Assembly: GCA_018240245.1 (NCBI GenBank)
Contig: JAFEGD010000007.1
Location: forward strand, 1 to 51,475
Source of the DNA: Spirochaetota bacterium
Lineage (GTDB): Bacteria; Spirochaetota; Leptospiria; Turneriellales; Turneriellaceae
DNA: 51,475 nt
Direction: 5' to 3'
Shown: in pieces, positions 1-51,475 of the stretch
Layout of the letters: every line of letters starts with the position of its first letter
Numbering within the stretch: the first letter of the stretch is position 1
Notes under the pieces: model-generated
Told to the model about the DNA's origin: nothing
Seen by the model: the letters and a program-made list of their open reading frames with translations, nothing else
The model's database searches: none
Position numbers and translations under genes: made by a program

Positions 1-608
1 AGCGCATTTGTCAGTCGTTCTTCTGTAATTTTAATGTCTCCATATGCGCGTTCAAATAAAGCCGGATAAAGCGGATGTTTTTTGAGTCGCTCGACTAGTT
101 CAGGCAACGGCAAATCCATTTCATTCGGGTCAGCAATCGGTTCGCGGATCTGGGCTTCCAGCGAGGCCGCGCGACCGTCCCAAAAGAAGCGACGATCAAG
201 TACCAGATTAACGAGCGGCATACTATTACGCTTTGCTAAGCGGCCTTTGACGCCGAGGCTAATTCGCCGCGTATCGGAAAAACTTGCTTCTTGGCGGTGG
301 CACGAAGCGCAACTCACGGAGCTATCACTCGACAGCGACTTGTCATAAAACAAAAATCTGCCCAATTCTACGGCTTCGAGAGTCAAATTCGCTTCAGGCA
401 CTTTGAGTGCGATAAACCATTTCGGAAATTCGAGGTTGTAGGGCGTCGTTCCCTTATAACCTTGGTAGTTTAATTTATTGAACCATTCAAGCATTTTAGC
501 GTTAGCTATCGGTTGCCAGTTAACATCTCGGGCCGTAGGCTTACAGCCTACGCATAGAGACAAGAATAAGATACAACTGTAAAATCCAGAATACGGAAGT
601 TTCAACAT
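1..608 (-). CDS. MauG/cytochrome c peroxidase family lipoprotein (3' end cut by window)
   Basis: Read on the minus strand from ATG at 608, this frame stays open to the window edge for about 202 residues. It starts with a lipoprotein signal peptide (lipobox LCVGC, Cys22) and carries a c-type heme motif CASCH at residues 100-104. It is closely similar along its whole visible length to the next gene (shared stretches such as AVELGRFLFYDKSLSSDSSV and FFWDGRAASLE). The second heme domain lies beyond the window. The family comprises di-heme periplasmic peroxidases and MauG-like enzymes that reduce H2O2 or oxidise protein side chains. The tandem arrangement (40 bp apart) suggests duplication. The product class is secure; the substrate is unknown. 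Confidence 0.85.
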   Translation of the reverse strand, partial: MLKLPYSGFYSCILFLSLCVGCKPTARDVNWQPIANAKMLEWFNKLNYQGYKGTTPYNLEFPKWFIALKVPEANLTLEAVELGRFLFYDKSLSSDSSVSCASCHRQEASFSDTRRISLGVKGRLAKRNSMPLVNLVLDRRFFWDGRAASLEAQIREPIADPNEMDLPLPELVERLKKHPLYPALFERAYGDIKITEERLTNA

Positions 609-648
609 TACCTCAAGTGGTGCGCTTGTTAATCCTGTAAATTCCTTT

Positions 649-1791
649 TCAGAATGGATTACTATACTTTGAATCGGTCAGCATTTTTTCATCAGTATAC
701 AGCTCTAATACGGCGATCATTGATGCGACCTGCGCGTCGGTGAGAGTTTCCGTTATTATTTGGCTGCCGCCATGCGTATAAAGCGGAGAGATATTTGGTT
801 TGCGGATCATGCCACGTCGGTAGTGGTCGATGACGAGCTCAATCGTGCTGAATCGTCCGTCGTGCATATAAGGTGCGGTTACACTCCAATTTCGGACACT
901 GGGCACCTTGAATTTTCCGCGATCCATTTCGTTGCCAGTAACAACATAATAACCCGCATCTTTCGATACAGCCTCGAGACCCGTGTCTTCAAACATATTC
1001 TGACCATGAATATCAGCCAATGTATGGCATGGGCCGCAGTTAAGAATGCCGAGACTTTTTTGATAGACCGGCCAATGCTTTTGCAGCGGCGGAGGAATTT
1101 CGTGCAACTTTAGTTTACCGACATCAACGGCACGCAGATAATCGGCGGGCGCAGAATGCGAAATAATACTCTTCAAAAATTGTGCGAGCGCGTCGGCAAC
1201 AAGCTTTCTTGTAATTTGTTTCGAATTATACGCGCGCTCAAATAGCGCAGGATAGATAGGATGCTTTGCCAGTCGTGTAAGCAACTCGTCGAGCGGCAAA
1301 TCCATCTCTAAATAATCTTGAATTGGCATCAACACTTGCTCTTCGAGTGAAGCTGCGCGCCCATCCCAAAAAAAACGCTGGTCAGACAATAAGTTTACGA
1401 GGTGCATTGAATTACGTCGGCCGACACGCCCTTTCACTCCGGTACTGAAGCGTTGAGGATCGGTGAATGCGTGCTTTTGTTGGTGACAGTTGGCGCAAGC
1501 AACGCTGCTATCGCTCGAGAGCGATTTGTCATAAAATAGAAATCTGCCGAGTTCTACTGCCTCATGCGTCAAGACAGGTTTTCCGATGTTGGTGTTTACG
1601 AACCAAGCTGGAAAATCCAGAATATAGGGTCTTGTACCCTTATAACCGCTATACTGCAACGAACGAAACCAGGAGATCATTCGCTCAGTTGCATGTGGTT
1701 TCCATTCGGAATCTCGCAGCGATGGTTTGCATGAGAATTCCAAAAATACTAAAATTAGGACTACCACTGTTCCGAAATTTTTGTACCGCAT
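649..1791 (-). CDS. Di-heme cytochrome c peroxidase/MauG family lipoprotein
   Basis: The 380-residue protein has two c-type heme motifs, CANCH (residues 99-103) and CGPCH (252-256), and the family segment APYMHDGRF near the C-terminus. The frame is open further upstream to 2031, but the start at 1791 gives a lipoprotein signal with lipobox LEFSC (Cys21) and aligns with the start of the neighbouring paralogue, so I prefer it. It should sit in the periplasm on a lipid anchor and oxidise small molecules or a partner protein using peroxide. It is divergent from the repeat-containing lipoprotein at 1844 with a 52 bp gap, so the two probably share a control region. MbnH/MauG-like protein modification is an alternative to simple peroxidase activity. 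Confidence 0.88.
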   Translation of the reverse strand: MRYKNFGTVVVLILVFLEFSCKPSLRDSEWKPHATERMISWFRSLQYSGYKGTRPYILDFPAWFVNTNIGKPVLTHEAVELGRFLFYDKSLSSDSSVACANCHQQKHAFTDPQRFSTGVKGRVGRRNSMHLVNLLSDQRFFWDGRAASLEEQVLMPIQDYLEMDLPLDELLTRLAKHPIYPALFERAYNSKQITRKLVADALAQFLKSIISHSAPADYLRAVDVGKLKLHEIPPPLQKHWPVYQKSLGILNCGPCHTLADIHGQNMFEDTGLEAVSKDAGYYVVTGNEMDRGKFKVPSVRNWSVTAPYMHDGRFSTIELVIDHYRRGMIRKPNISPLYTHGGSQIITETLTDAQVASMIAVLELYTDEKMLTDSKYSNPF

Positions 1792-1843
1792 AGTTACCAA
1801 TATTTGGTTTACCGATAATCGGACAATTGAACTTGGAAAAGCG

Positions 1844-2959
1844 ATGGGATATAGTTTCTTGAATTTAATTATCTGTGGCTCTATCTTCTTAAGTGCATCT
1901 GCGTGTAGAGATAAGTCTGGAAAAATCAGCCAGCAACCGACTTGGTTAACCAGAGTCGAACTTGAAGATGTCAGAAAGACCGGTGTTTTTCTTTCTTCAT
2001 TGCAGCGCTCGGACGGAGCGATTGTAGACACAGTGCAAAATCCCGCAGATTCTGCGATTGCGCAGACTGGCTATGCACTGCGCCTTCTCGTCGAAATTGA
2101 TTCTTACACTGGGGGTTTTACAGAAACAATATCGCGTGGTCGGAGTTTTCTTTTTCGCCACGCGGAGCCGAATAATCTTTGGAAGTACAAGCCTTTTCTA
2201 CCGGCCGACTTGGACGACACCACGGCTGCATTCGCTTCTCTTGCAGGTGGTGATGCCGCTCAAGGACAGATGAGTGAAGCCTGCGCAAGAACCGTTCTTG
2301 CTTTTCAAGAACAGGGCGGCGCGTTACGTACTTGGCTTATTGATGAGCGCGATTTTCAGACACTGGGGCTAAAGATCGTTGATTTTCGTATAGCTGAAGC
2401 CCATCCGGAAGTAATGGCCTATTTCTTTCACGCTCTGCTGAGCAGCAAACTCAGTGGATTTTCTGCCGCAATAGATAGCGCTGCGCAATACGCGGGTCGG
2501 ACTCAGCAGCGCGACGGTAGTTGGAAGACCGTATGGTATCGTAACGATTTGTATGCAGTTTATCGCGTTCACCGTTTTCTGTCGCAGGAGAAATATAGAT
2601 TCCAGTATGCAAGAAATCTGCGCGCTGCAGAGGCTTATGTAATTGGCGCTCGACTGAGCGATGGCACATGGGGACAAGATCAAAAATCGTGCATACTCGA
2701 TACGGCTTTTGCTCTGGAAATTTTGCGAAATTCGCCCCGAACAATTAAAAAAGACTTAGACCAGGCCATGCATTTCTTGCTGTCGAAACGAAATAACGCA
2801 GGGGGATGGCCTCCTGAACCGTTCTTTTATCTTGACATATCGCAACGGGTCAAAACTTCAGGAAAAGTATTCATTGGTAGTACAATATATTCGACTGTTA
2901 TTGCCACCGAAAGTCTTTTGCGATATTACTACTCGCGGGCCGTGGTGCCGCAATCATAA
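1844..2959 (+). CDS. Lipoprotein with terpene-cyclase-like alpha/alpha-barrel repeats
   Basis: The frame is open from 1727, but ATG at 1844 gives a clean lipoprotein signal (lipobox SASAC, Cys21), so that start is chosen; 371 residues. The mature protein has several repeats that resemble the QW motifs of squalene/hopene cyclases and prenyltransferase beta subunits: QQRDGSWKTVW, RLSDGTWGQDQ and RNNAGGWPP, each followed by a helix rich in Ala/Leu/Tyr. No DXDD cyclase acid motif is visible, so it is more likely a binding or scaffold protein with the alpha/alpha toroid fold than an active cyclase. It is divergent from the MauG-like gene and followed, on the other strand, by a UbiA-type prenyltransferase. 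Function not recognised. Confidence 0.7.
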   Translation: MGYSFLNLIICGSIFLSASACRDKSGKISQQPTWLTRVELEDVRKTGVFLSSLQRSDGAIVDTVQNPADSAIAQTGYALRLLVEIDSYTGGFTETISRGRSFLFRHAEPNNLWKYKPFLPADLDDTTAAFASLAGGDAAQGQMSEACARTVLAFQEQGGALRTWLIDERDFQTLGLKIVDFRIAEAHPEVMAYFFHALLSSKLSGFSAAIDSAAQYAGRTQQRDGSWKTVWYRNDLYAVYRVHRFLSQEKYRFQYARNLRAAEAYVIGARLSDGTWGQDQKSCILDTAFALEILRNSPRTIKKDLDQAMHFLLSKRNNAGGWPPEPFFYLDISQRVKTSGKVFIGSTIYSTVIATESLLRYYYSRAVVPQS

Positions 2960-2978
2960 TGTCTCGTTGTAGGCATAT

Positions 2979-4472
2979 TCAAACGATACGCAATAACAAT
3001 GTACATTCGATGAGAACTGCAGAAATACTAAGAAGTACATATTTGAACCACGTCTTTATAGTGGGGAAGAAAGTTAATCCCAATAGTGGCAAAAATCCAG
3101 CACAGAATATTACAGTAGCTGCCATATATTGAGCGGTAATGGTCGCGTACACAACAGGCACCATGATGCAAACCAGCCCAAGCATGCTGTTAATTCGGTG
3201 CGCCCGGCTAAGACTGGCACCAAAGCCCATGATGAACGTATAAAGATTTTTGTACCCAAGTCGTGTATCTCGGCGAATATCCTTCAGATCTTTCCATGAA
3301 GCCAGCACAGACCAGCCGCCGAATATGAGCAATGCCACGACAAAAATTTGGGGTCGGAATGATTCTCGTGCGAAAACCATTACTCCTGTCACAAAGGCCA
3401 TAACTGCCGCAAGGCCTTCAACCTTCAGTGCACCAGGAAAAAATTTCTTCAAACGAAATATTGGGTAGCTATAAAGTATCCCGAGACCAAAAAAAATCAA
3501 AAGTGGTAATGCGGTCACTTGGTTTAAGAGTATCATCCAAAGGATAAAACCTCCGGCCGCGATATTAAAAAAATCCATGTCACTCTTCTCTATAATTCGT
3601 CGATGCTCGCCATGGCGCGCATCGAAATAGTCGTTCTGTAATCCCATTGCGAACGCAATTAGAAAAACCGAGACGCCTGCTAATATCACAGCAGTATTAA
3701 TGCCACCCGTCAGTTGTCCTCCGCAAACAGTGACGAGTGCATAGGGCATTAAATGTAACATGCGCCTTACCATAACCTTACGCAATACTGGTCTGAGAGC
3801 CAGAAAAAGTAAGACCGAAAAGAAAATATACCAGAAAGGCAGCAGTGCAAGGCTTAAATCGGGTATTACAGCGCGCTGTACTCCACTAATTCCGTTGGGA
3901 TACATGGGTCGACCCGCAAGTTGAATTGTCATAATAGGAACCAGAGCGAAGTGGATTAGCATGAGCCCATAGGTAATCACAGATGTCACAACAAAACGCA
4001 ACCAAGATTTACTCTTGAGAAAAGCATATAGTCCGGTGAAAAGAATGCTTATCCACACGACGATTGTTTCGCCTTTCGGTGCGCCCAAGTCGGGTGCATA
4101 AAAATGCCACGGAAAGCTCTCCAAACTCGTCTTGACGTAATAGCGGTAAATTATAGGGGCATTGAAACCGCTGATTCCAACATCGATTAACGGTGGAACA
4201 GCCCCAAGGAATATACCTAAGTATACCGCGTTTTGGATACGTTTCCATTCCATATTTGTTGTGAGTTTAAGAATACAAATTAAAGCGATCGCAAGATGAA
4301 AATATGCTATCGTCATTGAAATGCCTATAGCCGGAGTAAGCCTTTCGCCAAAAAAAAGATATTCTTCCATTGCTCGGCAGATTCCTGTGAATGTACAGAT
4401 TATGAGTAGCCCGGCAAACGAATGGGGTCTAGCCTCAAGGCGCGTTAAAAAAGATAGGATATATTTTGTCAT
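2979..4472 (-). CDS. UbiA-family prenyltransferase with extra N-terminal membrane domain
   Basis: The protein has 497 residues and is very hydrophobic. The C-terminal half (from about 235) shows the two aspartate-rich motifs of UbiA prenyltransferases: NDYFDARHGEH (N280, D281, D284) and KDLKDIRRD (D395, D398, D402), which bind Mg-diphosphate. UbiA enzymes attach polyprenyl chains to aromatic or other acceptors in the inner membrane; the acceptor cannot be told here. The first ~230 residues add about six further membrane segments that ordinary 290-residue UbiA proteins lack. The gene is AT-rich compared with the window beyond 5.4 kb and lies tail-to-tail with the repeat lipoprotein (19 bp apart). 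Confidence 0.75.
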   Translation of the reverse strand: MTKYILSFLTRLEARPHSFAGLLIICTFTGICRAMEEYLFFGERLTPAIGISMTIAYFHLAIALICILKLTTNMEWKRIQNAVYLGIFLGAVPPLIDVGISGFNAPIIYRYYVKTSLESFPWHFYAPDLGAPKGETIVVWISILFTGLYAFLKSKSWLRFVVTSVITYGLMLIHFALVPIMTIQLAGRPMYPNGISGVQRAVIPDLSLALLPFWYIFFSVLLFLALRPVLRKVMVRRMLHLMPYALVTVCGGQLTGGINTAVILAGVSVFLIAFAMGLQNDYFDARHGEHRRIIEKSDMDFFNIAAGGFILWMILLNQVTALPLLIFFGLGILYSYPIFRLKKFFPGALKVEGLAAVMAFVTGVMVFARESFRPQIFVVALLIFGGWSVLASWKDLKDIRRDTRLGYKNLYTFIMGFGASLSRAHRINSMLGLVCIMVPVVYATITAQYMAATVIFCAGFLPLLGLTFFPTIKTWFKYVLLSISAVLIECTLLLRIV

Positions 4473-4620
4473 ATTTCGTAAATTACTTCCTTGTGGCTTA
4501 CATACTTAATATCACGCATACCGAATAGCTTTTATTGAAAACGATGCGGATATTGTGTCTACTGTGCGGTGTTGCATTTTTTTACTTGCCGGTGAGCTCG
4601 TGCATTAATCACTAGACGCC

Positions 4621-5196
4621 ATGGCGTTGCGGCAGGCGGCATATTTTTCAGAACAACAATATCTCGACTACGAGAGCCAGGCCGCAACAAAGAACGAATA
4701 CTGGTTTGGCGAAGTGCTTGCGATGACTGGTGTGCGATTAAGGCATAATATTGTAACGAGTAATGTCATCACTGCGTTATCGGTAAAATTGAGAGAGGCG
4801 GCAAAAGAGTGCATAGTACTCGGGTCTGATATGAAGTTGCGCGCCGAGCATGGGTCCATTTATTTTTATCCCGATGTGATGGTGCGGTGCGGCAAACAGA
4901 AAAACGATATGAATGCTGTTTTTATCGAAAATCCCAATCTGGTTATTGAAGTCTTTTCAACGACGACGCGCGATTTTGATAGAACGGCAAAATTATTGGC
5001 ATATCAGAAGATACCGTCTGTTGATGAAATTTTGCTCATCGAGCCGACTGCGGTAAAAGTGGAATATTTTTTTAGAACTCAGACTGCATTCTTTGATCGT
5101 TTAGAGTTCAATATTCTCGATGACGAATTGTTTTTGCAGCGCTTAGGTGTTGCGCTACCGCTTACAGAGATTTATCGCGGTATTGCTATTCTGTAG
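4621..5196 (+). CDS. Uma2 family (DUF820) PD-(D/E)XK endonuclease-like protein
   Basis: A 191-residue protein with the Uma2 layout: a start of the type YLDYESQAATKNEYWFGEV, followed by HNIVTSNVITAL, then the nuclease core with Asp in YFYPDVMV, Glu in LVIEVFS and a downstream Lys/Tyr in KLLAYQKI. The family has a restriction-endonuclease fold and is abundant in cyanobacteria and some spirochaetes, usually without known targets. No Shine-Dalgarno sequence precedes the ATG. The gene is next to a remnant of a DUF4143 ATPase, another accessory-type gene, so this short stretch may be a small insertion. Confidence 0.85.
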   Translation: MALRQAAYFSEQQYLDYESQAATKNEYWFGEVLAMTGVRLRHNIVTSNVITALSVKLREAAKECIVLGSDMKLRAEHGSIYFYPDVMVRCGKQKNDMNAVFIENPNLVIEVFSTTTRDFDRTAKLLAYQKIPSVDEILLIEPTAVKVEYFFRTQTAFFDRLEFNILDDELFLQRLGVALPLTEIYRGIAIL

Positions 5197-5283
5197 GCGA
5201 CTAACCATGTCAATGACCATGTCGATCTCGTGTCTGTGTTCATCGCGCCAAAAATAGATCGGCGCTTCGATGCCGCGAATCCG
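5197..5283 (-). pseudogene. Remnant of a DUF4143/AAA ATPase C-terminus
   Basis: On the minus strand from 5283 the frame reads RIRGIEAPIYFWRDEHRHEI followed by DMVIDMV. This matches the well-conserved FWRD..G.EVD.VIE segment near the end of DUF4143-type AAA ATPases. An in-frame stop lies directly upstream (TAA at 5286-5284) and no other part of the ~400-residue family is visible, so this is a gene fragment of about 28 codons. Its end runs into the Uma2 gene. The call rests on one short motif and could be wrong. Confidence 0.45.
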
Positions 5284-5408
5284 TTAAATTGTTGGTCTAA
5301 AATCTAATTTTAAATCGAAAATTTACTCACTGGCGTCGATTTAGTAGGCTTATGCAACTGGCACTATACTTCTTTACCGACAATTTCCGCTGCCGATGTT
5401 GGCGCGAT

Positions 5409-5825
5409 ATGAGATGCACGAAATGTCTTGTCGCAATTCTACTGCTTCTCGTGATTTCTTGTAAGACGCGGCGTGACAGAGAACTGAGAAAGCTTTTCGC
5501 CGACGGTATCGTTTATTTTCAAGAAACGAAAGGCGAACTTGAAAAAAGCGTCGATGGCGACGGCGCGGCTTTGATCGTAGAGAAATCTTTACCGCGCTTA
5601 GAAGATCTCGTGAAACGTAAAAAAGCGTTAGAAAAAGAGTATCCTGAAATTGCCAATATGGAGCACCGCGAAGCGATTCATTCCAAATTTGTCGAGTTTA
5701 ATGCGTTGCGCGTCGAATTTCAGAAGTTCATAGCATACGGAGAGATTTTATCAAAAAAATACGGTAATAGTGCGCGATACAATGCGGCTGTCAAAAAAGG
5801 CCTTGCGTTGACGCATTATTTTTGA
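5409..5825 (+). CDS. Small hypothetical lipoprotein
   Basis: The start at 5409 gives MRCTKCLVAILLLLVISCKT, a lipoprotein signal with lipobox LVISC; the frame is open from 5352 but the earlier start has no such feature. The mature ~120 residues are highly charged (Lys/Glu-rich) and probably helical, with EKSLPRLEDLVKRKKALEKEY as the most regular stretch. I recognise no family. The stop overlaps the TTG/ATG start region of the next gene, so the two are probably co-transcribed. Confidence 0.6.
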   Translation: MRCTKCLVAILLLLVISCKTRRDRELRKLFADGIVYFQETKGELEKSVDGDGAALIVEKSLPRLEDLVKRKKALEKEYPEIANMEHREAIHSKFVEFNALRVEFQKFIAYGEILSKKYGNSARYNAAVKKGLALTHYF

Positions 5826-5827
5826 AA

Positions 5828-8404
5828 ATGTCTTCGCTACATCGCTTATCGATTATCGCGCTCGGTACTGGCGCAATCAATCTTGCCATCGCACAAATTG
5901 CGCTGCGTAAGCTCGGTCTCATTTTGCCGGTCGATCTGACGTCGTACGCTTTTGTGATCGTCTTGCAGTTCGGCGCAATGGGGATTGCCACCGGTGTCGC
6001 GCTGTTTTTTCCGAAAACATGGGCGTCGTCGTGGCTCTTGCGTAGTAGCCTTTTTCTTAAAGCGCCAGCGAGTCTGCTGTTGGTTTTTTTGCCGCAACAT
6101 TTGCCTTATGCCGCTGCTTTATTTTTTGCTGCGGTGGCTGCCGAATCGCTGGCGTTGTACCGGGCATTTTATGCCGAGGCAGGTGCGTCGCTCGCAAGAC
6201 TGAATTTTTTTATTTATATTGGTTCTGCATCGGGCTTATTGTTTGCTGAAAAAATTCTTTTCCGCTTTTGGGGGCTGAATTTTTTGCTCGTTTCTGCGGT
6301 GGCATTACAAATTGTGCTCGCAGCAATCGCCTTCTTGCCATTATCGCGCCAACAACCATTTAGAATAGAAGTCAAGAATGAAGCGCGATTGCAAAATCAA
6401 TCCCCGTATTGGGCGTATGGTCTTGCCTGCGCTGCGGGCTTTGTCTTGTTTGCCGGTCTGATTGTAGCGTATCGGTTACTCAGAATTTATTTGCGCGATA
6501 CCGCCGATGTCACGGCCGAGATCACCGCGATCAGTATGCTAATCGGCGCTCTCGTCAGTTACCGTTTTGCGCGGTTGCGATCGACGGGCATACAAACGTC
6601 TTTCGTGCTTCTTGTCGGTGGGCCGATAGTGTTTGCTTTGACAGCAGAGAACTTACATAAGCTCACCGGGCTACCGCGCGAACTTTTCGTTGCGCTCACG
6701 CTGGTCGGAGCTTCTGCCACCGCGAGCTATCTTTTTAATCGCGCTTGCGAGATTGCGTCGTCAGAGCGGCAAACGACGGCGGTTTTACTATTCAATCTCA
6801 TCGGTAGTCTCGCGGGTGCGCTCCTTTGGAGCTATTATGTCGTGCCACAACTGCACATCGAATACGCGTTCGGCATTTTTTTGCTATGCTTTGCTTTGCT
6901 TTCGCTGACGATTCTTGGTTGCGATGCGTGGCGCGAAAAAGATCGGCGCCTGCGTTGGGTATTTGCCGTCGCCGCCGTTGTTCTTTTTTTCGTGTTAGTG
7001 CTCCCTTACCGATTCACGCCATGGTATATGACGCAGTTGAAAGCGCTCGCCGAGCGTCTCGCTCCCGGTGAAGACTTCGTCGCGAGCATCGAAACGCCGC
7101 AAGATCTTTGGGTGCTCACAGAAAAGCGCGCTTATGGCGAAACACAATACCATCGACTGTTGCACAACGCGCACTCGATGTCGGGGACGCATTTTACGAG
7201 CCGCCGCTACATGAAACTCATGGCGTATCTGGGGTATCTCTATACCGACAATGCGAAAACTGCGCTCAATATCGGTTTTGGCACAGGTCTTACGGCGCAG
7301 GCGCTACTCGAAAATAAAAATCTTACACGGCTCGATGTGAGCGACGTGACACGCGCGATCGAACCGCTCACAAGAACAATTTATGAAAACGAAAAGTCCC
7401 CAAACCCTCTCGCCGACGAGCGACTGCATTACCATTTAGGCGGAGCGCGACATTTTCTGAAACACAACGCCGAAAAATATGATATTATCACAGGCGAACC
7501 GCCGCCGCCTTCGAACTCGTCGATTGCCTATCTTTATACCGCCGAGTTTTATCGCGAGATTCTCTCGCACCTCGCTGTCGGTGGAGTTTTCACGTACTGG
7601 TTACCGACGCACTCGGTTACCGACGCCAGCGCACAAAAAATTTGGCAAACCTTTCAAACAGTTTTTGAACAGAGCGAGCTTTACGCGGGTACCGAGTCGA
7701 ATCTCATTATGGTGGGTTATTCGGGCGCCAGTCGGATTTCTCGCACATCGCGATCATTATTCGTGAAAGCGAATCTGTCGCAGACCCCCTTATTTGCGCG
7801 CGAAACCAATTTAGCTTCGGTCGAAGATTTGCGTGCACTGTTGATCGAACCAACTCTGACAAAAGCAATCTCAAGTACGCATGCAATCCTCACCGACGAT
7901 TTTTCGTATATCGAAGAAGACTACGCGCGTGCCGATCGCCAACCCTGGGCGATTCCCGCTCTCGCTGTGCGTCCTCAAATTTACGCTGCCGATGTAGCGG
8001 CGAACTCTTTCGTCGCGTTAGTTGCTCTTGAAAAAATTTTGGCGTCGAAGCCAACGCTGGCGACAGTCGAATATCTACTCGGTATAGATTATCGACTCAA
8101 GGCGATACTTGTGCGTAATACAGCCAGTGGCGAGACGCGCGATCGACTTGCACTCGCTCTCGCGTCGTATCTGGTGCGGGCAGATTATCGCGGCGCACTG
8201 AATTTTTTATCCGGACATTCGGCGCTTATTCGCAGCGACGAAGTCGTGTGCGCGTGGCTCATTCTCATCGATCGTCTCGCTGGCCGCGCCGAAGACGAAA
8301 TCAAGCGGGCAGCGTCCAGTTACGCTCGCGCTCGCGGGGGAGTGAGCCCTGTTTTTGAGGCGTACGTCGAGCGCAAGTTACCACCCGCATTCTACGGCAA
8401 CTGA
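5828..8404 (+). CDS. Membrane-fused spermidine synthase-like protein
   Basis: About 858 residues. The first ~400 form ten or more membrane segments (MFS-like or simply polytopic). From about residue 410 there is a soluble spermidine-synthase/methyltransferase-like domain with the nucleotide-binding loop ALNIGFGTGLTAQALLE (Gly-rich, near 485), an acidic strand end (LDVSDVTR), the segment YDIITGEPPPPSNSS, and YTAEFYREILSHLAVGGVF, all typical of fused MFS/spermidine synthase proteins. The C-terminal ~200 residues are helical. A TTG at 5822 is an alternative start. These fusions occur widely but their substrate is usually unknown; polyamine or membrane-linked aminopropyl transfer is only a possibility. 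The 3' end overlaps the convergent gene by 13 bp. Confidence 0.78.
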   Translation: MSSLHRLSIIALGTGAINLAIAQIALRKLGLILPVDLTSYAFVIVLQFGAMGIATGVALFFPKTWASSWLLRSSLFLKAPASLLLVFLPQHLPYAAALFFAAVAAESLALYRAFYAEAGASLARLNFFIYIGSASGLLFAEKILFRFWGLNFLLVSAVALQIVLAAIAFLPLSRQQPFRIEVKNEARLQNQSPYWAYGLACAAGFVLFAGLIVAYRLLRIYLRDTADVTAEITAISMLIGALVSYRFARLRSTGIQTSFVLLVGGPIVFALTAENLHKLTGLPRELFVALTLVGASATASYLFNRACEIASSERQTTAVLLFNLIGSLAGALLWSYYVVPQLHIEYAFGIFLLCFALLSLTILGCDAWREKDRRLRWVFAVAAVVLFFVLVLPYRFTPWYMTQLKALAERLAPGEDFVASIETPQDLWVLTEKRAYGETQYHRLLHNAHSMSGTHFTSRRYMKLMAYLGYLYTDNAKTALNIGFGTGLTAQALLENKNLTRLDVSDVTRAIEPLTRTIYENEKSPNPLADERLHYHLGGARHFLKHNAEKYDIITGEPPPPSNSSIAYLYTAEFYREILSHLAVGGVFTYWLPTHSVTDASAQKIWQTFQTVFEQSELYAGTESNLIMVGYSGASRISRTSRSLFVKANLSQTPLFARETNLASVEDLRALLIEPTLTKAISSTHAILTDDFSYIEEDYARADRQPWAIPALAVRPQIYAADVAANSFVALVALEKILASKPTLATVEYLLGIDYRLKAILVRNTASGETRDRLALALASYLVRADYRGALNFLSGHSALIRSDEVVCAWLILIDRLAGRAEDEIKRAASSYARARGGVSPVFEAYVERKLPPAFYGN

Positions 8405-9834
8405 AGATAATTTTCGCGGGTAATGACTGCTTCGTTGAACTGTCCGGGATGTGGTGACTCGGTTTTCCAGTAGTTGCCACTTTGTGTTTTTTCTGCGCTC
8501 GTTGTAAAAGTGTAATATAAATAGCGCATCCGTAGGTAATTTGGATTTTCGCTCAAAGGGCAATGCAACAAATGTGCACATACGCTTGCGTCGCCGGTAA
8601 ATAGTTTGCCGATAAAATTGGGCATCCACCGCACGCCGAGAAAAAAGCTGTATTTTTCGTGCATTTGTGGGTCTCGAATACGAAACGATTCATAGTACAT
8701 CTGGTGGTCTAATCGCCAATGGTGCGGGGCATACCAGATGGGTGCTCGTGCTAATGCGCTCGGTCGAATTTTGAAATCATATTTTTGCCAAGTTTTGCCG
8801 TCGATCGAACTTTCGATGCCGATCTCCATGCGGTACTTCGGTATCATGCCAAAGAGCGCGTACGGGTTCGAGACTTTGGCGGCGGCAAAAAATTTGAGCG
8901 TACCGCGGATAGGCGCGAGCATTTCGCGTTGCTCGGCATTCTTTAAAAAAATCCAACTCGTTTCGTGTAGATAGCGATTGCCCGGAAAAACTGTCTTATA
9001 GGTGTACCATAGACTTGTCGTAAACCATCCGAAAACAATAAATAGAACCAGTATGCGCGCGTACCGATAGACAAGCGGAAACTGAATACGGTTCGATCGA
9101 TCTGTTGTATGAGGGACGAAACTCCACAATGAGAAGCTGATTGCCACTGTTAGAATATTAAAAAAGCCATAGTTGCCCGAAATAAAAATACCGATTTGCA
9201 ATGCAAGATTTATAAAAAAATAGACGAGGCGCGAGCGTCTACCGATGAAGATCAAAAATGGCCCCGGCACCTCGACGATGAACACGAATAGGGTCAGCAA
9301 ACGTTGTAGCATATCGGGCAACTGTGAAAAGTGCCACGAAAGAAATCCTGGCATCGGCTGGTTTTGCCAAAAATATTTCATCGCAGTGCCGTCGTGCCAT
9401 TCGGGCATACCATGCAGAAACTTTACGACACCCATACAGAACATGAGTTTGAAGAGTAAAAGGCGCAATAACCAGATGCCGCGCGTTGGCGACAGAGCTT
9501 CGGCGCACAACAAGAGAAAAACGCTTTCGATTAAACAGACATCCCAAATATAATCGAAGAACGGTGCGGGAAACCAAGCGTAAAGTGTGGCGAATAAAAT
9601 AACGGGAATAACCCACACGAGGCGCCGTATGTCGCGCGAGGTAATCGCGATCAAGATCGGTGCAAATAAGATAATTTGCGCGTAAGTGCGAAACATTGAA
9701 GAAATCGGCGGCGCGACGGCAATTGCCGCAAGACCGCGCAGTTGCGGCAAAGCCGAGAGTAAGGCAATGGCAATGCAGCCAGCAAGTGCCGCCGGTAACA
9801 TCCACGGTTTAAGCGTCATGGTGGTTAGTCGCAT
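8392..9834 (-). CDS. Lipase maturation factor (LMF) family membrane protein
   Basis: 480 residues with an N-terminal polytopic region and a C-terminal soluble part. The segments LFKLMFCMGVVKFLHGMPEWHDGTAMKYFWQNQPMPGFLSWH (given here only in parts: FKLMFCMGVVKF, WHDGTAMKYFW, QPMPGFLSWHFSQLP) and ISGNYGFFNILT are signatures of the LMF1 family, as are the late motifs APHHWRLDHQMYYE and WMPNFIGKLFTGD. Eukaryotic LMF1 helps lipases fold in the ER; bacterial members are of unknown function and may help fold or transport exported proteins. No lipase gene is adjacent here. Confidence 0.82.
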   Translation of the reverse strand: MRLTTMTLKPWMLPAALAGCIAIALLSALPQLRGLAAIAVAPPISSMFRTYAQIILFAPILIAITSRDIRRLVWVIPVILFATLYAWFPAPFFDYIWDVCLIESVFLLLCAEALSPTRGIWLLRLLLFKLMFCMGVVKFLHGMPEWHDGTAMKYFWQNQPMPGFLSWHFSQLPDMLQRLLTLFVFIVEVPGPFLIFIGRRSRLVYFFINLALQIGIFISGNYGFFNILTVAISFSLWSFVPHTTDRSNRIQFPLVYRYARILVLFIVFGWFTTSLWYTYKTVFPGNRYLHETSWIFLKNAEQREMLAPIRGTLKFFAAAKVSNPYALFGMIPKYRMEIGIESSIDGKTWQKYDFKIRPSALARAPIWYAPHHWRLDHQMYYESFRIRDPQMHEKYSFFLGVRWMPNFIGKLFTGDASVCAHLLHCPLSENPNYLRMRYLYYTFTTSAEKTQSGNYWKTESPHPGQFNEAVITRENYLQLP

Positions 9835-9838
9835 GCTC

Positions 9839-9854
9839 TAAGAGCGCGTCTCAA
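9839..9854. repeat. Half copy of the palindromic element end
   Basis: The 16 bases TAAGAGCGCGTCTCAA are identical to the reverse complement of the right arm of the nested palindrome at 16265-16383. Here no inverted partner is visible within the next ~200 bp, so this is a solo arm or decayed copy just upstream of the start of the minus-strand LMF gene. Confidence 0.6.
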
Positions 9855-9910
9855 TACCCTGCGTAGCGCGGCACGCTAATTTACTCGCTGTCTCAAGTCG
9901 GCAACGGGGC

Positions 9911-10999
9911 GTGACGCATGGCACGCTTGTTGCTTATCAAAAGGGCGGTGCAGAAACGACAGTGACTGGCGAGATCGTAGTTTTTATTACTTCTTATATT
10001 GCGTATCTTCTCAGCGCGTTATGCGGCGGTGGGGCCGGACTCATTATGATTCCCGTGCTTGGCTTTTTTTTACCCGTGCAGTACGTCCCCGCAGCGATTT
10101 CACTCGGTAGCGCGACGAGTTCGATTTCACGTATCGCGATTTTTTATCGCAACATACGTTTCGATATCGTGCGTTGGTTTATACCGCCGGCAATCGGCGC
10201 GGTGTGGCTCGGCGCATGGTTGATCGATAGCGTGAACCCTCTTTTACTCGAGTTTGTGATCGGTATTTTTCTTGTCTGGAATTTGACGTTACTTTTCAAA
10301 GACGATTCCGAGGTTATGGCATCGAAAGCACCGCATGGAGCAAAACTCGTCATCACCGGTTTTCTCGCAGGCTTCGTCTCTGGCATCACGGGCGCCGTCG
10401 GTCTCTTATTCAACAGATTCTATTTACGCTGCGGAATGAATAAAGAAGAGATTATTGCAACCCGCGCCGCTAACGAAGTGTTGTTGCATCTTATCAAGAT
10501 CGTTCTTTATTCGCTATTCGGGCTTGTGAATCTAAAATCGGTAGGTATGGGCGTTGCGATCGCTTTGGCGGCAATCGTGTCGTCGCTCAGTTTGAAGAGT
10601 GTGCTTGCGTTCATCAGCGAAACGCTTTTTCGAAAGATCGGCTACTTCGCGATGGCGTTTTCGGGATTTCTTTTACTGGCGCACACTTTTGGCGAGCTTG
10701 TGAAAAATAGCCATGCGACGTTAACGCTCGTATCCGAAACATCGGCTTTTGAGACGCAACTGACGTGGCAGCAGAATCACTTGAGTCTCGAATTCAGTCG
10801 TGCGCGCGGAATCGAAATCGAATTAGGAATGCCGGTGAGCGAACTTTCTCTCGAGCAACAGCAGCATGTAAAAAAACTGGCGCACGAATATCGCGCGGAG
10901 AAAACGGTGATCGAAGCCGTCTATGGTTTTCGCGCGCGTTCGTTCGAAGCGTATTTTTATCGCCAGGGTAAGTTAGTGCATAAGATTAAGTTTAATTAA
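9911..10999 (+). CDS. TauE/SafE (DUF81) family permease with C-terminal soluble tail
   Basis: The first ~265 residues carry about eight membrane segments with the family repeats LLSALCGGGAGLIMIPVLGFF and FLAGFVSGITGAVGLLFNRF, typical of TauE/SafE transporters that export sulfite, sulfoacetate or other organic anions. The last ~95 residues form a soluble tail that most members lack. The start is GTG at 9911; the in-frame GTG shortly before EIVVFITSYIAYLL is an alternative that removes a poorly conserved leader. The substrate cannot be told from context. Confidence 0.78.
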   Translation: MTHGTLVAYQKGGAETTVTGEIVVFITSYIAYLLSALCGGGAGLIMIPVLGFFLPVQYVPAAISLGSATSSISRIAIFYRNIRFDIVRWFIPPAIGAVWLGAWLIDSVNPLLLEFVIGIFLVWNLTLLFKDDSEVMASKAPHGAKLVITGFLAGFVSGITGAVGLLFNRFYLRCGMNKEEIIATRAANEVLLHLIKIVLYSLFGLVNLKSVGMGVAIALAAIVSSLSLKSVLAFISETLFRKIGYFAMAFSGFLLLAHTFGELVKNSHATLTLVSETSAFETQLTWQQNHLSLEFSRARGIEIELGMPVSELSLEQQQHVKKLAHEYRAEKTVIEAVYGFRARSFEAYFYRQGKLVHKIKFN

Positions 11000-11004
11000 T
11001 GCGA

Positions 11005-11033
11005 TTGACAATGTGTGCACGCTGCGCTACCAT
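11005..11033 (+). promoter_or_regulatory. Sigma-70-type promoter, predicted leaderless start
   Basis: A perfect -35 TTGACA (11005-11010) is followed by a 17 bp spacer and a -10 TACCAT (11028-11033). The expected transcription start falls on or next to the ATG at 11039, and there is no Shine-Dalgarno sequence before that ATG, so the message may be leaderless. Confidence 0.5.
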
Positions 11034-11038
11034 AGTCT

Positions 11039-11587
11039 ATGGAAGTGAAGCGCAGCGACATGCTCCAGTGGGCGCAAAGTGCTCAACGCAACGGCGATAA
11101 CCGCGATGCTGAGATAGCCGACAAGCCTTCTGAAATCCGCCCCAATAATAAAGCGCAAGTTTCTGTCGATGCGATGCGCAGCAAGGTGTTGAGTTTGCAA
11201 CAAGAAGTGCGCGAATTGCAGACGGGTATATCGATGCGCCAAGTGCAGTTGGGTTTTCTGAACCAAGTGAACGAAGGCACGTCTTGGCAGAAAGAGTTGC
11301 GCCGTTTCATGAACGAGCAGTTTCCCGCAATGCAACTCGAAGTGCGCGATACGCAAAGCCTCGACGAATTCAAGACCGAAGCGGCGCAAGTCGTGTCGAA
11401 TTTGCGCAATAATCTCATCAAGAAAGACATCCAGATTCAAAATATTCTCTCGTCGGGCATATTCACACCGGCAGAAAATGCAGACGAACCCGTTGTCGAT
11501 AACTCGAAAATCGTAAAAGATTTTTCCGAGAGTCGCGATATTTTCAGTAAGTTGCGCCCCGAGGCTGTGAAGAGCCTTGTGAATTAA
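11039..11587 (+). CDS. Hypothetical coiled-coil protein upstream of FlhB-C homologue
   Basis: 182 residues, no signal peptide. Residues ~40-65 (SKVLSLQQEVRELQTGISMR) and ~100-140 are predicted to be helical/coiled coil. I do not recognise the family. It is followed after 3 bp by an FlhB C-terminal homologue and then an HD-GYP protein. In Bacillus the FlhB-C homologue YlqH is paired with another uncharacterised protein (YlqG), so a link to the flagellar export apparatus is conceivable but unproven here. Confidence 0.6.
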   Translation: MEVKRSDMLQWAQSAQRNGDNRDAEIADKPSEIRPNNKAQVSVDAMRSKVLSLQQEVRELQTGISMRQVQLGFLNQVNEGTSWQKELRRFMNEQFPAMQLEVRDTQSLDEFKTEAAQVVSNLRNNLIKKDIQIQNILSSGIFTPAENADEPVVDNSKIVKDFSESRDIFSKLRPEAVKSLVN

Positions 11588-11590
11588 CGG

Positions 11591-11869
11591 TTGCCGCTCG
11601 AGACCGAAAAACTCGTCGAAATTTTGCGCGCTTGCGCGCTCGAATACACGGCAGACGGAGCGCCGATTGTGCGCTGGTACGCCGAGGGCGACGCCGCCCA
11701 ACGCATGATTGAAGTTGCCGAGCGCCACGGTGTGCGCGTCGAGGCAAATCAAGCCGAATCGCTCTTGCTCGCGCTCAAGTCGGTGAAAATCAATACCGAA
11801 ATACCGCGTGAAATCTACCTCGCGGTCGCGCGCATTTATGCATATTTAATCCAAAATGAGATCCGATAA
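11591..11869 (+). CDS. FlhB/YscU C-terminal domain homologue (FhlB/YlqH type)
   Basis: 92 residues that match the cytoplasmic C-terminal domain of the flagellar export switch FlhB: APIVRWYAEGDAAQRMIEVAERHGVRVEANQAESLLLALKS (quoted here only as APIVRWYAEG, MIEVAERHGVRVEAN, LLLALKSVKINTEIP) followed by REIYLAVARIYAYLIQ. The cleavage motif NPTH and the membrane domain of full FlhB are absent, as in stand-alone FhlB/YlqH proteins, which can partly replace FlhB-C in other bacteria. The start is TTG at 11591; the preceding gene ends 3 bp upstream. No other flagellar genes are in the window. Confidence 0.75.
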   Translation: MPLETEKLVEILRACALEYTADGAPIVRWYAEGDAAQRMIEVAERHGVRVEANQAESLLLALKSVKINTEIPREIYLAVARIYAYLIQNEIR

Positions 11870-11909
11870 TTATGCTTGAAATTTCCAGCGTAAAATCCGA
11901 AAATCAACT

Positions 11910-13106
11910 ATGACCCGCTTTCAGGTCAAATTATTACGCCCAGGGGTTTCGTTCACGAAGCCCGTCTTTATCGACCCGACAAACATGCTCGCGGCGGCGA
12001 ACGTCATCGTCACGCAGAGCGACCTTGATCGGCTCAACAAATGGAAAATCGAAGAAGTTTTATCTGCGGGCGAACCGGTCTATGCTTCGAAAAAAGACGA
12101 AGCCGAATTTATCGACGGTCAGCAAAAACTCGATATCGAGAATCTCAAAAAAGATCTCAAGAATCTTTTGCGCATCAAACCGACGTTTAACTCTCTTACC
12201 AGCGCGACCGAGGGTATTCTTAAAAATTTTTACGAGCGCATCAATGCGAATAATAACCCGCAGCCGAACGATGTGCGCAGCAAAGCCGAAGAAATTACAA
12301 ATTTGGTGATGGATTGTCCGCTGGTCGTCATCTATGCGGCTGAGTATGCGGTCGACACGAACATTTATAAGCACGATATCGCGAGCGCGATTTTTGCCGT
12401 TCGTCTGGGGCTTGCGCTCGATTTTTCGCGCCCAAAAATCGTCGAACTTGTTTTCGCCATTTTAATGATGGATGTCGGCATGCTCAAAGTGCCCGCGACG
12501 ATTCTTGAGAAAGCAGAAAAACTCAACGAAACAGAACTGCAAATGATTCATGCGCATCCCGTGCATGGCTACCAGATGCTCACGCAAATCGGTAAGATCA
12601 AAAACACAATCGCTTCGGTTGCCCTGCAACACCACGAGCACTTCGACGGCTCGGGGTATCCGCGCAAAATTCGCGGCGCCGAAATGGCCGAGTACACGCG
12701 CGTCGCGGCGATTATCGATTCGTTTGTTGCAATTACCTCGCGCAAGCCATATCGCAAGAACCGCTTACCATACGATGCGATGAAAGAATTGTTGACGTTG
12801 GGTATTTATCGTTACGATCCCGTTTTTTTGAAAACGTTTCTCGACTCGCACGCGATTTATCCTTTAGGGTCGCTCGTCGAACTTTCCGACGGCGCAACGG
12901 GAATGGTCGTGCAAGCAAGCAAGGGCAAACCGATGCGCCCTGTCGTTTGGGTATTGCGCGATGCGAAAAACCAGCGCCCGGCAAAAGTAGATTTTGTGCA
13001 TCTTCTTTATACGTCCGATAAATTTATCTCAAAAGCCAAGTACCCCGAAGACGCGGGCATTCAACTCGATGTCGAGTACGAGCAATTAGGCAAGCAGTTA
13101 GCTTGA
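11910..13106 (+). CDS. HD-GYP domain protein with altered HD motif
   Basis: 398 residues. The N-terminal ~140 resemble the DUF3391-type leader often found before HD-GYP domains (LLRPGVSFTKPVFID). The HD-GYP domain spans ~150-320 with HHEHFDGSGYP (H241, H242, E243, G249-P251) and RVAAIIDSFVAITSRKPYR intact. Active HD-GYP enzymes hydrolyse cyclic di-GMP using a di- or tri-iron centre. Here the motif HDIGK is MMDVGM: the metal-binding His is Met187 and the usual Lys is Met191, although Asp188 remains. Activity may be lost or changed, leaving a c-di-GMP-binding or scaffold role. A 41 bp gap separates it from the FlhB-C homologue. Confidence 0.85.
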   Translation: MTRFQVKLLRPGVSFTKPVFIDPTNMLAAANVIVTQSDLDRLNKWKIEEVLSAGEPVYASKKDEAEFIDGQQKLDIENLKKDLKNLLRIKPTFNSLTSATEGILKNFYERINANNNPQPNDVRSKAEEITNLVMDCPLVVIYAAEYAVDTNIYKHDIASAIFAVRLGLALDFSRPKIVELVFAILMMDVGMLKVPATILEKAEKLNETELQMIHAHPVHGYQMLTQIGKIKNTIASVALQHHEHFDGSGYPRKIRGAEMAEYTRVAAIIDSFVAITSRKPYRKNRLPYDAMKELLTLGIYRYDPVFLKTFLDSHAIYPLGSLVELSDGATGMVVQASKGKPMRPVVWVLRDAKNQRPAKVDFVHLLYTSDKFISKAKYPEDAGIQLDVEYEQLGKQLA

Positions 13107-13138
13107 CCGGGCGTTTCACCGCGCGAGCATAACAAACC

Positions 13139-14668
13139 ATGCTCGACAATAAAGTTCTCGTCGCGGGCGCACAGGCTAAATCTCCCCACGGGCTCGACGC
13201 CGAAGTTATCGTCATCGGCGCCGGGTTTTCGGGAATTGGCGCCGCTATCAAACTCAAAGAAGCCGGCTTCTCGTTTCTCGTTCTCGAAAAAGCGGCCGAC
13301 ATCGGCGGCACCTGGCGCGATAACACGTACCCCGGCATCGCGGTCGACATCACCTCGTTTACGTATTCGTTCTCGTTCGAGCAAAATCCCAACTGGTCGC
13401 GCCTCTTCGCGCCCGGTAACGAGTTGCAAGAATACGCGAACCACTGTGTCGACAAATATGGCATTCGCCGCGCCTTTCGTTTCGGCATCGAAGTCGAAAA
13501 AGCCGTGTTCGACGCAGGCAGCGCAACGTGGGCGATCCACACCAAAGCGGGGCAGGTGCTCAAGTCAAAATATCTCATTGCGGCAACCGGGGGGTTAACC
13601 CAGCCCAAGATACCCGACATTAAGGGGATTAATTCGTTCGCGGGTAAAATGATGCACACCGCGCGCTGGGATCATAGTTACTCGCTCGCGGGTAAGCGCG
13701 TCGCAATCGTCGGCACCGGGGCGACGGCGGTGCAGGTCGTGCCGTCGATTGCGCCGCTTGTGAAACACCTCGACGTGTACCAGCGTACGCCGATTTGGAT
13801 TATACCCAAGCCCGATTACCCGATTCCCGAATGGGCGCAGTGGATTTTCGCCAACGTACCCGGCACGCAAAACGCGGTGCGGCAAGTGACGACGTTTTTT
13901 ACCGAACTCGTCATGATGCTCGGCATTATTTATAACAAGCAAACGCCGCAGCTCATTCGCGCACTCGAGGCGCTATGCTTGAATCACCTCGAAAACCAAG
14001 TCAAAGACCCGGCGGTGCGCGCGAAGCTCACGCCGACGTACGGCTTCGGCTGCAAACGGCCGAGCACTTCGAGCGAATATTTGCGCACGTTTAATCGTGA
14101 CAACGTTTCACTCGTGACCGAAGGCATCAAAGAAATTCATCCGCAAGGGATTGAGACTAGTGACGGTGTCATACACGAGGTCGATACTCTGCTTTTAAGT
14201 ACTGGGTTCAAGGTTTATGAAAAAGGCAACACACCGCCTTTTGAAGTTTTCGGGCGCGGCAATATCGAGCTCGGCGAGTGGTGGGATAAAAACCGCTACC
14301 AAGCGTACGAAGGCGCGAGCGTGCCGAATTTCCCGAATTTCTTTTTGATCTGGGGGCCGTATAGCGCGTCGGGGTCGTCGTGGTTTTCGATGATCGAGGC
14401 GAACGTGCACCACGCGCTGCGCTGCCTCAAAGAAGCGCGCCGCAAACACGCCGAGACAGTCGAGGTCGCGCAAAGCGCGCACGACGCCTATTTCGCCGAT
14501 ATTCAACAGCGGCAACAGAATACGGTATTCTACAACCAAGACTGTTCGCGCTCGAATAGTTATTACTTCGACCGCCACGGCGATGCGCCGTTCTACCGCC
14601 CCTCGTCGGGCTTCGAGATGTGGCTCAGGTCGCGGGTCTTCAATCTGGGGGATTACGAGTTTCGGTGA
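13139..14668 (+). CDS. Flavin-containing Baeyer-Villiger-type monooxygenase
   Basis: 509 residues with an N-terminal FAD Rossmann motif VIGAGFSGIGAA (from residue 25), the sequence ADIGGTWRDNTYPGIAVD, the Baeyer-Villiger fingerprint FAGKMMHTARWD (F167, G169, H173, T174, W177) and a second dinucleotide motif for NADPH, VGTGATAVQ (from 191). Such enzymes insert oxygen next to ketones or oxidise heteroatoms, using NADPH and O2. There is no Shine-Dalgarno sequence; TTGACC (13103) and CATAAC (13128) before the ATG suggest a leaderless promoter. No dedicated ketone pathway is adjacent. Confidence 0.88.
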   Translation: MLDNKVLVAGAQAKSPHGLDAEVIVIGAGFSGIGAAIKLKEAGFSFLVLEKAADIGGTWRDNTYPGIAVDITSFTYSFSFEQNPNWSRLFAPGNELQEYANHCVDKYGIRRAFRFGIEVEKAVFDAGSATWAIHTKAGQVLKSKYLIAATGGLTQPKIPDIKGINSFAGKMMHTARWDHSYSLAGKRVAIVGTGATAVQVVPSIAPLVKHLDVYQRTPIWIIPKPDYPIPEWAQWIFANVPGTQNAVRQVTTFFTELVMMLGIIYNKQTPQLIRALEALCLNHLENQVKDPAVRAKLTPTYGFGCKRPSTSSEYLRTFNRDNVSLVTEGIKEIHPQGIETSDGVIHEVDTLLLSTGFKVYEKGNTPPFEVFGRGNIELGEWWDKNRYQAYEGASVPNFPNFFLIWGPYSASGSSWFSMIEANVHHALRCLKEARRKHAETVEVAQSAHDAYFADIQQRQQNTVFYNQDCSRSNSYYFDRHGDAPFYRPSSGFEMWLRSRVFNLGDYEFR

Positions 14669-14679
14669 AAATTTTTATC

Positions 14680-14731
14680 GTAGAGACGCAGCATGGTTCG
14701 ACAAGCTCACCGCAAGTCGCTGCGTCTCTAC
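14680..14731. repeat. Inverted repeat, 13 bp arms
   Basis: GTAGAGACGCAGC (14680-14692) and its exact reverse complement GCTGCGTCTCTAC (14719-14731) enclose 26 bp. It lies between the convergent monooxygenase and toxin genes. It has no T-run of terminator type on the plus side. Short palindromes with a TAGAGACGC core are common interspersed repeats in several bacterial phyla, so it may be a REP-like element that also ends transcription. Confidence 0.6.
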
Positions 14732-14741
14732 TCGATTGCAA

Positions 14742-15029
14742 TTATAGCCCCTTGAAATCGCGCGCACCATGAATCACGGCAAGAATTTCAATTTGTTCTC
14801 TATCAATTTCGTACATGATTCGGTACGACTTGTAAAAAATCTCGCGAGCCTCTTCGCGCTGCAATTCGGGAATCTTTCGGCCCCGCAAGGGAAAATTCTT
14901 GAGCGCATCACCGGCGTTCAAGATGGCGGCTGTCACTATATCGGCCATAATTACCGAATCGCGCGCGATGTGTTCGCCAATCTCAAAAATATCGGCAAGC
15001 GCGGTATCGGACCAAATTACACGCGCCAT
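14742..15029 (-). CDS. RelE/ParE-family toxin
   Basis: 95 residues with the ParE/RelE pattern: start MARVIWSDTALADIFEIGEHIARD, then LKNFPLRGRKIPELQ, REIFYKSYRIMYEIDREQIEILAVIHGARDF (quoted in parts: REIFYKSYRIMYEI, ILAVIHGARDF). Family members are ribosome-dependent RNases (RelE) or gyrase poisons (ParE); this sequence is more ParE-like. It overlaps the upstream antitoxin gene by 13 bp, the usual arrangement for a type II pair. Confidence 0.85.
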   Translation of the reverse strand: MARVIWSDTALADIFEIGEHIARDSVIMADIVTAAILNAGDALKNFPLRGRKIPELQREEAREIFYKSYRIMYEIDREQIEILAVIHGARDFKGL

Positions 15030-15199
15030 CGCAACAGCTTTTTCTTCGCTTCATCGGTAGTCAAAAAACGGCCTTCGTCAATATCGCGTTTTCCCTGTTC
15101 GAATTTCATTCGCACATATAGCGCGTACATTGCGTCTTCGTACGTGGCGTCGTCGGGCAATTTTTCGGCGACATCGTGTACGGTGGCTTTGACACCCAT
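15017..15199 (-). CDS. Antitoxin of RelE/ParE pair
   Basis: 60-residue protein immediately upstream of and overlapping the toxin gene. It is acidic-basic mixed with a C-terminal toxin-binding-like tail (EGRFLTTDEAKKKLLRWRV) of the kind found in small antitoxins where GRxxTxEEAxxxL is common. No clear DNA-binding domain is seen in the N-terminus. The role is inferred mostly from position. Confidence 0.72.
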   Translation of the reverse strand: MGVKATVHDVAEKLPDDATYEDAMYALYVRMKFEQGKRDIDEGRFLTTDEAKKKLLRWRV

Positions 15200-15256
15200 G
15201 ACAAAAGATTTACAAACAGGCTCTTTGCGTCAAGCAGAACTGGATAAAAACAATCT

Positions 15257-16252
15257 ATGCCAAAATTAAAAACGATCCTCAAATTCATTCTCACCCTCGC
15301 CGTCTCGGGGGTCTGTCTCTATTTCGCCGCGCGCAATATCGAATTCGCACGCATCGCGCACGACATCGCGAATATGCAATGGCGCTATGCCGCGATCGCG
15401 CTAGCAATTAGTGTGGGTGCGCTCGCGCTGCGCGCGTTGCGCTGGCATCGAGTGTTAAGCCGCACGCGCGATTTTCCCGTGAGCACGACCTTTTGGGCGA
15501 CCGCGATCGGCTACCTGGCGAATAATATTTTGCCCGCACGCGCGGGCGAGCTCGTGCGCTCGGTCGTTGTCGCGCTCGGCGCCGATCTGCGTAAGACGCT
15601 CGTGCTCGCGACGGCGCTCACCGAGCGTATCATCGACGCGGGTATGTTGCTTATCATCGCGTTTGCGATGTTGCTTTTTACGAGAGCGTTACCCGCGAGT
15701 ATACAAGGCAGTTGGTATATATTGCTGCCGCTCGTTTTGGGCATTCTCGCGCTCGTGATGCTCGCGCCCTTGATGCAAAATTTTTGGCTGCGCCTTGTAC
15801 GTCTTTTGCCGTTCGGCGAAAAGCTCCATGCAAAAATCGAACTCCTGCTTGTGGGGCTGTTCGACGGCATTCGTGTTTTCTACAATAGTCGGTTGCTCGC
15901 GGTGTTTCTCTTACTTACTGTGGTTGTGTGGTTCGTCGATGCGGCGGGCATGTTTTTTATCTGCCGCGCGTTTGGCGCTGAAATCAGTCTCGCCGAAGCG
16001 GCGGTATTTATTGCGGCGCTCGGTTTTGCGAGCAGCGTGCCGTCGACGCCGGGCTATGTCGGCGTCTACCAAGCCGTCGCCGTTTTGCTATTACCGGTTT
16101 TCGGCGTCGGCAAAGACAAAGCGTTTTTGATCGTGTCGTTCTTTCAGGCGGGTTTTCTCACGGTGACCGCGCTGCTTGGAGTCCCCGGATGGCTGATTAT
16201 GCAACGGCGCATCGGTGCGGCGCGGCTAGAGAAAGAGTTAGAAGATAGCTGA
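15257..16252 (+). CDS. YbhN/UPF0104-type flippase-like membrane protein
   Basis: 331 residues with about eight membrane segments and the family features ARNIEFARIAHDIANMQWRY, LRALRWHRVL, GYLANNILPARAGELVRSVV, TERIIDAG and SSVPSTPGYVGVYQA. This is the lysylphosphatidylglycerol synthase transmembrane region family, whose stand-alone members are often next to glycolipid genes and are thought to move or modify lipids. It is divergent from the toxin-antitoxin pair (57 bp gap). Confidence 0.85.
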   Translation: MPKLKTILKFILTLAVSGVCLYFAARNIEFARIAHDIANMQWRYAAIALAISVGALALRALRWHRVLSRTRDFPVSTTFWATAIGYLANNILPARAGELVRSVVVALGADLRKTLVLATALTERIIDAGMLLIIAFAMLLFTRALPASIQGSWYILLPLVLGILALVMLAPLMQNFWLRLVRLLPFGEKLHAKIELLLVGLFDGIRVFYNSRLLAVFLLLTVVVWFVDAAGMFFICRAFGAEISLAEAAVFIAALGFASSVPSTPGYVGVYQAVAVLLLPVFGVGKDKAFLIVSFFQAGFLTVTALLGVPGWLIMQRRIGAARLEKELEDS

Positions 16253-16264
16253 TATTTCCGATAA

Positions 16265-16383
16265 TAGGAGCGCGTCTCAAAACCGCCCTCGCTTGGCTCG
16301 CGATCATAGGCGATTGTTGCCAATCGCCTTTGCCACACCGAACGCGGCTTGTCGCGAGACGAAGGTTTTGAGACGCGCTCTTA
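16265..16383. repeat. Nested palindromic element (MITE/REP-like), copy 1
   Basis: Outer arms of 20 bp (16265-16284 and 16364-16383) are inverted copies with one mismatch. Inside are a 7 bp arm pair CTCGCGA (16297-16303)/TCGCGAG (16352-16358) and a central hairpin AGGCGATTG-TTGC-CAATCGCCT (16308-16329). The whole 119 bp can fold as one three-tier structure. It carries no gene. It sits between two plus-strand genes and abuts the ATG at 16386. A solo arm is at 9839 and a related element at 25077-25265. Confidence 0.75.
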
Positions 16384-16385
16384 GT

Positions 16386-17168
16386 ATGTTCTTCAAGGCG
16401 AAGAAGAAAGATAATTTTCATAGCGATAGCCCCGGCATCGTGCTGGTGAAGCTGCGCGAGAAATATGCGCGCGCGTACGAGCGCTATGGTGCGCGTTTTT
16501 TCGACAAGGCAAAGCTCGAAGAGCGCATCAATTTTCAACGTGCGACTCGTTCTGATTTTCAGCGCTTCGTCGTCGATGAGATGCAATTTTATAAGACGAT
16601 GGAAACAAAAGCCGTCGAAGAAGAAACGAAGCGTAAACGCCAAGAAGAAGCCGACGCGCGCATGCGCGAAATAATGGACGCCAACGATGCGCTCATCGCG
16701 CATTACCCCGACGTGTTTTTTCATCCGCTCGCGACGCTCGAATGCCGCCGAATCGTCGGCGCCATCTCGAATCTTTTTCCCGAAATCGAAAACGAATTGC
16801 GCTATGTCTTTCAGGGGCGACGCGAATGGAGCGAGATAAAATTTCAACTGGCGGATCTCGAACGGTTTGTGTATAAGCCGCCGATGCGCATGACCGCTTT
16901 CTTATCGCACTATGTCGCCGAGTTACAGAAATGGGGCGAGACGGGACGCGACGACGCCGACAGAAAATTTTTACAGACTGCGGCGATGTGTTTGACGGCG
17001 ATCACGAACGAAATTCGCACGACAATCGACGGCCTTGTCGATGCCGACAAAGTTCGCGCGGCGCAAATTACCGCGCGTCTCGATGCAATCGTCGCCGATT
17101 TTAGGCTGAGCGATTGGGCGCAGCACGGGCTCTCGCTCAAAGCGCAGCAGCGCTTAACCTTGCGTTAA
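16386..17168 (+). CDS. Hypothetical helical cytoplasmic protein
   Basis: 260 residues from ATG 16386 (MFFKAKKKDNF...). The frame is open further upstream, but that part is the palindromic element, so I start here. Residues ~70-105 form a charged helix (ETKAVEEETKRKRQEEADAR), and the rest is largely alpha-helical with no recognised catalytic motif. There is no signal peptide. The 3' end overlaps the convergent DUF1577-like gene by 15 bp. Function unknown. Confidence 0.55.
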   Translation: MFFKAKKKDNFHSDSPGIVLVKLREKYARAYERYGARFFDKAKLEERINFQRATRSDFQRFVVDEMQFYKTMETKAVEEETKRKRQEEADARMREIMDANDALIAHYPDVFFHPLATLECRRIVGAISNLFPEIENELRYVFQGRREWSEIKFQLADLERFVYKPPMRMTAFLSHYVAELQKWGETGRDDADRKFLQTAAMCLTAITNEIRTTIDGLVDADKVRAAQITARLDAIVADFRLSDWAQHGLSLKAQQRLTLR

Positions 17169-18224
17169 TTTCAGCGATTCTTCGAGGTTGAGCTCTGACA
17201 TCGCTTCGAGATCTTGAAATTCAAGTGTGACTCTCGTTCGCCCGCCGCCCAAGTTCGAACTTGCGTTCACGGTTGCCAAAAATAGCCCAAGGCTGTCTTG
17301 GCCTTTCTGAATACGAAAAAGTACGACAAACCCCGGTTGAAAATGCCGCAGCAGCATGCGGTCGGCGATTTCTAATGTGGCTTGTTTCATATTAACATGC
17401 GTGAGCGGCAGTGCGCGTGTTTCTTCGAATGCGAGTCCGATTTTTCGTAATTGCGCTTCTAACGCAATACCGATTTTTTTTACCGTTTGCATAACGGCGT
17501 CGTCGACGAAGCGCGGCATATTTACCTGTATGTAACCGATCGGCAGATGGGTTTTGTATAAAATGGGGATTGTGAATTCTGCCTTGAGGTTTACCGGCAC
17601 TTTCAAATCGCTCTTTTGTAATTCTTCTAAATATGTGTCTTGAGGAAAATACTGGCGCGGGTTGAAGTTTGAAGGCGGTTCGGGCGAATAGTAGATGATG
17701 CGCGGGTTTTTGACGAGCGCTTTGAGGCGCGCATCGGTCGCATCGCCGCTCGCAAAGAAGATTTTATAATACGGTACCATTTGGCGCAACTCGCCGTCGA
17801 AAAAATTGATTACTTGTGAATTGATTTTCTTTTTATTGTTTTCAATGACGAAAGCGATATCTTTTGCCGACGTAAGATTTGTTATGAGAAATTGCGCCGA
17901 ATCGTTCGACGGTGCGTCGTCTTTTCTTGCTTCGTCGGTAATTTCCAAAACCTGCGGATAGAGAATTTCGGTTGGGCCGTTGCGTGCGACGAATCGGCAG
18001 ATTGCGACGATATGCTTGTGGTTATGGCGCACAAGTACTCGGCGTTCGCTCGGCGAATCGAGCTGCTGCGTGCGTATTCTGATCTCAGGCCCGGTCGAGA
18101 GCAGGTTGTATGAAATAAATCCTGCTGGGAATTCTTCTTCGCCGACAAGAATCGAGCACGGTTTTTTACCTAGTATGGTGTTCAGAATTTGGTGAACTTG
18201 CGCGCTTTGGGTGACCTTTACCAT
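17154..18224 (-). CDS. Probable DUF1577-type (PilZ-related) leptospiral protein
   Basis: 356 residues, no signal peptide. The overall layout (N-terminal PilZ-like beta region, middle region with YYKIFFASGDATDARLKAL, and C-terminal PilZ-like segment with FQPGFVVLFRIQKG and RVTLEFQDL) fits the DUF1577 proteins that I associate with Leptospira. I cannot confirm this by search. If correct, it may bind a cyclic nucleotide or act in surface/motility control, but nothing here proves it. Confidence 0.45.
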   Translation of the reverse strand: MVKVTQSAQVHQILNTILGKKPCSILVGEEEFPAGFISYNLLSTGPEIRIRTQQLDSPSERRVLVRHNHKHIVAICRFVARNGPTEILYPQVLEITDEARKDDAPSNDSAQFLITNLTSAKDIAFVIENNKKKINSQVINFFDGELRQMVPYYKIFFASGDATDARLKALVKNPRIIYYSPEPPSNFNPRQYFPQDTYLEELQKSDLKVPVNLKAEFTIPILYKTHLPIGYIQVNMPRFVDDAVMQTVKKIGIALEAQLRKIGLAFEETRALPLTHVNMKQATLEIADRMLLRHFQPGFVVLFRIQKGQDSLGLFLATVNASSNLGGGRTRVTLEFQDLEAMSELNLEESLKLTQG

Positions 18225-18362
18225 GCCTCAAAAAATCCCCCTAACGTACCGAGCAGCATACATAGTGGGTCAATAATTTCGTTAAAAAAAGTGGCCGACT
18301 TATATTCGGCGTGCGTCTTAATACCGATTCGCAAGAGTCAAAATTTAATTTGGAGAATATAC

Positions 18363-18557
18363 ATGAAGAAACTTGTATCTATTATCTCTCTCGTTGCGCT
18401 CGTTGGTTTCGCACCGGCTTTCGCGCAAGATTCACAGCCTGGCACCGCACCTGCACAAGATTGCAAAGCGTTGAAAGGCAAAGCAAAAAAAGACTGCATC
18501 AAAGCAGAAAAAAAAGCAAAACGCGACGCAAAAAAAGCGGCAAAAAAAGCGAAGTAA
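18363..18557 (+). CDS. Small exported Lys-rich protein
   Basis: 64 residues: a signal peptide (MKKLVSIISLVALVGFAPAFA, cut after AFA) followed by a short mature peptide with two cysteines (QDCKALKGKAKKDC) and a tail of Lys/Ala repeats (KKAKRDAKKAAKKAK). A Shine-Dalgarno GGAG lies 9 bp upstream and a strong terminator follows, so the gene is its own unit. The basic tail could bind nucleic acid, LPS or peptidoglycan. No family recognised. A similar design is seen at 25429. Confidence 0.72.
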   Translation: MKKLVSIISLVALVGFAPAFAQDSQPGTAPAQDCKALKGKAKKDCIKAEKKAKRDAKKAAKKAK

Positions 18558-18581
18558 TTCACTTTTTAGCTTTTGCTATTT

Positions 18582-18608
18582 AAAGAGCCCTATGGGGCTC
18601 TTTTTTTT
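18582..18608 (+). terminator. Intrinsic terminator
   Basis: AAAGAGCCC (18582-18590) pairs with GGGCTCTTT (18595-18603), followed by a run of eight Ts in all (18601-18608). It ends the small Lys-rich protein gene. Confidence 0.9.
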
Positions 18609-18722
18609 GGCCTTTGATAGCCTACAACATACCATTTATATGTAGGCGCTCCAAATAAACAAACGTGCCTGTGCTTGCTGTACACCATGTCTTGGTCTCC
18701 GGCAGTGCTATAAGTAGGGAAT

Positions 18723-19415
18723 ATGTCTTTAGCAGGCCAGCTCAACGCCACGGTCGATGGTGAAATTTTAGAAGAAGAGTCAAAACTGACTCTGAAATCG
18801 TACGATGTAGGGCACACTACCGAAGATTTCTTGCGTGCTGCAATCCGTCTTATTACGGGTAAATACGCCCGCGCCGACCTCGCTCCGAGTCTCGAAATTA
18901 TCTTAAAAGAGCTCACCACGAACGCCGCCAAGGCAAATTTTAAGAAACTATTTTTTGCCGAGCGCGCCTTAGAGCTTGAAAACCCAGACCAATACCGTAC
19001 CGGCGTGGCACTTTTTCGCGAGCTTTTTTCAGCGCGCATGTTTCGCGAATATGGGCATAAAGCCAAGGCAGCGCGGCTCGAAGTCGCGACAACCTTCGAC
19101 TATAACGCCGACCGTATCATCATTCGTATCAAAAATAACGTACCGATGTCGAGTGCCGAAGAGAAACGTGTGCGCGAAAAACTTAAAATGGCGATGGGCT
19201 GCACCGACGTGGGTAGTTTTATTTTAGAAAATATCGACGAGTCCGAAGGTGCGGGCTTGGGTCTCATGCTCTGCATCACCGCACTGCGCGCAATCGGCGT
19301 AAACCCCCGGCTCTTTACGATTGCCACCGATCAAGAAAATTATACCACAGCCAAGGTGGAGATACCGCTGCACGATGACTATGTGCCTCTCCGCGTGGCT
19401 TGGTCTGCTAATTAA
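18723..19415 (+). CDS. HATPase-domain protein, paralogue 1
   Basis: 230 residues. The N box of GHKL ATPases is visible as EIILKELTTNAAKANFK, and a G2 lid motif as ESEGAGLGLMLCITALRAIG. There is no HisKA dimerisation/phosphoacceptor domain and no anti-sigma signature. The G1 position usually read as DxGxG is replaced by KNNVPMSSAEEKRV. It may bind ATP without being a classical kinase. It shares about half its residues with the next gene, 109 bp downstream, so the pair arose by duplication. A weak Shine-Dalgarno AGGGA precedes the ATG. Confidence 0.75.
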   Translation: MSLAGQLNATVDGEILEEESKLTLKSYDVGHTTEDFLRAAIRLITGKYARADLAPSLEIILKELTTNAAKANFKKLFFAERALELENPDQYRTGVALFRELFSARMFREYGHKAKAARLEVATTFDYNADRIIIRIKNNVPMSSAEEKRVREKLKMAMGCTDVGSFILENIDESEGAGLGLMLCITALRAIGVNPRLFTIATDQENYTTAKVEIPLHDDYVPLRVAWSAN

Positions 19416-19524
19416 GTATTAACTGGCTCGTGTCGCACTTTGCGCACATAAATGGGTTACTAGCAAATCTGTCATTTTTTGGCCTTCGTAAACGCTCGTA
19501 TTTCATATATATTAGAGAGCAATC

Positions 19525-20238
19525 ATGCCTACGAGTTCATCATCTATGCCGAAAGACATCCGCGATGCCGCCGATCATATTTTAGAAACCGACCAAAAGC
19601 TCGTGGTGCGTGCGTACGGCGTTATCCATTCGACTGAAGATTTTTTACGAAACTTTGTGCGCAAAGTTACAGAGAAATTTGCGCGTGCCGATTTGGCGCC
19701 GGTGCTCGAGATCGTCGTGAAAGAACTCATGATGAATGCGGCAAAAGCGAATTTCAAACGTATTTTTTTTACAGAGAACAATATCGACGCCAATAATCAC
19801 GACGATTACCGCGACGGCATGCAGCGTTTTCGCGACGTCATCGACGAAAATATTTTCACCACATACGGATTAAAAGCGCGCGACGCCAAGCTCACTGTCG
19901 AAGCATCGTTCGATTTTAATCAAGACCGCATCGTCGTCGAAGTGCGCAACAATTCGCCGATGACTGCGATCGAAGAGGCGCGCGTACGCGAGAAGCTCAA
20001 ACGTGGCTATGAGTGCGCAGACATGGGTGAGTTTTTGCTCGAGCACATGGATGAGACCGAAGGCGCTGGTGCGGGGCTTGCGCTCTGCGTAACCGCAATG
20101 CGCTCGGCTGGTCTCGACCCACGGCTGTTGTCGCTCGCGACGCACGCGGCAAAAGAAACCGTCGCGCGCGTCGAAGTGCCGTTTCACGCGGCGTATGTGC
20201 CGACCCGAACGCGCTACCAGTCGCAGCTCGCGGGGTGA
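19525..20238 (+). CDS. HATPase-domain protein, paralogue 2
   Basis: 237 residues, parallel to the preceding gene: STEDFLRNFVRKVTEKFARADLAP, N box EIVVKELMMNAAKANFKR, RNNSPMTAIEEARVREKLK at the G1 position, and ETEGAGAGLALCVTAMRSAG at G2. The differences are in surface charge and the first 25 residues. Both paralogues lack a receiver or sensor domain, so they may pair with a separate sensor or bind another protein. It ends 1 bp before the convergent acyl-CoA dehydrogenase gene. Confidence 0.75.
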   Translation: MPTSSSSMPKDIRDAADHILETDQKLVVRAYGVIHSTEDFLRNFVRKVTEKFARADLAPVLEIVVKELMMNAAKANFKRIFFTENNIDANNHDDYRDGMQRFRDVIDENIFTTYGLKARDAKLTVEASFDFNQDRIVVEVRNNSPMTAIEEARVREKLKRGYECADMGEFLLEHMDETEGAGAGLALCVTAMRSAGLDPRLLSLATHAAKETVARVEVPFHAAYVPTRTRYQSQLAG

Positions 20239-20239
20239 G

Positions 20240-21436
20240 CTAGCGGCGATAGTCTCTCAAAATCCTCTTCCCCAAACTCAGCTTGTGTACCTCATCGGCG
20301 CCGTCGTAGATGCGCGCGGCGCGTTCGTGGCGAAACCACGACGATAAAATCGTATCGTCCGACATTCCCAAACCGCCATGGATTTGCAGCGCGCGGTCGA
20401 TAATGCGGTTCATCGTGTTTGCCACGACAAATTTAATCATCGCGACTTCGTCGCGCGCTTTCGACATCCCGAGATGTTCGATCGCCCACGCCGCCGAGAG
20501 CGTCATGAGACGCGCGCCGTGTAGTTCGGCGGCAAGCTCGGCGGTGTAGAGTTGTGTGATTTCGCTATCGGCGAGGGTCGCGCCGTCGCCGTGAATTTGC
20601 CGCTTATTCGCGCGCTGGCAGAGCATCTCGAATGCGCGTGCGCTGATGCCGAGCCAACGCATGCAGTGGTGAATACGCCCCGGCCCTAAACGCTCCTGCG
20701 CGATTTTGAAACCCTGCCCTTCGCGGCCGATGAGATTTTCTTTTGGTATGCGGCAATTCTCGAACACGACCTCGGCATGGCTCGCATAATCCGAACCCGC
20801 GTCGCCCATAATCGAAATGTTGCGCAGAATGCGAAACCCCGGCGTGTCGGTCGGCACAATAAACATGCTCGCGCGCATCGCCGGGTGCGCCTCGCTATTC
20901 GTCACCATCATCGCAATCGCAAAGCGCGACCCGTCGGCGCCGGTCGTGTACCATTTGCGCCCGTTCAAAATATAATGCTCGCCGTCTTTGACCGCACTCG
21001 CTCTGAGCAGCGTTGGGTTCGAACCGGCGGTGTCGACCTCGGTCATGGCAAAACAACTACGCATATCGCCACGCGCCAGGGGGATTAACCACTCTTCTTG
21101 CTGCGCCTTGGTGCCGAATTGGTGTAAGACTTCGATGTTGCCCGCATCGGGCGCTTGGCAACCGAACACATAATGGCCGAGCGGCGAGCGCCCGAGCGCT
21201 TCAGAAACGTACGCATGCTCGACGAGTGCCAGCCCCATGCCGCCCAACTCTTGCGGAATCTGCGGCCCCCAGAAACCTAGCGCTTTGACTTTCGCGCGTT
21301 TTTCAGCCAAGGTCGGTAAAAGCTCTTTGAACGGTTTCTGCGCAAACTCGCTCTCTAAAGGCAGAATTTCATGCGTTACGAAATCCTCAATTTGTTTCAA
21401 GATGAGTTTGAGTCGATCGGATACGGCTAAGTTCAT
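20240..21436 (-). CDS. Acyl-CoA dehydrogenase (ACAD10/11-like)
   Basis: 398 residues with the full acyl-CoA dehydrogenase fold: N-terminal helices, CFAMTEVDTAGSNPTLL, NGRKWYTTGADGSRFAI, and the C-terminal QIHGGLGMSDDTILSSWFRHERAARIYDGADEVH (quoted in parts: IHGGLGMSDDT, RAARIYDGADEVH). IYDGADEVH with Asp is typical of the ACAD10/11 branch. It catalyses FAD-dependent alpha,beta-desaturation of an acyl-CoA. The start codon directly follows the stop of the upstream lipoprotein gene with GGAGGA as Shine-Dalgarno, so the two are co-translated. Confidence 0.92.
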   Translation of the reverse strand: MNLAVSDRLKLILKQIEDFVTHEILPLESEFAQKPFKELLPTLAEKRAKVKALGFWGPQIPQELGGMGLALVEHAYVSEALGRSPLGHYVFGCQAPDAGNIEVLHQFGTKAQQEEWLIPLARGDMRSCFAMTEVDTAGSNPTLLRASAVKDGEHYILNGRKWYTTGADGSRFAIAMMVTNSEAHPAMRASMFIVPTDTPGFRILRNISIMGDAGSDYASHAEVVFENCRIPKENLIGREGQGFKIAQERLGPGRIHHCMRWLGISARAFEMLCQRANKRQIHGDGATLADSEITQLYTAELAAELHGARLMTLSAAWAIEHLGMSKARDEVAMIKFVVANTMNRIIDRALQIHGGLGMSDDTILSSWFRHERAARIYDGADEVHKLSLGKRILRDYRR

Positions 21437-21826
21437 TTATTCCTCCAGACGATACATCGTTACAATCAGGCGAAACCCAGACGTGTCGAACGAGTCGTTC
21501 GCCGCTTTGTCCGCCCACTTCCATTTGCTGTCGACGCGCGAGAACGAACCTAAGAGCAAACCGTCGGCACCGCAATCGGCGGCCTCGATGCGCAGACGGC
21601 GCAGCATTTCAGAGCGTTCGTACCCCGAACCGTACTGTAACGTAATTTCGCCGAGATAGCGATGTTTGCGTGTTGGTACAGAATAACTCACTTCGATTTC
21701 GCTTTCTTTGTGGCGCGGTTCGGCGCAGCCCTGTTCAAAAATTTTTTTATCCATCGACATGCAACCCACAAGCGTCAGTGTGCTTACCATCACAAGTTGG
21801 ATTATCTTCGGTTTTTTTATTGGCAT
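21437..21826 (-). CDS. Small lipoprotein, RcsF/DUF4156-like
   Basis: 129 residues with a lipoprotein signal (LTLVGC, Cys22). The segment HRYLGEITLQYGSGYERSEMLRRLRIEAADCGADGLLLGSF (in parts: YLGEITLQYG, LRRLRIEAADCGADGLLLG) resembles the small fold of RcsF/DUF4156 proteins, in which LGxI...LrxxAaxlGAdaiv is characteristic. It sits in a two-gene unit with the acyl-CoA dehydrogenase, divergent from the flavoprotein gene. Role unknown. Confidence 0.6.
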   Translation of the reverse strand: MPIKKPKIIQLVMVSTLTLVGCMSMDKKIFEQGCAEPRHKESEIEVSYSVPTRKHRYLGEITLQYGSGYERSEMLRRLRIEAADCGADGLLLGSFSRVDSKWKWADKAANDSFDTSGFRLIVTMYRLEE

Positions 21827-21907
21827 ACGAACGAGTGCTACTAACGTCTTTTACTTTGCGCTTTCTCTCACCGGTACAGCGTGACAATATGAATATGCGG
21901 GCGGCAG

Positions 21908-23305
21908 ATGAGCGTCTCGATAGATAAGCTGGCCAACGCTTACGATCGACTCGCGGCGCTAGTCGGCGCCGAGTACGTTATCGCTCCTACGCAGAATGAA
22001 AAATTTACCCCGTACTTAAAAGATTACACGTACATGAGCGGGGTCGCTGGGTTAGTGCTCAGACCCGCCTCAGCCGAAGAGACGCTTGCAATTGTCGCCG
22101 AGGCTAAGGCGCTGCGCCGCGGAAACGCAGAATTTCAGCGGGCGCTGAGTCTTACGCTGCGCGGTGGCGGTAGCGGCCTTTCGGGTGCGTGCGTTCCTGA
22201 AGGCGGTATAGTGCTCGACTTGACGCGCCTGCAGCGCGTGCTCGACATCGACGAAAAAAATTTTAGCATCACCGCCGAGTGCGGTATTATTCTTGCAGAA
22301 CTAAATAGCGCGCTATCGAATACAGAACTTTTTTATGCGGTCGATCCGTCGTCTGAGGGTTTGTGTACTTTGGGCGGCAGCATCGCGACGAACGCGGCGG
22401 GGCCGTCGTCGCTTAAATATGGCACGACGCGGCACAATTTGGCGCGCATCACTTGGTTGAACGCCGATGCGGCGTGCGTCAAAGCGGGTGCGCTGCCCGT
22501 TAAAACCTCGTTGGGTATTTCATTGCCCGATCTGCTCTGCGGTAGCGAGGGGCGCTTGGGAATCGTTCTCGACGCTACGCTGCGCCTCGTTGCGCGCCCC
22601 GAAGAGCGCGCGCTACTCATGACCGTGTTTAGCGACGCTGCGCACGCTGCCGATTTTGTACGCACGATTCGGCTTGCGGGTATTGCCGCGCGCGCGATCG
22701 AAATCATCGATGACTTTAGCGCAAAGCTGGCAGATTTTCCGCTCATGACTCCGCAGGGCGGCGCGCTGCTGATGATCGAACTCGACGGCCGCGCCGATTT
22801 TATCGGCCTCGATATGGAAAAGTTGCAATCGCGCGATGCCAAGGCCGAATGGGTGGCGGCGCGCGATGCTAAAAATCGCGAGTCGCTTTGGGCGAAACGC
22901 AAGAGCATCAGCGTCGAACTCACGCGCCGGTATCCCTATCGTTTGGGCGAAGATATCGCCGTACCCTTGAGCGCATTGGCGTATACGATGCAGTTTGCGC
23001 GCGCAAAAGCCAGCGCGCATAAAATCGCAACGGCGATTTGGGGCCACGCGGGGGATGGCAACTTGCACGTGAATTATCTACTCGAAGATAAATCGCAATT
23101 GCCCGTACTCGATATACTCTTGCCCGAGCTCGCGCGCGAAGTGACGCGCTTGGGCGGCGCGATGTCGGGCGAGCATGGTTTAGGCCGACTCAAGCGCCGC
23201 TTTGCGCGACAAGCGCTCGCCCCCGAATATTTTGTCGCGCAAGACAAAATCAAACAAGCGTTCGACCGCGATTGTTTATTCAACCCGGCTCTCGAAGATA
23301 AATAA
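21908..23305 (+). CDS. FAD-linked oxidase (GlcD/D-lactate dehydrogenase type)
   Basis: 465 residues. FAD-binding PCMH domain: LRPASAEETLAIVAEAK, LRGGGSGLSGACVPEGGIVLDL, DPSSEGLCTLGGSIATNAAGP, SLKYGTTRHNL. C-terminal cap/catalytic part: HAGDGNLHVNYLLED and GGAMSGEHGLGRLKRRF, the signatures of GlcD/Dld-type 2-hydroxyacid dehydrogenases. It oxidises a 2-hydroxy acid, often passing electrons to a quinone or Fe-S partner. No GlcE/GlcF partner lies next to it. The stop overlaps the next start by 1 bp, so the two genes are coupled. Confidence 0.9.
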   Translation: MSVSIDKLANAYDRLAALVGAEYVIAPTQNEKFTPYLKDYTYMSGVAGLVLRPASAEETLAIVAEAKALRRGNAEFQRALSLTLRGGGSGLSGACVPEGGIVLDLTRLQRVLDIDEKNFSITAECGIILAELNSALSNTELFYAVDPSSEGLCTLGGSIATNAAGPSSLKYGTTRHNLARITWLNADAACVKAGALPVKTSLGISLPDLLCGSEGRLGIVLDATLRLVARPEERALLMTVFSDAAHAADFVRTIRLAGIAARAIEIIDDFSAKLADFPLMTPQGGALLMIELDGRADFIGLDMEKLQSRDAKAEWVAARDAKNRESLWAKRKSISVELTRRYPYRLGEDIAVPLSALAYTMQFARAKASAHKIATAIWGHAGDGNLHVNYLLEDKSQLPVLDILLPELAREVTRLGGAMSGEHGLGRLKRRFARQALAPEYFVAQDKIKQAFDRDCLFNPALEDK

Positions 23306-24138
23306 TGGACTACGCGCGCGAACACGAATTGCTCTTACCGGCGGTGCGCGAAGCGGGCGCGGCGGTGTTGCGGTACTTCATCGCGAAGAATTACGACATT
23401 CAACACAAAGACGCCGAAAATCCCGTTACCGAAGCCGACTTCGCCGCGAACCGCATCTTGCGTGCGGCGCTGACAAGATATTTTCCCAACGACGCGATCT
23501 TGAGCGAAGAGAGCGATTCTGAAGCCGAGCGTCAGGCCATGAATCGCCGCTTCGGTACGCGCCGCGTCTGGATCATCGACCCCATCGACGGCACACGCGA
23601 ATTTATCAGAGGGCGCGACGAGTTCGCAATTTCTTTGGGGCTCGTCGAAGACCACACGGCAGTGTTCGGTTTTATCTGCAACCCCGCGCGCAACTATCTT
23701 CTGAGCGGCGGGCCGTCGGTCGGTCTATTTCGTGACGGTAAATCGATTGGCATACCCCAACGCGAGATAGTCAATGCAGAGAAGACAATCCCCCCCCGCA
23801 TCTGCGTATCGCACAGCGAGTTCAAGCGCGGCGATTTAGCGCATTTAGAAAAATATTACCCCAATCTCGCGCAAAGTGCGATTGGCTCGATTGCGTATAA
23901 GCTCGCGCTCGTTGCCGACGGCAGTTACGATCTTGTCGTTTCGGTCAAACCGAAAAACGAATGGGACATCGCCGGGGGCGCGGCGCTCATGGCCGCAGCG
24001 GGGTTATCGCTCTACGACGGAAACAGTGTGCTGTTGCCCTTTAATAAAGAAAATACAATATCGCACGGACTCGTCGGCGGTACGCGCGCGGCGTGCGCTT
24101 GGTATCAGACGTTAGAGCTTTCGAGACCTGCGAAATAA
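23305..24138 (+). CDS. Inositol-monophosphatase superfamily, CysQ-like phosphatase
   Basis: 277 residues with the metal-binding motifs ENPVTEADFAAN, LSEES, WIIDPIDGTREFIRGRDEF and NEWDIAGGAALMAAAGL. TREF after DPIDG is typical of CysQ/3'(2'),5'-bisphosphate nucleotidases, which degrade PAP, but inositol-1-phosphatase is possible. It is translationally coupled to the flavoprotein gene. Its 3' end overlaps the convergent glycosyltransferase gene by 27 bp. Confidence 0.85.
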   Translation: MDYAREHELLLPAVREAGAAVLRYFIAKNYDIQHKDAENPVTEADFAANRILRAALTRYFPNDAILSEESDSEAERQAMNRRFGTRRVWIIDPIDGTREFIRGRDEFAISLGLVEDHTAVFGFICNPARNYLLSGGPSVGLFRDGKSIGIPQREIVNAEKTIPPRICVSHSEFKRGDLAHLEKYYPNLAQSAIGSIAYKLALVADGSYDLVVSVKPKNEWDIAGGAALMAAAGLSLYDGNSVLLPFNKENTISHGLVGGTRAACAWYQTLELSRPAK

Positions 24139-24984
24139 ACGAAAATAGAGTGTTTCAAAAAACCAATACGCGACGAGCAGAAGGCGGTGCCAACGGTATG
24201 GTTTATTGATCGTGCGCCACAGCCATGTGTAGCCCGCCGCCGCCATCGCCGCCGGGGCTTTTTTGCGCGTACCGGCTAAGGTGTCGAATGCGCCGCCGAC
24301 GTTCACGACAATGAGATCGCCAAAGTCTTTGCGGTTTTCTTCGATCCAGCGCATGCCGCGGTGGTAGCCCATGCCGACAAAAAGAATATGCGGGTCGGTC
24401 TTGCGCACCGCTTCGAGTACGCGCGCGCCGGTCGGACCTTTTAAGTAGCCGTGGTGGCGCCCGACGATGCGTAGCCCGGCGAACGAGCGGCGAAAGTTGG
24501 TATAGAGCTTGTCGAGAACCTCTTCGCGCGAGCCGAGTAAGAACACGGTATATTCTTTCGCGTGCGCGATGCGAATGAGATTCATCGCATACGATACGGT
24601 CGAAATAAGTTCGGGCAGCGGCGAGTGGAGCACGCGCGACATGTAGAGAATTCCCGAGCCGTCGGGCAAATTGATAAACGACTCGTTGGCCATCTTGAGC
24701 ATGCGCTTACGAAATCGTACCCATACATAACGGTAGGGGTCGAACGGTATCACGAGTTGGGGGCCGAATTTACCCGACGATTTTTCTTTCTTCTCGCGCA
24801 TGCGGTCGAGGCGGTGGATAGAGTGTGCGACCAAGTCGGCCGAGGTCGCTTGGTAGAAAGGTATTTTGCCGAGGTAGACTTTGCGCGCCTCGATGAGCGA
24901 CGTGTCGATATTCTTGTATTCAAGAATCGGGTCTGAATCGTCTTTGTTCGTCAAGACGGGGTCGAGTGAAAATTCATTTTTCAT
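24112..24984 (-). CDS. WecG/TagA/CpsF family glycosyltransferase
   Basis: 290 residues. After a ~30-residue leader of low complexity the family features appear: INLPDGSGILYMSRVL, VFLLGSREEVLDKL, HHGYLKG, DPHILFVGMGYHRGMRWIEEN, VVNVGGAFDTLAGTRKKAP and GYTWLWRTINKPYRWHRL. These enzymes transfer N-acetylmannosaminuronic acid or N-acetylmannosamine to lipid-linked GlcNAc in surface-polymer assembly. No other polysaccharide genes are adjacent. Confidence 0.88.
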   Translation of the reverse strand: MKNEFSLDPVLTNKDDSDPILEYKNIDTSLIEARKVYLGKIPFYQATSADLVAHSIHRLDRMREKKEKSSGKFGPQLVIPFDPYRYVWVRFRKRMLKMANESFINLPDGSGILYMSRVLHSPLPELISTVSYAMNLIRIAHAKEYTVFLLGSREEVLDKLYTNFRRSFAGLRIVGRHHGYLKGPTGARVLEAVRKTDPHILFVGMGYHRGMRWIEENRKDFGDLIVVNVGGAFDTLAGTRKKAPAAMAAAGYTWLWRTINKPYRWHRLLLVAYWFFETLYFRLFRRSRKL

Positions 24985-25428
24985 GGCGTACGAAGATGTT
25001 ATGTCCCTTCTCGGTAATTATGCACGCGGTGTTTTGAACACGCTGTCAATAATAATGGGGGGTAGGTGACTAGGGTGGTGCGGGCGCGTTTTGTGGGTTC
25101 TTTTAACTTGCGAACGGTCTCGCTTAAAACATCCTGAAAATCGCAAGCCTCGGCATTGACAAAGCGCAATGCCTGCTAAAGCGCTTCGCTGCTCGCGATT
25201 TTCATACTACCGCTTCGAAATGACGGCGTACCGTTCGCCGCGTACCCTCAAAACGCGCCCGCACCCCCGAAGCGGTGGACGTCATGCAATTAGATCATGA
25301 CAAATCGATTCTGGCACATATAGTACAAACCGAAGAAGCCTAAAAAAAATCGATTTTTTGACCGCTTCTTGTTCAGGTGGCGTCTAAGTAACGTTGACTA
25401 TGTCAAAAACAATTAGGAGGATATTAAT
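24985..25428. other. 444 bp intergenic region with a palindromic element and hairpin
   Basis: No convincing gene is found. 25077-25265 is the nested palindrome. Downstream, AAGAAGC (25333-25339) pairs with GCTTCTT (25364-25370) around the palindrome AAAAAATCGATTTTTT (25344-25359), giving a long imperfect hairpin. TTGACTATGTCAA (25394-25406) is a 13 bp palindrome close to the start of the next gene and may be an operator. A small RNA cannot be excluded. Confidence 0.5.
25077..25265. repeat. Nested palindromic element (MITE/REP-like), copy 2
   Basis: Four nested arm pairs share a centre: 25077-25098/25244-25265 (22 bp, one mismatch; the core 17 bp is exact), GCGAACGGT (25110-25118)/ACCGTTCGC (25230-25238), TGAAAATCGC (25135-25144)/GCGATTTTCA (25195-25204), and GGCATTG (25152-25158)/CAATGCC (25167-25173). 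The 189 bp have no gene. The interior TCGCTGCTCGCGAT..TTCATA resembles TCGCTTGGCTCGCGATCATA in copy 1 at 16265-16383, so the two appear related. Confidence 0.75.
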
Positions 25429-25656
25429 ATGATGAAGTTTACATTCTGTCTGTGCGTCATTCTCTGCGCGGGTGCTATGACGTCGGTGTTCGCGAATAAA
25501 AACAAAAATCGCGCCACCGCTGCTTCACAGCGAGCGTCCAAAGATGGGCAAATCAAGAAAGAGCGCCAACGCCTCAACCAATATAGTCCACATCAAGGGG
25601 CAAACAAGCCAAAGAAGGCGAACGAGAAAAACGAAAATTCCAAAGCAAAAGAATAA
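25429..25656 (+). CDS. Small exported Lys/Asn-rich protein
   Basis: 75 residues: signal peptide (MMKFTFCLCVILCAGAMTSVFA, cut after VFA) followed by ~53 residues rich in Lys, Asn and Gln with no hydrophobic core (QRLNQYSPHQGANKPKKANE), likely disordered. AGGAGG lies 7 bp before ATG and a terminator follows directly. It resembles the gene at 18363 in design, though not in sequence. It stands alone before the nitric oxide operon. Function unknown. Confidence 0.72.
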   Translation: MMKFTFCLCVILCAGAMTSVFANKNKNRATAASQRASKDGQIKKERQRLNQYSPHQGANKPKKANEKNENSKAKE

Positions 25657-25665
25657 ACGCATACG

Positions 25666-25715
25666 CCATTAGCATGGAGATTCACGAATGAATTTACCAT
25701 GCTAATGGTTTTTTT
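25666..25715 (+). terminator. Intrinsic terminator
   Basis: CCATTAGCATGG (25666-25677) pairs exactly with CCATGCTAATGG (25697-25708), followed by seven Ts (25709-25715). It ends the small Lys/Asn-rich gene and separates it from the oxidase operon. Confidence 0.9.
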
Positions 25716-25895
25716 GGCCTAAGCAAAACTAGTTCAATTCTTTCGAAAGCATCGTCAGCGGCATAAGCTCAGCGCCACTTCGAAAAAAATCCCTGAATAA
25801 TCCTGAATTCACGTGGGTGACTATGCAGCAAAAAACCGCGTCAACGAGTTCTCGCATAATCACGTGGGTCAGGCTAATAAAAAGATTGCTGGATT

Positions 25896-25909
25896 TTGAT
25901 ATACATCAA
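25896..25909. promoter_or_regulatory. FNR/DNR box before the NO reductase-like operon
   Basis: TTGATATACATCAA is a perfect match to TTGAT-N4-ATCAA. Its centre (25902.5) is 41.5 bp before a predicted transcription start at ~25944, with TATCAA (25931-25936) as a possible -10. This is the class II activator position. Confidence 0.82.
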
Positions 25910-25968
25910 TGCGAAACTCTTTGATATGGTTATCAATCCGCAAGATTCTATTTGTTAAGGAGGGGGCA

Positions 25969-26205
25969 ATGCAAGAAGCGCAGACATTTAATAAGACATT
26001 GGGCCAGAAGATTTTCGACAATATCTGGTTCTTATTGTTTATCGGCATGGCGTTTCCGGGAGTTTTCTATCTCGGATGGGGACTTATGGAGATTTTTGTC
26101 TTCAACAACACCAAGCTGACTGATTACTTGAAGAAGAGTAACCAAACCTATTTGATTCAGGTCGAGCAACCCAAGGCTGACTCGGCTACGAGTGGCAAAA
26201 AATAA
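25969..26205 (+). CDS. Small membrane protein, first gene of the oxidase operon
   Basis: 78 residues from ATG 25969 (MQEAQTFNKTL), with one membrane segment (FDNIWFLLFIGMAFPGVFYLGWG). A strong Shine-Dalgarno AAGGAGGGGG supports this start over the upstream frame start at 25909, which would lie inside the DNR box. It is 9 bp from the CuA subunit gene. It may be a small structural subunit of the oxidase complex. No family recognised. Confidence 0.7.
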   Translation: MQEAQTFNKTLGQKIFDNIWFLLFIGMAFPGVFYLGWGLMEIFVFNNTKLTDYLKKSNQTYLIQVEQPKADSATSGKK

Positions 26206-26214
26206 GGAGTAACT

Positions 26215-26814
26215 ATGCCTATAGAAACACCAAAAAAAAACTGGTGGGAGCCTTTTAATCGCGAAGAGAAAATTTGGCTCTATATCTCGATTGCTTGGGG
26301 TATCGTCATGTTCGTCATGATGCCGCTCGGGCACTTCTGGAACCAGAACGTTTCTTCGGAAACTTACAAGACAAAACCCGAAGAATACAGTCAGATTATC
26401 CAAAAGTTTATCGGCAAATACCAGCGCAAAGACGCCACGGGACAACTCGTGACGCATAACGGCAAACCCGGCGGAATCCCCGTTGTCGAAGCCCCGACGA
26501 AAGAACAAGGCGATGCGTTTCTTGTCGCACAGGCATGGCAATTTCGCCCCGCGTTAGTGCTCAAGAATAACAAGACATATCGCATTCACATGTCTTCGCT
26601 CGACTTTCAGCACGGCTTTTCGCTGCAACCGCAGAACCTGAACCTACAGATTTTGCCCGATTACAGCTTCGTCATCACTTTCAAGCCTAACGAGGTCTTC
26701 AAAGCGGGCGAAAAGAGTAAATCGTTCTATCTGGTGTGTAACGAGTACTGCATGTTTGCGAATAAGACCAGCGGCCACGACAGTATGGTCGGGCAAATCA
26801 TAGTGGAGGAATAA
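26215..26814 (+). CDS. Heme-copper oxidase subunit II with CuA site
   Basis: 199 residues with one N-terminal membrane anchor (IWLYISIAWGIVMFVMMPLGHF) and a cupredoxin domain. CuA ligands are visible: His in MSSLDFQHGFSLQ and C-N-E-Y-C...H-D-S-M in the segment LVCNEYCMFANKTSGHDSM. The usual spacing CxExCxxxHxxM is extended: eight residues, not three, lie between the second Cys and the His. The CuA centre takes electrons from a donor such as a cytochrome c or cupredoxin and passes them to subunit I. The gene ends 1 bp before the catalytic subunit starts. Confidence 0.88.
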   Translation: MPIETPKKNWWEPFNREEKIWLYISIAWGIVMFVMMPLGHFWNQNVSSETYKTKPEEYSQIIQKFIGKYQRKDATGQLVTHNGKPGGIPVVEAPTKEQGDAFLVAQAWQFRPALVLKNNKTYRIHMSSLDFQHGFSLQPQNLNLQILPDYSFVITFKPNEVFKAGEKSKSFYLVCNEYCMFANKTSGHDSMVGQIIVEE

Positions 26815-26815
26815 C

Positions 26816-28447
26816 ATGAGTTTAGCGAATATAACGAACCAGTTTAGAACCTGCCCGACAACCGGACTACACGTCCACCTGCCGGCGCAGCGACTCATCT
26901 GGGCAAACGCCGTTTCAGCGGTGGTCTTTCTTTTACTCGGCGGTGTGCTCGCGCTTCTGATTGCGCTAACACGCTGGCCTGCGGTACACTTGTTGCCGCA
27001 AGATTTATTCTACCGATTCATTACCGCGCACGGCATGACAATGCTCGTGTTCTGGATTGTGTTCTTCGAGATGGCGGGCGTCATTTTTGCCGCACAAACC
27101 ATCTTGGGCTCGCGCTTTCCGGCGATTAAGTTCGGTTGGTTTAACTATATCCTGATGATTACGGGCGCCGTCATGGCCGAGATAATTGTGTTCATGGGCA
27201 AGGCGGATGTCATGTTTACCGCATACCCTCCGCTCAAGGCGCATCCGCTTTTTTATCTGGGGATTATCCTCTTTGCTGTGGGGGCACTCCTCTATTGCTT
27301 TCAATTTCTCTATGCGTTGGTTATCGCCAAAAGAGAAGGATGGCATAAAGGTAGTCTACCGCTCTTCACGTTCGGTATCTTGGTTGCTGTCATCATTACA
27401 ATCTTTACCCTCGTGTCGGGCGCGGCGGCGTTTATCCCCGCGTTTATCTGGAGCTTAGGCGACATGGTGACAACACACCCGCAAGATATCCCGGGCATCC
27501 TCTTGCCTCTCACAAAATGGACGGCGAATTTGATTCCGACCGTCGACCCCGAATACTATCGCATTACGTTCTGGGGCTTCGGCCACTCGGCGCAACAGCT
27601 CAACCTCGCGGCGATGGTATCGATTTGGTATCTCTTGGCGCACTTGACGACAGGCGCAAAGCCGGTGAACCAAAAGATGTGCCGTTGGGCGTTTGTACTC
27701 TATCTTTTGGGCATTAACTTGGGTTCGATTCACCATAACCTCGTCGACCCCGGTCTTTCGTCGACGTATCGTATCTTTAATACGAGCTATCTGTTCTACG
27801 CCGCGACGATCGGTTCGATGATCCATGCGTTCTCGATTCCCGCTGCGGTTGAAACCGCACAACGTGCGAAAGGCTTTAGTAAAGGTCTTTTCCAATGGCT
27901 CGTCAAAGCGCCATGGGGAGAGCCCGGTTTTTCCGGTATGGCAATCTCGCTCGTGATTTTCGGTTTCTTCGGCGGTGTAACCGGAATCATTCTTTCGGTA
28001 GAGCAGCTCAACATGCTTTCGCATAATAACCTGCGCGTACCGGGGCATTTTCACATGACCGTTGTCGGCGGTACTTCGCTTGCGTTTATGGCTCTCACCT
28101 ATTATGTAATCCCCCTTGTGCTGCAACGCCAGCTCATCGGTAAAACCATCGCGAAATTTCAGCCGTACGTATTCGGTATCGGCCTCATGATGTTCACGAC
28201 GGGCATGCACTTTGCCGGTGTGATGGGCGCACCACGCCGCCATTGGGATGTGACGTTCAGCAACGCGGTGATTCAAGTGCCGTTCGACGCAGCGATGTAT
28301 TCGATGCTCGCTCTCGTGGGTATCGGTGCGATTGCGGCGTTCACGGGTCTATTGATGTTTATCTACGTTGCGGTGATGTCGGTATTCTTCGGTAAAAAAA
28401 TTCCGTCGAAGATCGAGCCTTATGCACCCGCATTCGCAAAAAATTAG
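26816..28447 (+). CDS. Heme-copper oxidase subunit I, probable non-classical nitric oxide reductase
   Basis: 543 residues, 12 or so membrane segments. Ligands: His72 (ITAHGMT) and His413 for low-spin heme, His411 for the active-site heme (VPGHFH), His257, His306 and His307 for CuB (FGHSAQQ; GSIHHNLVDPG). O2-reducing oxidases have HPEVY or HPVVY here with a cross-linked Tyr; this protein has H257-S-A-Q-Q261, so the Tyr is Gln. Classical NorB also lacks Tyr, but NorB has HxxxE. The pattern, the CuA subunit and the nirK/nnrS/DNR context together suggest an eNOR- or sNOR-like nitric oxide reductase, though an unusual O2 reductase is not excluded. Confidence 0.85.
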   Translation: MSLANITNQFRTCPTTGLHVHLPAQRLIWANAVSAVVFLLLGGVLALLIALTRWPAVHLLPQDLFYRFITAHGMTMLVFWIVFFEMAGVIFAAQTILGSRFPAIKFGWFNYILMITGAVMAEIIVFMGKADVMFTAYPPLKAHPLFYLGIILFAVGALLYCFQFLYALVIAKREGWHKGSLPLFTFGILVAVIITIFTLVSGAAAFIPAFIWSLGDMVTTHPQDIPGILLPLTKWTANLIPTVDPEYYRITFWGFGHSAQQLNLAAMVSIWYLLAHLTTGAKPVNQKMCRWAFVLYLLGINLGSIHHNLVDPGLSSTYRIFNTSYLFYAATIGSMIHAFSIPAAVETAQRAKGFSKGLFQWLVKAPWGEPGFSGMAISLVIFGFFGGVTGIILSVEQLNMLSHNNLRVPGHFHMTVVGGTSLAFMALTYYVIPLVLQRQLIGKTIAKFQPYVFGIGLMMFTTGMHFAGVMGAPRRHWDVTFSNAVIQVPFDAAMYSMLALVGIGAIAAFTGLLMFIYVAVMSVFFGKKIPSKIEPYAPAFAKN

Positions 28448-28453
28448 ATTATG

Positions 28454-28475
28454 TTTGGGGGGCTTTCCCCCCAAA
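28454..28475 (+). other. Intercistronic hairpin before the small oxidase subunit
   Basis: TTTGGGGGG (28454-28462) pairs with CCCCCCAAA (28467-28475) around CTTT. There is no T-run, so it is not an intrinsic terminator. It may protect or process the operon mRNA. Confidence 0.6.
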
Positions 28476-28495
28476 ACAAACAACAGGAGGAGATC

Positions 28496-28654
28496 ATGAG
28501 TAATAACAACAATCCTGGTTCTGCGCAGCAGAGCCAAAAAGAGAAAATGCACGCGCCGGGCAGCTTTGTGCTCGCGTTGATTTTTCTCGGCTGGTTTATG
28601 GTCGTCTATTTTACACAGTGGCTTGCGTTGAGCAAGAACTGGACTGTGTATTGA
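28496..28654 (+). CDS. Small single-span membrane subunit
   Basis: 52 residues from ATG 28496, with AGGAGGAG as Shine-Dalgarno. One membrane helix (GSFVLALIFLGWFMVVYFTQWLAL) and a hydrophilic N-terminus. Position right after subunit I is like that of the small subunit IIa of ba3-type oxidases, which completes the missing helix of a one-span subunit II. Role inferred from position. It is flanked by hairpins on both sides. Confidence 0.7.
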   Translation: MSNNNNPGSAQQSQKEKMHAPGSFVLALIFLGWFMVVYFTQWLALSKNWTVY

Positions 28655-28661
28655 TCGAATA

Positions 28662-28682
28662 AAAGGGGGCATAGCCCCCTTT
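28662..28682 (+). other. Intercistronic hairpin after the small oxidase subunit
   Basis: AAAGGGGGC (28662-28670) pairs exactly with GCCCCCTTT (28674-28682). The T-run after it is only part of the stem, so termination would be weak. It may lower expression of the downstream genes relative to the oxidase core. Confidence 0.6.
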
Positions 28683-28692
28683 CAATAAAAAT

Positions 28693-30843
28693 ATGAAATT
28701 TCGAAACTCAATTTTTCAATACTTTTTATCCTTCTTTCAACGCGCCGATGCGGCCTTTAACCAAGTCTTCGGCGAAAAAGGAAATTTTCTCTATTACCTC
28801 GGTTCTTTACCGATTATTTTGCTTTTTGTGTTGCTCTTCACCGGGCTATTCATGTTCATTTATTACAATATGTCGGCGGGGCAGAGTTACGAATCGGTCA
28901 AGTACATGACCGAAAGCGCACTCTTCGGTCGCTTTGTTCGCAATTTACACCGCTATGCCGCCGACGCGATGATGTTCTTCGTCATCTTGCACATGGCGCG
29001 TATGCTCTTTGAAGAAAAGTTTCAAAACCACCGCGCGCTCGCGTGGGTGACAGGTCTCATCATATTGGCGCTGATGCTCGTGCAGGGTGTCACGGGCTAT
29101 ATCTTACCGCTCGACAGCAATGCGCGGTACGTGATGGAGAAAACGTCGGAGCTACTCGCAGGCCTCAAGGTCTTCGGCGATACGCTACCGCGCTCGTTTT
29201 CGTCGCCCGCCCTGCTCGGCAAATGGATCATGTGGGTGATAATGATTATCCACTTTGCAATTCCGCTATTTTTTATTGTACTTTTATTCTTGCACGTTCT
29301 GCGCGTATCGCGCGCGAAGATTTTTCCTCCGCGAAAAATTACGTATAGTTTTTTGGGGATGCTCGCGCTCTTCACGCTTATATTTCCGATTCAAATGGTC
29401 GGCAAAGCAGAGGCCGAAAAAGTCGCCGAGCTCGTGCAACCCGACTGGTTCTATTTGTTTTTTGCTGCGGTGTTCGATTCGCGGCACGGTTGGATTATTT
29501 GGAGTGCCATGGCGGCAACGTATCTCTTATTGCTTTTTCTCCCGAAAATTCTCAAGAAGCGCGAGATCTTGAAGGCGGTCGTCGATGCCGACAAGTGTAC
29601 GGGTTGCGGTCTCTGCGCCGTCGATTGCCCTTATGAGGCGATGACGATGATCGAGCGCAAAGACGAGTCGCGCTTCAAGCATCTTGTCGAAATCGACACG
29701 GCGCTTTGTGCGGGTTGCGGCGTCTGTTCGGGGTCGTGCAATTGGGATGCACTTACGTATCCCAACCCCGGTGCAGCCGAGAAAGAAATCGATTGGTCGC
29801 CAGCACAAGGTAAATGGGTGGCGCTCTTTTGCCAAGGGCGCGCGCATTCGCTGGGCATGCAAGCGGTGGCCGAACCGCTGCGCGAATTTGCTCCCGGCGC
29901 GGTTGCGCACGTCATGCCGTGTACGGGCAAGCTCGGCGCGAGTATGACAGAAAAAATTCGCGCGGGCGGGGCCAAGGGCATTGTCGTCGGTGCGTGCGCG
30001 AACGGCGACTGTTGGTACCGAGAGGGCAATAAATGGTTGCAAGAACGTATCGCGGCAAATCGTAAGCCGGTGTTTCGCAAGACGCCGCCGGAGTTTCCGC
30101 TGATCGGCGTCCGTTTTACTTCAGTGCAAAAAAAAGACGCACAAAAGGCAATCCTCGAAATTATCGAGAAGCAAACCCTGAATGGCAAGTCATTGCCGAC
30201 GCGCTTTTTTGCGATGCTGAAGCCTTCGACATGGGCGCATTCGTTCGCGATGAGTACGGTATTTTTTGCGCTCACGGTGTGGGTATTTTTCTTAGGCGCT
30301 TCGGGACGTTTTGGCGCGCTCAAGGCCGACAGCTCGCAGGCGATGTTGCGTCTCGACTTCTTTTATCAGACGCTCGAAGAAACGTGCTCGCCCGATAAAA
30401 TTCCACCGGGTGCCGAAAAAGCAGAGCTTGATCGTATCGCGGGGCTGATTAAGCTCGACCAACTCACGCCCGATGCGCGCGAAAATCTATTGAGGCAAGC
30501 GCGCGAAGGCGTTGCCGGTAAGTATTGTAGCCGCGCGCGCCGCTTGCTCGATATTATCGTCAAGGTCGACGGCAAAGAACTCGCACGACGCACGTTCAAT
30601 CCGTCGGGGTTGCACAACGACGGTATTACTTACGTGCTCATGAAAGAAGCGACGACACCGGGCCAGCATGCGATTGCGGTCGAGGCGCACGAGAAAGATT
30701 CGGCGTCGCACGGACGCAGCGTAGTTTTCAGCGAAACGCTATCGTTTGCGGGCGGCGAAGTGAAGTTGCTCGACTATAACCCGAATACGGCGAAGTTCTA
30801 TTGGCGCACGACTATCGATAGCACAGCAGGGGGGTCAAAATGA
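28693..30843 (+). CDS. Cytochrome b / 2x[4Fe-4S] ferredoxin / MvhD-like fusion protein
   Basis: 716 residues in four parts. 1-290: cytochrome b6-like membrane domain with heme pairs H86/H100 and H187/H201 and motif GVTGYILPLDSNA. ~300-355: two ferredoxin motifs, CTGCGLCAVDC (from 302) and CAGCGVCSGSC (from 339). ~370-485: MvhD/hydrogenase Fe-S subunit-like domain with cysteines C380, C410, C435 and C440 (ALFCQGRAHSLGM, HVMPCTGKLG, VGACANGDCWYREGN). ~505-716: one membrane span and a periplasmic beta-rich tail. It could carry electrons from quinol or a cytoplasmic donor to the oxidase, or the reverse. No bifurcating flavin domain is present. The gene is directly downstream of the oxidase and overlaps the next gene (ATGA). 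Confidence 0.85.
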   Translation: MKFRNSIFQYFLSFFQRADAAFNQVFGEKGNFLYYLGSLPIILLFVLLFTGLFMFIYYNMSAGQSYESVKYMTESALFGRFVRNLHRYAADAMMFFVILHMARMLFEEKFQNHRALAWVTGLIILALMLVQGVTGYILPLDSNARYVMEKTSELLAGLKVFGDTLPRSFSSPALLGKWIMWVIMIIHFAIPLFFIVLLFLHVLRVSRAKIFPPRKITYSFLGMLALFTLIFPIQMVGKAEAEKVAELVQPDWFYLFFAAVFDSRHGWIIWSAMAATYLLLLFLPKILKKREILKAVVDADKCTGCGLCAVDCPYEAMTMIERKDESRFKHLVEIDTALCAGCGVCSGSCNWDALTYPNPGAAEKEIDWSPAQGKWVALFCQGRAHSLGMQAVAEPLREFAPGAVAHVMPCTGKLGASMTEKIRAGGAKGIVVGACANGDCWYREGNKWLQERIAANRKPVFRKTPPEFPLIGVRFTSVQKKDAQKAILEIIEKQTLNGKSLPTRFFAMLKPSTWAHSFAMSTVFFALTVWVFFLGASGRFGALKADSSQAMLRLDFFYQTLEETCSPDKIPPGAEKAELDRIAGLIKLDQLTPDARENLLRQAREGVAGKYCSRARRLLDIIVKVDGKELARRTFNPSGLHNDGITYVLMKEATTPGQHAIAVEAHEKDSASHGRSVVFSETLSFAGGEVKLLDYNPNTAKFYWRTTIDSTAGGSK

Positions 30844-31517
30844 GATGTCGCGCAAGAATCTCGCTGATCGTCTTTTCAGCTCTCTACGTAACGTGCGCAC
30901 CGCCGAGCGAGAAGGCATACGAAAAAAGTTTTGCACTGCGCGCGGCGCGCGAACTCGATAGCATCGGCGACGACGAAACCGCTTTGTATTATCTTTTGCG
31001 CGCGAAAGGCGAAGCGGCGGCAAAAGTCGAAGCCGAGAATTTCTTGCGACTACTCGCCGAGCGCAAGACGCGCGCGAGCGGCTGCATCGAAGATAAGAAA
31101 GCCGATCTCGCAATTAACCAATACCCGCGCATTCGACACAAGCACCTTTTTCAAATGGGGTTGTGCCTCGAAGCGTTGGGCGACACGAAGCGCGCACTCA
31201 ATTTTTATAATTTATCCGAGACGGCGAGCTCGAAGCAACCGCAACTTTTTATTCGCCGCGCGTTACTCGAAGAACGATTAGGCGATAATACGGCGGCAGC
31301 GCGCGACTTCGCGCGAGCGCTCGCACTGAATCCGCAGTACCCGCCCGCGTTGCTCTCGCAAATTTTATTTCACTTAAGGCGAGGCAATAGCGCCGACGCC
31401 GAGGCGTTGTTAAAACCGCTCGCAGAAACGAAGGCGACGTACGCAGAGATTGCAAACGATGTGCGCGTACACCGCGCCGAAGTTGTTGCAATATGGGGTA
31501 AGACACATGGCAAATAA
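30840..31517 (+). CDS. TPR-like lipoprotein in the oxidase operon
   Basis: 225 residues with a lipoprotein signal (LYVTC, Cys19). The mature part has helix pairs of TPR type: KHLFQMGLCLEALGDTKRALNFYNLS, RRALLEERLGDNTAAARDFARALALNPQYPPAL (in parts: LLEERLGDNTAAARDFA, LALNPQYPPAL). Such proteins usually act as assembly scaffolds. It overlaps the preceding gene by 4 bp and the following SCO gene by 11 bp, so it is translated with them and may help assemble the complex. Confidence 0.72.
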   Translation: MRCRARISLIVFSALYVTCAPPSEKAYEKSFALRAARELDSIGDDETALYYLLRAKGEAAAKVEAENFLRLLAERKTRASGCIEDKKADLAINQYPRIRHKHLFQMGLCLEALGDTKRALNFYNLSETASSKQPQLFIRRALLEERLGDNTAAARDFARALALNPQYPPALLSQILFHLRRGNSADAEALLKPLAETKATYAEIANDVRVHRAEVVAIWGKTHGK

Positions 31518-32133
31518 TAAAAAGCGGCTGTGGTTTTTGCGCGGTATTGCCATTCTGCTCATGCTCGCATCGGGCTATATCGCGTGGTATACAATCGCGA
31601 AAGGTACGCCGCGCGATTTTTGGCAAGATCACCTCAATCGCAAACGCGGCAATCTACAGAATATCGCTGGCACGTTTACCGACCAAGACGGCAAACAAGT
31701 GACGCTCAAGAATTTTGCCGATAAAAACATTATCGCGACGTTCGTTTTCAAAGATTGTAATATGTCGTGCCCGATTATCATGAACGATTTGCGACTCTTT
31801 GAAAAAAATGCGCCCGACTTTGCGCGCTCGGGAAATTTTTTGATCTTCACTTTTGAAGACCACCGCAAAAACCCCGAAGAGTTGCGCGAATTCTTGAAAA
31901 AATATCGTATCGAGGGCGATCATTGGCGCGTTTTGACAGCCGACGCGGCGACAATACGCAAGTTGGCCGACACGTTCGAATTGCAGTATAATAAAGGCGA
32001 GGCGGGCAATTATATTTATGCGCACAGCAACGTTTTCATCGTCGCCGACAAGAACGGCGTCGTGCGTCGCGAGTTTCGCGGTATCGAGAACAATAAGGCG
32101 AAATTTTTCGAAGAGGTGAGAAAATTTTTGTGA
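31507..32133 (+). CDS. SCO1/SenC family copper chaperone
   Basis: 208 residues. N-terminal membrane anchor (FLRGIAILLMLASGYIAW), then the SCO thioredoxin fold with the copper motif C84-N-M-S-C88-P and His173 in YAHSNVFIV. SCO proteins deliver copper to CuA sites; the CuA subunit is in the same operon. The frame is open from 31450, but ATG 31507 gives the membrane anchor directly and is chosen. Confidence 0.9.
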   Translation: MANNKKRLWFLRGIAILLMLASGYIAWYTIAKGTPRDFWQDHLNRKRGNLQNIAGTFTDQDGKQVTLKNFADKNIIATFVFKDCNMSCPIIMNDLRLFEKNAPDFARSGNFLIFTFEDHRKNPEELREFLKKYRIEGDHWRVLTADAATIRKLADTFELQYNKGEAGNYIYAHSNVFIVADKNGVVRREFRGIENNKAKFFEEVRKFL

Positions 32134-32462
32134 TTAAGCAGTATAAGGGCACATTTCTTTTTTTGCTGTTGGGGTTGTGGGGGCTTTCTGCGGCGAACGG
32201 CGTCAAAGATTTTTGGTTCGAGATGCGCGCAAAGTCGACCGGCGAGATCATCAGCTATGCCTCGCTGCAAGAATTTTGCGGCTGGACGGGCGATAAGAAA
32301 ATCGGCGAAACCGATTTCGAATATGCGCTGCGCCGTGTGCGCAATATGTTCTCGGCGATTATGGCGATGAGTTTTTTATCGGTACTCTTGTTTGGAGCTA
32401 TCTTCGGTTCGATATTCGGCGTCTTTTATTGGGCTGGCGCATTTAAGGATGAAGAAATATGA
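32130..32462 (+). CDS. Hypothetical membrane protein
   Basis: 110 residues from GTG 32130, overlapping the SCO stop (GTGA). Two membrane segments: FLFLLLGLWGLSAANGV and MAMSFLSVLLFGAIFGSIFGVFYW, with a loop of about 50 residues between them. No family recognised. Its position between the SCO gene and the c-heme protein gene, with 4 bp overlaps on both sides, suggests a part in assembly or electron transfer. Confidence 0.65.
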   Translation: MIKQYKGTFLFLLLGLWGLSAANGVKDFWFEMRAKSTGEIISYASLQEFCGWTGDKKIGETDFEYALRRVRNMFSAIMAMSFLSVLLFGAIFGSIFGVFYWAGAFKDEEI

Positions 32463-33226
32463 GAATTTCCACGCGAATTTGGATAGCCGTTTCGGCGATT
32501 TTAACGATTGCGTCGCTCGCGATTAAATTCTATTTTTTGCCGGCGGTCGAGCGCTTCAATCGTCTCACCGTCGAAGAACAGATGCAGCGCGAAATGCTCG
32601 CATTTGAAAAAGTCTTGGCGGTCGTCGCCACCGCCGCCGACAAAAATATGGATTTTGTGCGCCGCTCGTTTCGCGCGATTAGCGAAGAAAAAGGCATTCA
32701 CGTCGAGTTGCGGCGCGACAAAATTCTCGACGAACAATTCGGCAAGAAAGACGATTATGCGCAGAACGATTTCGAACGCGAGGCGTTGCGTTCGCGCAAG
32801 CCGGCTTTTCGCGAGCACGACGGCAATATCGAATACGTCTATCCGCTGAAGGCGCAGAAACTCTGCCAGTCGTGCCACGTGACAGCAGAACACAAGCCGG
32901 TCGCGCTAGGGCAGCCGTTGGGGCTTGCGGTACGTAAACTACCGCTCTCGATATTCACCGATTCTCCGATCAGCTATTTTACGCTCGATTTATTTTGGCA
33001 AAATTTTGCGCTCCTCGCTTTCTGTATGATTGCGTTAATCGTACCGGTATGGTTTTGGATATTGCGCCCCTTACAGCGGCTTGCCGATAAAAGCGACGCG
33101 ATTGTACACCGCCGCGACATGGCAAACGAAGAAGACAAGGTGTCGTTGATTTCCGAAACGGAACAAATGCCCGAAGAATGGCGTTCTATCCGAAGGATTA
33201 TCGACGATGCACACGACAAACACTGA
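32459..33226 (+). CDS. Membrane c-type heme protein, sensor-like
   Basis: 255 residues: N-terminal membrane segment (IWIAVSAILTIASLAIKFYF), ~130-residue periplasmic domain with a c-heme motif C136-Q-S-C139-H140, second membrane segment (LLAFCMIALIVPVWFWIL) followed by a HAMP-like stretch (LRPLQRLADKSDAI). The layout resembles Tll0287/DUF3365-type heme sensors lacking an output domain. It may sense NO/redox state or pass electrons. It overlaps the heme A synthase gene by 20 bp. Confidence 0.75.
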   Translation: MRISTRIWIAVSAILTIASLAIKFYFLPAVERFNRLTVEEQMQREMLAFEKVLAVVATAADKNMDFVRRSFRAISEEKGIHVELRRDKILDEQFGKKDDYAQNDFEREALRSRKPAFREHDGNIEYVYPLKAQKLCQSCHVTAEHKPVALGQPLGLAVRKLPLSIFTDSPISYFTLDLFWQNFALLAFCMIALIVPVWFWILRPLQRLADKSDAIVHRRDMANEEDKVSLISETEQMPEEWRSIRRIIDDAHDKH

Positions 33227-34226
33227 TTCGCAAAAACCCGTTCGCTATTGGCTCTACGCATGCGCGGCGATTGTGTTTGCGATCGTCGTCATCGGCGGCA
33301 TCACGCGCCTCACGCGCTCGGGTCTTTCGATCACCGAATGGAAACCCGTGAGCGGCGTTGTGCCGCCCTTGACCGCAGCGCATTGGCAGAGCGAATTCGA
33401 TAAATATAAAGCCACGCCCGAATATCATCATGTCAACCGCGGCATGAGTCTCGACGAGTTCAAGAATATCTATTGGTGGGAGTTCATCCACCGCATCTTC
33501 GCTCGGCTTGTCGGCGTTGTCTTTCTCATCCCTTTTCTGTGGTTTTTATACAGAAGGCAAATTAGCCGAGCATTAGGCGCGCGACTCGCGTTCGTGTTTC
33601 TCTTAGGCGGCTTTCAAGGTTTTCTCGGTTGGTACATGGTGAAAAGCGGGCTCGTCAACGACCCGCACGTGAGTCACTTACGCCTCATGAGTCATCTCAT
33701 GACCGCGGTCTTGATCTATGCGCTGATTCTCATGACCGCGTGGGGGCTAAAGACCGAATCGCGCGAACGCCAACATAGTTTTGGCGCTGCGGCCATGGTC
33801 GCGTTCGCGTTTCTGATTCTCGCGAGCGGCGCACTCGTCGCGGGTCTTAAAGCGGGCAAAATGTACAACACGTTTCCGCTCATGAACGGCGCATATTTTC
33901 CACCGGGCACCGAGTGGCTTAGCCCGAGTTATACGAATTTCTATAATAACCCCGGTGTGGTGCAGTTCGAACATCGCAATCTTGCGTACGCATTCGGATT
34001 GCTTATGGCGGTGTTGGTTTGGCGCGAGCGCAAAAATCTATCGATCAGACATCCGCTCGCTCTTGTGATTGTCGCATACTTATTACAAGTACTTCTCGGA
34101 GTATTCACACTCTTGCATGCCGTACCCGTGTCGCTGGGGGCGCTCCACCAAACGAACGCTTTGATTCTCTTTACGACGGCGCTATGGTATTGGGCGGCGA
34201 AACGCTATGCGCTCTGCGCTTTTTAG
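33207..34226 (+). CDS. ctaA: Heme A synthase (COX15/CtaA family)
   Basis: 339 residues, eight membrane segments. The family signatures are present: GGITRLTRSGLSITEWKPVSG, WWEFIHRIFARLVG (H95), MSHLMTA (H163), FEHRNLAYAFG and LHQTNAL. It hydroxylates heme O to heme A, so the nearby oxidase probably carries A-type heme. No CtaB (heme O synthase) is seen in the window. It is the last gene of the operon; the stop codon lies inside the hairpin terminator. Confidence 0.92.
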   Translation: MHTTNTDSQKPVRYWLYACAAIVFAIVVIGGITRLTRSGLSITEWKPVSGVVPPLTAAHWQSEFDKYKATPEYHHVNRGMSLDEFKNIYWWEFIHRIFARLVGVVFLIPFLWFLYRRQISRALGARLAFVFLLGGFQGFLGWYMVKSGLVNDPHVSHLRLMSHLMTAVLIYALILMTAWGLKTESRERQHSFGAAAMVAFAFLILASGALVAGLKAGKMYNTFPLMNGAYFPPGTEWLSPSYTNFYNNPGVVQFEHRNLAYAFGLLMAVLVWRERKNLSIRHPLALVIVAYLLQVLLGVFTLLHAVPVSLGALHQTNALILFTTALWYWAAKRYALCAF

Positions 34227-34252
34227 GTATGGCCTTAGGGCATACCTAAAAG
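34220..34252. terminator. Hairpin between convergent ctaA and regulator genes
   Basis: CTTTTAGGTATG-like arms (34220-34231 and 34241-34252) pair over 12 bp. The A/T-rich base can serve as a terminator in both directions. The TAG stop of ctaA is in the left arm. Confidence 0.65.
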
Positions 34253-34258
34253 GCGAAT

Positions 34259-34870
34259 CTAACTTTTCAAAAAATGTGTTTTGCCGTCGCTCTGTAAAAC
34301 GCCCTTTTGCACCAATTGGTTCCAAATGCGACTCACCGATTCGGGTGTGAGGTCGAGCAGCGCCGCGAGTTGATTTTTCGGAATATCGAGCGCGATTGGC
34401 GCTTTATCGGCGCCGAGCGATTTGAGGTAAGCGATAATGCGCCCCTCGGCGTTTTTGAGTGTCAAGGTCTCGATTTTATCTTTGAGCTTCGGAATCAGGC
34501 GCACGCTTGTATTTACAAAGTAATTATGAATTACTTCGTCGCTCGCAATGAGCTTTTTCAAGCGATCGTATTCGAATGCGACTAAGCAACCGTCCGCGAG
34601 CGAATTACACGAAGCCGGATAATTGCCACCCAGAAAAAGCGGTCCGCTGGCCATCATTTCTTGCTCGCGAAAAATATGGATAATCGATTCTTTGCCTTCG
34701 TCGCCGGTCATGAAAATTTTGAATTGGCCTTCGGCGACAAAATACGGACCGGCATAACGATCGCCCTCGCGAAACACAGCCTCGCCGCGAGCAAAGCGTT
34801 TATAGTGTGCAAGCGCGCGTAGCTTTTCGGCGTCGGCTCGCGAGAGCTCACTGAATTCAATAGAGGTCAT
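34259..34870 (-). CDS. Crp/Fnr family regulator, DNR/NNR-like
   Basis: 203 residues: cNMP-type sensor fold (residues ~15-110), long dimer helix, and winged HTH with E177-S-V-S180-R181, the ExxSR pattern that reads TTGAT half-sites in FNR and DNR proteins. FNR's N-terminal cysteine cluster is missing (only C88 and C95 are present), so it does not sense O2 by a [4Fe-4S] cluster; DNR/NNR proteins sense NO through heme. The gene is next to three matching boxes (25896, 34935, 38320) and I infer it controls them. Confidence 0.88.
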   Translation of the reverse strand: MTSIEFSELSRADAEKLRALAHYKRFARGEAVFREGDRYAGPYFVAEGQFKIFMTGDEGKESIIHIFREQEMMASGPLFLGGNYPASCNSLADGCLVAFEYDRLKKLIASDEVIHNYFVNTSVRLIPKLKDKIETLTLKNAEGRIIAYLKSLGADKAPIALDIPKNQLAALLDLTPESVSRIWNQLVQKGVLQSDGKTHFLKS

Positions 34871-34934
34871 GATTTTGTACGAGAGCAGAACGACGCGATC
34901 GAATTGCCGTTGAAGAATTTATTGCCGCCATGCC

Positions 34935-34948
34935 TTGACTTTTATCAA
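34935..34948. promoter_or_regulatory. FNR/DNR box upstream of nirK
   Basis: TTGACTTTTATCAA fits TTGAY-N4-ATCAA with one base off the perfect palindrome. It lies between the divergent regulator and nirK. The centre (34941.5) is 105 bp before the nirK ATG; a -10 at the expected spacing is weak (TACTGG at 34971), with TAAACT at 34977 as an alternative. No fitting -10 was found toward the regulator. Confidence 0.75.
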
Positions 34949-35046
34949 GGACGAAGATCAAAAAAGGGTGTACTGGTAAACTAATCTAAGGTAGTTATGC
35001 TGCTCGGCAATATTACACCTTAGGGTACATGATTCATGGAGGATAT

Positions 35047-36462
35047 ATGAAATCCCAAAATAAGCGCTCCGTAGGTATCGCCATCGCGCTGGTCGGCATA
35101 ATGCTCGTACCCGCAACAATCGCTTGCGGCAAAAAGACCGAAAAGGCCGTGCTTGCGCATGCGCCGAATGTGCCGCCGCAACTCAACCGCAGCGGCAACG
35201 CGAAAGTGATTATCGAACTCGAAACAAAAGAGCTTAAAGGTCGCCTCGCCGACGGCGTAGAATATACGTTCTGGACCTTCGGCGGCACCGTGCCCGGCCC
35301 GATGATGCGCGTGCGCGAAGGCGACGACGTCGAGTTTAAACTCTCGAACCACCCCACGAGCAAGATGCCGCATAACATCGACTTACACGCGGTCACCGGC
35401 CCCGGCGGTGGCGCAGCGGCGTCGCTCACCTCGCCCGGCCACAGTTCGACGTTTTCGTTCAAGGCGTTAAACCCGGGTCTCTTTATTTATCATTGCGCCA
35501 CTGCGCCGGTCGGTATGCACATCGGCAACGGCATGTACGGTCTCATCTTAGTCGAACCCAAAGGCGGATTACCCTCTGTGGACAAAGAGTTCTACCTATT
35601 ACAGTCTGAGTTTTATACCAGCGGCAAAAATGGGCAGGCGGGTTTGCAAGCATTCGACATGAACAAAGCACTCGACGAAAAGCCCGAATACGTCGTCTTT
35701 AACGGCTCGGTGGGGGCTTTGATCGGCGACAAGACGCTCAAGACAAAAGTCGGCGACAAAGTGCGTTTTTTCGTCGGTAACGCTGGCCCGAATCTTGTTT
35801 CGTCTTTTCACGTGATCGGTGAAATTTTCGATAACGTTTACAGCGAAGGCGGCAGCGAGCGTAACCAGAAAAACGTGCAGACAACGTTGATACCGGCAGG
35901 CGGTGCGGCGATTGTCGAGTTCAAAATGGAAGTCCCTGGTAGTCACGTGATTGTCGACCACTCGATTTTTCGCGCGTTCAACAAAGGCGCCTTGGGGCTG
36001 ATCGTTGCCGAAGGCGAACCGAATCTTGCGGTCTATTCGGGCAAACAACTCGATACCGTTTACTTGCCCGAAGGGGGGGCGACGCAGACAATCCCTGCCG
36101 ATCAAGCGCAGAAGCAAATGCCCAAGACAAAAGAAGAGCGGCTTGTTGCCGGCAAACGAATTTTTGCGAGCGTCTGTCAGGCTTGCCACATGAGCGAAGG
36201 CCAAGGTGTACCGCAGGCTTTTCCGCCGCTCGCGCAGTCTGATTTCTTGAATGCCGATAAGAATCGTGCAATCAAGATCGTTCTCGACGGTAAGTCCGGC
36301 CCCATCACCGTAAACGGGAAAAAGTTTGATAGTGTGATGCCGGCCTTAGGCTTAAGCGACGACGATGTCGCGAGCGTACTCACGTTTGTCTTAAATTCGT
36401 GGGGTAACAAAGGCGGCGAAGTGACGCTCGCCGAAGTTGCTTCGCAAAGGAGCGGGCACTAG
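35047..36462 (+). CDS. nirK: Copper nitrite reductase fused to cytochrome c, lipoprotein
   Basis: 471 residues from ATG 35047 (GGAGG upstream). Lipoprotein signal with Cys27 (ATIAC). Two cupredoxin domains: type 1 copper ligands H109, C150, H158, M163; type 2 copper ligands H114, H149, H305; catalytic D112 and H255. After ~365 comes a cytochrome c domain with C377-Q-A-C380-H381. It reduces nitrite to NO in the periplasm; the cytochrome domain probably supplies electrons directly. It is followed by a strong hairpin and a NirV-like gene. Preceded by a DNR box. Confidence 0.95.
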
Positions 36463-36466
36463 TATG

Positions 36467-36511
36467 ACAAATCAGCATGTTAGCTTCGCTAACATGCTGA
36501 TTTGTTTTTTG
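36467..36511 (+). terminator. Strong hairpin after nirK, inside the next coding frame
   Basis: Arms ACAAATCAGCATGTTAGC (36467-36484) and its exact reverse complement (36488-36505) around TTC, then T-rich TTTTTTG. It is a textbook intrinsic terminator for nirK, yet it overlaps the start region of the nirV-like gene. Confidence 0.88.
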
Positions 36512-37216
36512 TTCGTAAGCCAAGTCGACGCCGTCGATGTAATAACTATTACCGGCGGCAGGTTTCGGCCGTTTGATCTCAAAAAAGACCAAAAGGCCGT
36601 TTCTATAAAAAAATTTCAAATCGACAAATACCCTGTGACTGTCGGCGAGTTTGCCCAATTTCTCGCAGCAAAACCCGAATGGCAGAAAGTCAATGTCCCC
36701 ACGATCAAGGCCGACCCAGGCTATTTGCAATCCACCCGCATGGCTTCGGGCGACACGAAGACCGTCATGACGCAGGTGTCGTGGTATGCCGCGCGCGCGT
36801 ACTGCGCGTACCAAAAAAAGCGGCTGCCGACGCTCTACGAATGGGAATACGTCGCGACGTATAATAAATGGGATACGCGCCCCGACACGAATCAAAAAAT
36901 TCTTGCGTGGTTTTCGCGTCCGAACGTGCAGGGTGCGAGCGGCGATATCGGTTCGGGGCTTGCGAGTCCGCAGGGCGTGCGCGATTTGCACGGCCTAATA
37001 TGGGAGTGGGTCGACGATTTCAATTCTTCAACTGTCACCGGCGATGCGCGCGCAGACACGAATAGCGAGTCGAATTTATTTTGCGGGGCGGCTTCGCTTG
37101 CGGGGAGCGATCTCAGAAACTATGCGACATACATGCGCTATGGCATGCGCAGTTCGTTAAAAGGAAATTACACCGGTCACAACTTAGGCTTCCGGTGTGC
37201 CAAGGATACCCAATGA
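36494..37216 (+). CDS. nirV: NirV-like SUMF1/FGE-fold protein
   Basis: About 240 residues. SUMF1 features: FQIDKYPVTVGEFAQFLAA, VSWYAARAYCAYQKKRLPTLYEWEYVA (in parts: WYAARAYCAYQKKRLPT, LYEWEYVA), GVRDLHGLIWEWVDDF, NLGFRCAKD. The catalytic cysteine pair of true formylglycine-generating enzymes is not visible: the matching stretch reads NYATYMRYGMRSS. NirV proteins of this fold follow nirK in several denitrifiers. I favour ATG 36494, which gives a signal peptide (MLICFLFVSQVDA) starting in the right arm of the hairpin; ATG 36464 is an alternative. It is coupled to the next gene (ATGA). Confidence 0.78.
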   Translation: MLICFLFVSQVDAVDVITITGGRFRPFDLKKDQKAVSIKKFQIDKYPVTVGEFAQFLAAKPEWQKVNVPTIKADPGYLQSTRMASGDTKTVMTQVSWYAARAYCAYQKKRLPTLYEWEYVATYNKWDTRPDTNQKILAWFSRPNVQGASGDIGSGLASPQGVRDLHGLIWEWVDDFNSSTVTGDARADTNSESNLFCGAASLAGSDLRNYATYMRYGMRSSLKGNYTGHNLGFRCAKDTQ

Positions 37217-37809
37217 AAAAAGGGAAAATGCTACTGATTGCCGTTGCTTGCGCAACGGTAATCAGTAGCTGTAAGAGAGAAGATCCGCATGCGCATCATG
37301 AGATGCAAAATGCGCAAGCATCTGTGCCTTCTGGAGCGTCGCTCTACCAGTTTCACGACATGTTCACCGACCAAAACGGCAAACAGTGGATGCTGCACCA
37401 ATTCGAAGGTAAGTATGTCGTCGTGGCGATGTTCTATGCGACGTGTACCGCAATCTGCCCGCGCATCGCCGCCGAAATGCTTCGACTTGAAAAAACATTG
37501 TCGAGTAGCCAGCGCGCGAAAACGCATTTCGTGATGATCTCGTTCGACCATGAGCGCGATAATCCGGCGCAACTGCAAAAATTTATAAAGAAGATGAAGC
37601 TCACCGAATCGTTCACGCTCCTCACCGGCAAGCCCGATTCGATTCGCGAAGTTGCCGCCGCGTTGGGGATTAACTATAAGAAGCTCGACGACGGCGAGTA
37701 TGCGCACTCGTCGCTCTTTACGCTGCTTTCGCCGACGGGTGAAATTGCCGCACAGCACGCGGGACTAAGCTTAAAAGCGGACACATTTATTGACAAGATT
37801 GAAAAATAA
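37213..37809 (+). CDS. Second SCO1/SenC copper chaperone, lipoprotein
   Basis: 198 residues. Lipoprotein signal (ATVISSC, Cys20), His-rich linker (DPHAHHEM), then the SCO fold with C78-T-A-I-C82-P and His165 (YAHSSLFTLL). Start ATG 37213 overlaps the NirV stop (ATGA). It is likely to serve copper to NirK or CuA. A long hairpin (37231-37268) lies inside its signal-peptide codons. Confidence 0.9.
   Translation: MKKGKMLLIAVACATVISSCKREDPHAHHEMQNAQASVPSGASLYQFHDMFTDQNGKQWMLHQFEGKYVVVAMFYATCTAICPRIAAEMLRLEKTLSSSQRAKTHFVMISFDHERDNPAQLQKFIKKMKLTESFTLLTGKPDSIREVAAALGINYKKLDDGEYAHSSLFTLLSPTGEIAAQHAGLSLKADTFIDKIEK
37231..37268 (+). other. Hairpin inside the signal-peptide coding region of the second SCO gene
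   Basis: CTACTGATTGCCGTTGC (37231-37247) and GCAACGGTAATCAGTAG (37252-37268) form a 17-pair stem with one G-U pair and a TTGC loop. It lies over codons 7-19. Confidence 0.75.
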
Positions 37810-37906
37810 GTTTATGCTGTGTCGCCGCGAGAAAAAGAGGTTTTTATCCGCTTTATGCAGGGCACCACTTTGATGCCGATGCAGAGCGTAAGCGGTGGAG
37901 GCGAAT

Positions 37907-38314
37907 ATGAAGCGACTCGAATGGAATGTACAGTACAGCGTCGGCGTACCCAAGATCGACCAACAGCACGCTTACCTCTTTGAACTTGCGAATCGGCTCG
38001 CTAAAAACGCCGGGGTCGACAATCGTTGGGGCGAGCTTGGCGATATCATCGCCGAGTTACATAAATATGTCGATACGCATTTTACCTATGAAGAAGAGAT
38101 TATGGCGCAGGCGCACTACGACGAACTTGAAAAGCACAAGAAGATGCACGATTTAATGCGCACGCGGCTCGACCTCTTGACTGCGCAGCTTAAACAGGGT
38201 TTACTCAATCGCAGCGAACTCATCGAGTTTCTCGAAGAATGGCTCACGATTCATATCTTGCGCGAAGACATGAAATATATTCCCGCTGTTGCGCAGTTGT
38301 CGTCGTCTGTCTAA
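37907..38314 (+). CDS. Bacteriohemerythrin 1
   Basis: 135 residues from ATG 37907 (GGAGG upstream). Di-iron ligands are present: DQQHAYLF, HFTYEEEIM, HKKMH, HILRED. Hemerythrins bind O2 and some bind or reduce NO. Here it stands between the nirK/SCO genes and nnrS, separated from the latter by a DNR promoter. It is one of three in this region. Confidence 0.92.
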   Translation: MKRLEWNVQYSVGVPKIDQQHAYLFELANRLAKNAGVDNRWGELGDIIAELHKYVDTHFTYEEEIMAQAHYDELEKHKKMHDLMRTRLDLLTAQLKQGLLNRSELIEFLEEWLTIHILREDMKYIPAVAQLSSSV

Positions 38315-38319
38315 AATAA

Positions 38320-38361
38320 TTGATTTTTATCAAGGGCGATTTTCTTGCGCGTATGTATACT
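38320..38361 (+). promoter_or_regulatory. DNR/FNR class II promoter of nnrS
   Basis: TTGATTTTTATCAA (38320-38333) is a perfect box. The -10 TATACT is at 38356-38361, and the box centre (38326.5) is exactly 41.5 bp before a start at 38368. The layout matches a class II FNR-type promoter. Confidence 0.82.
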
Positions 38362-38367
38362 GTGAGC

Positions 38368-39546
38368 GTGAATAAACTTGCATTTTTTTCAACGGCTTTT
38401 CGCGTTTTCTTTTTTGCGTGCGCTCTGCACGCCGTCGCGGCGGTGACGCTCTGGTTACTCAAACTTTCGGGCGTCGCGATTGCGGGTACCGAACAAATCA
38501 CAACGTATTGGCATACGTATGAAATGCTTTTCGGCTTCGTGCGTGCGGCCATCTACGGCTTTATTTTTACCGCCGGTCAACATTGGACCGGGCGTTTTCT
38601 CTTGGGGGGATGGTCGGCGGTACTGCTTTCGGCTTTCTGGCTCATTGGTCGCACCGCGTTTTTTTTCGCGGGCGTGACGCATCATATTGTTTTACTCATC
38701 GATTTTGCCGGTAGCCTCTACGCGCTCTATCGACTCTCGCCGCTTATCTCGACCAAGCAAACGCAGAACCGACAAATTTTTTCTCTCGTTGCCTTTTTTT
38801 CGGCAATGCAAGGTGTACTCGCGATTTTTTTCTGGGTTTCGATTCCCGAAAGTTATTACCTTCCCATCGCGAGGATTGCTCTACTGTCTGCGGTCTTGAT
38901 CGTGGCGATGATTGCCGGCCGCATCTTGCCATTCTTCGCGGGCAACGTGATTCAAGGTAAGAAACCGCGCATCTTGCCGAGGGTCGAGAATTTGATATGG
39001 CCGGCGACGCTCGCGGCTTTGGTTGCATACGCCGCACAAATTTTTTTGTCGCAACTTGCGATCGGCGCGGCGGTTGTGTTTCTTTTCGTTGCGGCGTTGC
39101 ACCTCGCGCGCTGGGCTTTATGGCGTCCCTGGGCGAGCGTTCGCTTTCCGATTCTTGCAATATTATTTTCGGGATATTTTTGGTTGGCGTTGTCGTTTGC
39201 ATTTCAAGCCGCCGCGTTGTCGGGTATTATGCCTACAGTACCGACTGCATCCTCACCCGCTTGGCACATGGCCGGCATCGGTGCTTGCGGTGTGTTCATC
39301 TATGGCATGATTACGCGCGTTGCGTTGGGGCACACAGGCCGCGCGATCAAAGCCGCACCGCTCGTTAGCGTCGCGTATGTGCTCTTGAACTTTGCGGTGA
39401 TTGCTCGCGTCTTCTTGCCTTACATAACGAATCTTACACGCACGTACGAGGTTGCCGCCGGTCTTTGGATAAGCGCGTTTGCCATCTATCTTGCGCATTA
39501 TGCACACGTTTTAATTCTACCGCGCGCGGACGGCCGACCCGGTTAA
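38368..39546 (+). CDS. nnrS: NnrS-family heme/copper membrane protein
   Basis: About 392 residues with 12 membrane segments. NnrS signatures: AFFSTAFRVFFFACALHAV, YWHTYEMLFGFVRAAIYGFIFTAGQHWTG (in parts: YWHTYEMLFGFVRAAI, TAGQHWTGR), AGRILPFFAGN, WHMAGIGACGVFIYGMITRVALGHTGR (in parts: WHMAGIGACG, RVALGHTGR). NnrS proteins protect cells from NO-linked stress, and their genes lie in NNR/DNR regulons. Start: ATG 38353 lies upstream of the -10 end, so GTG 38368, at the predicted transcription start, is preferred and would be leaderless. Confidence 0.85.
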   Translation: MNKLAFFSTAFRVFFFACALHAVAAVTLWLLKLSGVAIAGTEQITTYWHTYEMLFGFVRAAIYGFIFTAGQHWTGRFLLGGWSAVLLSAFWLIGRTAFFFAGVTHHIVLLIDFAGSLYALYRLSPLISTKQTQNRQIFSLVAFFSAMQGVLAIFFWVSIPESYYLPIARIALLSAVLIVAMIAGRILPFFAGNVIQGKKPRILPRVENLIWPATLAALVAYAAQIFLSQLAIGAAVVFLFVAALHLARWALWRPWASVRFPILAILFSGYFWLALSFAFQAAALSGIMPTVPTASSPAWHMAGIGACGVFIYGMITRVALGHTGRAIKAAPLVSVAYVLLNFAVIARVFLPYITNLTRTYEVAAGLWISAFAIYLAHYAHVLILPRADGRPG

Positions 39547-39555
39547 AGGGGGAGC

Positions 39556-39957
39556 ATGGAGCATTACGATTGGAAAGACGCTTATAATACCGGCATTCGC
39601 GAGTTAGATTCGCAACACGAATATTTATTTGCACTGACAAATCGATTGCTGCGGCAACGTGAAAACCCGAATAGAGCGCATGTCAAAGGAATTTTAGACG
39701 AGCTCTATGAATATACAGAACAACACTTTGCTTACGAAGAATCGCTGATGGAGCAATCGCTTTACGACGATTTACTCGATCATAAAAAATTACATATCCG
39801 ACTCAAAGAACGTTTGTCGCTATATAGTGTTGAAGTCGCGAAAGGCAAGTTGAGCGTCGACGATCTATGCGAATTTATGAAGATTTGGTTGATTAACCAT
39901 ATTTTGCGACAAGACTTTCACTTTGCCGAACAAGTCAAAAATAAAAAGGATACCTAG
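39556..39957 (+). CDS. Bacteriohemerythrin 2
   Basis: 133 residues with GGGGG-AG upstream of ATG. Ligands in SQHEYLF, HFAYEESLM, HKKLH and HILRQDFHF. It follows nnrS after 9 bp and overlaps the next hemerythrin gene by 1 bp, so it is part of the NnrS unit. It probably scavenges NO or O2. Confidence 0.9.
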   Translation: MEHYDWKDAYNTGIRELDSQHEYLFALTNRLLRQRENPNRAHVKGILDELYEYTEQHFAYEESLMEQSLYDDLLDHKKLHIRLKERLSLYSVEVAKGKLSVDDLCEFMKIWLINHILRQDFHFAEQVKNKKDT

Positions 39958-40376
39958 TGATCGATTTTGAATGGCGCGACGAATACTCGGTCGGTGTTGC
40001 AGCGATTGACCACCAACACCAATCGCTATTTGCGTTGGCGCGTCGTGCAGTCGCGCTCGGCGACGACGCTACAAATGAAGTAGAACTACTCAATCTAGTG
40101 CAAGAAATGGAAGACTACGCAAATCGCCATTTTGCGCTCGAAGAGAAACTCATGCGCGAAGCGAGTTATAGCGAGTACGACGATCATAAGAAAATGCACG
40201 ATTTCATGCGCGTGCGTTTAGAACTTGTCTCGAAGCAGCTGAAGAAACACGAATTAACCAAACACGATCTTGTCGAATTTCTCGAGAGTTGGCTCACAGA
40301 GCACATAATAATGGAAGACTTGCGCTATATCCCCGTCATGAAGACAAACTTTAAGAGAAAAAATACCGATGGATAA
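39957..40376 (+). CDS. Bacteriohemerythrin 3
   Basis: 139 residues from GTG 39957. Ligands in DHQHQSLF, HFALEEKLM, HKKMH and HIIMED. It overlaps hemerythrin 2 by 1 bp and the HDOD gene by 8 bp. It is closest in sequence to hemerythrin 1 (shared HKKMHDxMRxRL, VEFLExWLTxHI), which points to local duplication. Confidence 0.9.
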   Translation: MIDFEWRDEYSVGVAAIDHQHQSLFALARRAVALGDDATNEVELLNLVQEMEDYANRHFALEEKLMREASYSEYDDHKKMHDFMRVRLELVSKQLKKHELTKHDLVEFLESWLTEHIIMEDLRYIPVMKTNFKRKNTDG

Positions 40377-41196
40377 TATTACAATACCGCCGTTGCCGAC
40401 GATTGTCGCGCAGGTGATACATTTCGACGCGAATAATCCCAAGAACGGTGCGGCCGATCTTGAAAAAATTGTCGTTTCCGATAAGGCTATCAGCGCCGAG
40501 CTTTTGCGCATCTCAAATTCGGCATTCTACGGGCGATCGGGCAAGGTAAAGCTTTTGCGCGAGGCGCTCGCGGTCTTGGGCATCAAGGCGACAAAAAATC
40601 TCGTTATCTATTTGAGTACAAAAGCGATGGCCGCCGATTATAAAAGCGATACGTTCAAGAAATACTTACAGCTTTACCCGATTTATGCGGCACTCGTTGC
40701 GCAAACAATTGCGCAAGAAACGACGCTGCGCGCACAGGCCGACGAATGTTTTTTAGCGGCGCTCTTACACAGCATGGGTATGAATATTATGGCGCTGCAA
40801 AACAAAGGCCATTACAGCGACATGATCGATGCGTGTGTAAAAAACAAATGGCCGCTCGCGAAATTAGAGCAGCAAGCGTATGGCACGACGCATACCGCGC
40901 TCGGTAAAAAGGCGGCAGAATATTGGAAGCTCCCCGACATCTTCGAACGCATTATGGAAATCTCGGCGGCCAGCGATTACGCAAATTTACTAAGCCCCGT
41001 TGAAAAATCGACGTATATTGCTGCGGTTGTTGCCTCGCTACTTTTAGAGATGCCCGTTTCTGATGAAGCCAAAGCGAGCGCACAAAAATGTTATACCGAT
41101 CTTGGAGGATCTCACCACCTCACGGCGCGGCACACGACGCCCGACGCGCTCAAGAAAATACAGGCGCACCCTTTCGCGCAACTCGCGCTCGGCTGA
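40369..41196 (+). CDS. HDOD domain signalling protein
   Basis: 275 residues of HDOD type: IPPLPTIVAQVIHF, AISAELLRISNSAFYG, LREALAVLGIKATKNLVI, DECFLAALLHSMGMNIMA, HTALGKKAAEYWKLPDIF. HDOD proteins lack the full HD catalytic set and act as regulatory binding modules. It overlaps hemerythrin 3, so NO/O2-binding and signalling genes may be co-expressed. Confidence 0.88.
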   Translation: MDNITIPPLPTIVAQVIHFDANNPKNGAADLEKIVVSDKAISAELLRISNSAFYGRSGKVKLLREALAVLGIKATKNLVIYLSTKAMAADYKSDTFKKYLQLYPIYAALVAQTIAQETTLRAQADECFLAALLHSMGMNIMALQNKGHYSDMIDACVKNKWPLAKLEQQAYGTTHTALGKKAAEYWKLPDIFERIMEISAASDYANLLSPVEKSTYIAAVVASLLLEMPVSDEAKASAQKCYTDLGGSHHLTARHTTPDALKKIQAHPFAQLALG

Positions 41197-41208
41197 GGCA
41201 AGTCTATA

Positions 41209-42264
41209 GTGCCGCGCATTTTAATCGTCGAAGACGAAGCGGTACAGAGTGCGGCGCTCGAAGCGTTCGTCTCGGCGTGGGGCTACGAAATTGTGACACA
41301 GGCGACGGCCACCGGTTCGATCGGCTATCTGAGCACGAATAAAATCGACTTGGCGTTGATCGACCTGCATCTACCCGATAATCCCGGTATCGAAATCTTG
41401 AAGCATATTCGCGATGTCGACGATTCGATTCCCGTGCCGGTTTTTATGATGTCGGCCGAAGATTCGCCCGAAATTCGCATCGTCTGCATGTCGACGGGCG
41501 CCGACGATTTTCTCGCTAAGCCTCTGAATTTTGCGGATGTCTCGATGAAAATTCAACAGGCATTCGAGCGCGTGAGCTACAAGCGGCAGATTCAAGAACT
41601 CAACGCGAAACTCGAGAAAGATAAAAAAAGTTTGCAACGCTATTTCTCGAGCGATTTAGTCGAAAAAATTCTGAACGAAGAACTTTCGACAGAATTGGGC
41701 GGTACAATCGTCGAGGCGTCGCTCATGTTCTTCGACATTCGTGGTTCGACGACGATGGCCGAAAAGATCGGACCGCAAGCGTACGCCGAACGCATCAGTA
41801 AACTCTTTGCCGATCTCATGGATATTATTTTCGAGAACGGCGGTTCGATCAACGAACTTTTAGGCGACGGTATTCTCGCGACGTTCGGCTGCCCTTTCCC
41901 GAAAGAGAACGACGCAATGAACGCGATTGCGGCAGCGCTAGCGATCGAGCGGCACATGCGTTCGATCAATAACATGCGCGAAATTATCGGTAAAGTGCCG
42001 TGGGGTTTCGGCATGGGCATCGCGACCGGTAGAATTTTTGCGGGCAATATCGGCTCAGAGCGTATGATAAAATATGCCGTGATGGGCGATGCGGTAAATA
42101 CCGCCGCGCGCATTCAAGATTTGACTAAAGATTCGACCTATAAAATTATCGTCGACGAGCCGACGTATTCGCGCGCTGCAGTCGATTGCAAGGCGCAAGA
42201 TCTCGGCGAAACGACGCTTCGCGGCAAGCAAGAATCGGTACGTGTTTTCGGTTTGATAGGCTAA
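41209..42264 (+). CDS. Response regulator fused to class III nucleotide cyclase
   Basis: 351 residues from GTG 41209 (GAGG 10 bp upstream). Receiver domain 1-~125: RILIVEDEA, phosphoacceptor in LIDLHLPDNPG, SAEDSPE, FLAKPLN. A coiled linker follows, then a class III cyclase: LMFFDIRGSTTMAEKIG, INELLGDGILATFG, GIATGRIFAGNIGSERMIKYAVMGDAVNTAARIQ (in parts: GIATGRIFAGNIG, YAVMGDAVNTAARI). Metal aspartates are retained. It likely makes cAMP on phosphorylation. Two cNMP-binding proteins follow. Confidence 0.92.
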   Translation: MPRILIVEDEAVQSAALEAFVSAWGYEIVTQATATGSIGYLSTNKIDLALIDLHLPDNPGIEILKHIRDVDDSIPVPVFMMSAEDSPEIRIVCMSTGADDFLAKPLNFADVSMKIQQAFERVSYKRQIQELNAKLEKDKKSLQRYFSSDLVEKILNEELSTELGGTIVEASLMFFDIRGSTTMAEKIGPQAYAERISKLFADLMDIIFENGGSINELLGDGILATFGCPFPKENDAMNAIAAALAIERHMRSINNMREIIGKVPWGFGMGIATGRIFAGNIGSERMIKYAVMGDAVNTAARIQDLTKDSTYKIIVDEPTYSRAAVDCKAQDLGETTLRGKQESVRVFGLIG

Positions 42265-42295
42265 GCGTCATAAAAAACTATCCACTCGAATAGCC

Positions 42296-42670
42296 ATGGA
42301 TGAAGTTCACAAAATTCAACCGTTGCTGGCGCATGAGGGGCAGATTATTTTTGCCGAAGGCGATCGTTCGAACGGCGTGATGTATTTTATTTTTTCCGGA
42401 GAAGTCGAGATTTCAAAAGAAGGTTTCGGGGTATTGCGTACGCTTGCACAGGGACACTTTTTCGGCGAGATGGCGCTCATTCGCGCGATGCCGCGTACGG
42501 CGAGCGCGAAAGTAATATCGGCAGGGGCAAAGCTCGGTAAAATTGATCATAAGACTTTTGCTTGGTTATCAAAAAGTAATCCCACTTTTTTGGCCAATCT
42601 TATCGGCGTTGTCGCAAAGCGCGCCGCACGTGCTTTGAAGCGTGCCGCCGATCTGGAGGACGATGTTTGA
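42296..42670 (+). CDS. cNMP-binding domain protein 1
   Basis: 124 residues, essentially a single cyclic-nucleotide-binding fold: EGQIIFAEGDRSNGVMYFIFSGEVEIS, GHFFGEMALIRAMPRTASAKV. GEMAL plus RTASA is the canonical phosphate-binding cassette. There is no DNA-binding or catalytic domain. The gene lies 31 bp after the cyclase and overlaps the next by 8 bp. Confidence 0.9.
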   Translation: MDEVHKIQPLLAHEGQIIFAEGDRSNGVMYFIFSGEVEISKEGFGVLRTLAQGHFFGEMALIRAMPRTASAKVISAGAKLGKIDHKTFAWLSKSNPTFLANLIGVVAKRAARALKRAADLEDDV

Positions 42671-43061
42671 CCTTAAGCGACAAGCCGAGGCGATGAAGCA
42701 ACGCTATTTGCGCAAAGGCGATTATGTATACCGCACCGGCAAACCGTGCGACGGAAATATGTTCGTTGTCGTCGAAGGCGAACTCGTCGAAATCGATGCC
42801 AAAGACAACCCCAAGTTAGGTTACGAAGTTGGGCCGGGCGGCTTTATCGGCGATCTCGAAGTCATGTCGGGGTCACTGATTCGGGTGCAAACGTACAAAG
42901 TGACATCGCTTGCCGCAACGTTGGGAGTTCTGGACAAACGCGACATGCAACTCGTCGGCGGCGTTTATCCCGAATTTTTTTTACAATTATTACGCAGTGC
43001 TGTCGATCACCTGCATGCGGCGGAGCGTGGATTGATCGCTGCGGGAAAGACTAAGGGTTAA
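42663..43061 (+). CDS. cNMP-binding domain protein 2
   Basis: 132 residues from ATG 42663. A cNMP-binding fold (YLRKGDYVYRTGKPCDGNMFVVVEGELVEID, GGFIGDLEVMSGSLIRVQTYKV), but the cassette is altered: GDLEVMSGSLIRVQTY in place of GEMALL..PRTATV. It may bind a different ligand or none. A C-terminal helix (LLRSAVDHLHAAERG) may dimerise. It is encoded as an overlapping pair with protein 1. Confidence 0.85.
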   Translation: MFDLKRQAEAMKQRYLRKGDYVYRTGKPCDGNMFVVVEGELVEIDAKDNPKLGYEVGPGGFIGDLEVMSGSLIRVQTYKVTSLAATLGVLDKRDMQLVGGVYPEFFLQLLRSAVDHLHAAERGLIAAGKTKG

Positions 43062-43102
43062 GAGTTGAGTGTACACCAGCGGTGCGAGTTGGCGCTCAAC
43101 TC
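43062..43102 (+). other. Inverted repeat after the cyclase cluster
   Basis: GAGTTGAG (43062-43069) and CTCAACTC (43095-43102) can pair with a 25 bp loop. There is no T-run, so it is only a weak terminator candidate. Confidence 0.4.
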
Positions 43103-43179
43103 ATGAAAACAATCGTTCACCGTCTTTTTGGCACAAGATACTGCCAAGAGCGTATATTTTTATGAAGCCGTAGGTCTCC

Positions 43180-46080
43180 ATGTTCAAGAACGCAATAGTT
43201 ATTACATTTTTATCTCTCTTTATAGTGGCATGCGATGGCGGTTTTCAGCGCTTCGTGCCACCCTCTAATAGTATTTCAGGTCGCGGGGCAAAAGTGAATC
43301 CCACCATCATCAGCACAACCCCCACGAATAACGCCAGCGTCTCGCCCGTCACAGGCGCGAATGGCACGCAGCTTGTGATTGTCTTTAGCGCAACGATGGA
43401 TACGACAGTGACGCCGGTCGTGAACACGTATTTTCGCGAGATAGACAGTAGCAACCAAATCGCTTGGTACCCCGCCGACAACTCTAGTTCGACGTTCACT
43501 TGGTCGTCGACCAACTTCGCGAATGACACGCTGACGATTCAGTTGGGTTGGGTGCGTTGGCCCGAAAACAATATCATCGGTTTCGATTTCGATAACACAA
43601 CGCTTGTCAATCTCGACGCGATGCCGCTTGCGAATACAACGCGCTTTTCGTTTACCGTCGGGTGGGATCCGGGCAAATATAAAATCGTACAGACCGGGCA
43701 ATATGCCTGCTATCGTTATCAAACGGGCGCACCCATCGGCTGGCTCGAAGAGACTGCATGCTACGATTCGAGTAACGGTGGAGGTGGTGTGATTGGCACG
43801 CAAGATTACCCTGCCGCACAGAATGGCTTTGTCGAGCCGCGCAACATCGCTTACGGTTCGGGTCTTATCGCCGGGCGCCGTTTCGATTCGGCGATTGAGC
43901 CGCACAATCGGGGTGTTACGAACACGGTGCTTGGAGCGCAGACGTGGCCTATGACGGCGGCGTCAAACGGTTGCAATCAATTGGATGTTAATGCTCCGTG
44001 TTATCCGTATACGCCCGACCCGACAACGAATTTGATTTGGAAAACCTGTAGCCAAGGCCAGCCATTCGAAGACGTAGGCAACAAATGTTTCACCAGCGGG
44101 CTTGACTATACATGGGGCCAAGCGGTCAACGCATGCGCAACTCTCAATACCACAAACAGCGGGCAGGGCTATGCGGGGCGCACCGATTGGCGTCTACCGA
44201 CGGTGCAAGAGCTTGAAAATCTAGTCGATTACGGCGCGCGCATATCGGTCGGTACTCCCGAACCCGGCCCTGGCTATCCCGAAGCGCCGGCGATTCAAGG
44301 CTATCAAGAAACGGTTTTTCCATACCATTGGGAAGGGCCATATCCGCGTACATCGACAATTAGTGGCTACTGGACGGCGACGGGACTCACAACGCTCTAC
44401 CAGGGCAATACGCTCTATAGCAACGCCTATATAGTCGAATTCAAAAAAGGCTCGATGGGTGCGGGTGGTTCGTCGGGTTCACTGTTGCAATCAAATCGAG
44501 ATTATACCGGTTCTAATGCCAACTATAAAAAAGTGCGTTGCGTTGCGGGGCCTGTGTCGCCTGCCCCCGTGCAAACGCTGACACCCAGCACGCAGCAATC
44601 GCTGACGCAGGCATTGACAACGCAAGCGGCGACATTCACGGGTTACGATAACAATGCAACCTTTAATATAGTCTCGGCGCAGTCGGTGTACGATATTGCA
44701 TCGGCAACCAATAGCATCGTCGTGACATTCAACATTGCACCCGACGCGACACCGGCGGGCAATGCGACTAACTATTGCATCGGTCTCAGCACCGACACAA
44801 GCTTTGCGACCTGCACCTCGCAAGTATCGTTCAGCGGCAGCGCGACGGCATCGGGCACCACGGTTACGCTCGCATCGGCAATACCGACGCCCGGCATTAT
44901 GTATCGTTTGTTCGTCAAAACGCCGACGATGACCGCGACCGGCGGCACGCTCATCATCAATACCGATCGAGTGCTGTTTTCGGCTAACGCACCTATGGTG
45001 ACTTCGTTCTCGACTTCGAGCTTTAATGTGCTGCGCGCGAGTGCGCCGACGGCAACGACGGTGCAAGTCGCCTTCGATCGCCCCCCCGATGTTGGCCCCG
45101 CATTAACGCCGGGTAACTATTGCGTAGGATTGCCCGCACAGGCGAACTTTGCCGCGTGTACGGGCGGTGGCGGCCAAACGCCGAGCGCGGTCACGCTCTC
45201 GAAAAGTTCGGTTTTGCTGACAGTGGGTACGCCGTTAACCGCAGGCACTACGTATAAAGTATTCGCTAAATTGTTAACGACAAATTCGGGTGGTACCGCG
45301 CTGGTCGCTTCAAGCGCGGTTATACCGCTTGGGTTCAATATTTTGAACGCAACTTCGCCCAGTTTAACCAGCGTACAATTAACTTTCGACAATTTACCCG
45401 ATGCGACAGCAGGCGCTGTTGCGGCAAATTATTGCATCACGACGGCAGCGGCGACAAGTTGCCTGGGTCCTTCGAACCCGGCGATTACGAGCGCAACCGT
45501 TACGGGTTATACCGTGACCTTGGCGACGGCCACACCGCTCGTTGCGGGAACTCCCTATAGCGTCTTTGTTTCGGGTATTAAATATACAGGAGCGCAGGTC
45601 GTCACCGACGCCGTTAATAATCTCTTGTGGCAGCGCTGCCGCAAGGGCCTCTTCGATATATCGACCTGCACCGACGACGGCGTTGCAACGAACGATGTCG
45701 CTTACTGGAACGACGCGCTCAATTATTGCAACAACCTCAACGCGACAAACTATGCGGGCTACACGTACGGTTGGCGCGCGGCGACGATTAACGAGCTCAA
45801 GAGCATCAGCAACCGTTCGCTTTTCGGCACCGTCGGCGTTGCGATGGATACGACAATTTTTCCGACGCCAAACTTAATGGCCGAAGACCACGCCTCGTCG
45901 ACAAACTATTCGATGAATGGTACGACGACACCCGGTGCGTCGCCGAACTATAATCTTGCGTGGGGCTTTAATTACTACACCGGTTTTTCGAGTATCGTAC
46001 AGAAAGACTACTCGACTCTGTTGCCGGTCGGGTTGAAACCACCGAAAAAAAGTATCCGCTGCGTGAGAAGTCTACCGTGA
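43180..46080 (+). CDS. Large lipoprotein with two Lcl/DUF1566 domains and Ig-like repeats
   Basis: 966 residues. Lipoprotein signal (LFIVAC, Cys18). An Ig-like/SbsA-type domain (TIISTTPTNNASVSPVTGANG...SATMD) is followed by a first Lcl domain (GLDYTWGQAVNACATLN, GRTDWRLPTVQELENLVDYG, SGYWTATG, KVRCVAG), three internal repeats of about 100 residues, each with a NYCIG/NYCVG/NYCIT motif and ending in YxxFVK/FAK/FVS, and a C-terminal Lcl domain (YWNDALNYCNNLNA, YGWRAATINELKSI, SIRCVRS). Likely exposed on the surface. Overlaps the next gene by 4 bp. Confidence 0.85.
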   Translation: MFKNAIVITFLSLFIVACDGGFQRFVPPSNSISGRGAKVNPTIISTTPTNNASVSPVTGANGTQLVIVFSATMDTTVTPVVNTYFREIDSSNQIAWYPADNSSSTFTWSSTNFANDTLTIQLGWVRWPENNIIGFDFDNTTLVNLDAMPLANTTRFSFTVGWDPGKYKIVQTGQYACYRYQTGAPIGWLEETACYDSSNGGGGVIGTQDYPAAQNGFVEPRNIAYGSGLIAGRRFDSAIEPHNRGVTNTVLGAQTWPMTAASNGCNQLDVNAPCYPYTPDPTTNLIWKTCSQGQPFEDVGNKCFTSGLDYTWGQAVNACATLNTTNSGQGYAGRTDWRLPTVQELENLVDYGARISVGTPEPGPGYPEAPAIQGYQETVFPYHWEGPYPRTSTISGYWTATGLTTLYQGNTLYSNAYIVEFKKGSMGAGGSSGSLLQSNRDYTGSNANYKKVRCVAGPVSPAPVQTLTPSTQQSLTQALTTQAATFTGYDNNATFNIVSAQSVYDIASATNSIVVTFNIAPDATPAGNATNYCIGLSTDTSFATCTSQVSFSGSATASGTTVTLASAIPTPGIMYRLFVKTPTMTATGGTLIINTDRVLFSANAPMVTSFSTSSFNVLRASAPTATTVQVAFDRPPDVGPALTPGNYCVGLPAQANFAACTGGGGQTPSAVTLSKSSVLLTVGTPLTAGTTYKVFAKLLTTNSGGTALVASSAVIPLGFNILNATSPSLTSVQLTFDNLPDATAGAVAANYCITTAAATSCLGPSNPAITSATVTGYTVTLATATPLVAGTPYSVFVSGIKYTGAQVVTDAVNNLLWQRCRKGLFDISTCTDDGVATNDVAYWNDALNYCNNLNATNYAGYTYGWRAATINELKSISNRSLFGTVGVAMDTTIFPTPNLMAEDHASSTNYSMNGTTTPGASPNYNLAWGFNYYTGFSSIVQKDYSTLLPVGLKPPKKSIRCVRSLP

Positions 46081-46943
46081 AACACTTAATCCTACCGCTA
46101 CTATTTGTCGGTTGTGCGCAATCGACAATCGTGCTCGACCCGACGACCAATAAGGCGGTGACCCCCACGGTGCCTTCGACACAAAATACGCTCACGCTCA
46201 ACGTCGACATGAGTTTAGCAGGGTCGTCGTTATTTAGTAAGCCGTTCAGCGCATTGGTATTTTTGAACGGCGCTCTAGTTGCCGCGCAATATAATAGCGG
46301 TGCGACGACCGATGGTGCAGGCTTAGCGACGTTCGTGATGAACGGGGTCGACACGAATAATTGCCCAACGGCGACACCGGCTGCGCTTGCTTTCGGCACG
46401 TACCAAGTCTATTACGCGATGCAATATGCGGCCGAAACGGTGACGACCGTCGCTGCGGGAAAATTAGTCGATACGAGTCTTGTCGCGTGCAGCGCCAACG
46501 GATTTATCCAGTCGAGCAGCGGCGCGCATCTTTATAATTCGGTCTCGAATATTGTCGTCAGCGGCAACGCGACGGTGAACATTAATAGCACGACAACGGT
46601 ACCGGGGAGTCAGCACACGTTTTCGCTTTCGGTCGGTAACGGCATTTTGGCGTCAAAGCCCTTTCGCTGTTATCTCACCGATAGCAACACCACTGCGATT
46701 GCCGCAACCTTACAACCGCTTGCACTCTACACAGGTTCGACCGACGCGAGCGGTTTAGCGACAACAACCGGAAACGGTGTAACGAATTTTCCGGTGGCGA
46801 CGAGCTATAAATATTATTGTCTCATCGGTGTTGCGAGCGCTACGAATTTTCTGGCGACCGGCAACTATGAGGCAACCGGCGTAGCGACGGTGACCGGCTA
46901 CGCAACGACGACTTTGACTGCGGCGAATTTTACGGCGTTATAA
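46077..46943 (+). CDS. Hypothetical lipoprotein, partner of the Lcl protein
   Basis: 288 residues from GTG 46077 (GTGA overlap with the upstream stop). Lipoprotein signal (LLFVGC, Cys13). The mature part is Thr/Ala/Asn/Val-rich with two similar halves: TLTLNVDMSLAGSSLFSKPFSALVFLNG and HTFSLSVGNGILASKPFRCYLTDS (quoted in parts: SSLFSKPFSALVFLNG, NGILASKPFRCYLTD), each followed by GLAT(T)F/T. It looks like two beta-sandwich domains. Translational coupling suggests a joint surface role. No family recognised. Confidence 0.65.
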   Translation: MKHLILPLLFVGCAQSTIVLDPTTNKAVTPTVPSTQNTLTLNVDMSLAGSSLFSKPFSALVFLNGALVAAQYNSGATTDGAGLATFVMNGVDTNNCPTATPAALAFGTYQVYYAMQYAAETVTTVAAGKLVDTSLVACSANGFIQSSSGAHLYNSVSNIVVSGNATVNINSTTTVPGSQHTFSLSVGNGILASKPFRCYLTDSNTTAIAATLQPLALYTGSTDASGLATTTGNGVTNFPVATSYKYYCLIGVASATNFLATGNYEATGVATVTGYATTTLTAANFTAL

Positions 46944-46978
46944 AAAAGATTTCGTACCAAAGGTGTGAAATCTTTTTT
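46942..46978 (+). terminator. Intrinsic terminator after the lipoprotein pair
   Basis: AAAAAAGATTTC (46942-46953) pairs exactly with GAAATCTTTTTT (46967-46978). The T-rich end of the stem gives the U-tract. Confidence 0.8.
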
Positions 46979-47024
46979 CCCTTTTCATCCTGAGAAACGT
47001 CTAATCTTAGTTAAAGGAGAAACT

Positions 47025-47822
47025 ATGCGCCAGCTACTGCTTAATATTTTAGTAACGGGGTTAATCCCCCTTTTGTCGCTTACCGCTCAAGACAAACCCA
47101 AAGAACTTTTGGCGGCGGTCTTGAGCGCCAAAGGCGAATGCTATTACGAGCGTGCGGGCCGTGCCGAAATGGCGCGCGTGAAAACGATATTTTTTAAGAA
47201 CGACCGCATTTATACGCGCGACGGCAAAATGGACGTTCAGATCGGACCGAGCGCGGTATTGCATCTCGCGCCGTACACGACAGTCGTGATGACCGATTTG
47301 ACCGAGCTGAACGCGAAGTCGAATATTATGCTCGAATTAGAAACGGGTCGGGGGTATACCAAGTTTTCAAAGCAGATGACGCCGGGGTCGAAATATACGA
47401 TCAAGAGCCCGACGTTGGTTGCGGGTGTGCGCGGCACCGAGTTCATTATCAGTGCGGGCGACGTACAAGACGCGAAAGCCGAAGACGCCGACATTCCGTC
47501 GGGAGTTTTTGTGAACCACGGTAAGGTCGCCGTGCGCGCCGCGAGTAGCGAGGGCGACGATCAAGAGATTCCCGCAGGCGAACAAATTACGAATGTCGAT
47601 AACGCATTAGTTAAAGGCGTGATGGAAGATTTCATTAAGAAAAAAATGGCGCTCTTCAAAAAAATGGAAGCGATGAAAGAGTTTCAATATAAAACGTTAG
47701 AACGCGCGAAGCAACAACAAATCGAGGCACTCGAGCGCGTGCGCGAAGGACGCAATTTTAATAATCCCGGCAATAGCATCGACGAAATGCGCCGCAAACA
47801 GTCGGAGCATTTTAACAAATGA
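47025..47822 (+). CDS. FecR-domain exported protein
   Basis: 265 residues from ATG 47025 (AAAGGAGA upstream), with signal peptide MRQLLLNILVTGLIPLLSLTAQ. FecR domain: IYTRDGKMDVQIGPSAVLHLAPYTTV, ELETGRGYTKFSK, YTIKSPTLVAGVRGTEFII. The C-terminal ~75 residues are a basic helix (KKKMALFKKMEAMKEFQYKT...). Such FecR-domain proteins without a sigma factor are common in spirochaetes; direct iron signalling is not implied. ATGA overlap with the M16 gene. Confidence 0.85.
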   Translation: MRQLLLNILVTGLIPLLSLTAQDKPKELLAAVLSAKGECYYERAGRAEMARVKTIFFKNDRIYTRDGKMDVQIGPSAVLHLAPYTTVVMTDLTELNAKSNIMLELETGRGYTKFSKQMTPGSKYTIKSPTLVAGVRGTEFIISAGDVQDAKAEDADIPSGVFVNHGKVAVRAASSEGDDQEIPAGEQITNVDNALVKGVMEDFIKKKMALFKKMEAMKEFQYKTLERAKQQQIEALERVREGRNFNNPGNSIDEMRRKQSEHFNK

Positions 47823-49267
47823 ACTTGGCGTCGCTGCGCCGCCGGGCTTTAGCCGCGCTCGTATTTGCAATTGTCGGTGCGGCGAATGGCACGGCGGCAC
47901 GAGTCGATATCTCTTCGCGCCCGTGGTATCACTATATCGGCGAAGAGATGCCGCCTGCTAAAATTCCGCAGGTAACAAACTTCACACTTGCGAACGGTAT
48001 TTCGGTTTATTACATTAAGGCAAGCGCCGTACCGACAGTGTCTTTGAACATCTACGTCGCGGGCGGCGGCTTCGAGGTGCCGGTCGAAAAGCTCGGACTA
48101 CAGTCGCTGTGGGGTGAGACGCTCGTTTTTTCGGGTTCGAAAAAAATGGATCGTAACGCGCTCTCAAACTATCTCGAAAATCGCGCCTCGCAGTTCAGTT
48201 TTTCAGCCGGTCTCGAACGCTCGGCGTTCACGATCGGTTCGCTCGCGCATTATTTTGCGCGCGACGTTAAAGAGCTCTTCGCGGTGCTGCAAGAACCGCA
48301 ATTCGCCGGCGAAGATTTCGATTTGCTCGTGCAGCGCGTACTCAAAGAATTTGAACGCCGCGACGAAAACCCGGCGAAGTGGGCATCGTTAGGTGTTGTC
48401 AAAACTTTTTGGGATGGCACAGTGCGCGGTCGCTATGCGACGACGCATACCGTGAAGAACATTGTCCGCGACGACCTCGCTGAATGGCAAAAGAAACTGT
48501 GGCGCGCCGATCGCCTAACGCTCGCGATCGCCGGCGATATCGACGAAACGAAACTCAAGGCATTACTCGAAGAGACTTTTGGCAAAATGCCGCGCGACAC
48601 CAAAGCCGCACCCGATATGCGCGCGACGCAAGTCATGCCGACGGGAAAAGCCAACGCGCTTTATCTGTTGCCGAAAGAAATTCCGCAGACGACGGTGATC
48701 TATAAGGCGCCGGGCATGAAGCACGGCGACAAAGATTATTACGCGCTGCGGATTTTCGATTTTCTCTTGGGCGGCGATTCGTTTAACTCGTACCTCACGC
48801 AGAAAATTCGTACCGAAAAGGGTTGGGCATACACCGCGTACTCGACGTTCGAGACCGACGATTTCACGGGTTCGCTCATGCTCTTCACGCAGACCGCGAA
48901 TGTCAATTTACCCGACGTCATCGGAGCGATCGACGGTATTCTCGCGCATCCCGAAGCGTTCGTGAGCCGCGAGAAAATCGAACAAGCGAAACTTTCGCTC
49001 AAGAACAAATTTGTGTTCTTATTTGAAAATCCCGCGCAATATTTGAAGTTGTACCTACAACTCAAGTGGGATGGCCTGCCCGATACGTATCTGGCGACTT
49101 ATGTGAAAAATTTATCGAGCGTCAGCGAAGCGGATGTACTGCGTGTCGGTAGAGCGTTTTACAAACCACAGAATTTTTCCGTTTTGCTCTGCGGACCGAA
49201 TAATATCTATCAGAAAAAATCGGCAGTGCGGCCCGAGACAGCAGCTGTACTGACTTTAGAAAAATGA
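47819..49267 (+). CDS. M16 peptidase-like protein, catalytic motif lost
   Basis: 482 residues with signal peptide. The M16 fold is clear: FTLANGISVYYIKASAVPTVSLNIYVAGGGFEVP (in parts: TLANGISVYYIK, SLNIYVAGGGFEVP), RDDLAEWQKKLWRADRLTLAIAGDID, GGDSFNSYLTQKIRTEKGWAYTAYS. The zinc motif HxxEH should follow GL; here it reads GLQSLWGETLVF, so the His residues are missing. It is like the beta or non-catalytic partner subunits of M16 complexes. It overlaps genes on both sides by 4 bp. Confidence 0.88.
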   Translation: MNLASLRRRALAALVFAIVGAANGTAARVDISSRPWYHYIGEEMPPAKIPQVTNFTLANGISVYYIKASAVPTVSLNIYVAGGGFEVPVEKLGLQSLWGETLVFSGSKKMDRNALSNYLENRASQFSFSAGLERSAFTIGSLAHYFARDVKELFAVLQEPQFAGEDFDLLVQRVLKEFERRDENPAKWASLGVVKTFWDGTVRGRYATTHTVKNIVRDDLAEWQKKLWRADRLTLAIAGDIDETKLKALLEETFGKMPRDTKAAPDMRATQVMPTGKANALYLLPKEIPQTTVIYKAPGMKHGDKDYYALRIFDFLLGGDSFNSYLTQKIRTEKGWAYTAYSTFETDDFTGSLMLFTQTANVNLPDVIGAIDGILAHPEAFVSREKIEQAKLSLKNKFVFLFENPAQYLKLYLQLKWDGLPDTYLATYVKNLSSVSEADVLRVGRAFYKPQNFSVLLCGPNNIYQKKSAVRPETAAVLTLEK

Positions 49268-50721
49268 AATTGCAGAATTTGAAATTCTGCTTCTTGCTTT
49301 GTTTTTTAACGACCCTCGTCGCCGACGACGTGCAACTCGAAACAAAAATTCCGTTAGGGCTCGCGCACGACGGCACGATTCTCTGGGTCGCCGACGCGGC
49401 GAAGCGCGAGCTGACGGGCTATGATGTTGCTCAGAAAAAAACTATCGCCCCTCGTTCGCTCTCCTTCGATGTGCGCGACATTGCCTATTGGGCGCCCAAT
49501 CTCGTGACTGTCGCACCAAATTATGTGTACGTATTTAATCCCCTAAACGGCGATCTCGTCGATAAGATTCAACTCAAGGGCATCGACGACCCGGTCGCGA
49601 TTGCGCTCGATATGCACCAAGCGTACATCTATAACCGTTCGGATAAAAAAATTTACCGCGTGCAGCTCGCCGACCGTTTGCAGTTCGGTTCGTTTACGCC
49701 CGACGTGTCTGCGGACATTCGCAGCATGACATTTTACAAAGGTTTTCTTTGGGCTGTTGCAAAAGACGGTAAGGCATATAAGCTTTCGCCGAGCGACGGT
49801 TCGCAGGCAAATTTTTTACCGCTACCCGACGCCAGCTATGGCATTGCATTCGTCGACGGGGGAATGTATATCGCGCGACCGGGGCAAGTGCGTTCGATCG
49901 ATTTTATCGAAACCGACAGTTACGTCGCAGCGGCGAAGCGTAATTTTACGCTCGCGGCCGAGATCGATCTGGTGTTTCCGTGGAGCAAAGAGGCGCGCGA
50001 ACGCGAACCCAAGATGCGGCTTGCGTATTCCCTCTTGCCGCTCACCGCGCACCAGCGCATCGCGGGGCTACGCGCCGAACCCTTTGTGCGCTTTGGTCGA
50101 AACGACGACGGTGCGCATACCTCTGAAATAATTTTAGAACGCAATAGCCAAGAGCAGAGCCGTAAGCAAAAAATTCACTTTCAAGCGACGCTCTATAACC
50201 TTACGCATATTTTCAACGCGGCGCAAATGAAGTTGTACTTTAAGAATCCCGAGTTGTCCGATAATTTGCGTATCTACCTCGACAAAATACCGCTCGCAGC
50301 GGGCGAGCAAAGCGCGAGCGAAAAATTTCAGAGCGTGTGGCTCGCGAAGAATGAAGGCAAACATCCGGTCTATGCGATCTCGGCGTTGTGGCGCGACGAA
50401 ACCATGAGCGCTACCGCGCGCTGTGCGACCTTGAGGACGCTCGGCGTACCCTGCCGGCGTATGCATTTTTACGATCTCGATGCCGGTAAGATGCTACACT
50501 ATCTGCAAGTCTATTTGCAGCCTGTAGGTTGGGTGAGTATTTCGACAAAATACGACGCGACGCGCCCGAAAGAATTTCCCGTAGCGAATAACGAACTTGA
50601 ACTTTACTCGCCCGACGATCTGCAGTTTTCGCCGAAAGAAAAGCGTGCGCCGGGTGCGTCCGCGCTACCCGAACTCATGCGTTTGGGCAACGTGCGTGTA
50701 ATAACTAGTAGTTTGGAGTAA
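49264..50721 (+). CDS. Exported protein with propeller-like N-terminus and degenerate transglutaminase-like C-terminus
   Basis: 485 residues with signal peptide (MKLQNLKFCFLLCFLTTLVA). Residues ~25-215 have repeats of NHL/YncE type (HDGTILWVADAAKRELTGYD, VYVFNPLNGDLVDKIQLKG, FYKGFLWAVAKDGKAYKL). Residues ~370-440 resemble a transglutaminase-like domain (ARCATLRTLGVPCR, HYLQVYLQPVGWVSIS, KYDATRP), but the nucleophilic Cys position appears to hold a Glu/Asp-rich stretch. Overlaps M16 by 4 bp. Confidence 0.65.
   Translation: MKLQNLKFCFLLCFLTTLVADDVQLETKIPLGLAHDGTILWVADAAKRELTGYDVAQKKTIAPRSLSFDVRDIAYWAPNLVTVAPNYVYVFNPLNGDLVDKIQLKGIDDPVAIALDMHQAYIYNRSDKKIYRVQLADRLQFGSFTPDVSADIRSMTFYKGFLWAVAKDGKAYKLSPSDGSQANFLPLPDASYGIAFVDGGMYIARPGQVRSIDFIETDSYVAAAKRNFTLAAEIDLVFPWSKEAREREPKMRLAYSLLPLTAHQRIAGLRAEPFVRFGRNDDGAHTSEIILERNSQEQSRKQKIHFQATLYNLTHIFNAAQMKLYFKNPELSDNLRIYLDKIPLAAGEQSASEKFQSVWLAKNEGKHPVYAISALWRDETMSATARCATLRTLGVPCRRMHFYDLDAGKMLHYLQVYLQPVGWVSISTKYDATRPKEFPVANNELELYSPDDLQFSPKEKRAPGASALPELMRLGNVRVITSSLE
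49272..49290 (+). other. Hairpin inside the start of the gene at 49264
   Basis: GCAGAATTT (49272-49280) and AAATTCTGC (49282-49290) pair, followed by a T-rich stretch (TTCTTGCTTTGTTTTTT). It lies over codons 3-9 of the signal peptide, and looks like a terminator for the upstream genes. Confidence 0.65.
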
Positions 50722-50749
50722 CTATGCTTAAGTTGGGCGCGCATAGTTA
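50719..50749. terminator. Possible hairpin between convergent genes
   Basis: TAACTATGC (50719-50727) and GCATAGTTA (50741-50749) pair with a 13 bp loop between the stop of the gene at 49264 and the end of tonB. There is no good T-run on either side, so the strength is uncertain. Confidence 0.4.
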
Positions 50750-50755
50750 TTACAT

Positions 50756-51322
50756 TTACCGTAGCCGAAACTGCACCGGTACCGTTAGAAGCACCGGTAC
50801 TGGCGGGGGTGGCAAATGGGCAAGCAAGCGCACCGCTTCGAGCGCGCTCTCGTCGAGAACTCGATGCCCCGAACTTTGACGAACGCCGACATCGCGCACC
50901 GAACCATCCACCAGAACCCAAAAGTTAATCGTCACTGCGCCTTGCCAGCCGTTTTGCCGGGCGATGCGCGGGTAATACAAATTTGCATGGATTAACCCCG
51001 ATACACCGGCGAAGTTTTGCCGCACGTACGATTCGCCGCCCCCGCCGGCAGTGCCGCTGTGTTGGGTGGCACTTTTCGGTGCCGTACTCATCTCGGTAGC
51101 CGTTGTTGTCGAAGTTTCACTGCTGTTCTCTACGTGCGATTCTTCGTCGCTCGCTTCGGAAATACTTCCGTTACCGTTTTGCTCGCCGCCCGCCGCAAGA
51201 CTAAAATCGAGTCGCAGCGCCTCGCGATAGTTATTACCTACCCATGTGTAGGCGATGAAAACTGAAAACAACGCGCCGTGCAGTACACCGGCGGCCAAAA
51301 AACCCTTGTGTAGCGCCGTCAT
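50756..51322 (-). CDS. tonB: TonB family energy transducer
   Basis: 188 residues. Membrane anchor (FLAAGVLHGALFSVFIAYTWV), a Ser/Thr/Glu-rich linker, then the TonB C-terminal domain: YPRIARQNGWQGAVTINFWVLVDGSVRDVGVRQSSGHRVLDESALEAVRLL (in parts: YPRIARQNGWQGAVTINFWV, VRQSSGHRVLDESALEAV). It transmits proton-motive force to outer-membrane transporters. The linker is not Pro-rich as in E. coli TonB. The start is 2 bp after the stop of exbD. Confidence 0.9.
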   Translation of the reverse strand: MTALHKGFLAAGVLHGALFSVFIAYTWVGNNYREALRLDFSLAAGGEQNGNGSISEASDEESHVENSSETSTTTATEMSTAPKSATQHSGTAGGGGESYVRQNFAGVSGLIHANLYYPRIARQNGWQGAVTINFWVLVDGSVRDVGVRQSSGHRVLDESALEAVRLLAHLPPPPVPVLLTVPVQFRLR

Positions 51323-51324
51323 AG

Positions 51325-51475
51325 TTATGCCTTCTCTTCTGTTTGCAGGCTGATGTTCGTAAAACCTTGCTTCTTCAACCGCGACAAAACCTGTATAAAA
51401 AGATCGAGTTGAATTTTTTTATCGGCGCGAATCAAGACGAGACGATCTTTCGGCAACGTTTGCGTGCGTGTTTTG
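51325..51475 (-). CDS. exbD: ExbD/TolR family biopolymer transport protein (5' end cut by window)
   Basis: The minus-strand frame is open from the right edge and ends with TAA at 51327-51325. The 49 visible residues (RLVLIRADKKIQLDLFIQVL, then RLKKQGFTNISLQTEEKA) match the C-terminal periplasmic domain of ExbD/TolR. It is directly upstream of tonB, as usual. The N-terminal membrane helix is outside the window. Confidence 0.85.
   Translation of the reverse strand, partial: KTRTQTLPKDRLVLIRADKKIQLDLFIQVLSRLKKQGFTNISLQTEEKA

Follow-up and report, generated by a model that had tools for sequence, protein, structure and literature searches.

Which reaction is catalysed by a haem-copper oxidase that lacks the cross-linked tyrosine of the oxygen reductases and is encoded next to a CuA subunit? 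The question is raised by a gene pair in the window, that is, the whole 51,475-nucleotide stretch analysed here (contig JAFEGD010000007.1 of the Spirochaetota assembly GCA_018240245.1, family Turneriellaceae):

26215-26814, + strand: putative eNOR subunit II (199 aa), a CuA cupredoxin with a lengthened ligand loop, C175-x3-C179-x8-H188-x2-M191
26816-28447, + strand: putative eNOR subunit I (543 aa), the haem-copper catalytic subunit, with Gln261 at the place of the cross-linked Tyr

A preliminary description of this DNA had proposed a non-classical nitric oxide reductase (NOR), most like eNOR, an enzyme that converts nitric oxide into nitrous oxide, a greenhouse gas. With a probability of about 0.87, the subunit I/II complex is predicted from its sequence to be an eNOR, the B-type-related haem-copper NO reductase of a denitrifying Turneriella-like bacterium (Leptospirales). 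The eNOR family is already established; the core finding is a member of this known family, made a variant by a clade-specific CuA loop.

Subunit I carries a glutamine in place of the active-site tyrosine

Subunit I belongs to the COX1 family (206 bits in the Pfam/NCBIfam search). Its best PDB relatives in a phmmer search were the ba3 oxidases of T. thermophilus (E about 1e-38), followed by much weaker matches to A-type enzymes (8e-9 or worse), with no C-type oxidase among the PDB matches. Direct reading of the residues confirmed the six metal-binding histidines listed in the preliminary description (H72, H257, H306, H307, H411, and H413), together with Q260 and Q261. In the phmmer alignment to ba3, H257 corresponds to the helix VI histidine that binds CuB and Q261 to the cross-linked Tyr237, in agreement with the replacement proposed earlier. 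The residues Q260, Q261, N263, Y272, Y296, H306, H307, S334, and H337 were invariant in 90 distinct relatives of subunit I, whereas seven Tyr-bearing B-type oxidases aligned to it displayed V/Y/W at positions 260/261/263 and a threonine at position 337. The B-type ba3 oxidase of T. thermophilus (PDB ID: 1ehk) thus shares with the window enzyme its fold, its metal ligands, the serine and tyrosine of the K-path and the CuA fold, but Tyr237, V236, W239, and T312 are replaced by Gln261, Q260, N263, and H337, respectively.

The residue found at this site is Gln in eNOR, Asn in sNOR, Asp in gNOR, Glu in cNOR and qNOR, and Tyr in oxygen reductases (PMC8756737, Table A4), and the definition of eNOR rests on this Gln together with a single predicted proton channel (PMC8756737). 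Subunit I harbors the eNOR residue, Q261, rather than the helix VI tyrosine of B-type oxygen reductases or the aspartate of gNOR. The sNOR and bNOR (CuANOR) enzymes are also non-classical NORs with CuA, but they carry an asparagine where subunit I has Gln261. With cNOR and qNOR, which have a glutamate at the site and no CuA, the window enzyme shares the proposed reaction; it differs from them by its CuA, by a clade separate from qNOR, and by the absence of the NorB-type glutamate, as the preliminary description had stated. The tyrosine of C-type oxygen reductases, located on helix VII, is also missing: six residues ahead of the HH pair, where the cbb3 oxidase of the same genome has a tyrosine, all members carry an invariant isoleucine (Ile300). 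The preliminary description had named placement in an O2-reducing branch with a tyrosine displaced elsewhere in the active site as evidence that would count against it; a displaced tyrosine of the C-type kind was rejected.

Regarding proton transfer, S309 and Y248 of the ba3 K-path are kept as S334 and Y272, while T312 is replaced by the invariant H337. Glu18 (E18) of subunit II, invariant in the subunit II alignment, is presumably the counterpart of the ba3 entrance Glu15. At the level of residues, S334, Y272, H337, and E18 of subunit II would fit the single conserved K-type channel expected of an eNOR.

Two in-frame insertions were observed that occur in no relative, same genus included: one of ~22 aa in the loop that precedes helix VI of subunit I (about residues 216-238; 27461-27530) and one of 7 aa in subunit II (about residues 160-170; 26690-26725). 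Both are probably located on the periplasmic side.

Phylogenetic placement of the enzyme

A GTDB scan combining signature patterns such as [AS]QQ[IL]N with alignment yielded 508 relatives, the best 80 of which were kept. The Gln enzymes all fell in one clade (SH-aLRT 99) of a 70-row tree whose outgroups were A-, B-, and C-type enzymes and qNOR. A more careful tree of 39 rows, with the long-branch Azospirillum and Asn-type haem-copper oxidase (HCO) rows left out, placed the H-x3-Q clade as sister to the Tyr-bearing B-type oxidases with a bootstrap/SH-aLRT support of 100/99. Members of this clade are subunit I, Ardenticatenaceae, a Rhodothermales MAG, Thermomicrobium roseum, and the T. thermophilus plasmid copy located near nirS. 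The tree, a check suggested by the preliminary description, excludes subunit I from the O2-reducing branches and groups it, close to the B family, with lineages from which eNOR has been reported. The R. marinus eNOR lies outside this comparison, so that the link to eNOR runs through the diagnostic Gln and the named relatives; the Gln and the 100/99 clade support the earlier eNOR-like assignment. Within the genus, the copy of Turneriella sp. Bin_83R is 81% identical and those of other genomes reach up to 90%, which suggests that the window comes from a Turneriella-like member of Leptospirales.

The R. marinus enzyme is reportedly the one eNOR that has been purified, and the family is said to be the subject of Hemp & Gennis 2008 and Murali et al. 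2024. Biochemically characterised NOR families include eNOR (PMC11388526), which has been reported in Thermus (PMC8756737) and shares an operon with nirK in Ardenticatena (PMC4653789). No report of an eNOR in Leptospirales was found in the literature searched, the reach of which did not extend to Murali 2024. On plasmid pTF24b of T. thermophilus (L109), the Gln-type enzyme is labelled ba3 oxidase and lies a few genes from nirS, the two probably forming a transferable denitrification island.

The window complex resembles the eNOR family by its Gln at the Tyr position, six metal histidines, CuA subunit II, B-type kinship, single K-type path, and nirK linkage. It departs from the family by the CuA loop of its clade, which is five residues longer, and by the window-only insertions in both subunits.

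A lengthened CuA loop in subunit II

As expected for an eNOR, a CuA cupredoxin subunit adjoins subunit I. All the CuA ligands (H133, C175, E177, C179, H188, and M191) were identified by direct reading, which bears out the preliminary description; the latter was silent on the spacing between the second cysteine and the histidine, which is 8 instead of 3. Despite the lack of a Pfam call for a CuA domain in this protein, similarity to CuA was detected by phmmer and by a fold search, the best PDB fold matches of the AF2 model being ba3 CuA domains. The mean pLDDT of this model is 84.7, a value that falls to about 61 in the block containing the loop.

The loop, CNEYC-MFANKTSG-HDSM, follows a C-x3-C-x8-H-x2-M pattern, five residues longer than the usual C-x3-C-x3-H-x2-M. 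Across the loci compared, which provided 116 distinct CuA motifs, the spacing was 3 in 109 and 8 in 7, with none between. The seven long motifs all belong to the clade of the window, which unites the Turneriella group with two other lineages of the class, and the next relatives outside this clade have a normal loop. An assembly error is excluded by the recurrence of the insertion in genomes that were sequenced independently. The length of the ligand loop tunes the reorganisation energy of engineered copper sites on a CuA scaffold (PMC7480511), which makes it plausible, by analogy, that the longer loop alters electron transfer. It could also change or abolish the usual CuA site.

Gene neighbourhood and predicted co-expression

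The gene pair lies within an operon that is followed by further genes linked to denitrification:

25969-26205, + strand: small protein of 78 aa with a single TM helix, read from the ATG that follows a strong Shine-Dalgarno, first gene of the putative eNOR operon
28693-30843, + strand: cytochrome b with 2x[4Fe-4S] ferredoxin and an FlpD/MvhD-like domain (716 aa, Pfam/NCBIfam), next gene after subunit I
30840-31517, + strand: TPR protein, probably a lipoprotein (Pfam/NCBIfam)
31450-32133, + strand: SCO1/SenC copper-delivery protein, true start probably 31507 (Pfam/NCBIfam)
32130-32462, + strand: membrane protein of 110 aa that is conserved across the clade of the window
32459-33226, + strand: membrane protein with a weak Tll0287-like domain (Pfam, below cut-off) and one CxxCH haem c motif, conserved in the clade
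33207-34226, + strand: CtaA/Cox15 haem A synthase (Pfam/NCBIfam)
34259-34870, - strand: Crp/FNR-family regulator, DNR-like candidate (Pfam/NCBIfam)
35029-36462, + strand: NirK, copper nitrite reductase with a C-terminal cytochrome c, true start probably 35048 (TIGR02376 over cut-off, Cytochrom_C)
38320-39546, + strand: NnrS, its true start lying downstream of the box at about 38352 (PF05940, E=1e-74)

The small TM protein has no Pfam match. About half of the GTDB loci have a relative at the same place, ~700 bp ahead of subunit I, and a short ORF is also found upstream in Thermus and Thermomicrobium; the protein would be a probable subunit IIa-like third subunit. CtaA had been cited as favoring an eNOR-like enzyme. 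The gene is indeed present, but it is the only copy in the available genome and the caa3 oxidase encoded elsewhere needs it too, so that it is not eNOR-specific evidence.

The linkage to nirK and nnrS, in contrast, was confirmed by the Pfam/NCBIfam search, which also identified an FGE-like protein, a second SCO, and hemerythrins in this region. The nirK gene, the FGE/sulfatase-modifying-factor-like gene, and SCO stand together at 35029-37809, and the same trio is linked in four loci of other phyla (L079, L083, L095, and L098). Three hemerythrin-like proteins (37895-38314, 39556-39957, and 39957-40376) flank nnrS and are probably part of the NO response.

In at least 14 eNOR loci from several phyla, we also observed a nearby HCO paralogue of 450-500 aa that keeps the GGGH-x-LQ and SHYH haem ligands and has lost the CuB HH pair (L041:12299-13759, L046:16759-18231, L038:10695-12083(-), L042:5999-7420, L047:3192-4667, L063:2321-3691, L083:7903-9288, L087:7889-9271, L099:3849-5234, and others). 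This paralogue, a candidate CuB-less partner of eNOR, is absent from the window genome.

A pattern search located three perfect FNR/DNR-type boxes in the window:

25896-25909, + strand: box TTGATATACATCAA, 60 bp upstream of the small single-TM gene that opens the putative eNOR operon
34935-34948, + strand: box before nirK
38320-38333, + strand: box before nnrS

The DNR box of the preliminary description is thus real and is one of three matches to TTGAY-N4-RTCAA, when 0.26 would be expected in the window; none of 100 shuffles reached three. The whole genome contains 13 such sites, and the presence of 3/13 in the window has a P of about 0.001. The eNOR operon, nirK, and nnrS would probably share their expression through these boxes.

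A recurrent cytochrome b/[4Fe-4S]/FlpD neighbour

The most interesting lead of the analysis is the protein encoded directly after subunit I. It comprises a cytochrome b of six TM helices, two [4Fe-4S] motifs, an FlpD/MvhD-like domain with four cysteines (C380, C410, C435, and C440), a seventh TM helix (518-536), and a C-terminal beta domain. The haem ligands of a bis-haem cytochrome b (His 86, 100, 187, and 201) are invariant in 43 relatives, and the membrane part of the AF2 model (pTM 0.86) matches the fold of complex III cytochrome b. Fold and haem ligands thus recall complex III, and the order of ferredoxin then FlpD is that of HdrA2 among the HdrA2/MvhD FeS modules; unlike these systems, the window protein fuses the parts in one 716-aa chain. 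We found no single solved structure covering the whole architecture. A cytochrome c domain was looked for on longer homologues and not found, and genes for a Rieske protein or cytochrome c1 are missing from the eNOR operon. The cytochrome b does have a Qo-type PDWF motif, which at first pointed to quinol oxidation; being confined to the Turneriella group, it was rejected as proof.

The distribution of this fusion was determined in 296 genomes of the phylum, 16 of which have a close eNOR relative. Cytochrome b joined to the FeS part was present in 16/16 of these genomes, counting two drafts (G115 and G199) in which it is cut by contig ends, versus 1/280 of the others (hypergeometric P about 1.5e-25, shared ancestry ignored). 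The single exception is a fragmented draft of the same genus in which no eNOR was detected; the remaining matches were partial cytochrome b or ferredoxin. In all 16 genomes, the eNOR contig itself carries at least a piece of the fusion. Adjacency extends to many phyla, since the fusion stands beside eNOR in 25 of the 30 GTDB loci with long enough flanks and is missing from the other five. In a literature search that did not cover the main eNOR paper, a cytochrome b/FlpD fusion with a NOR appeared only in PMC8756737, in another context.

Based on this association, the cytochrome b/FeS/FlpD protein is the leading candidate for an electron-transfer partner dedicated to eNOR, and probably is one, with an inferred direction and donor. 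A broader and rather doubtful proposal is that many eNORs might belong to a dedicated respiratory module, in which this protein, with its [4Fe-4S] and FlpD/MvhD domains in the cytoplasm, would connect CuA directly with the quinone pool or with a low-potential donor of the cytoplasm, accompanied by a re-shaped CuA loop in the Turneriella clade.

Denitrification genes in the rest of the genome

The genome, a 93%-complete draft, encodes four HCOs: a caa3, a cbb3, the eNOR of the window, and an Asn-type enzyme with CuA. None of the four is a cNOR or qNOR. The Asn-type enzyme (L004, G000:C154:24746-26020), a second Tyr-less HCO with the motif GHTLVN, carries an asparagine in the Tyr position and is accompanied by a CuA subunit and an SCO of its own. 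Its residue would make it sNOR- or bNOR-like, although its family is unsure given its long branch; it is clearly distinct from the window eNOR. The genome also encodes a clade II NosZ and a single Rieske protein, and two of its contigs carry fragments of NrfD. Neither Nar nor Nap was detected in the genome, nor any match to the molybdopterin Fe4S4 family, which implies that the substrate chain would start at nitrite. The operon, the boxes, nirK, nnrS, and nosZ fit with denitrification, and the other HCOs (caa3, cbb3, and Asn-type) could share in NO reduction.

Proposed mechanism and alternative readings

In the mechanism that we propose, electrons would enter at CuA of subunit II, probably supplied by the cytochrome b/[4Fe-4S]/FlpD fusion as dedicated partner, and would reach, by way of the low-spin haem (H72/H413), the centre formed by the high-spin haem (H411) and CuB (H257, H306, H307). 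There, two NO would be converted into N2O and water, with Gln261 taking the place of the cross-linked Tyr required for O2 reduction. Protons would probably be delivered along the single K-type path formed by E18 of subunit II, S334, H337, and Y272. The enzyme would probably be co-expressed with nirK and nnrS through the FNR/DNR boxes.

A B-type oxidase reducing mainly O2, or both O2 and NO, without a cross-linked tyrosine would share the conserved metal ligands and the kinship to ba3 oxygen reductases, the closest solved structures; the invariance of two other tyrosines (Y272 and Y296) and the annotation of relatives as cytochrome oxidases in public records also point that way. We consider it very unlikely, since the active-site tyrosine is missing in 90/90 members, the C-type position is I300, the locus is linked to nirK, nnrS, and FNR/DNR boxes, and the Gln family is treated as NO reductases (PMC8756737, PMC11388526). 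If the substrate is NO, its reduction might protect the cell from NO released by NirK instead of conserving energy by respiration. NnrS and its three hemerythrin-like neighbours, often tied to NO stress, and the lack of a detected nitrate reductase agree with such a role, but it appears rather unlikely: the CuA input, the K-path residues, and the linked cytochrome b, complex III-like and carrying FeS domains, fit respiration, as does NosZ, which fits a nitrite-to-N2 respiratory chain.

The route of electrons into this eNOR leaves room for two further readings. The five-residue insertion might create a different copper site in this clade, for example mononuclear or low-potential, with an electron entry unlike that of other eNORs. 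The spacing of 8 in 7/7 clade members and 0/109 other motifs, the drop of AF2 confidence to 61, and the shift of reorganisation energy with loop length in engineered CuA-scaffold sites (PMC7480511) would accommodate this idea, which we hold to be improbable given that the six CuA ligands are all conserved and that the inserted residues could simply bulge out. The cytochrome b/FeS/FlpD gene, for its part, may be a mere neighbour with an unrelated role, as the five well-covered loci without it and the same-genus draft that has the fusion and no detected eNOR would allow. This remains a doubtful though serious possibility against the co-occurrence in 16/16 versus 1/280 genomes and the adjacency across phyla, and we retain the fusion as the probable partner.

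Implications

The lengthened CuA loop can be viewed as an experiment of nature: in the other 109 motifs compared, the loop spacing of this metal site never varies. As public records label eNOR relatives as cytochrome oxidases, organisms that carry them are scored as unable to reduce NO, and a nitrite-to-N2 route composed of NirK, eNOR, and clade II NosZ would be missed in Leptospirales by routine annotation. Where eNOR obtains its electrons can be tested directly through the recurrent cytochrome b/FeS/FlpD neighbour. If the dedicated module proved true, NO reduction would be wired unlike in any characterised NOR, possibly from cytoplasmic carriers to the periplasmic reduction of NO.

Follow-up and report, generated by a model that had tools for sequence, protein, structure and literature searches.

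A membrane protein with a cytochrome b, a two-cluster ferredoxin and an FlpD/MvhD domain fused in one chain, followed by one more helix and a periplasmic tail, accompanies a single clade of eNOR-type NO reductases. The partner of this fusion is one eNOR clade, not Tyr-less oxidases in general, and its presence splits eNOR into two kinds. Judging from the sequences, we hold the chances to be evenly balanced that the fusion serves as a dedicated quinone-active membrane electron-transfer partner of that clade. The electron supply of an NO reductase decides whether NO respiration saves energy, and it bears on the formation of N2O.

The fusion gene starts 0.25 kb behind the gene of oxidase subunit I in the window, i.e. 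the whole stretch of 51,475 nucleotides analysed here (table 1). The earlier note had read four heme-binding histidines, eight ferredoxin cysteines and an MvhD-like cysteine set in this one protein. All were found, the last in reduced form: the canonical FlpD set comprises five Cys including a CxxC motif, and the fusion lacks the second Cys of the CxxC. The FlpD match scores 29.9 bits against a Pfam cut-off of 22.3, and it is the sole FlpD match in the window's whole genome. Genes for a hydrogenase or a heterodisulfide reductase, the two enzymes that MvhD normally links, are also missing among the recurrent neighbours, and a bridge of this kind is not supported. The domain matches include neither a Rieske nor a cytochrome c domain. 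Chance or mis-assembly as the source of the arrangement is ruled out by the strong domain matches, by the kept ligands and by finding the domain order again in hundreds of loci.

Table 1. Parts of the fusion protein and genes of its surroundings in the window (coordinates in nucleotides; aa, residues of the encoded protein).
Feature	Coordinates	Strand	Basis and remarks
Small membrane protein	25909..26205	+	recurrent upstream of subunit II; matched in 24/80 related loci
Subunit II	26215..26814	+	CuA ligands H133, C175, E177, C179, H188, M191, all kept
eNOR-type heme-copper subunit I	26816..28447	+	COX1 family; Gln261 in GHSAQQ
Fusion gene, ATG start, 716 aa	28693..30843	+	ORF, domain matches, alignment, model
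Cytochrome b helices A-D, aa 31-205	28783..29307	+	Cytochrome_B (PF00033) 31-205, E 1.3e-24; ligands H86, H100, H187, H201
Helices E and F, aa 214-286, PEWY-like loop PDWFYL around D251	29332..29550	+	structural match continues through
Two-cluster [4Fe-4S] ferredoxin domain, aa 295-354, predicted cytoplasmic	29575..29754	+	Fer4 296-317 (E 4.9e-9), Fer4_7 301-353 (E 6.8e-9); Cys 302/305/308/312 and 339/342/345/349
FlpD/MvhD domain, aa 374-460	29812..30072	+	FlpD (PF02662) 398-457, E 6.3e-7; HdrA2 profile; C380, C410, C435, C440
Last membrane helix, aa 514-536, at helix G place	30232..30300	+	structural alignments
Periplasmic beta-sandwich tail, aa 537-716	30301..30840	+	model, tail alignment; Cys pair C565/C612
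TPR protein	30840..31517	+	same gene run; matches in Spirochaetota loci only, at the sensitivity used
SCO/SenC copper chaperone	31450..32133	+	PF02630; start overlaps TPR gene, true start may be later
Membrane-anchored protein, one CxxCH heme c motif	32459..33226	+	homologues in L023-L027 except where cut
CtaA heme A synthase	33207..34226	+	PF02628, E 4.5e-106
NirK fused to C-terminal cytochrome c	35029-36462		TIGR02376, 365 bits, over cut-off
Bacteriohemerythrin	37895-38314		relatives near fusion in 17/81 loci

Conservation was read from an alignment of 81 members, made of the window's protein, our own ORF calls of at least 480 aa and eight sequences from the genome search; members in high-GC loci where the wrong strand was called (e.g. 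L032, L041, L050, L059, L065) and split or short members are not included. Each of the four heme His is present in all 81 members, and the spacing within the two His pairs is 13 and 13 residues in 72 of them and 13 and 14 in nine. The Cys of the first ferredoxin cluster are kept in 79/81 and those of the second in 79 to 81. In the FlpD set, C380 and C410 are each found in 80/81 members, C435 in 79/81 and C440 in 65/81. Variation of the cluster cysteines among homologues had been named in the earlier note as evidence against its reading, and little of it is seen except at C440. The FlpD cluster site appears less certain than the strictly kept cytochrome b and ferredoxin parts, and its cluster may be absent or different in the 16 members where C440 is missing. 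The residue at the place of the Glu in the PEWY motif of complex III, D251 in the window, is Asp in 78/81 members and Asn in three (motif xDWFYL). Five loci (L068, L040, L043, L052, L087) hold two fusion copies each. The second copies in L052 and L087, the only members without the first ferredoxin cluster, have also lost parts of the FlpD set and keep the heme His; they look as if cytochrome b heterodimers exist.

An AlphaFold2 model of the fusion (45 sequences) is confident (mean pLDDT 89.7, pTM 0.88) and bears out the additional membrane span and the periplasmic tail of the earlier note, as a helix at 514-536 and a beta-sandwich. Its top structural matches are the cytochromes b of complex III (VIA Z 20-24, rmsd 2.4-4.2, 250-270 residues). 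Most of these alignments run from about residue 13-31 of the model to about 541-548 and end near residue 343 of mitochondrial cytochrome b, which we take to be the end of helix G. About 260 residues are aligned over this whole span, and therefore the iron-sulfur part is skipped in the match. In the model, helices F and G flank the ferredoxin-FlpD module, and the extra span sits at the place of helix G. The domain that had been called b6-like is thus well named as to helices A-D and too narrowly as to the rest, as E, F and a G-like helix are also there. By analogy with the topology of cytochrome b, the iron-sulfur module would lie on the cytoplasmic side.

Defluviimonas and several loci of alpha- and gammaproteobacteria encode the last helix and the tail in a separate gene directly 3' of the main one. 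In an alignment of the window's tail with 33 of 39 others (without L034, L069, L076, L097, L099 and L101), the two Cys are both there in 21 tails and both missing in 13, as expected of a putative disulfide. The same pattern makes a metal site in the tail unlikely. Foldseek gave no match to the tail at E <= 0.001; the best VIA match was a domain of human HGSNAT (Z 8.7, rmsd 3.1, 97 residues aligned), and the others were mixed beta-sandwiches with weak scores.

The neighbouring oxidase is, by the residue criterion, an NO reductase of the eNOR type (Gln for Tyr). Its subunit I is closest, among solved structures, to the Thermus ba3 oxidase, with Gln261 replacing the cross-linked Tyr. A Gln at this active-site position is given as the mark of eNOR in Table A4 of PMC8756737, and the window shares with eNOR operons both this Gln and a subunit II with CuA. 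The subunit II of the window and of L023 has a five-residue insertion between the Cys pair and the His of CuA (CNEYCMFANKTSGHDSM), and the other nine aligned sequences are CNEYCGIGHHTM-like at CuA and without the insertion. A second SCO gene lies further downstream in the window, together with the NirK-cytochrome c and bacteriohemerythrin genes. Recurrent neighbours were collected by single-linkage clustering over the raw ORFs of 81 loci (L022-L102), and clusters may hold false members. SCO is found near the fusion in 34/80 loci by direct match and in 64/81 by clustering. A NirS-like cluster (one member checked by Pfam) occurs in 15/81 neighbourhoods, and NirK-cytochrome c in the window and some other loci. 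Hence, the setting is one of denitrification. A NirK-cytochrome c protein with 63% identity also stands close beside a fusion-free eNOR in L189.

The earlier note had called for a search for the same domain order. The scan of species genomes retrieved at least 571 relatives of the fusion, and the order recurs among the best 80 of them, which represent more than a dozen phyla and include two archaeal records. We studied the loci of these best 80, a sample that is hence biased toward the window. A Gln-type subunit I lies within the fetched DNA of 64 of the 80, on the same strand in 51 cases (median gap 1.5 kb) and on the opposite strand in 13; a gene found mostly without the oxidase, which the note would have counted against its reading, is not what we see. 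Among the remaining 16 loci, two have a different and degenerate oxidase-like protein near the fusion (L043, L046) and 14 have no subunit I match. The genomes of ten of these 16 carry a strong eNOR match elsewhere (>670 bits; G061, G063, G068-G072, G074-G076). This leaves six locus genomes of the 80 without a strong eNOR match: L030 (159 bits only), L051, L062, L089, L045 and L079. Three of them (L051, L062 and L089, from Obscuribacterales, Melainabacteria and one other bacterium) encode a shorter cytochrome b-ferredoxin relative at the end of a gene cluster that also codes for a Rieske-like protein, another cytochrome b and, at least in L051 and L089, a CcoNO-like oxidase. In L062 and L089, FlpD stands as a gene of its own.

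We then analysed co-occurrence at the genome level. In a sample of 348 Pseudomonadota genomes, with thresholds of >500 bits for the fusion and >780 bits for the eNOR clade, each of the two was found in 20 genomes, both in 19 and neither in 327. The one genome with the fusion alone (G186) has it on a contig of 5.3 kb; in the one with eNOR alone (G146), the contig ends within 50 bases behind a SCO-like ORF, where the fusion often comes next. In G142 and G158, a single contig holds both genes at a distance of 13-19 kb; six other carriers have them on separate contigs, perhaps through assembly breaks. Among 146 Rhodothermia genomes, the fusion and eNOR (>=816 bits) are present in the same 12. Fisher tests gave 4e-29 and 8e-18, values that overstate independence as the sampled genomes are related and that should not be taken as probabilities, and three carriers were known beforehand (G072 and G077 in Pseudomonadota, G437 in Rhodothermia).

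Eight further Rhodothermia genomes encode a more distant NOR (560-603 bits) and, unlike the window, no fusion. All four of these NORs that were read have the Gln. In a quick tree, whose outgroup of five Tyr-type sequences was reduced to three by a length filter, the four fusion-free NORs are a clade with support 1.0; next to it stand the 26 NORs that accompany a fusion, as a clade with a support of only 0.69. There is a sister Gln-type clade without the fusion (8/146 genomes), and therefore eNOR chemistry does not need it. The link to Tyr-less oxidases proposed in the earlier note is borne out by the 64/80 loci and by 19/20 and 12/12 carrier genomes, once it is narrowed from these oxidases at large to the one clade.

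The fusion resembles several known systems in part. With the cytochrome b of bc1 and b6f complexes (PF00033), it shares helices A-D, the four heme His, helices E and F, the PEWY-like motif and the G-like helix. Unlike these proteins, it carries the ferredoxin-FlpD module between F and G, has an Asp for the Glu of PEWY and an extra periplasmic tail, shows no visible helix H and stands in a gene run without a Rieske or cytochrome c1/f partner. No Rieske protein was seen among the recurrent neighbour clusters of the 81 loci, and Rieske-like genes occur beside the shorter relatives only. At the genome level, some Rieske-domain protein is present in 28 of 34 genomes and none in six; the window's genome has one, and no PF00032 match. 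Across 22 genomes, cytochrome b C-terminal domains are found in seven and NrfD-type proteins, which could belong to an alternative complex III, in 19. These counts speak neither for nor against a replacement of complex III by the fusion.

Cytochrome b models aside, the top NCBIfam match is HdrA2, a single model that spans both the ferredoxin and the FlpD domain (aa 289-457, E 7.6e-18). In proteobacteria, the matches of the family profile that rank next are HdrA2-like proteins (about 740 aa), which have just the ferredoxin-FlpD part in common with the fusion; we presume that these are QmoB. The C-terminus of HdrA2/QmoB has the same ferredoxin and MvhD domains in the same order, but the fusion has a cytochrome b in place of the FAD part, and its FlpD Cys set is reduced. 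Another system, CcoG/RdxA, is compared below. A public ORF, RME88945.1, resembles the fusion in its listed domains: Table A3 of PMC8756737 assigns cytochrome b6, DMSOR-beta (ferredoxin) and FlpD to it, and the table's title adds a cytochrome c ('C1') domain homologue.

Even where the two genes are apart, the fusion goes with one eNOR clade, and for this reason we propose that it supplies or drains electrons for eNOR. With its heme ligands, quinol motif and inner-face iron-sulfur module, the protein looks able to exchange electrons among quinol, the b hemes and the clusters. Quinol would bind on the periplasmic side, at the DWFY motif close to heme bL, and the two b hemes would conduct across the membrane to the iron-sulfur module at the inner face. 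Electrons could thereby be shared within one assembly among the quinone pool, a soluble cytoplasmic carrier and, via the CuA of subunit II, eNOR; the periplasmic tail may help to dock this assembly. No dedicated cytosolic partner is recurrent in the neighbour clusters of the 81 loci, and the soluble partner would therefore be a general carrier. The fusion would then be a cytochrome b relative that works without a Rieske protein and provides eNOR with a device of its own for electron input or output. As to direction, input to eNOR from quinol, cytoplasmic carriers or both is the simplest reading of the sequences and our first choice; output of electrons to the cytoplasm comes second. There is no evident exit from heme bL to CuA because the fusion is without a Rieske or cytochrome c domain.

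The same co-occurrence with eNOR would be expected of an assembly factor, i.e. a heme-containing analogue of CcoG that takes cytoplasmic electrons outward and reduces Cu(II) for the SCO-mediated building of CuA and CuB. CcoG/RdxA has a similar layout: membrane helices, a cytoplasmic two-cluster ferredoxin between them, a last helix and a periplasmic Ig-like tail, all encoded next to an oxidase. SCO is among the commonest neighbours of the fusion, and heme A/O synthesis genes are nearby. Yet CcoG is not known to have b hemes, an FlpD domain or a cytochrome b fold, and cupric reduction needs no periplasmic quinone motif such as the DWFY kept around D251. The tail is also without conserved metal ligands, its Cys pair behaving as a disulfide, and neither six fused tails nor the separate tail protein P0001 gave a match to the Pfam family of the CcoG/FixG C-terminus, which is weak evidence. 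On balance, we regard an assembly factor as less likely than an electron-transfer partner, but as a serious rival.

Other readings keep electron transfer and change its terms. The quinol motif and a low-potential-type module lie on opposite sides of the predicted membrane protein, joined by two b hemes, as in a machine formed with eNOR that splits quinol electrons: one to eNOR and NO, the second via the b hemes into the ferredoxin-FlpD module and on to reduced ferredoxin or NAD(P)H. As an oxidant, NO is very strong, and many carriers are MAGs of lineages known for lithotrophy. If such bifurcation occurred, NO respiration would drive reverse electron transport to low-potential carriers, by a Rieske-free Q-cycle with ferredoxin among its outputs, powered by the large driving force of NO reduction. 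However, a Rieske-like mobile acceptor is lacking, no flavoprotein partner is recurrent nearby and the fusion also occurs in lineages not known for lithotrophy; we find this reading quite improbable. Slightly more doubtful, in our judgement, is a ferredoxin:quinone oxidoreductase whose sole task is to reduce quinone from the cytoplasm, with no physical attachment to eNOR. The shorter relatives adjoin a Rieske/cytochrome b cluster with a CcoNO-like oxidase, and therefore the module as such is not restricted to NO chemistry, but an enzyme of general use would hardly be expected to co-occur almost one-to-one with a single eNOR clade.

We found no description of the fusion in the literature searched, and an earlier account in the main eNOR study may exist. 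A widespread fusion that tracks one eNOR clade predicts a second electron route and hints at an undescribed path of electrons in denitrification. It can also serve as a marker that separates its NOR clade from the oxidases that annotation mixes up with it. Contact between ferredoxin and cytochrome b has long been debated for cyclic electron flow, and the fusion is a natural covalent link of the two.

A second COX1-like protein of about 460-480 aa is encoded near the fusion in 42/81 loci (e.g. L046:4287-5729, L043:4090-5529, L027:12658-14049). When the window's genome was searched with the L027 copy, only the window's own subunit I matched. The protein keeps the His of helices II, VI and X and, three residues past the one in helix VI, a Gln, and 41 of the 42 are missing the HH pair in the helix VII span, i.e. 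two CuB ligands. From these residues, it looks like a heme-copper subunit without CuB.
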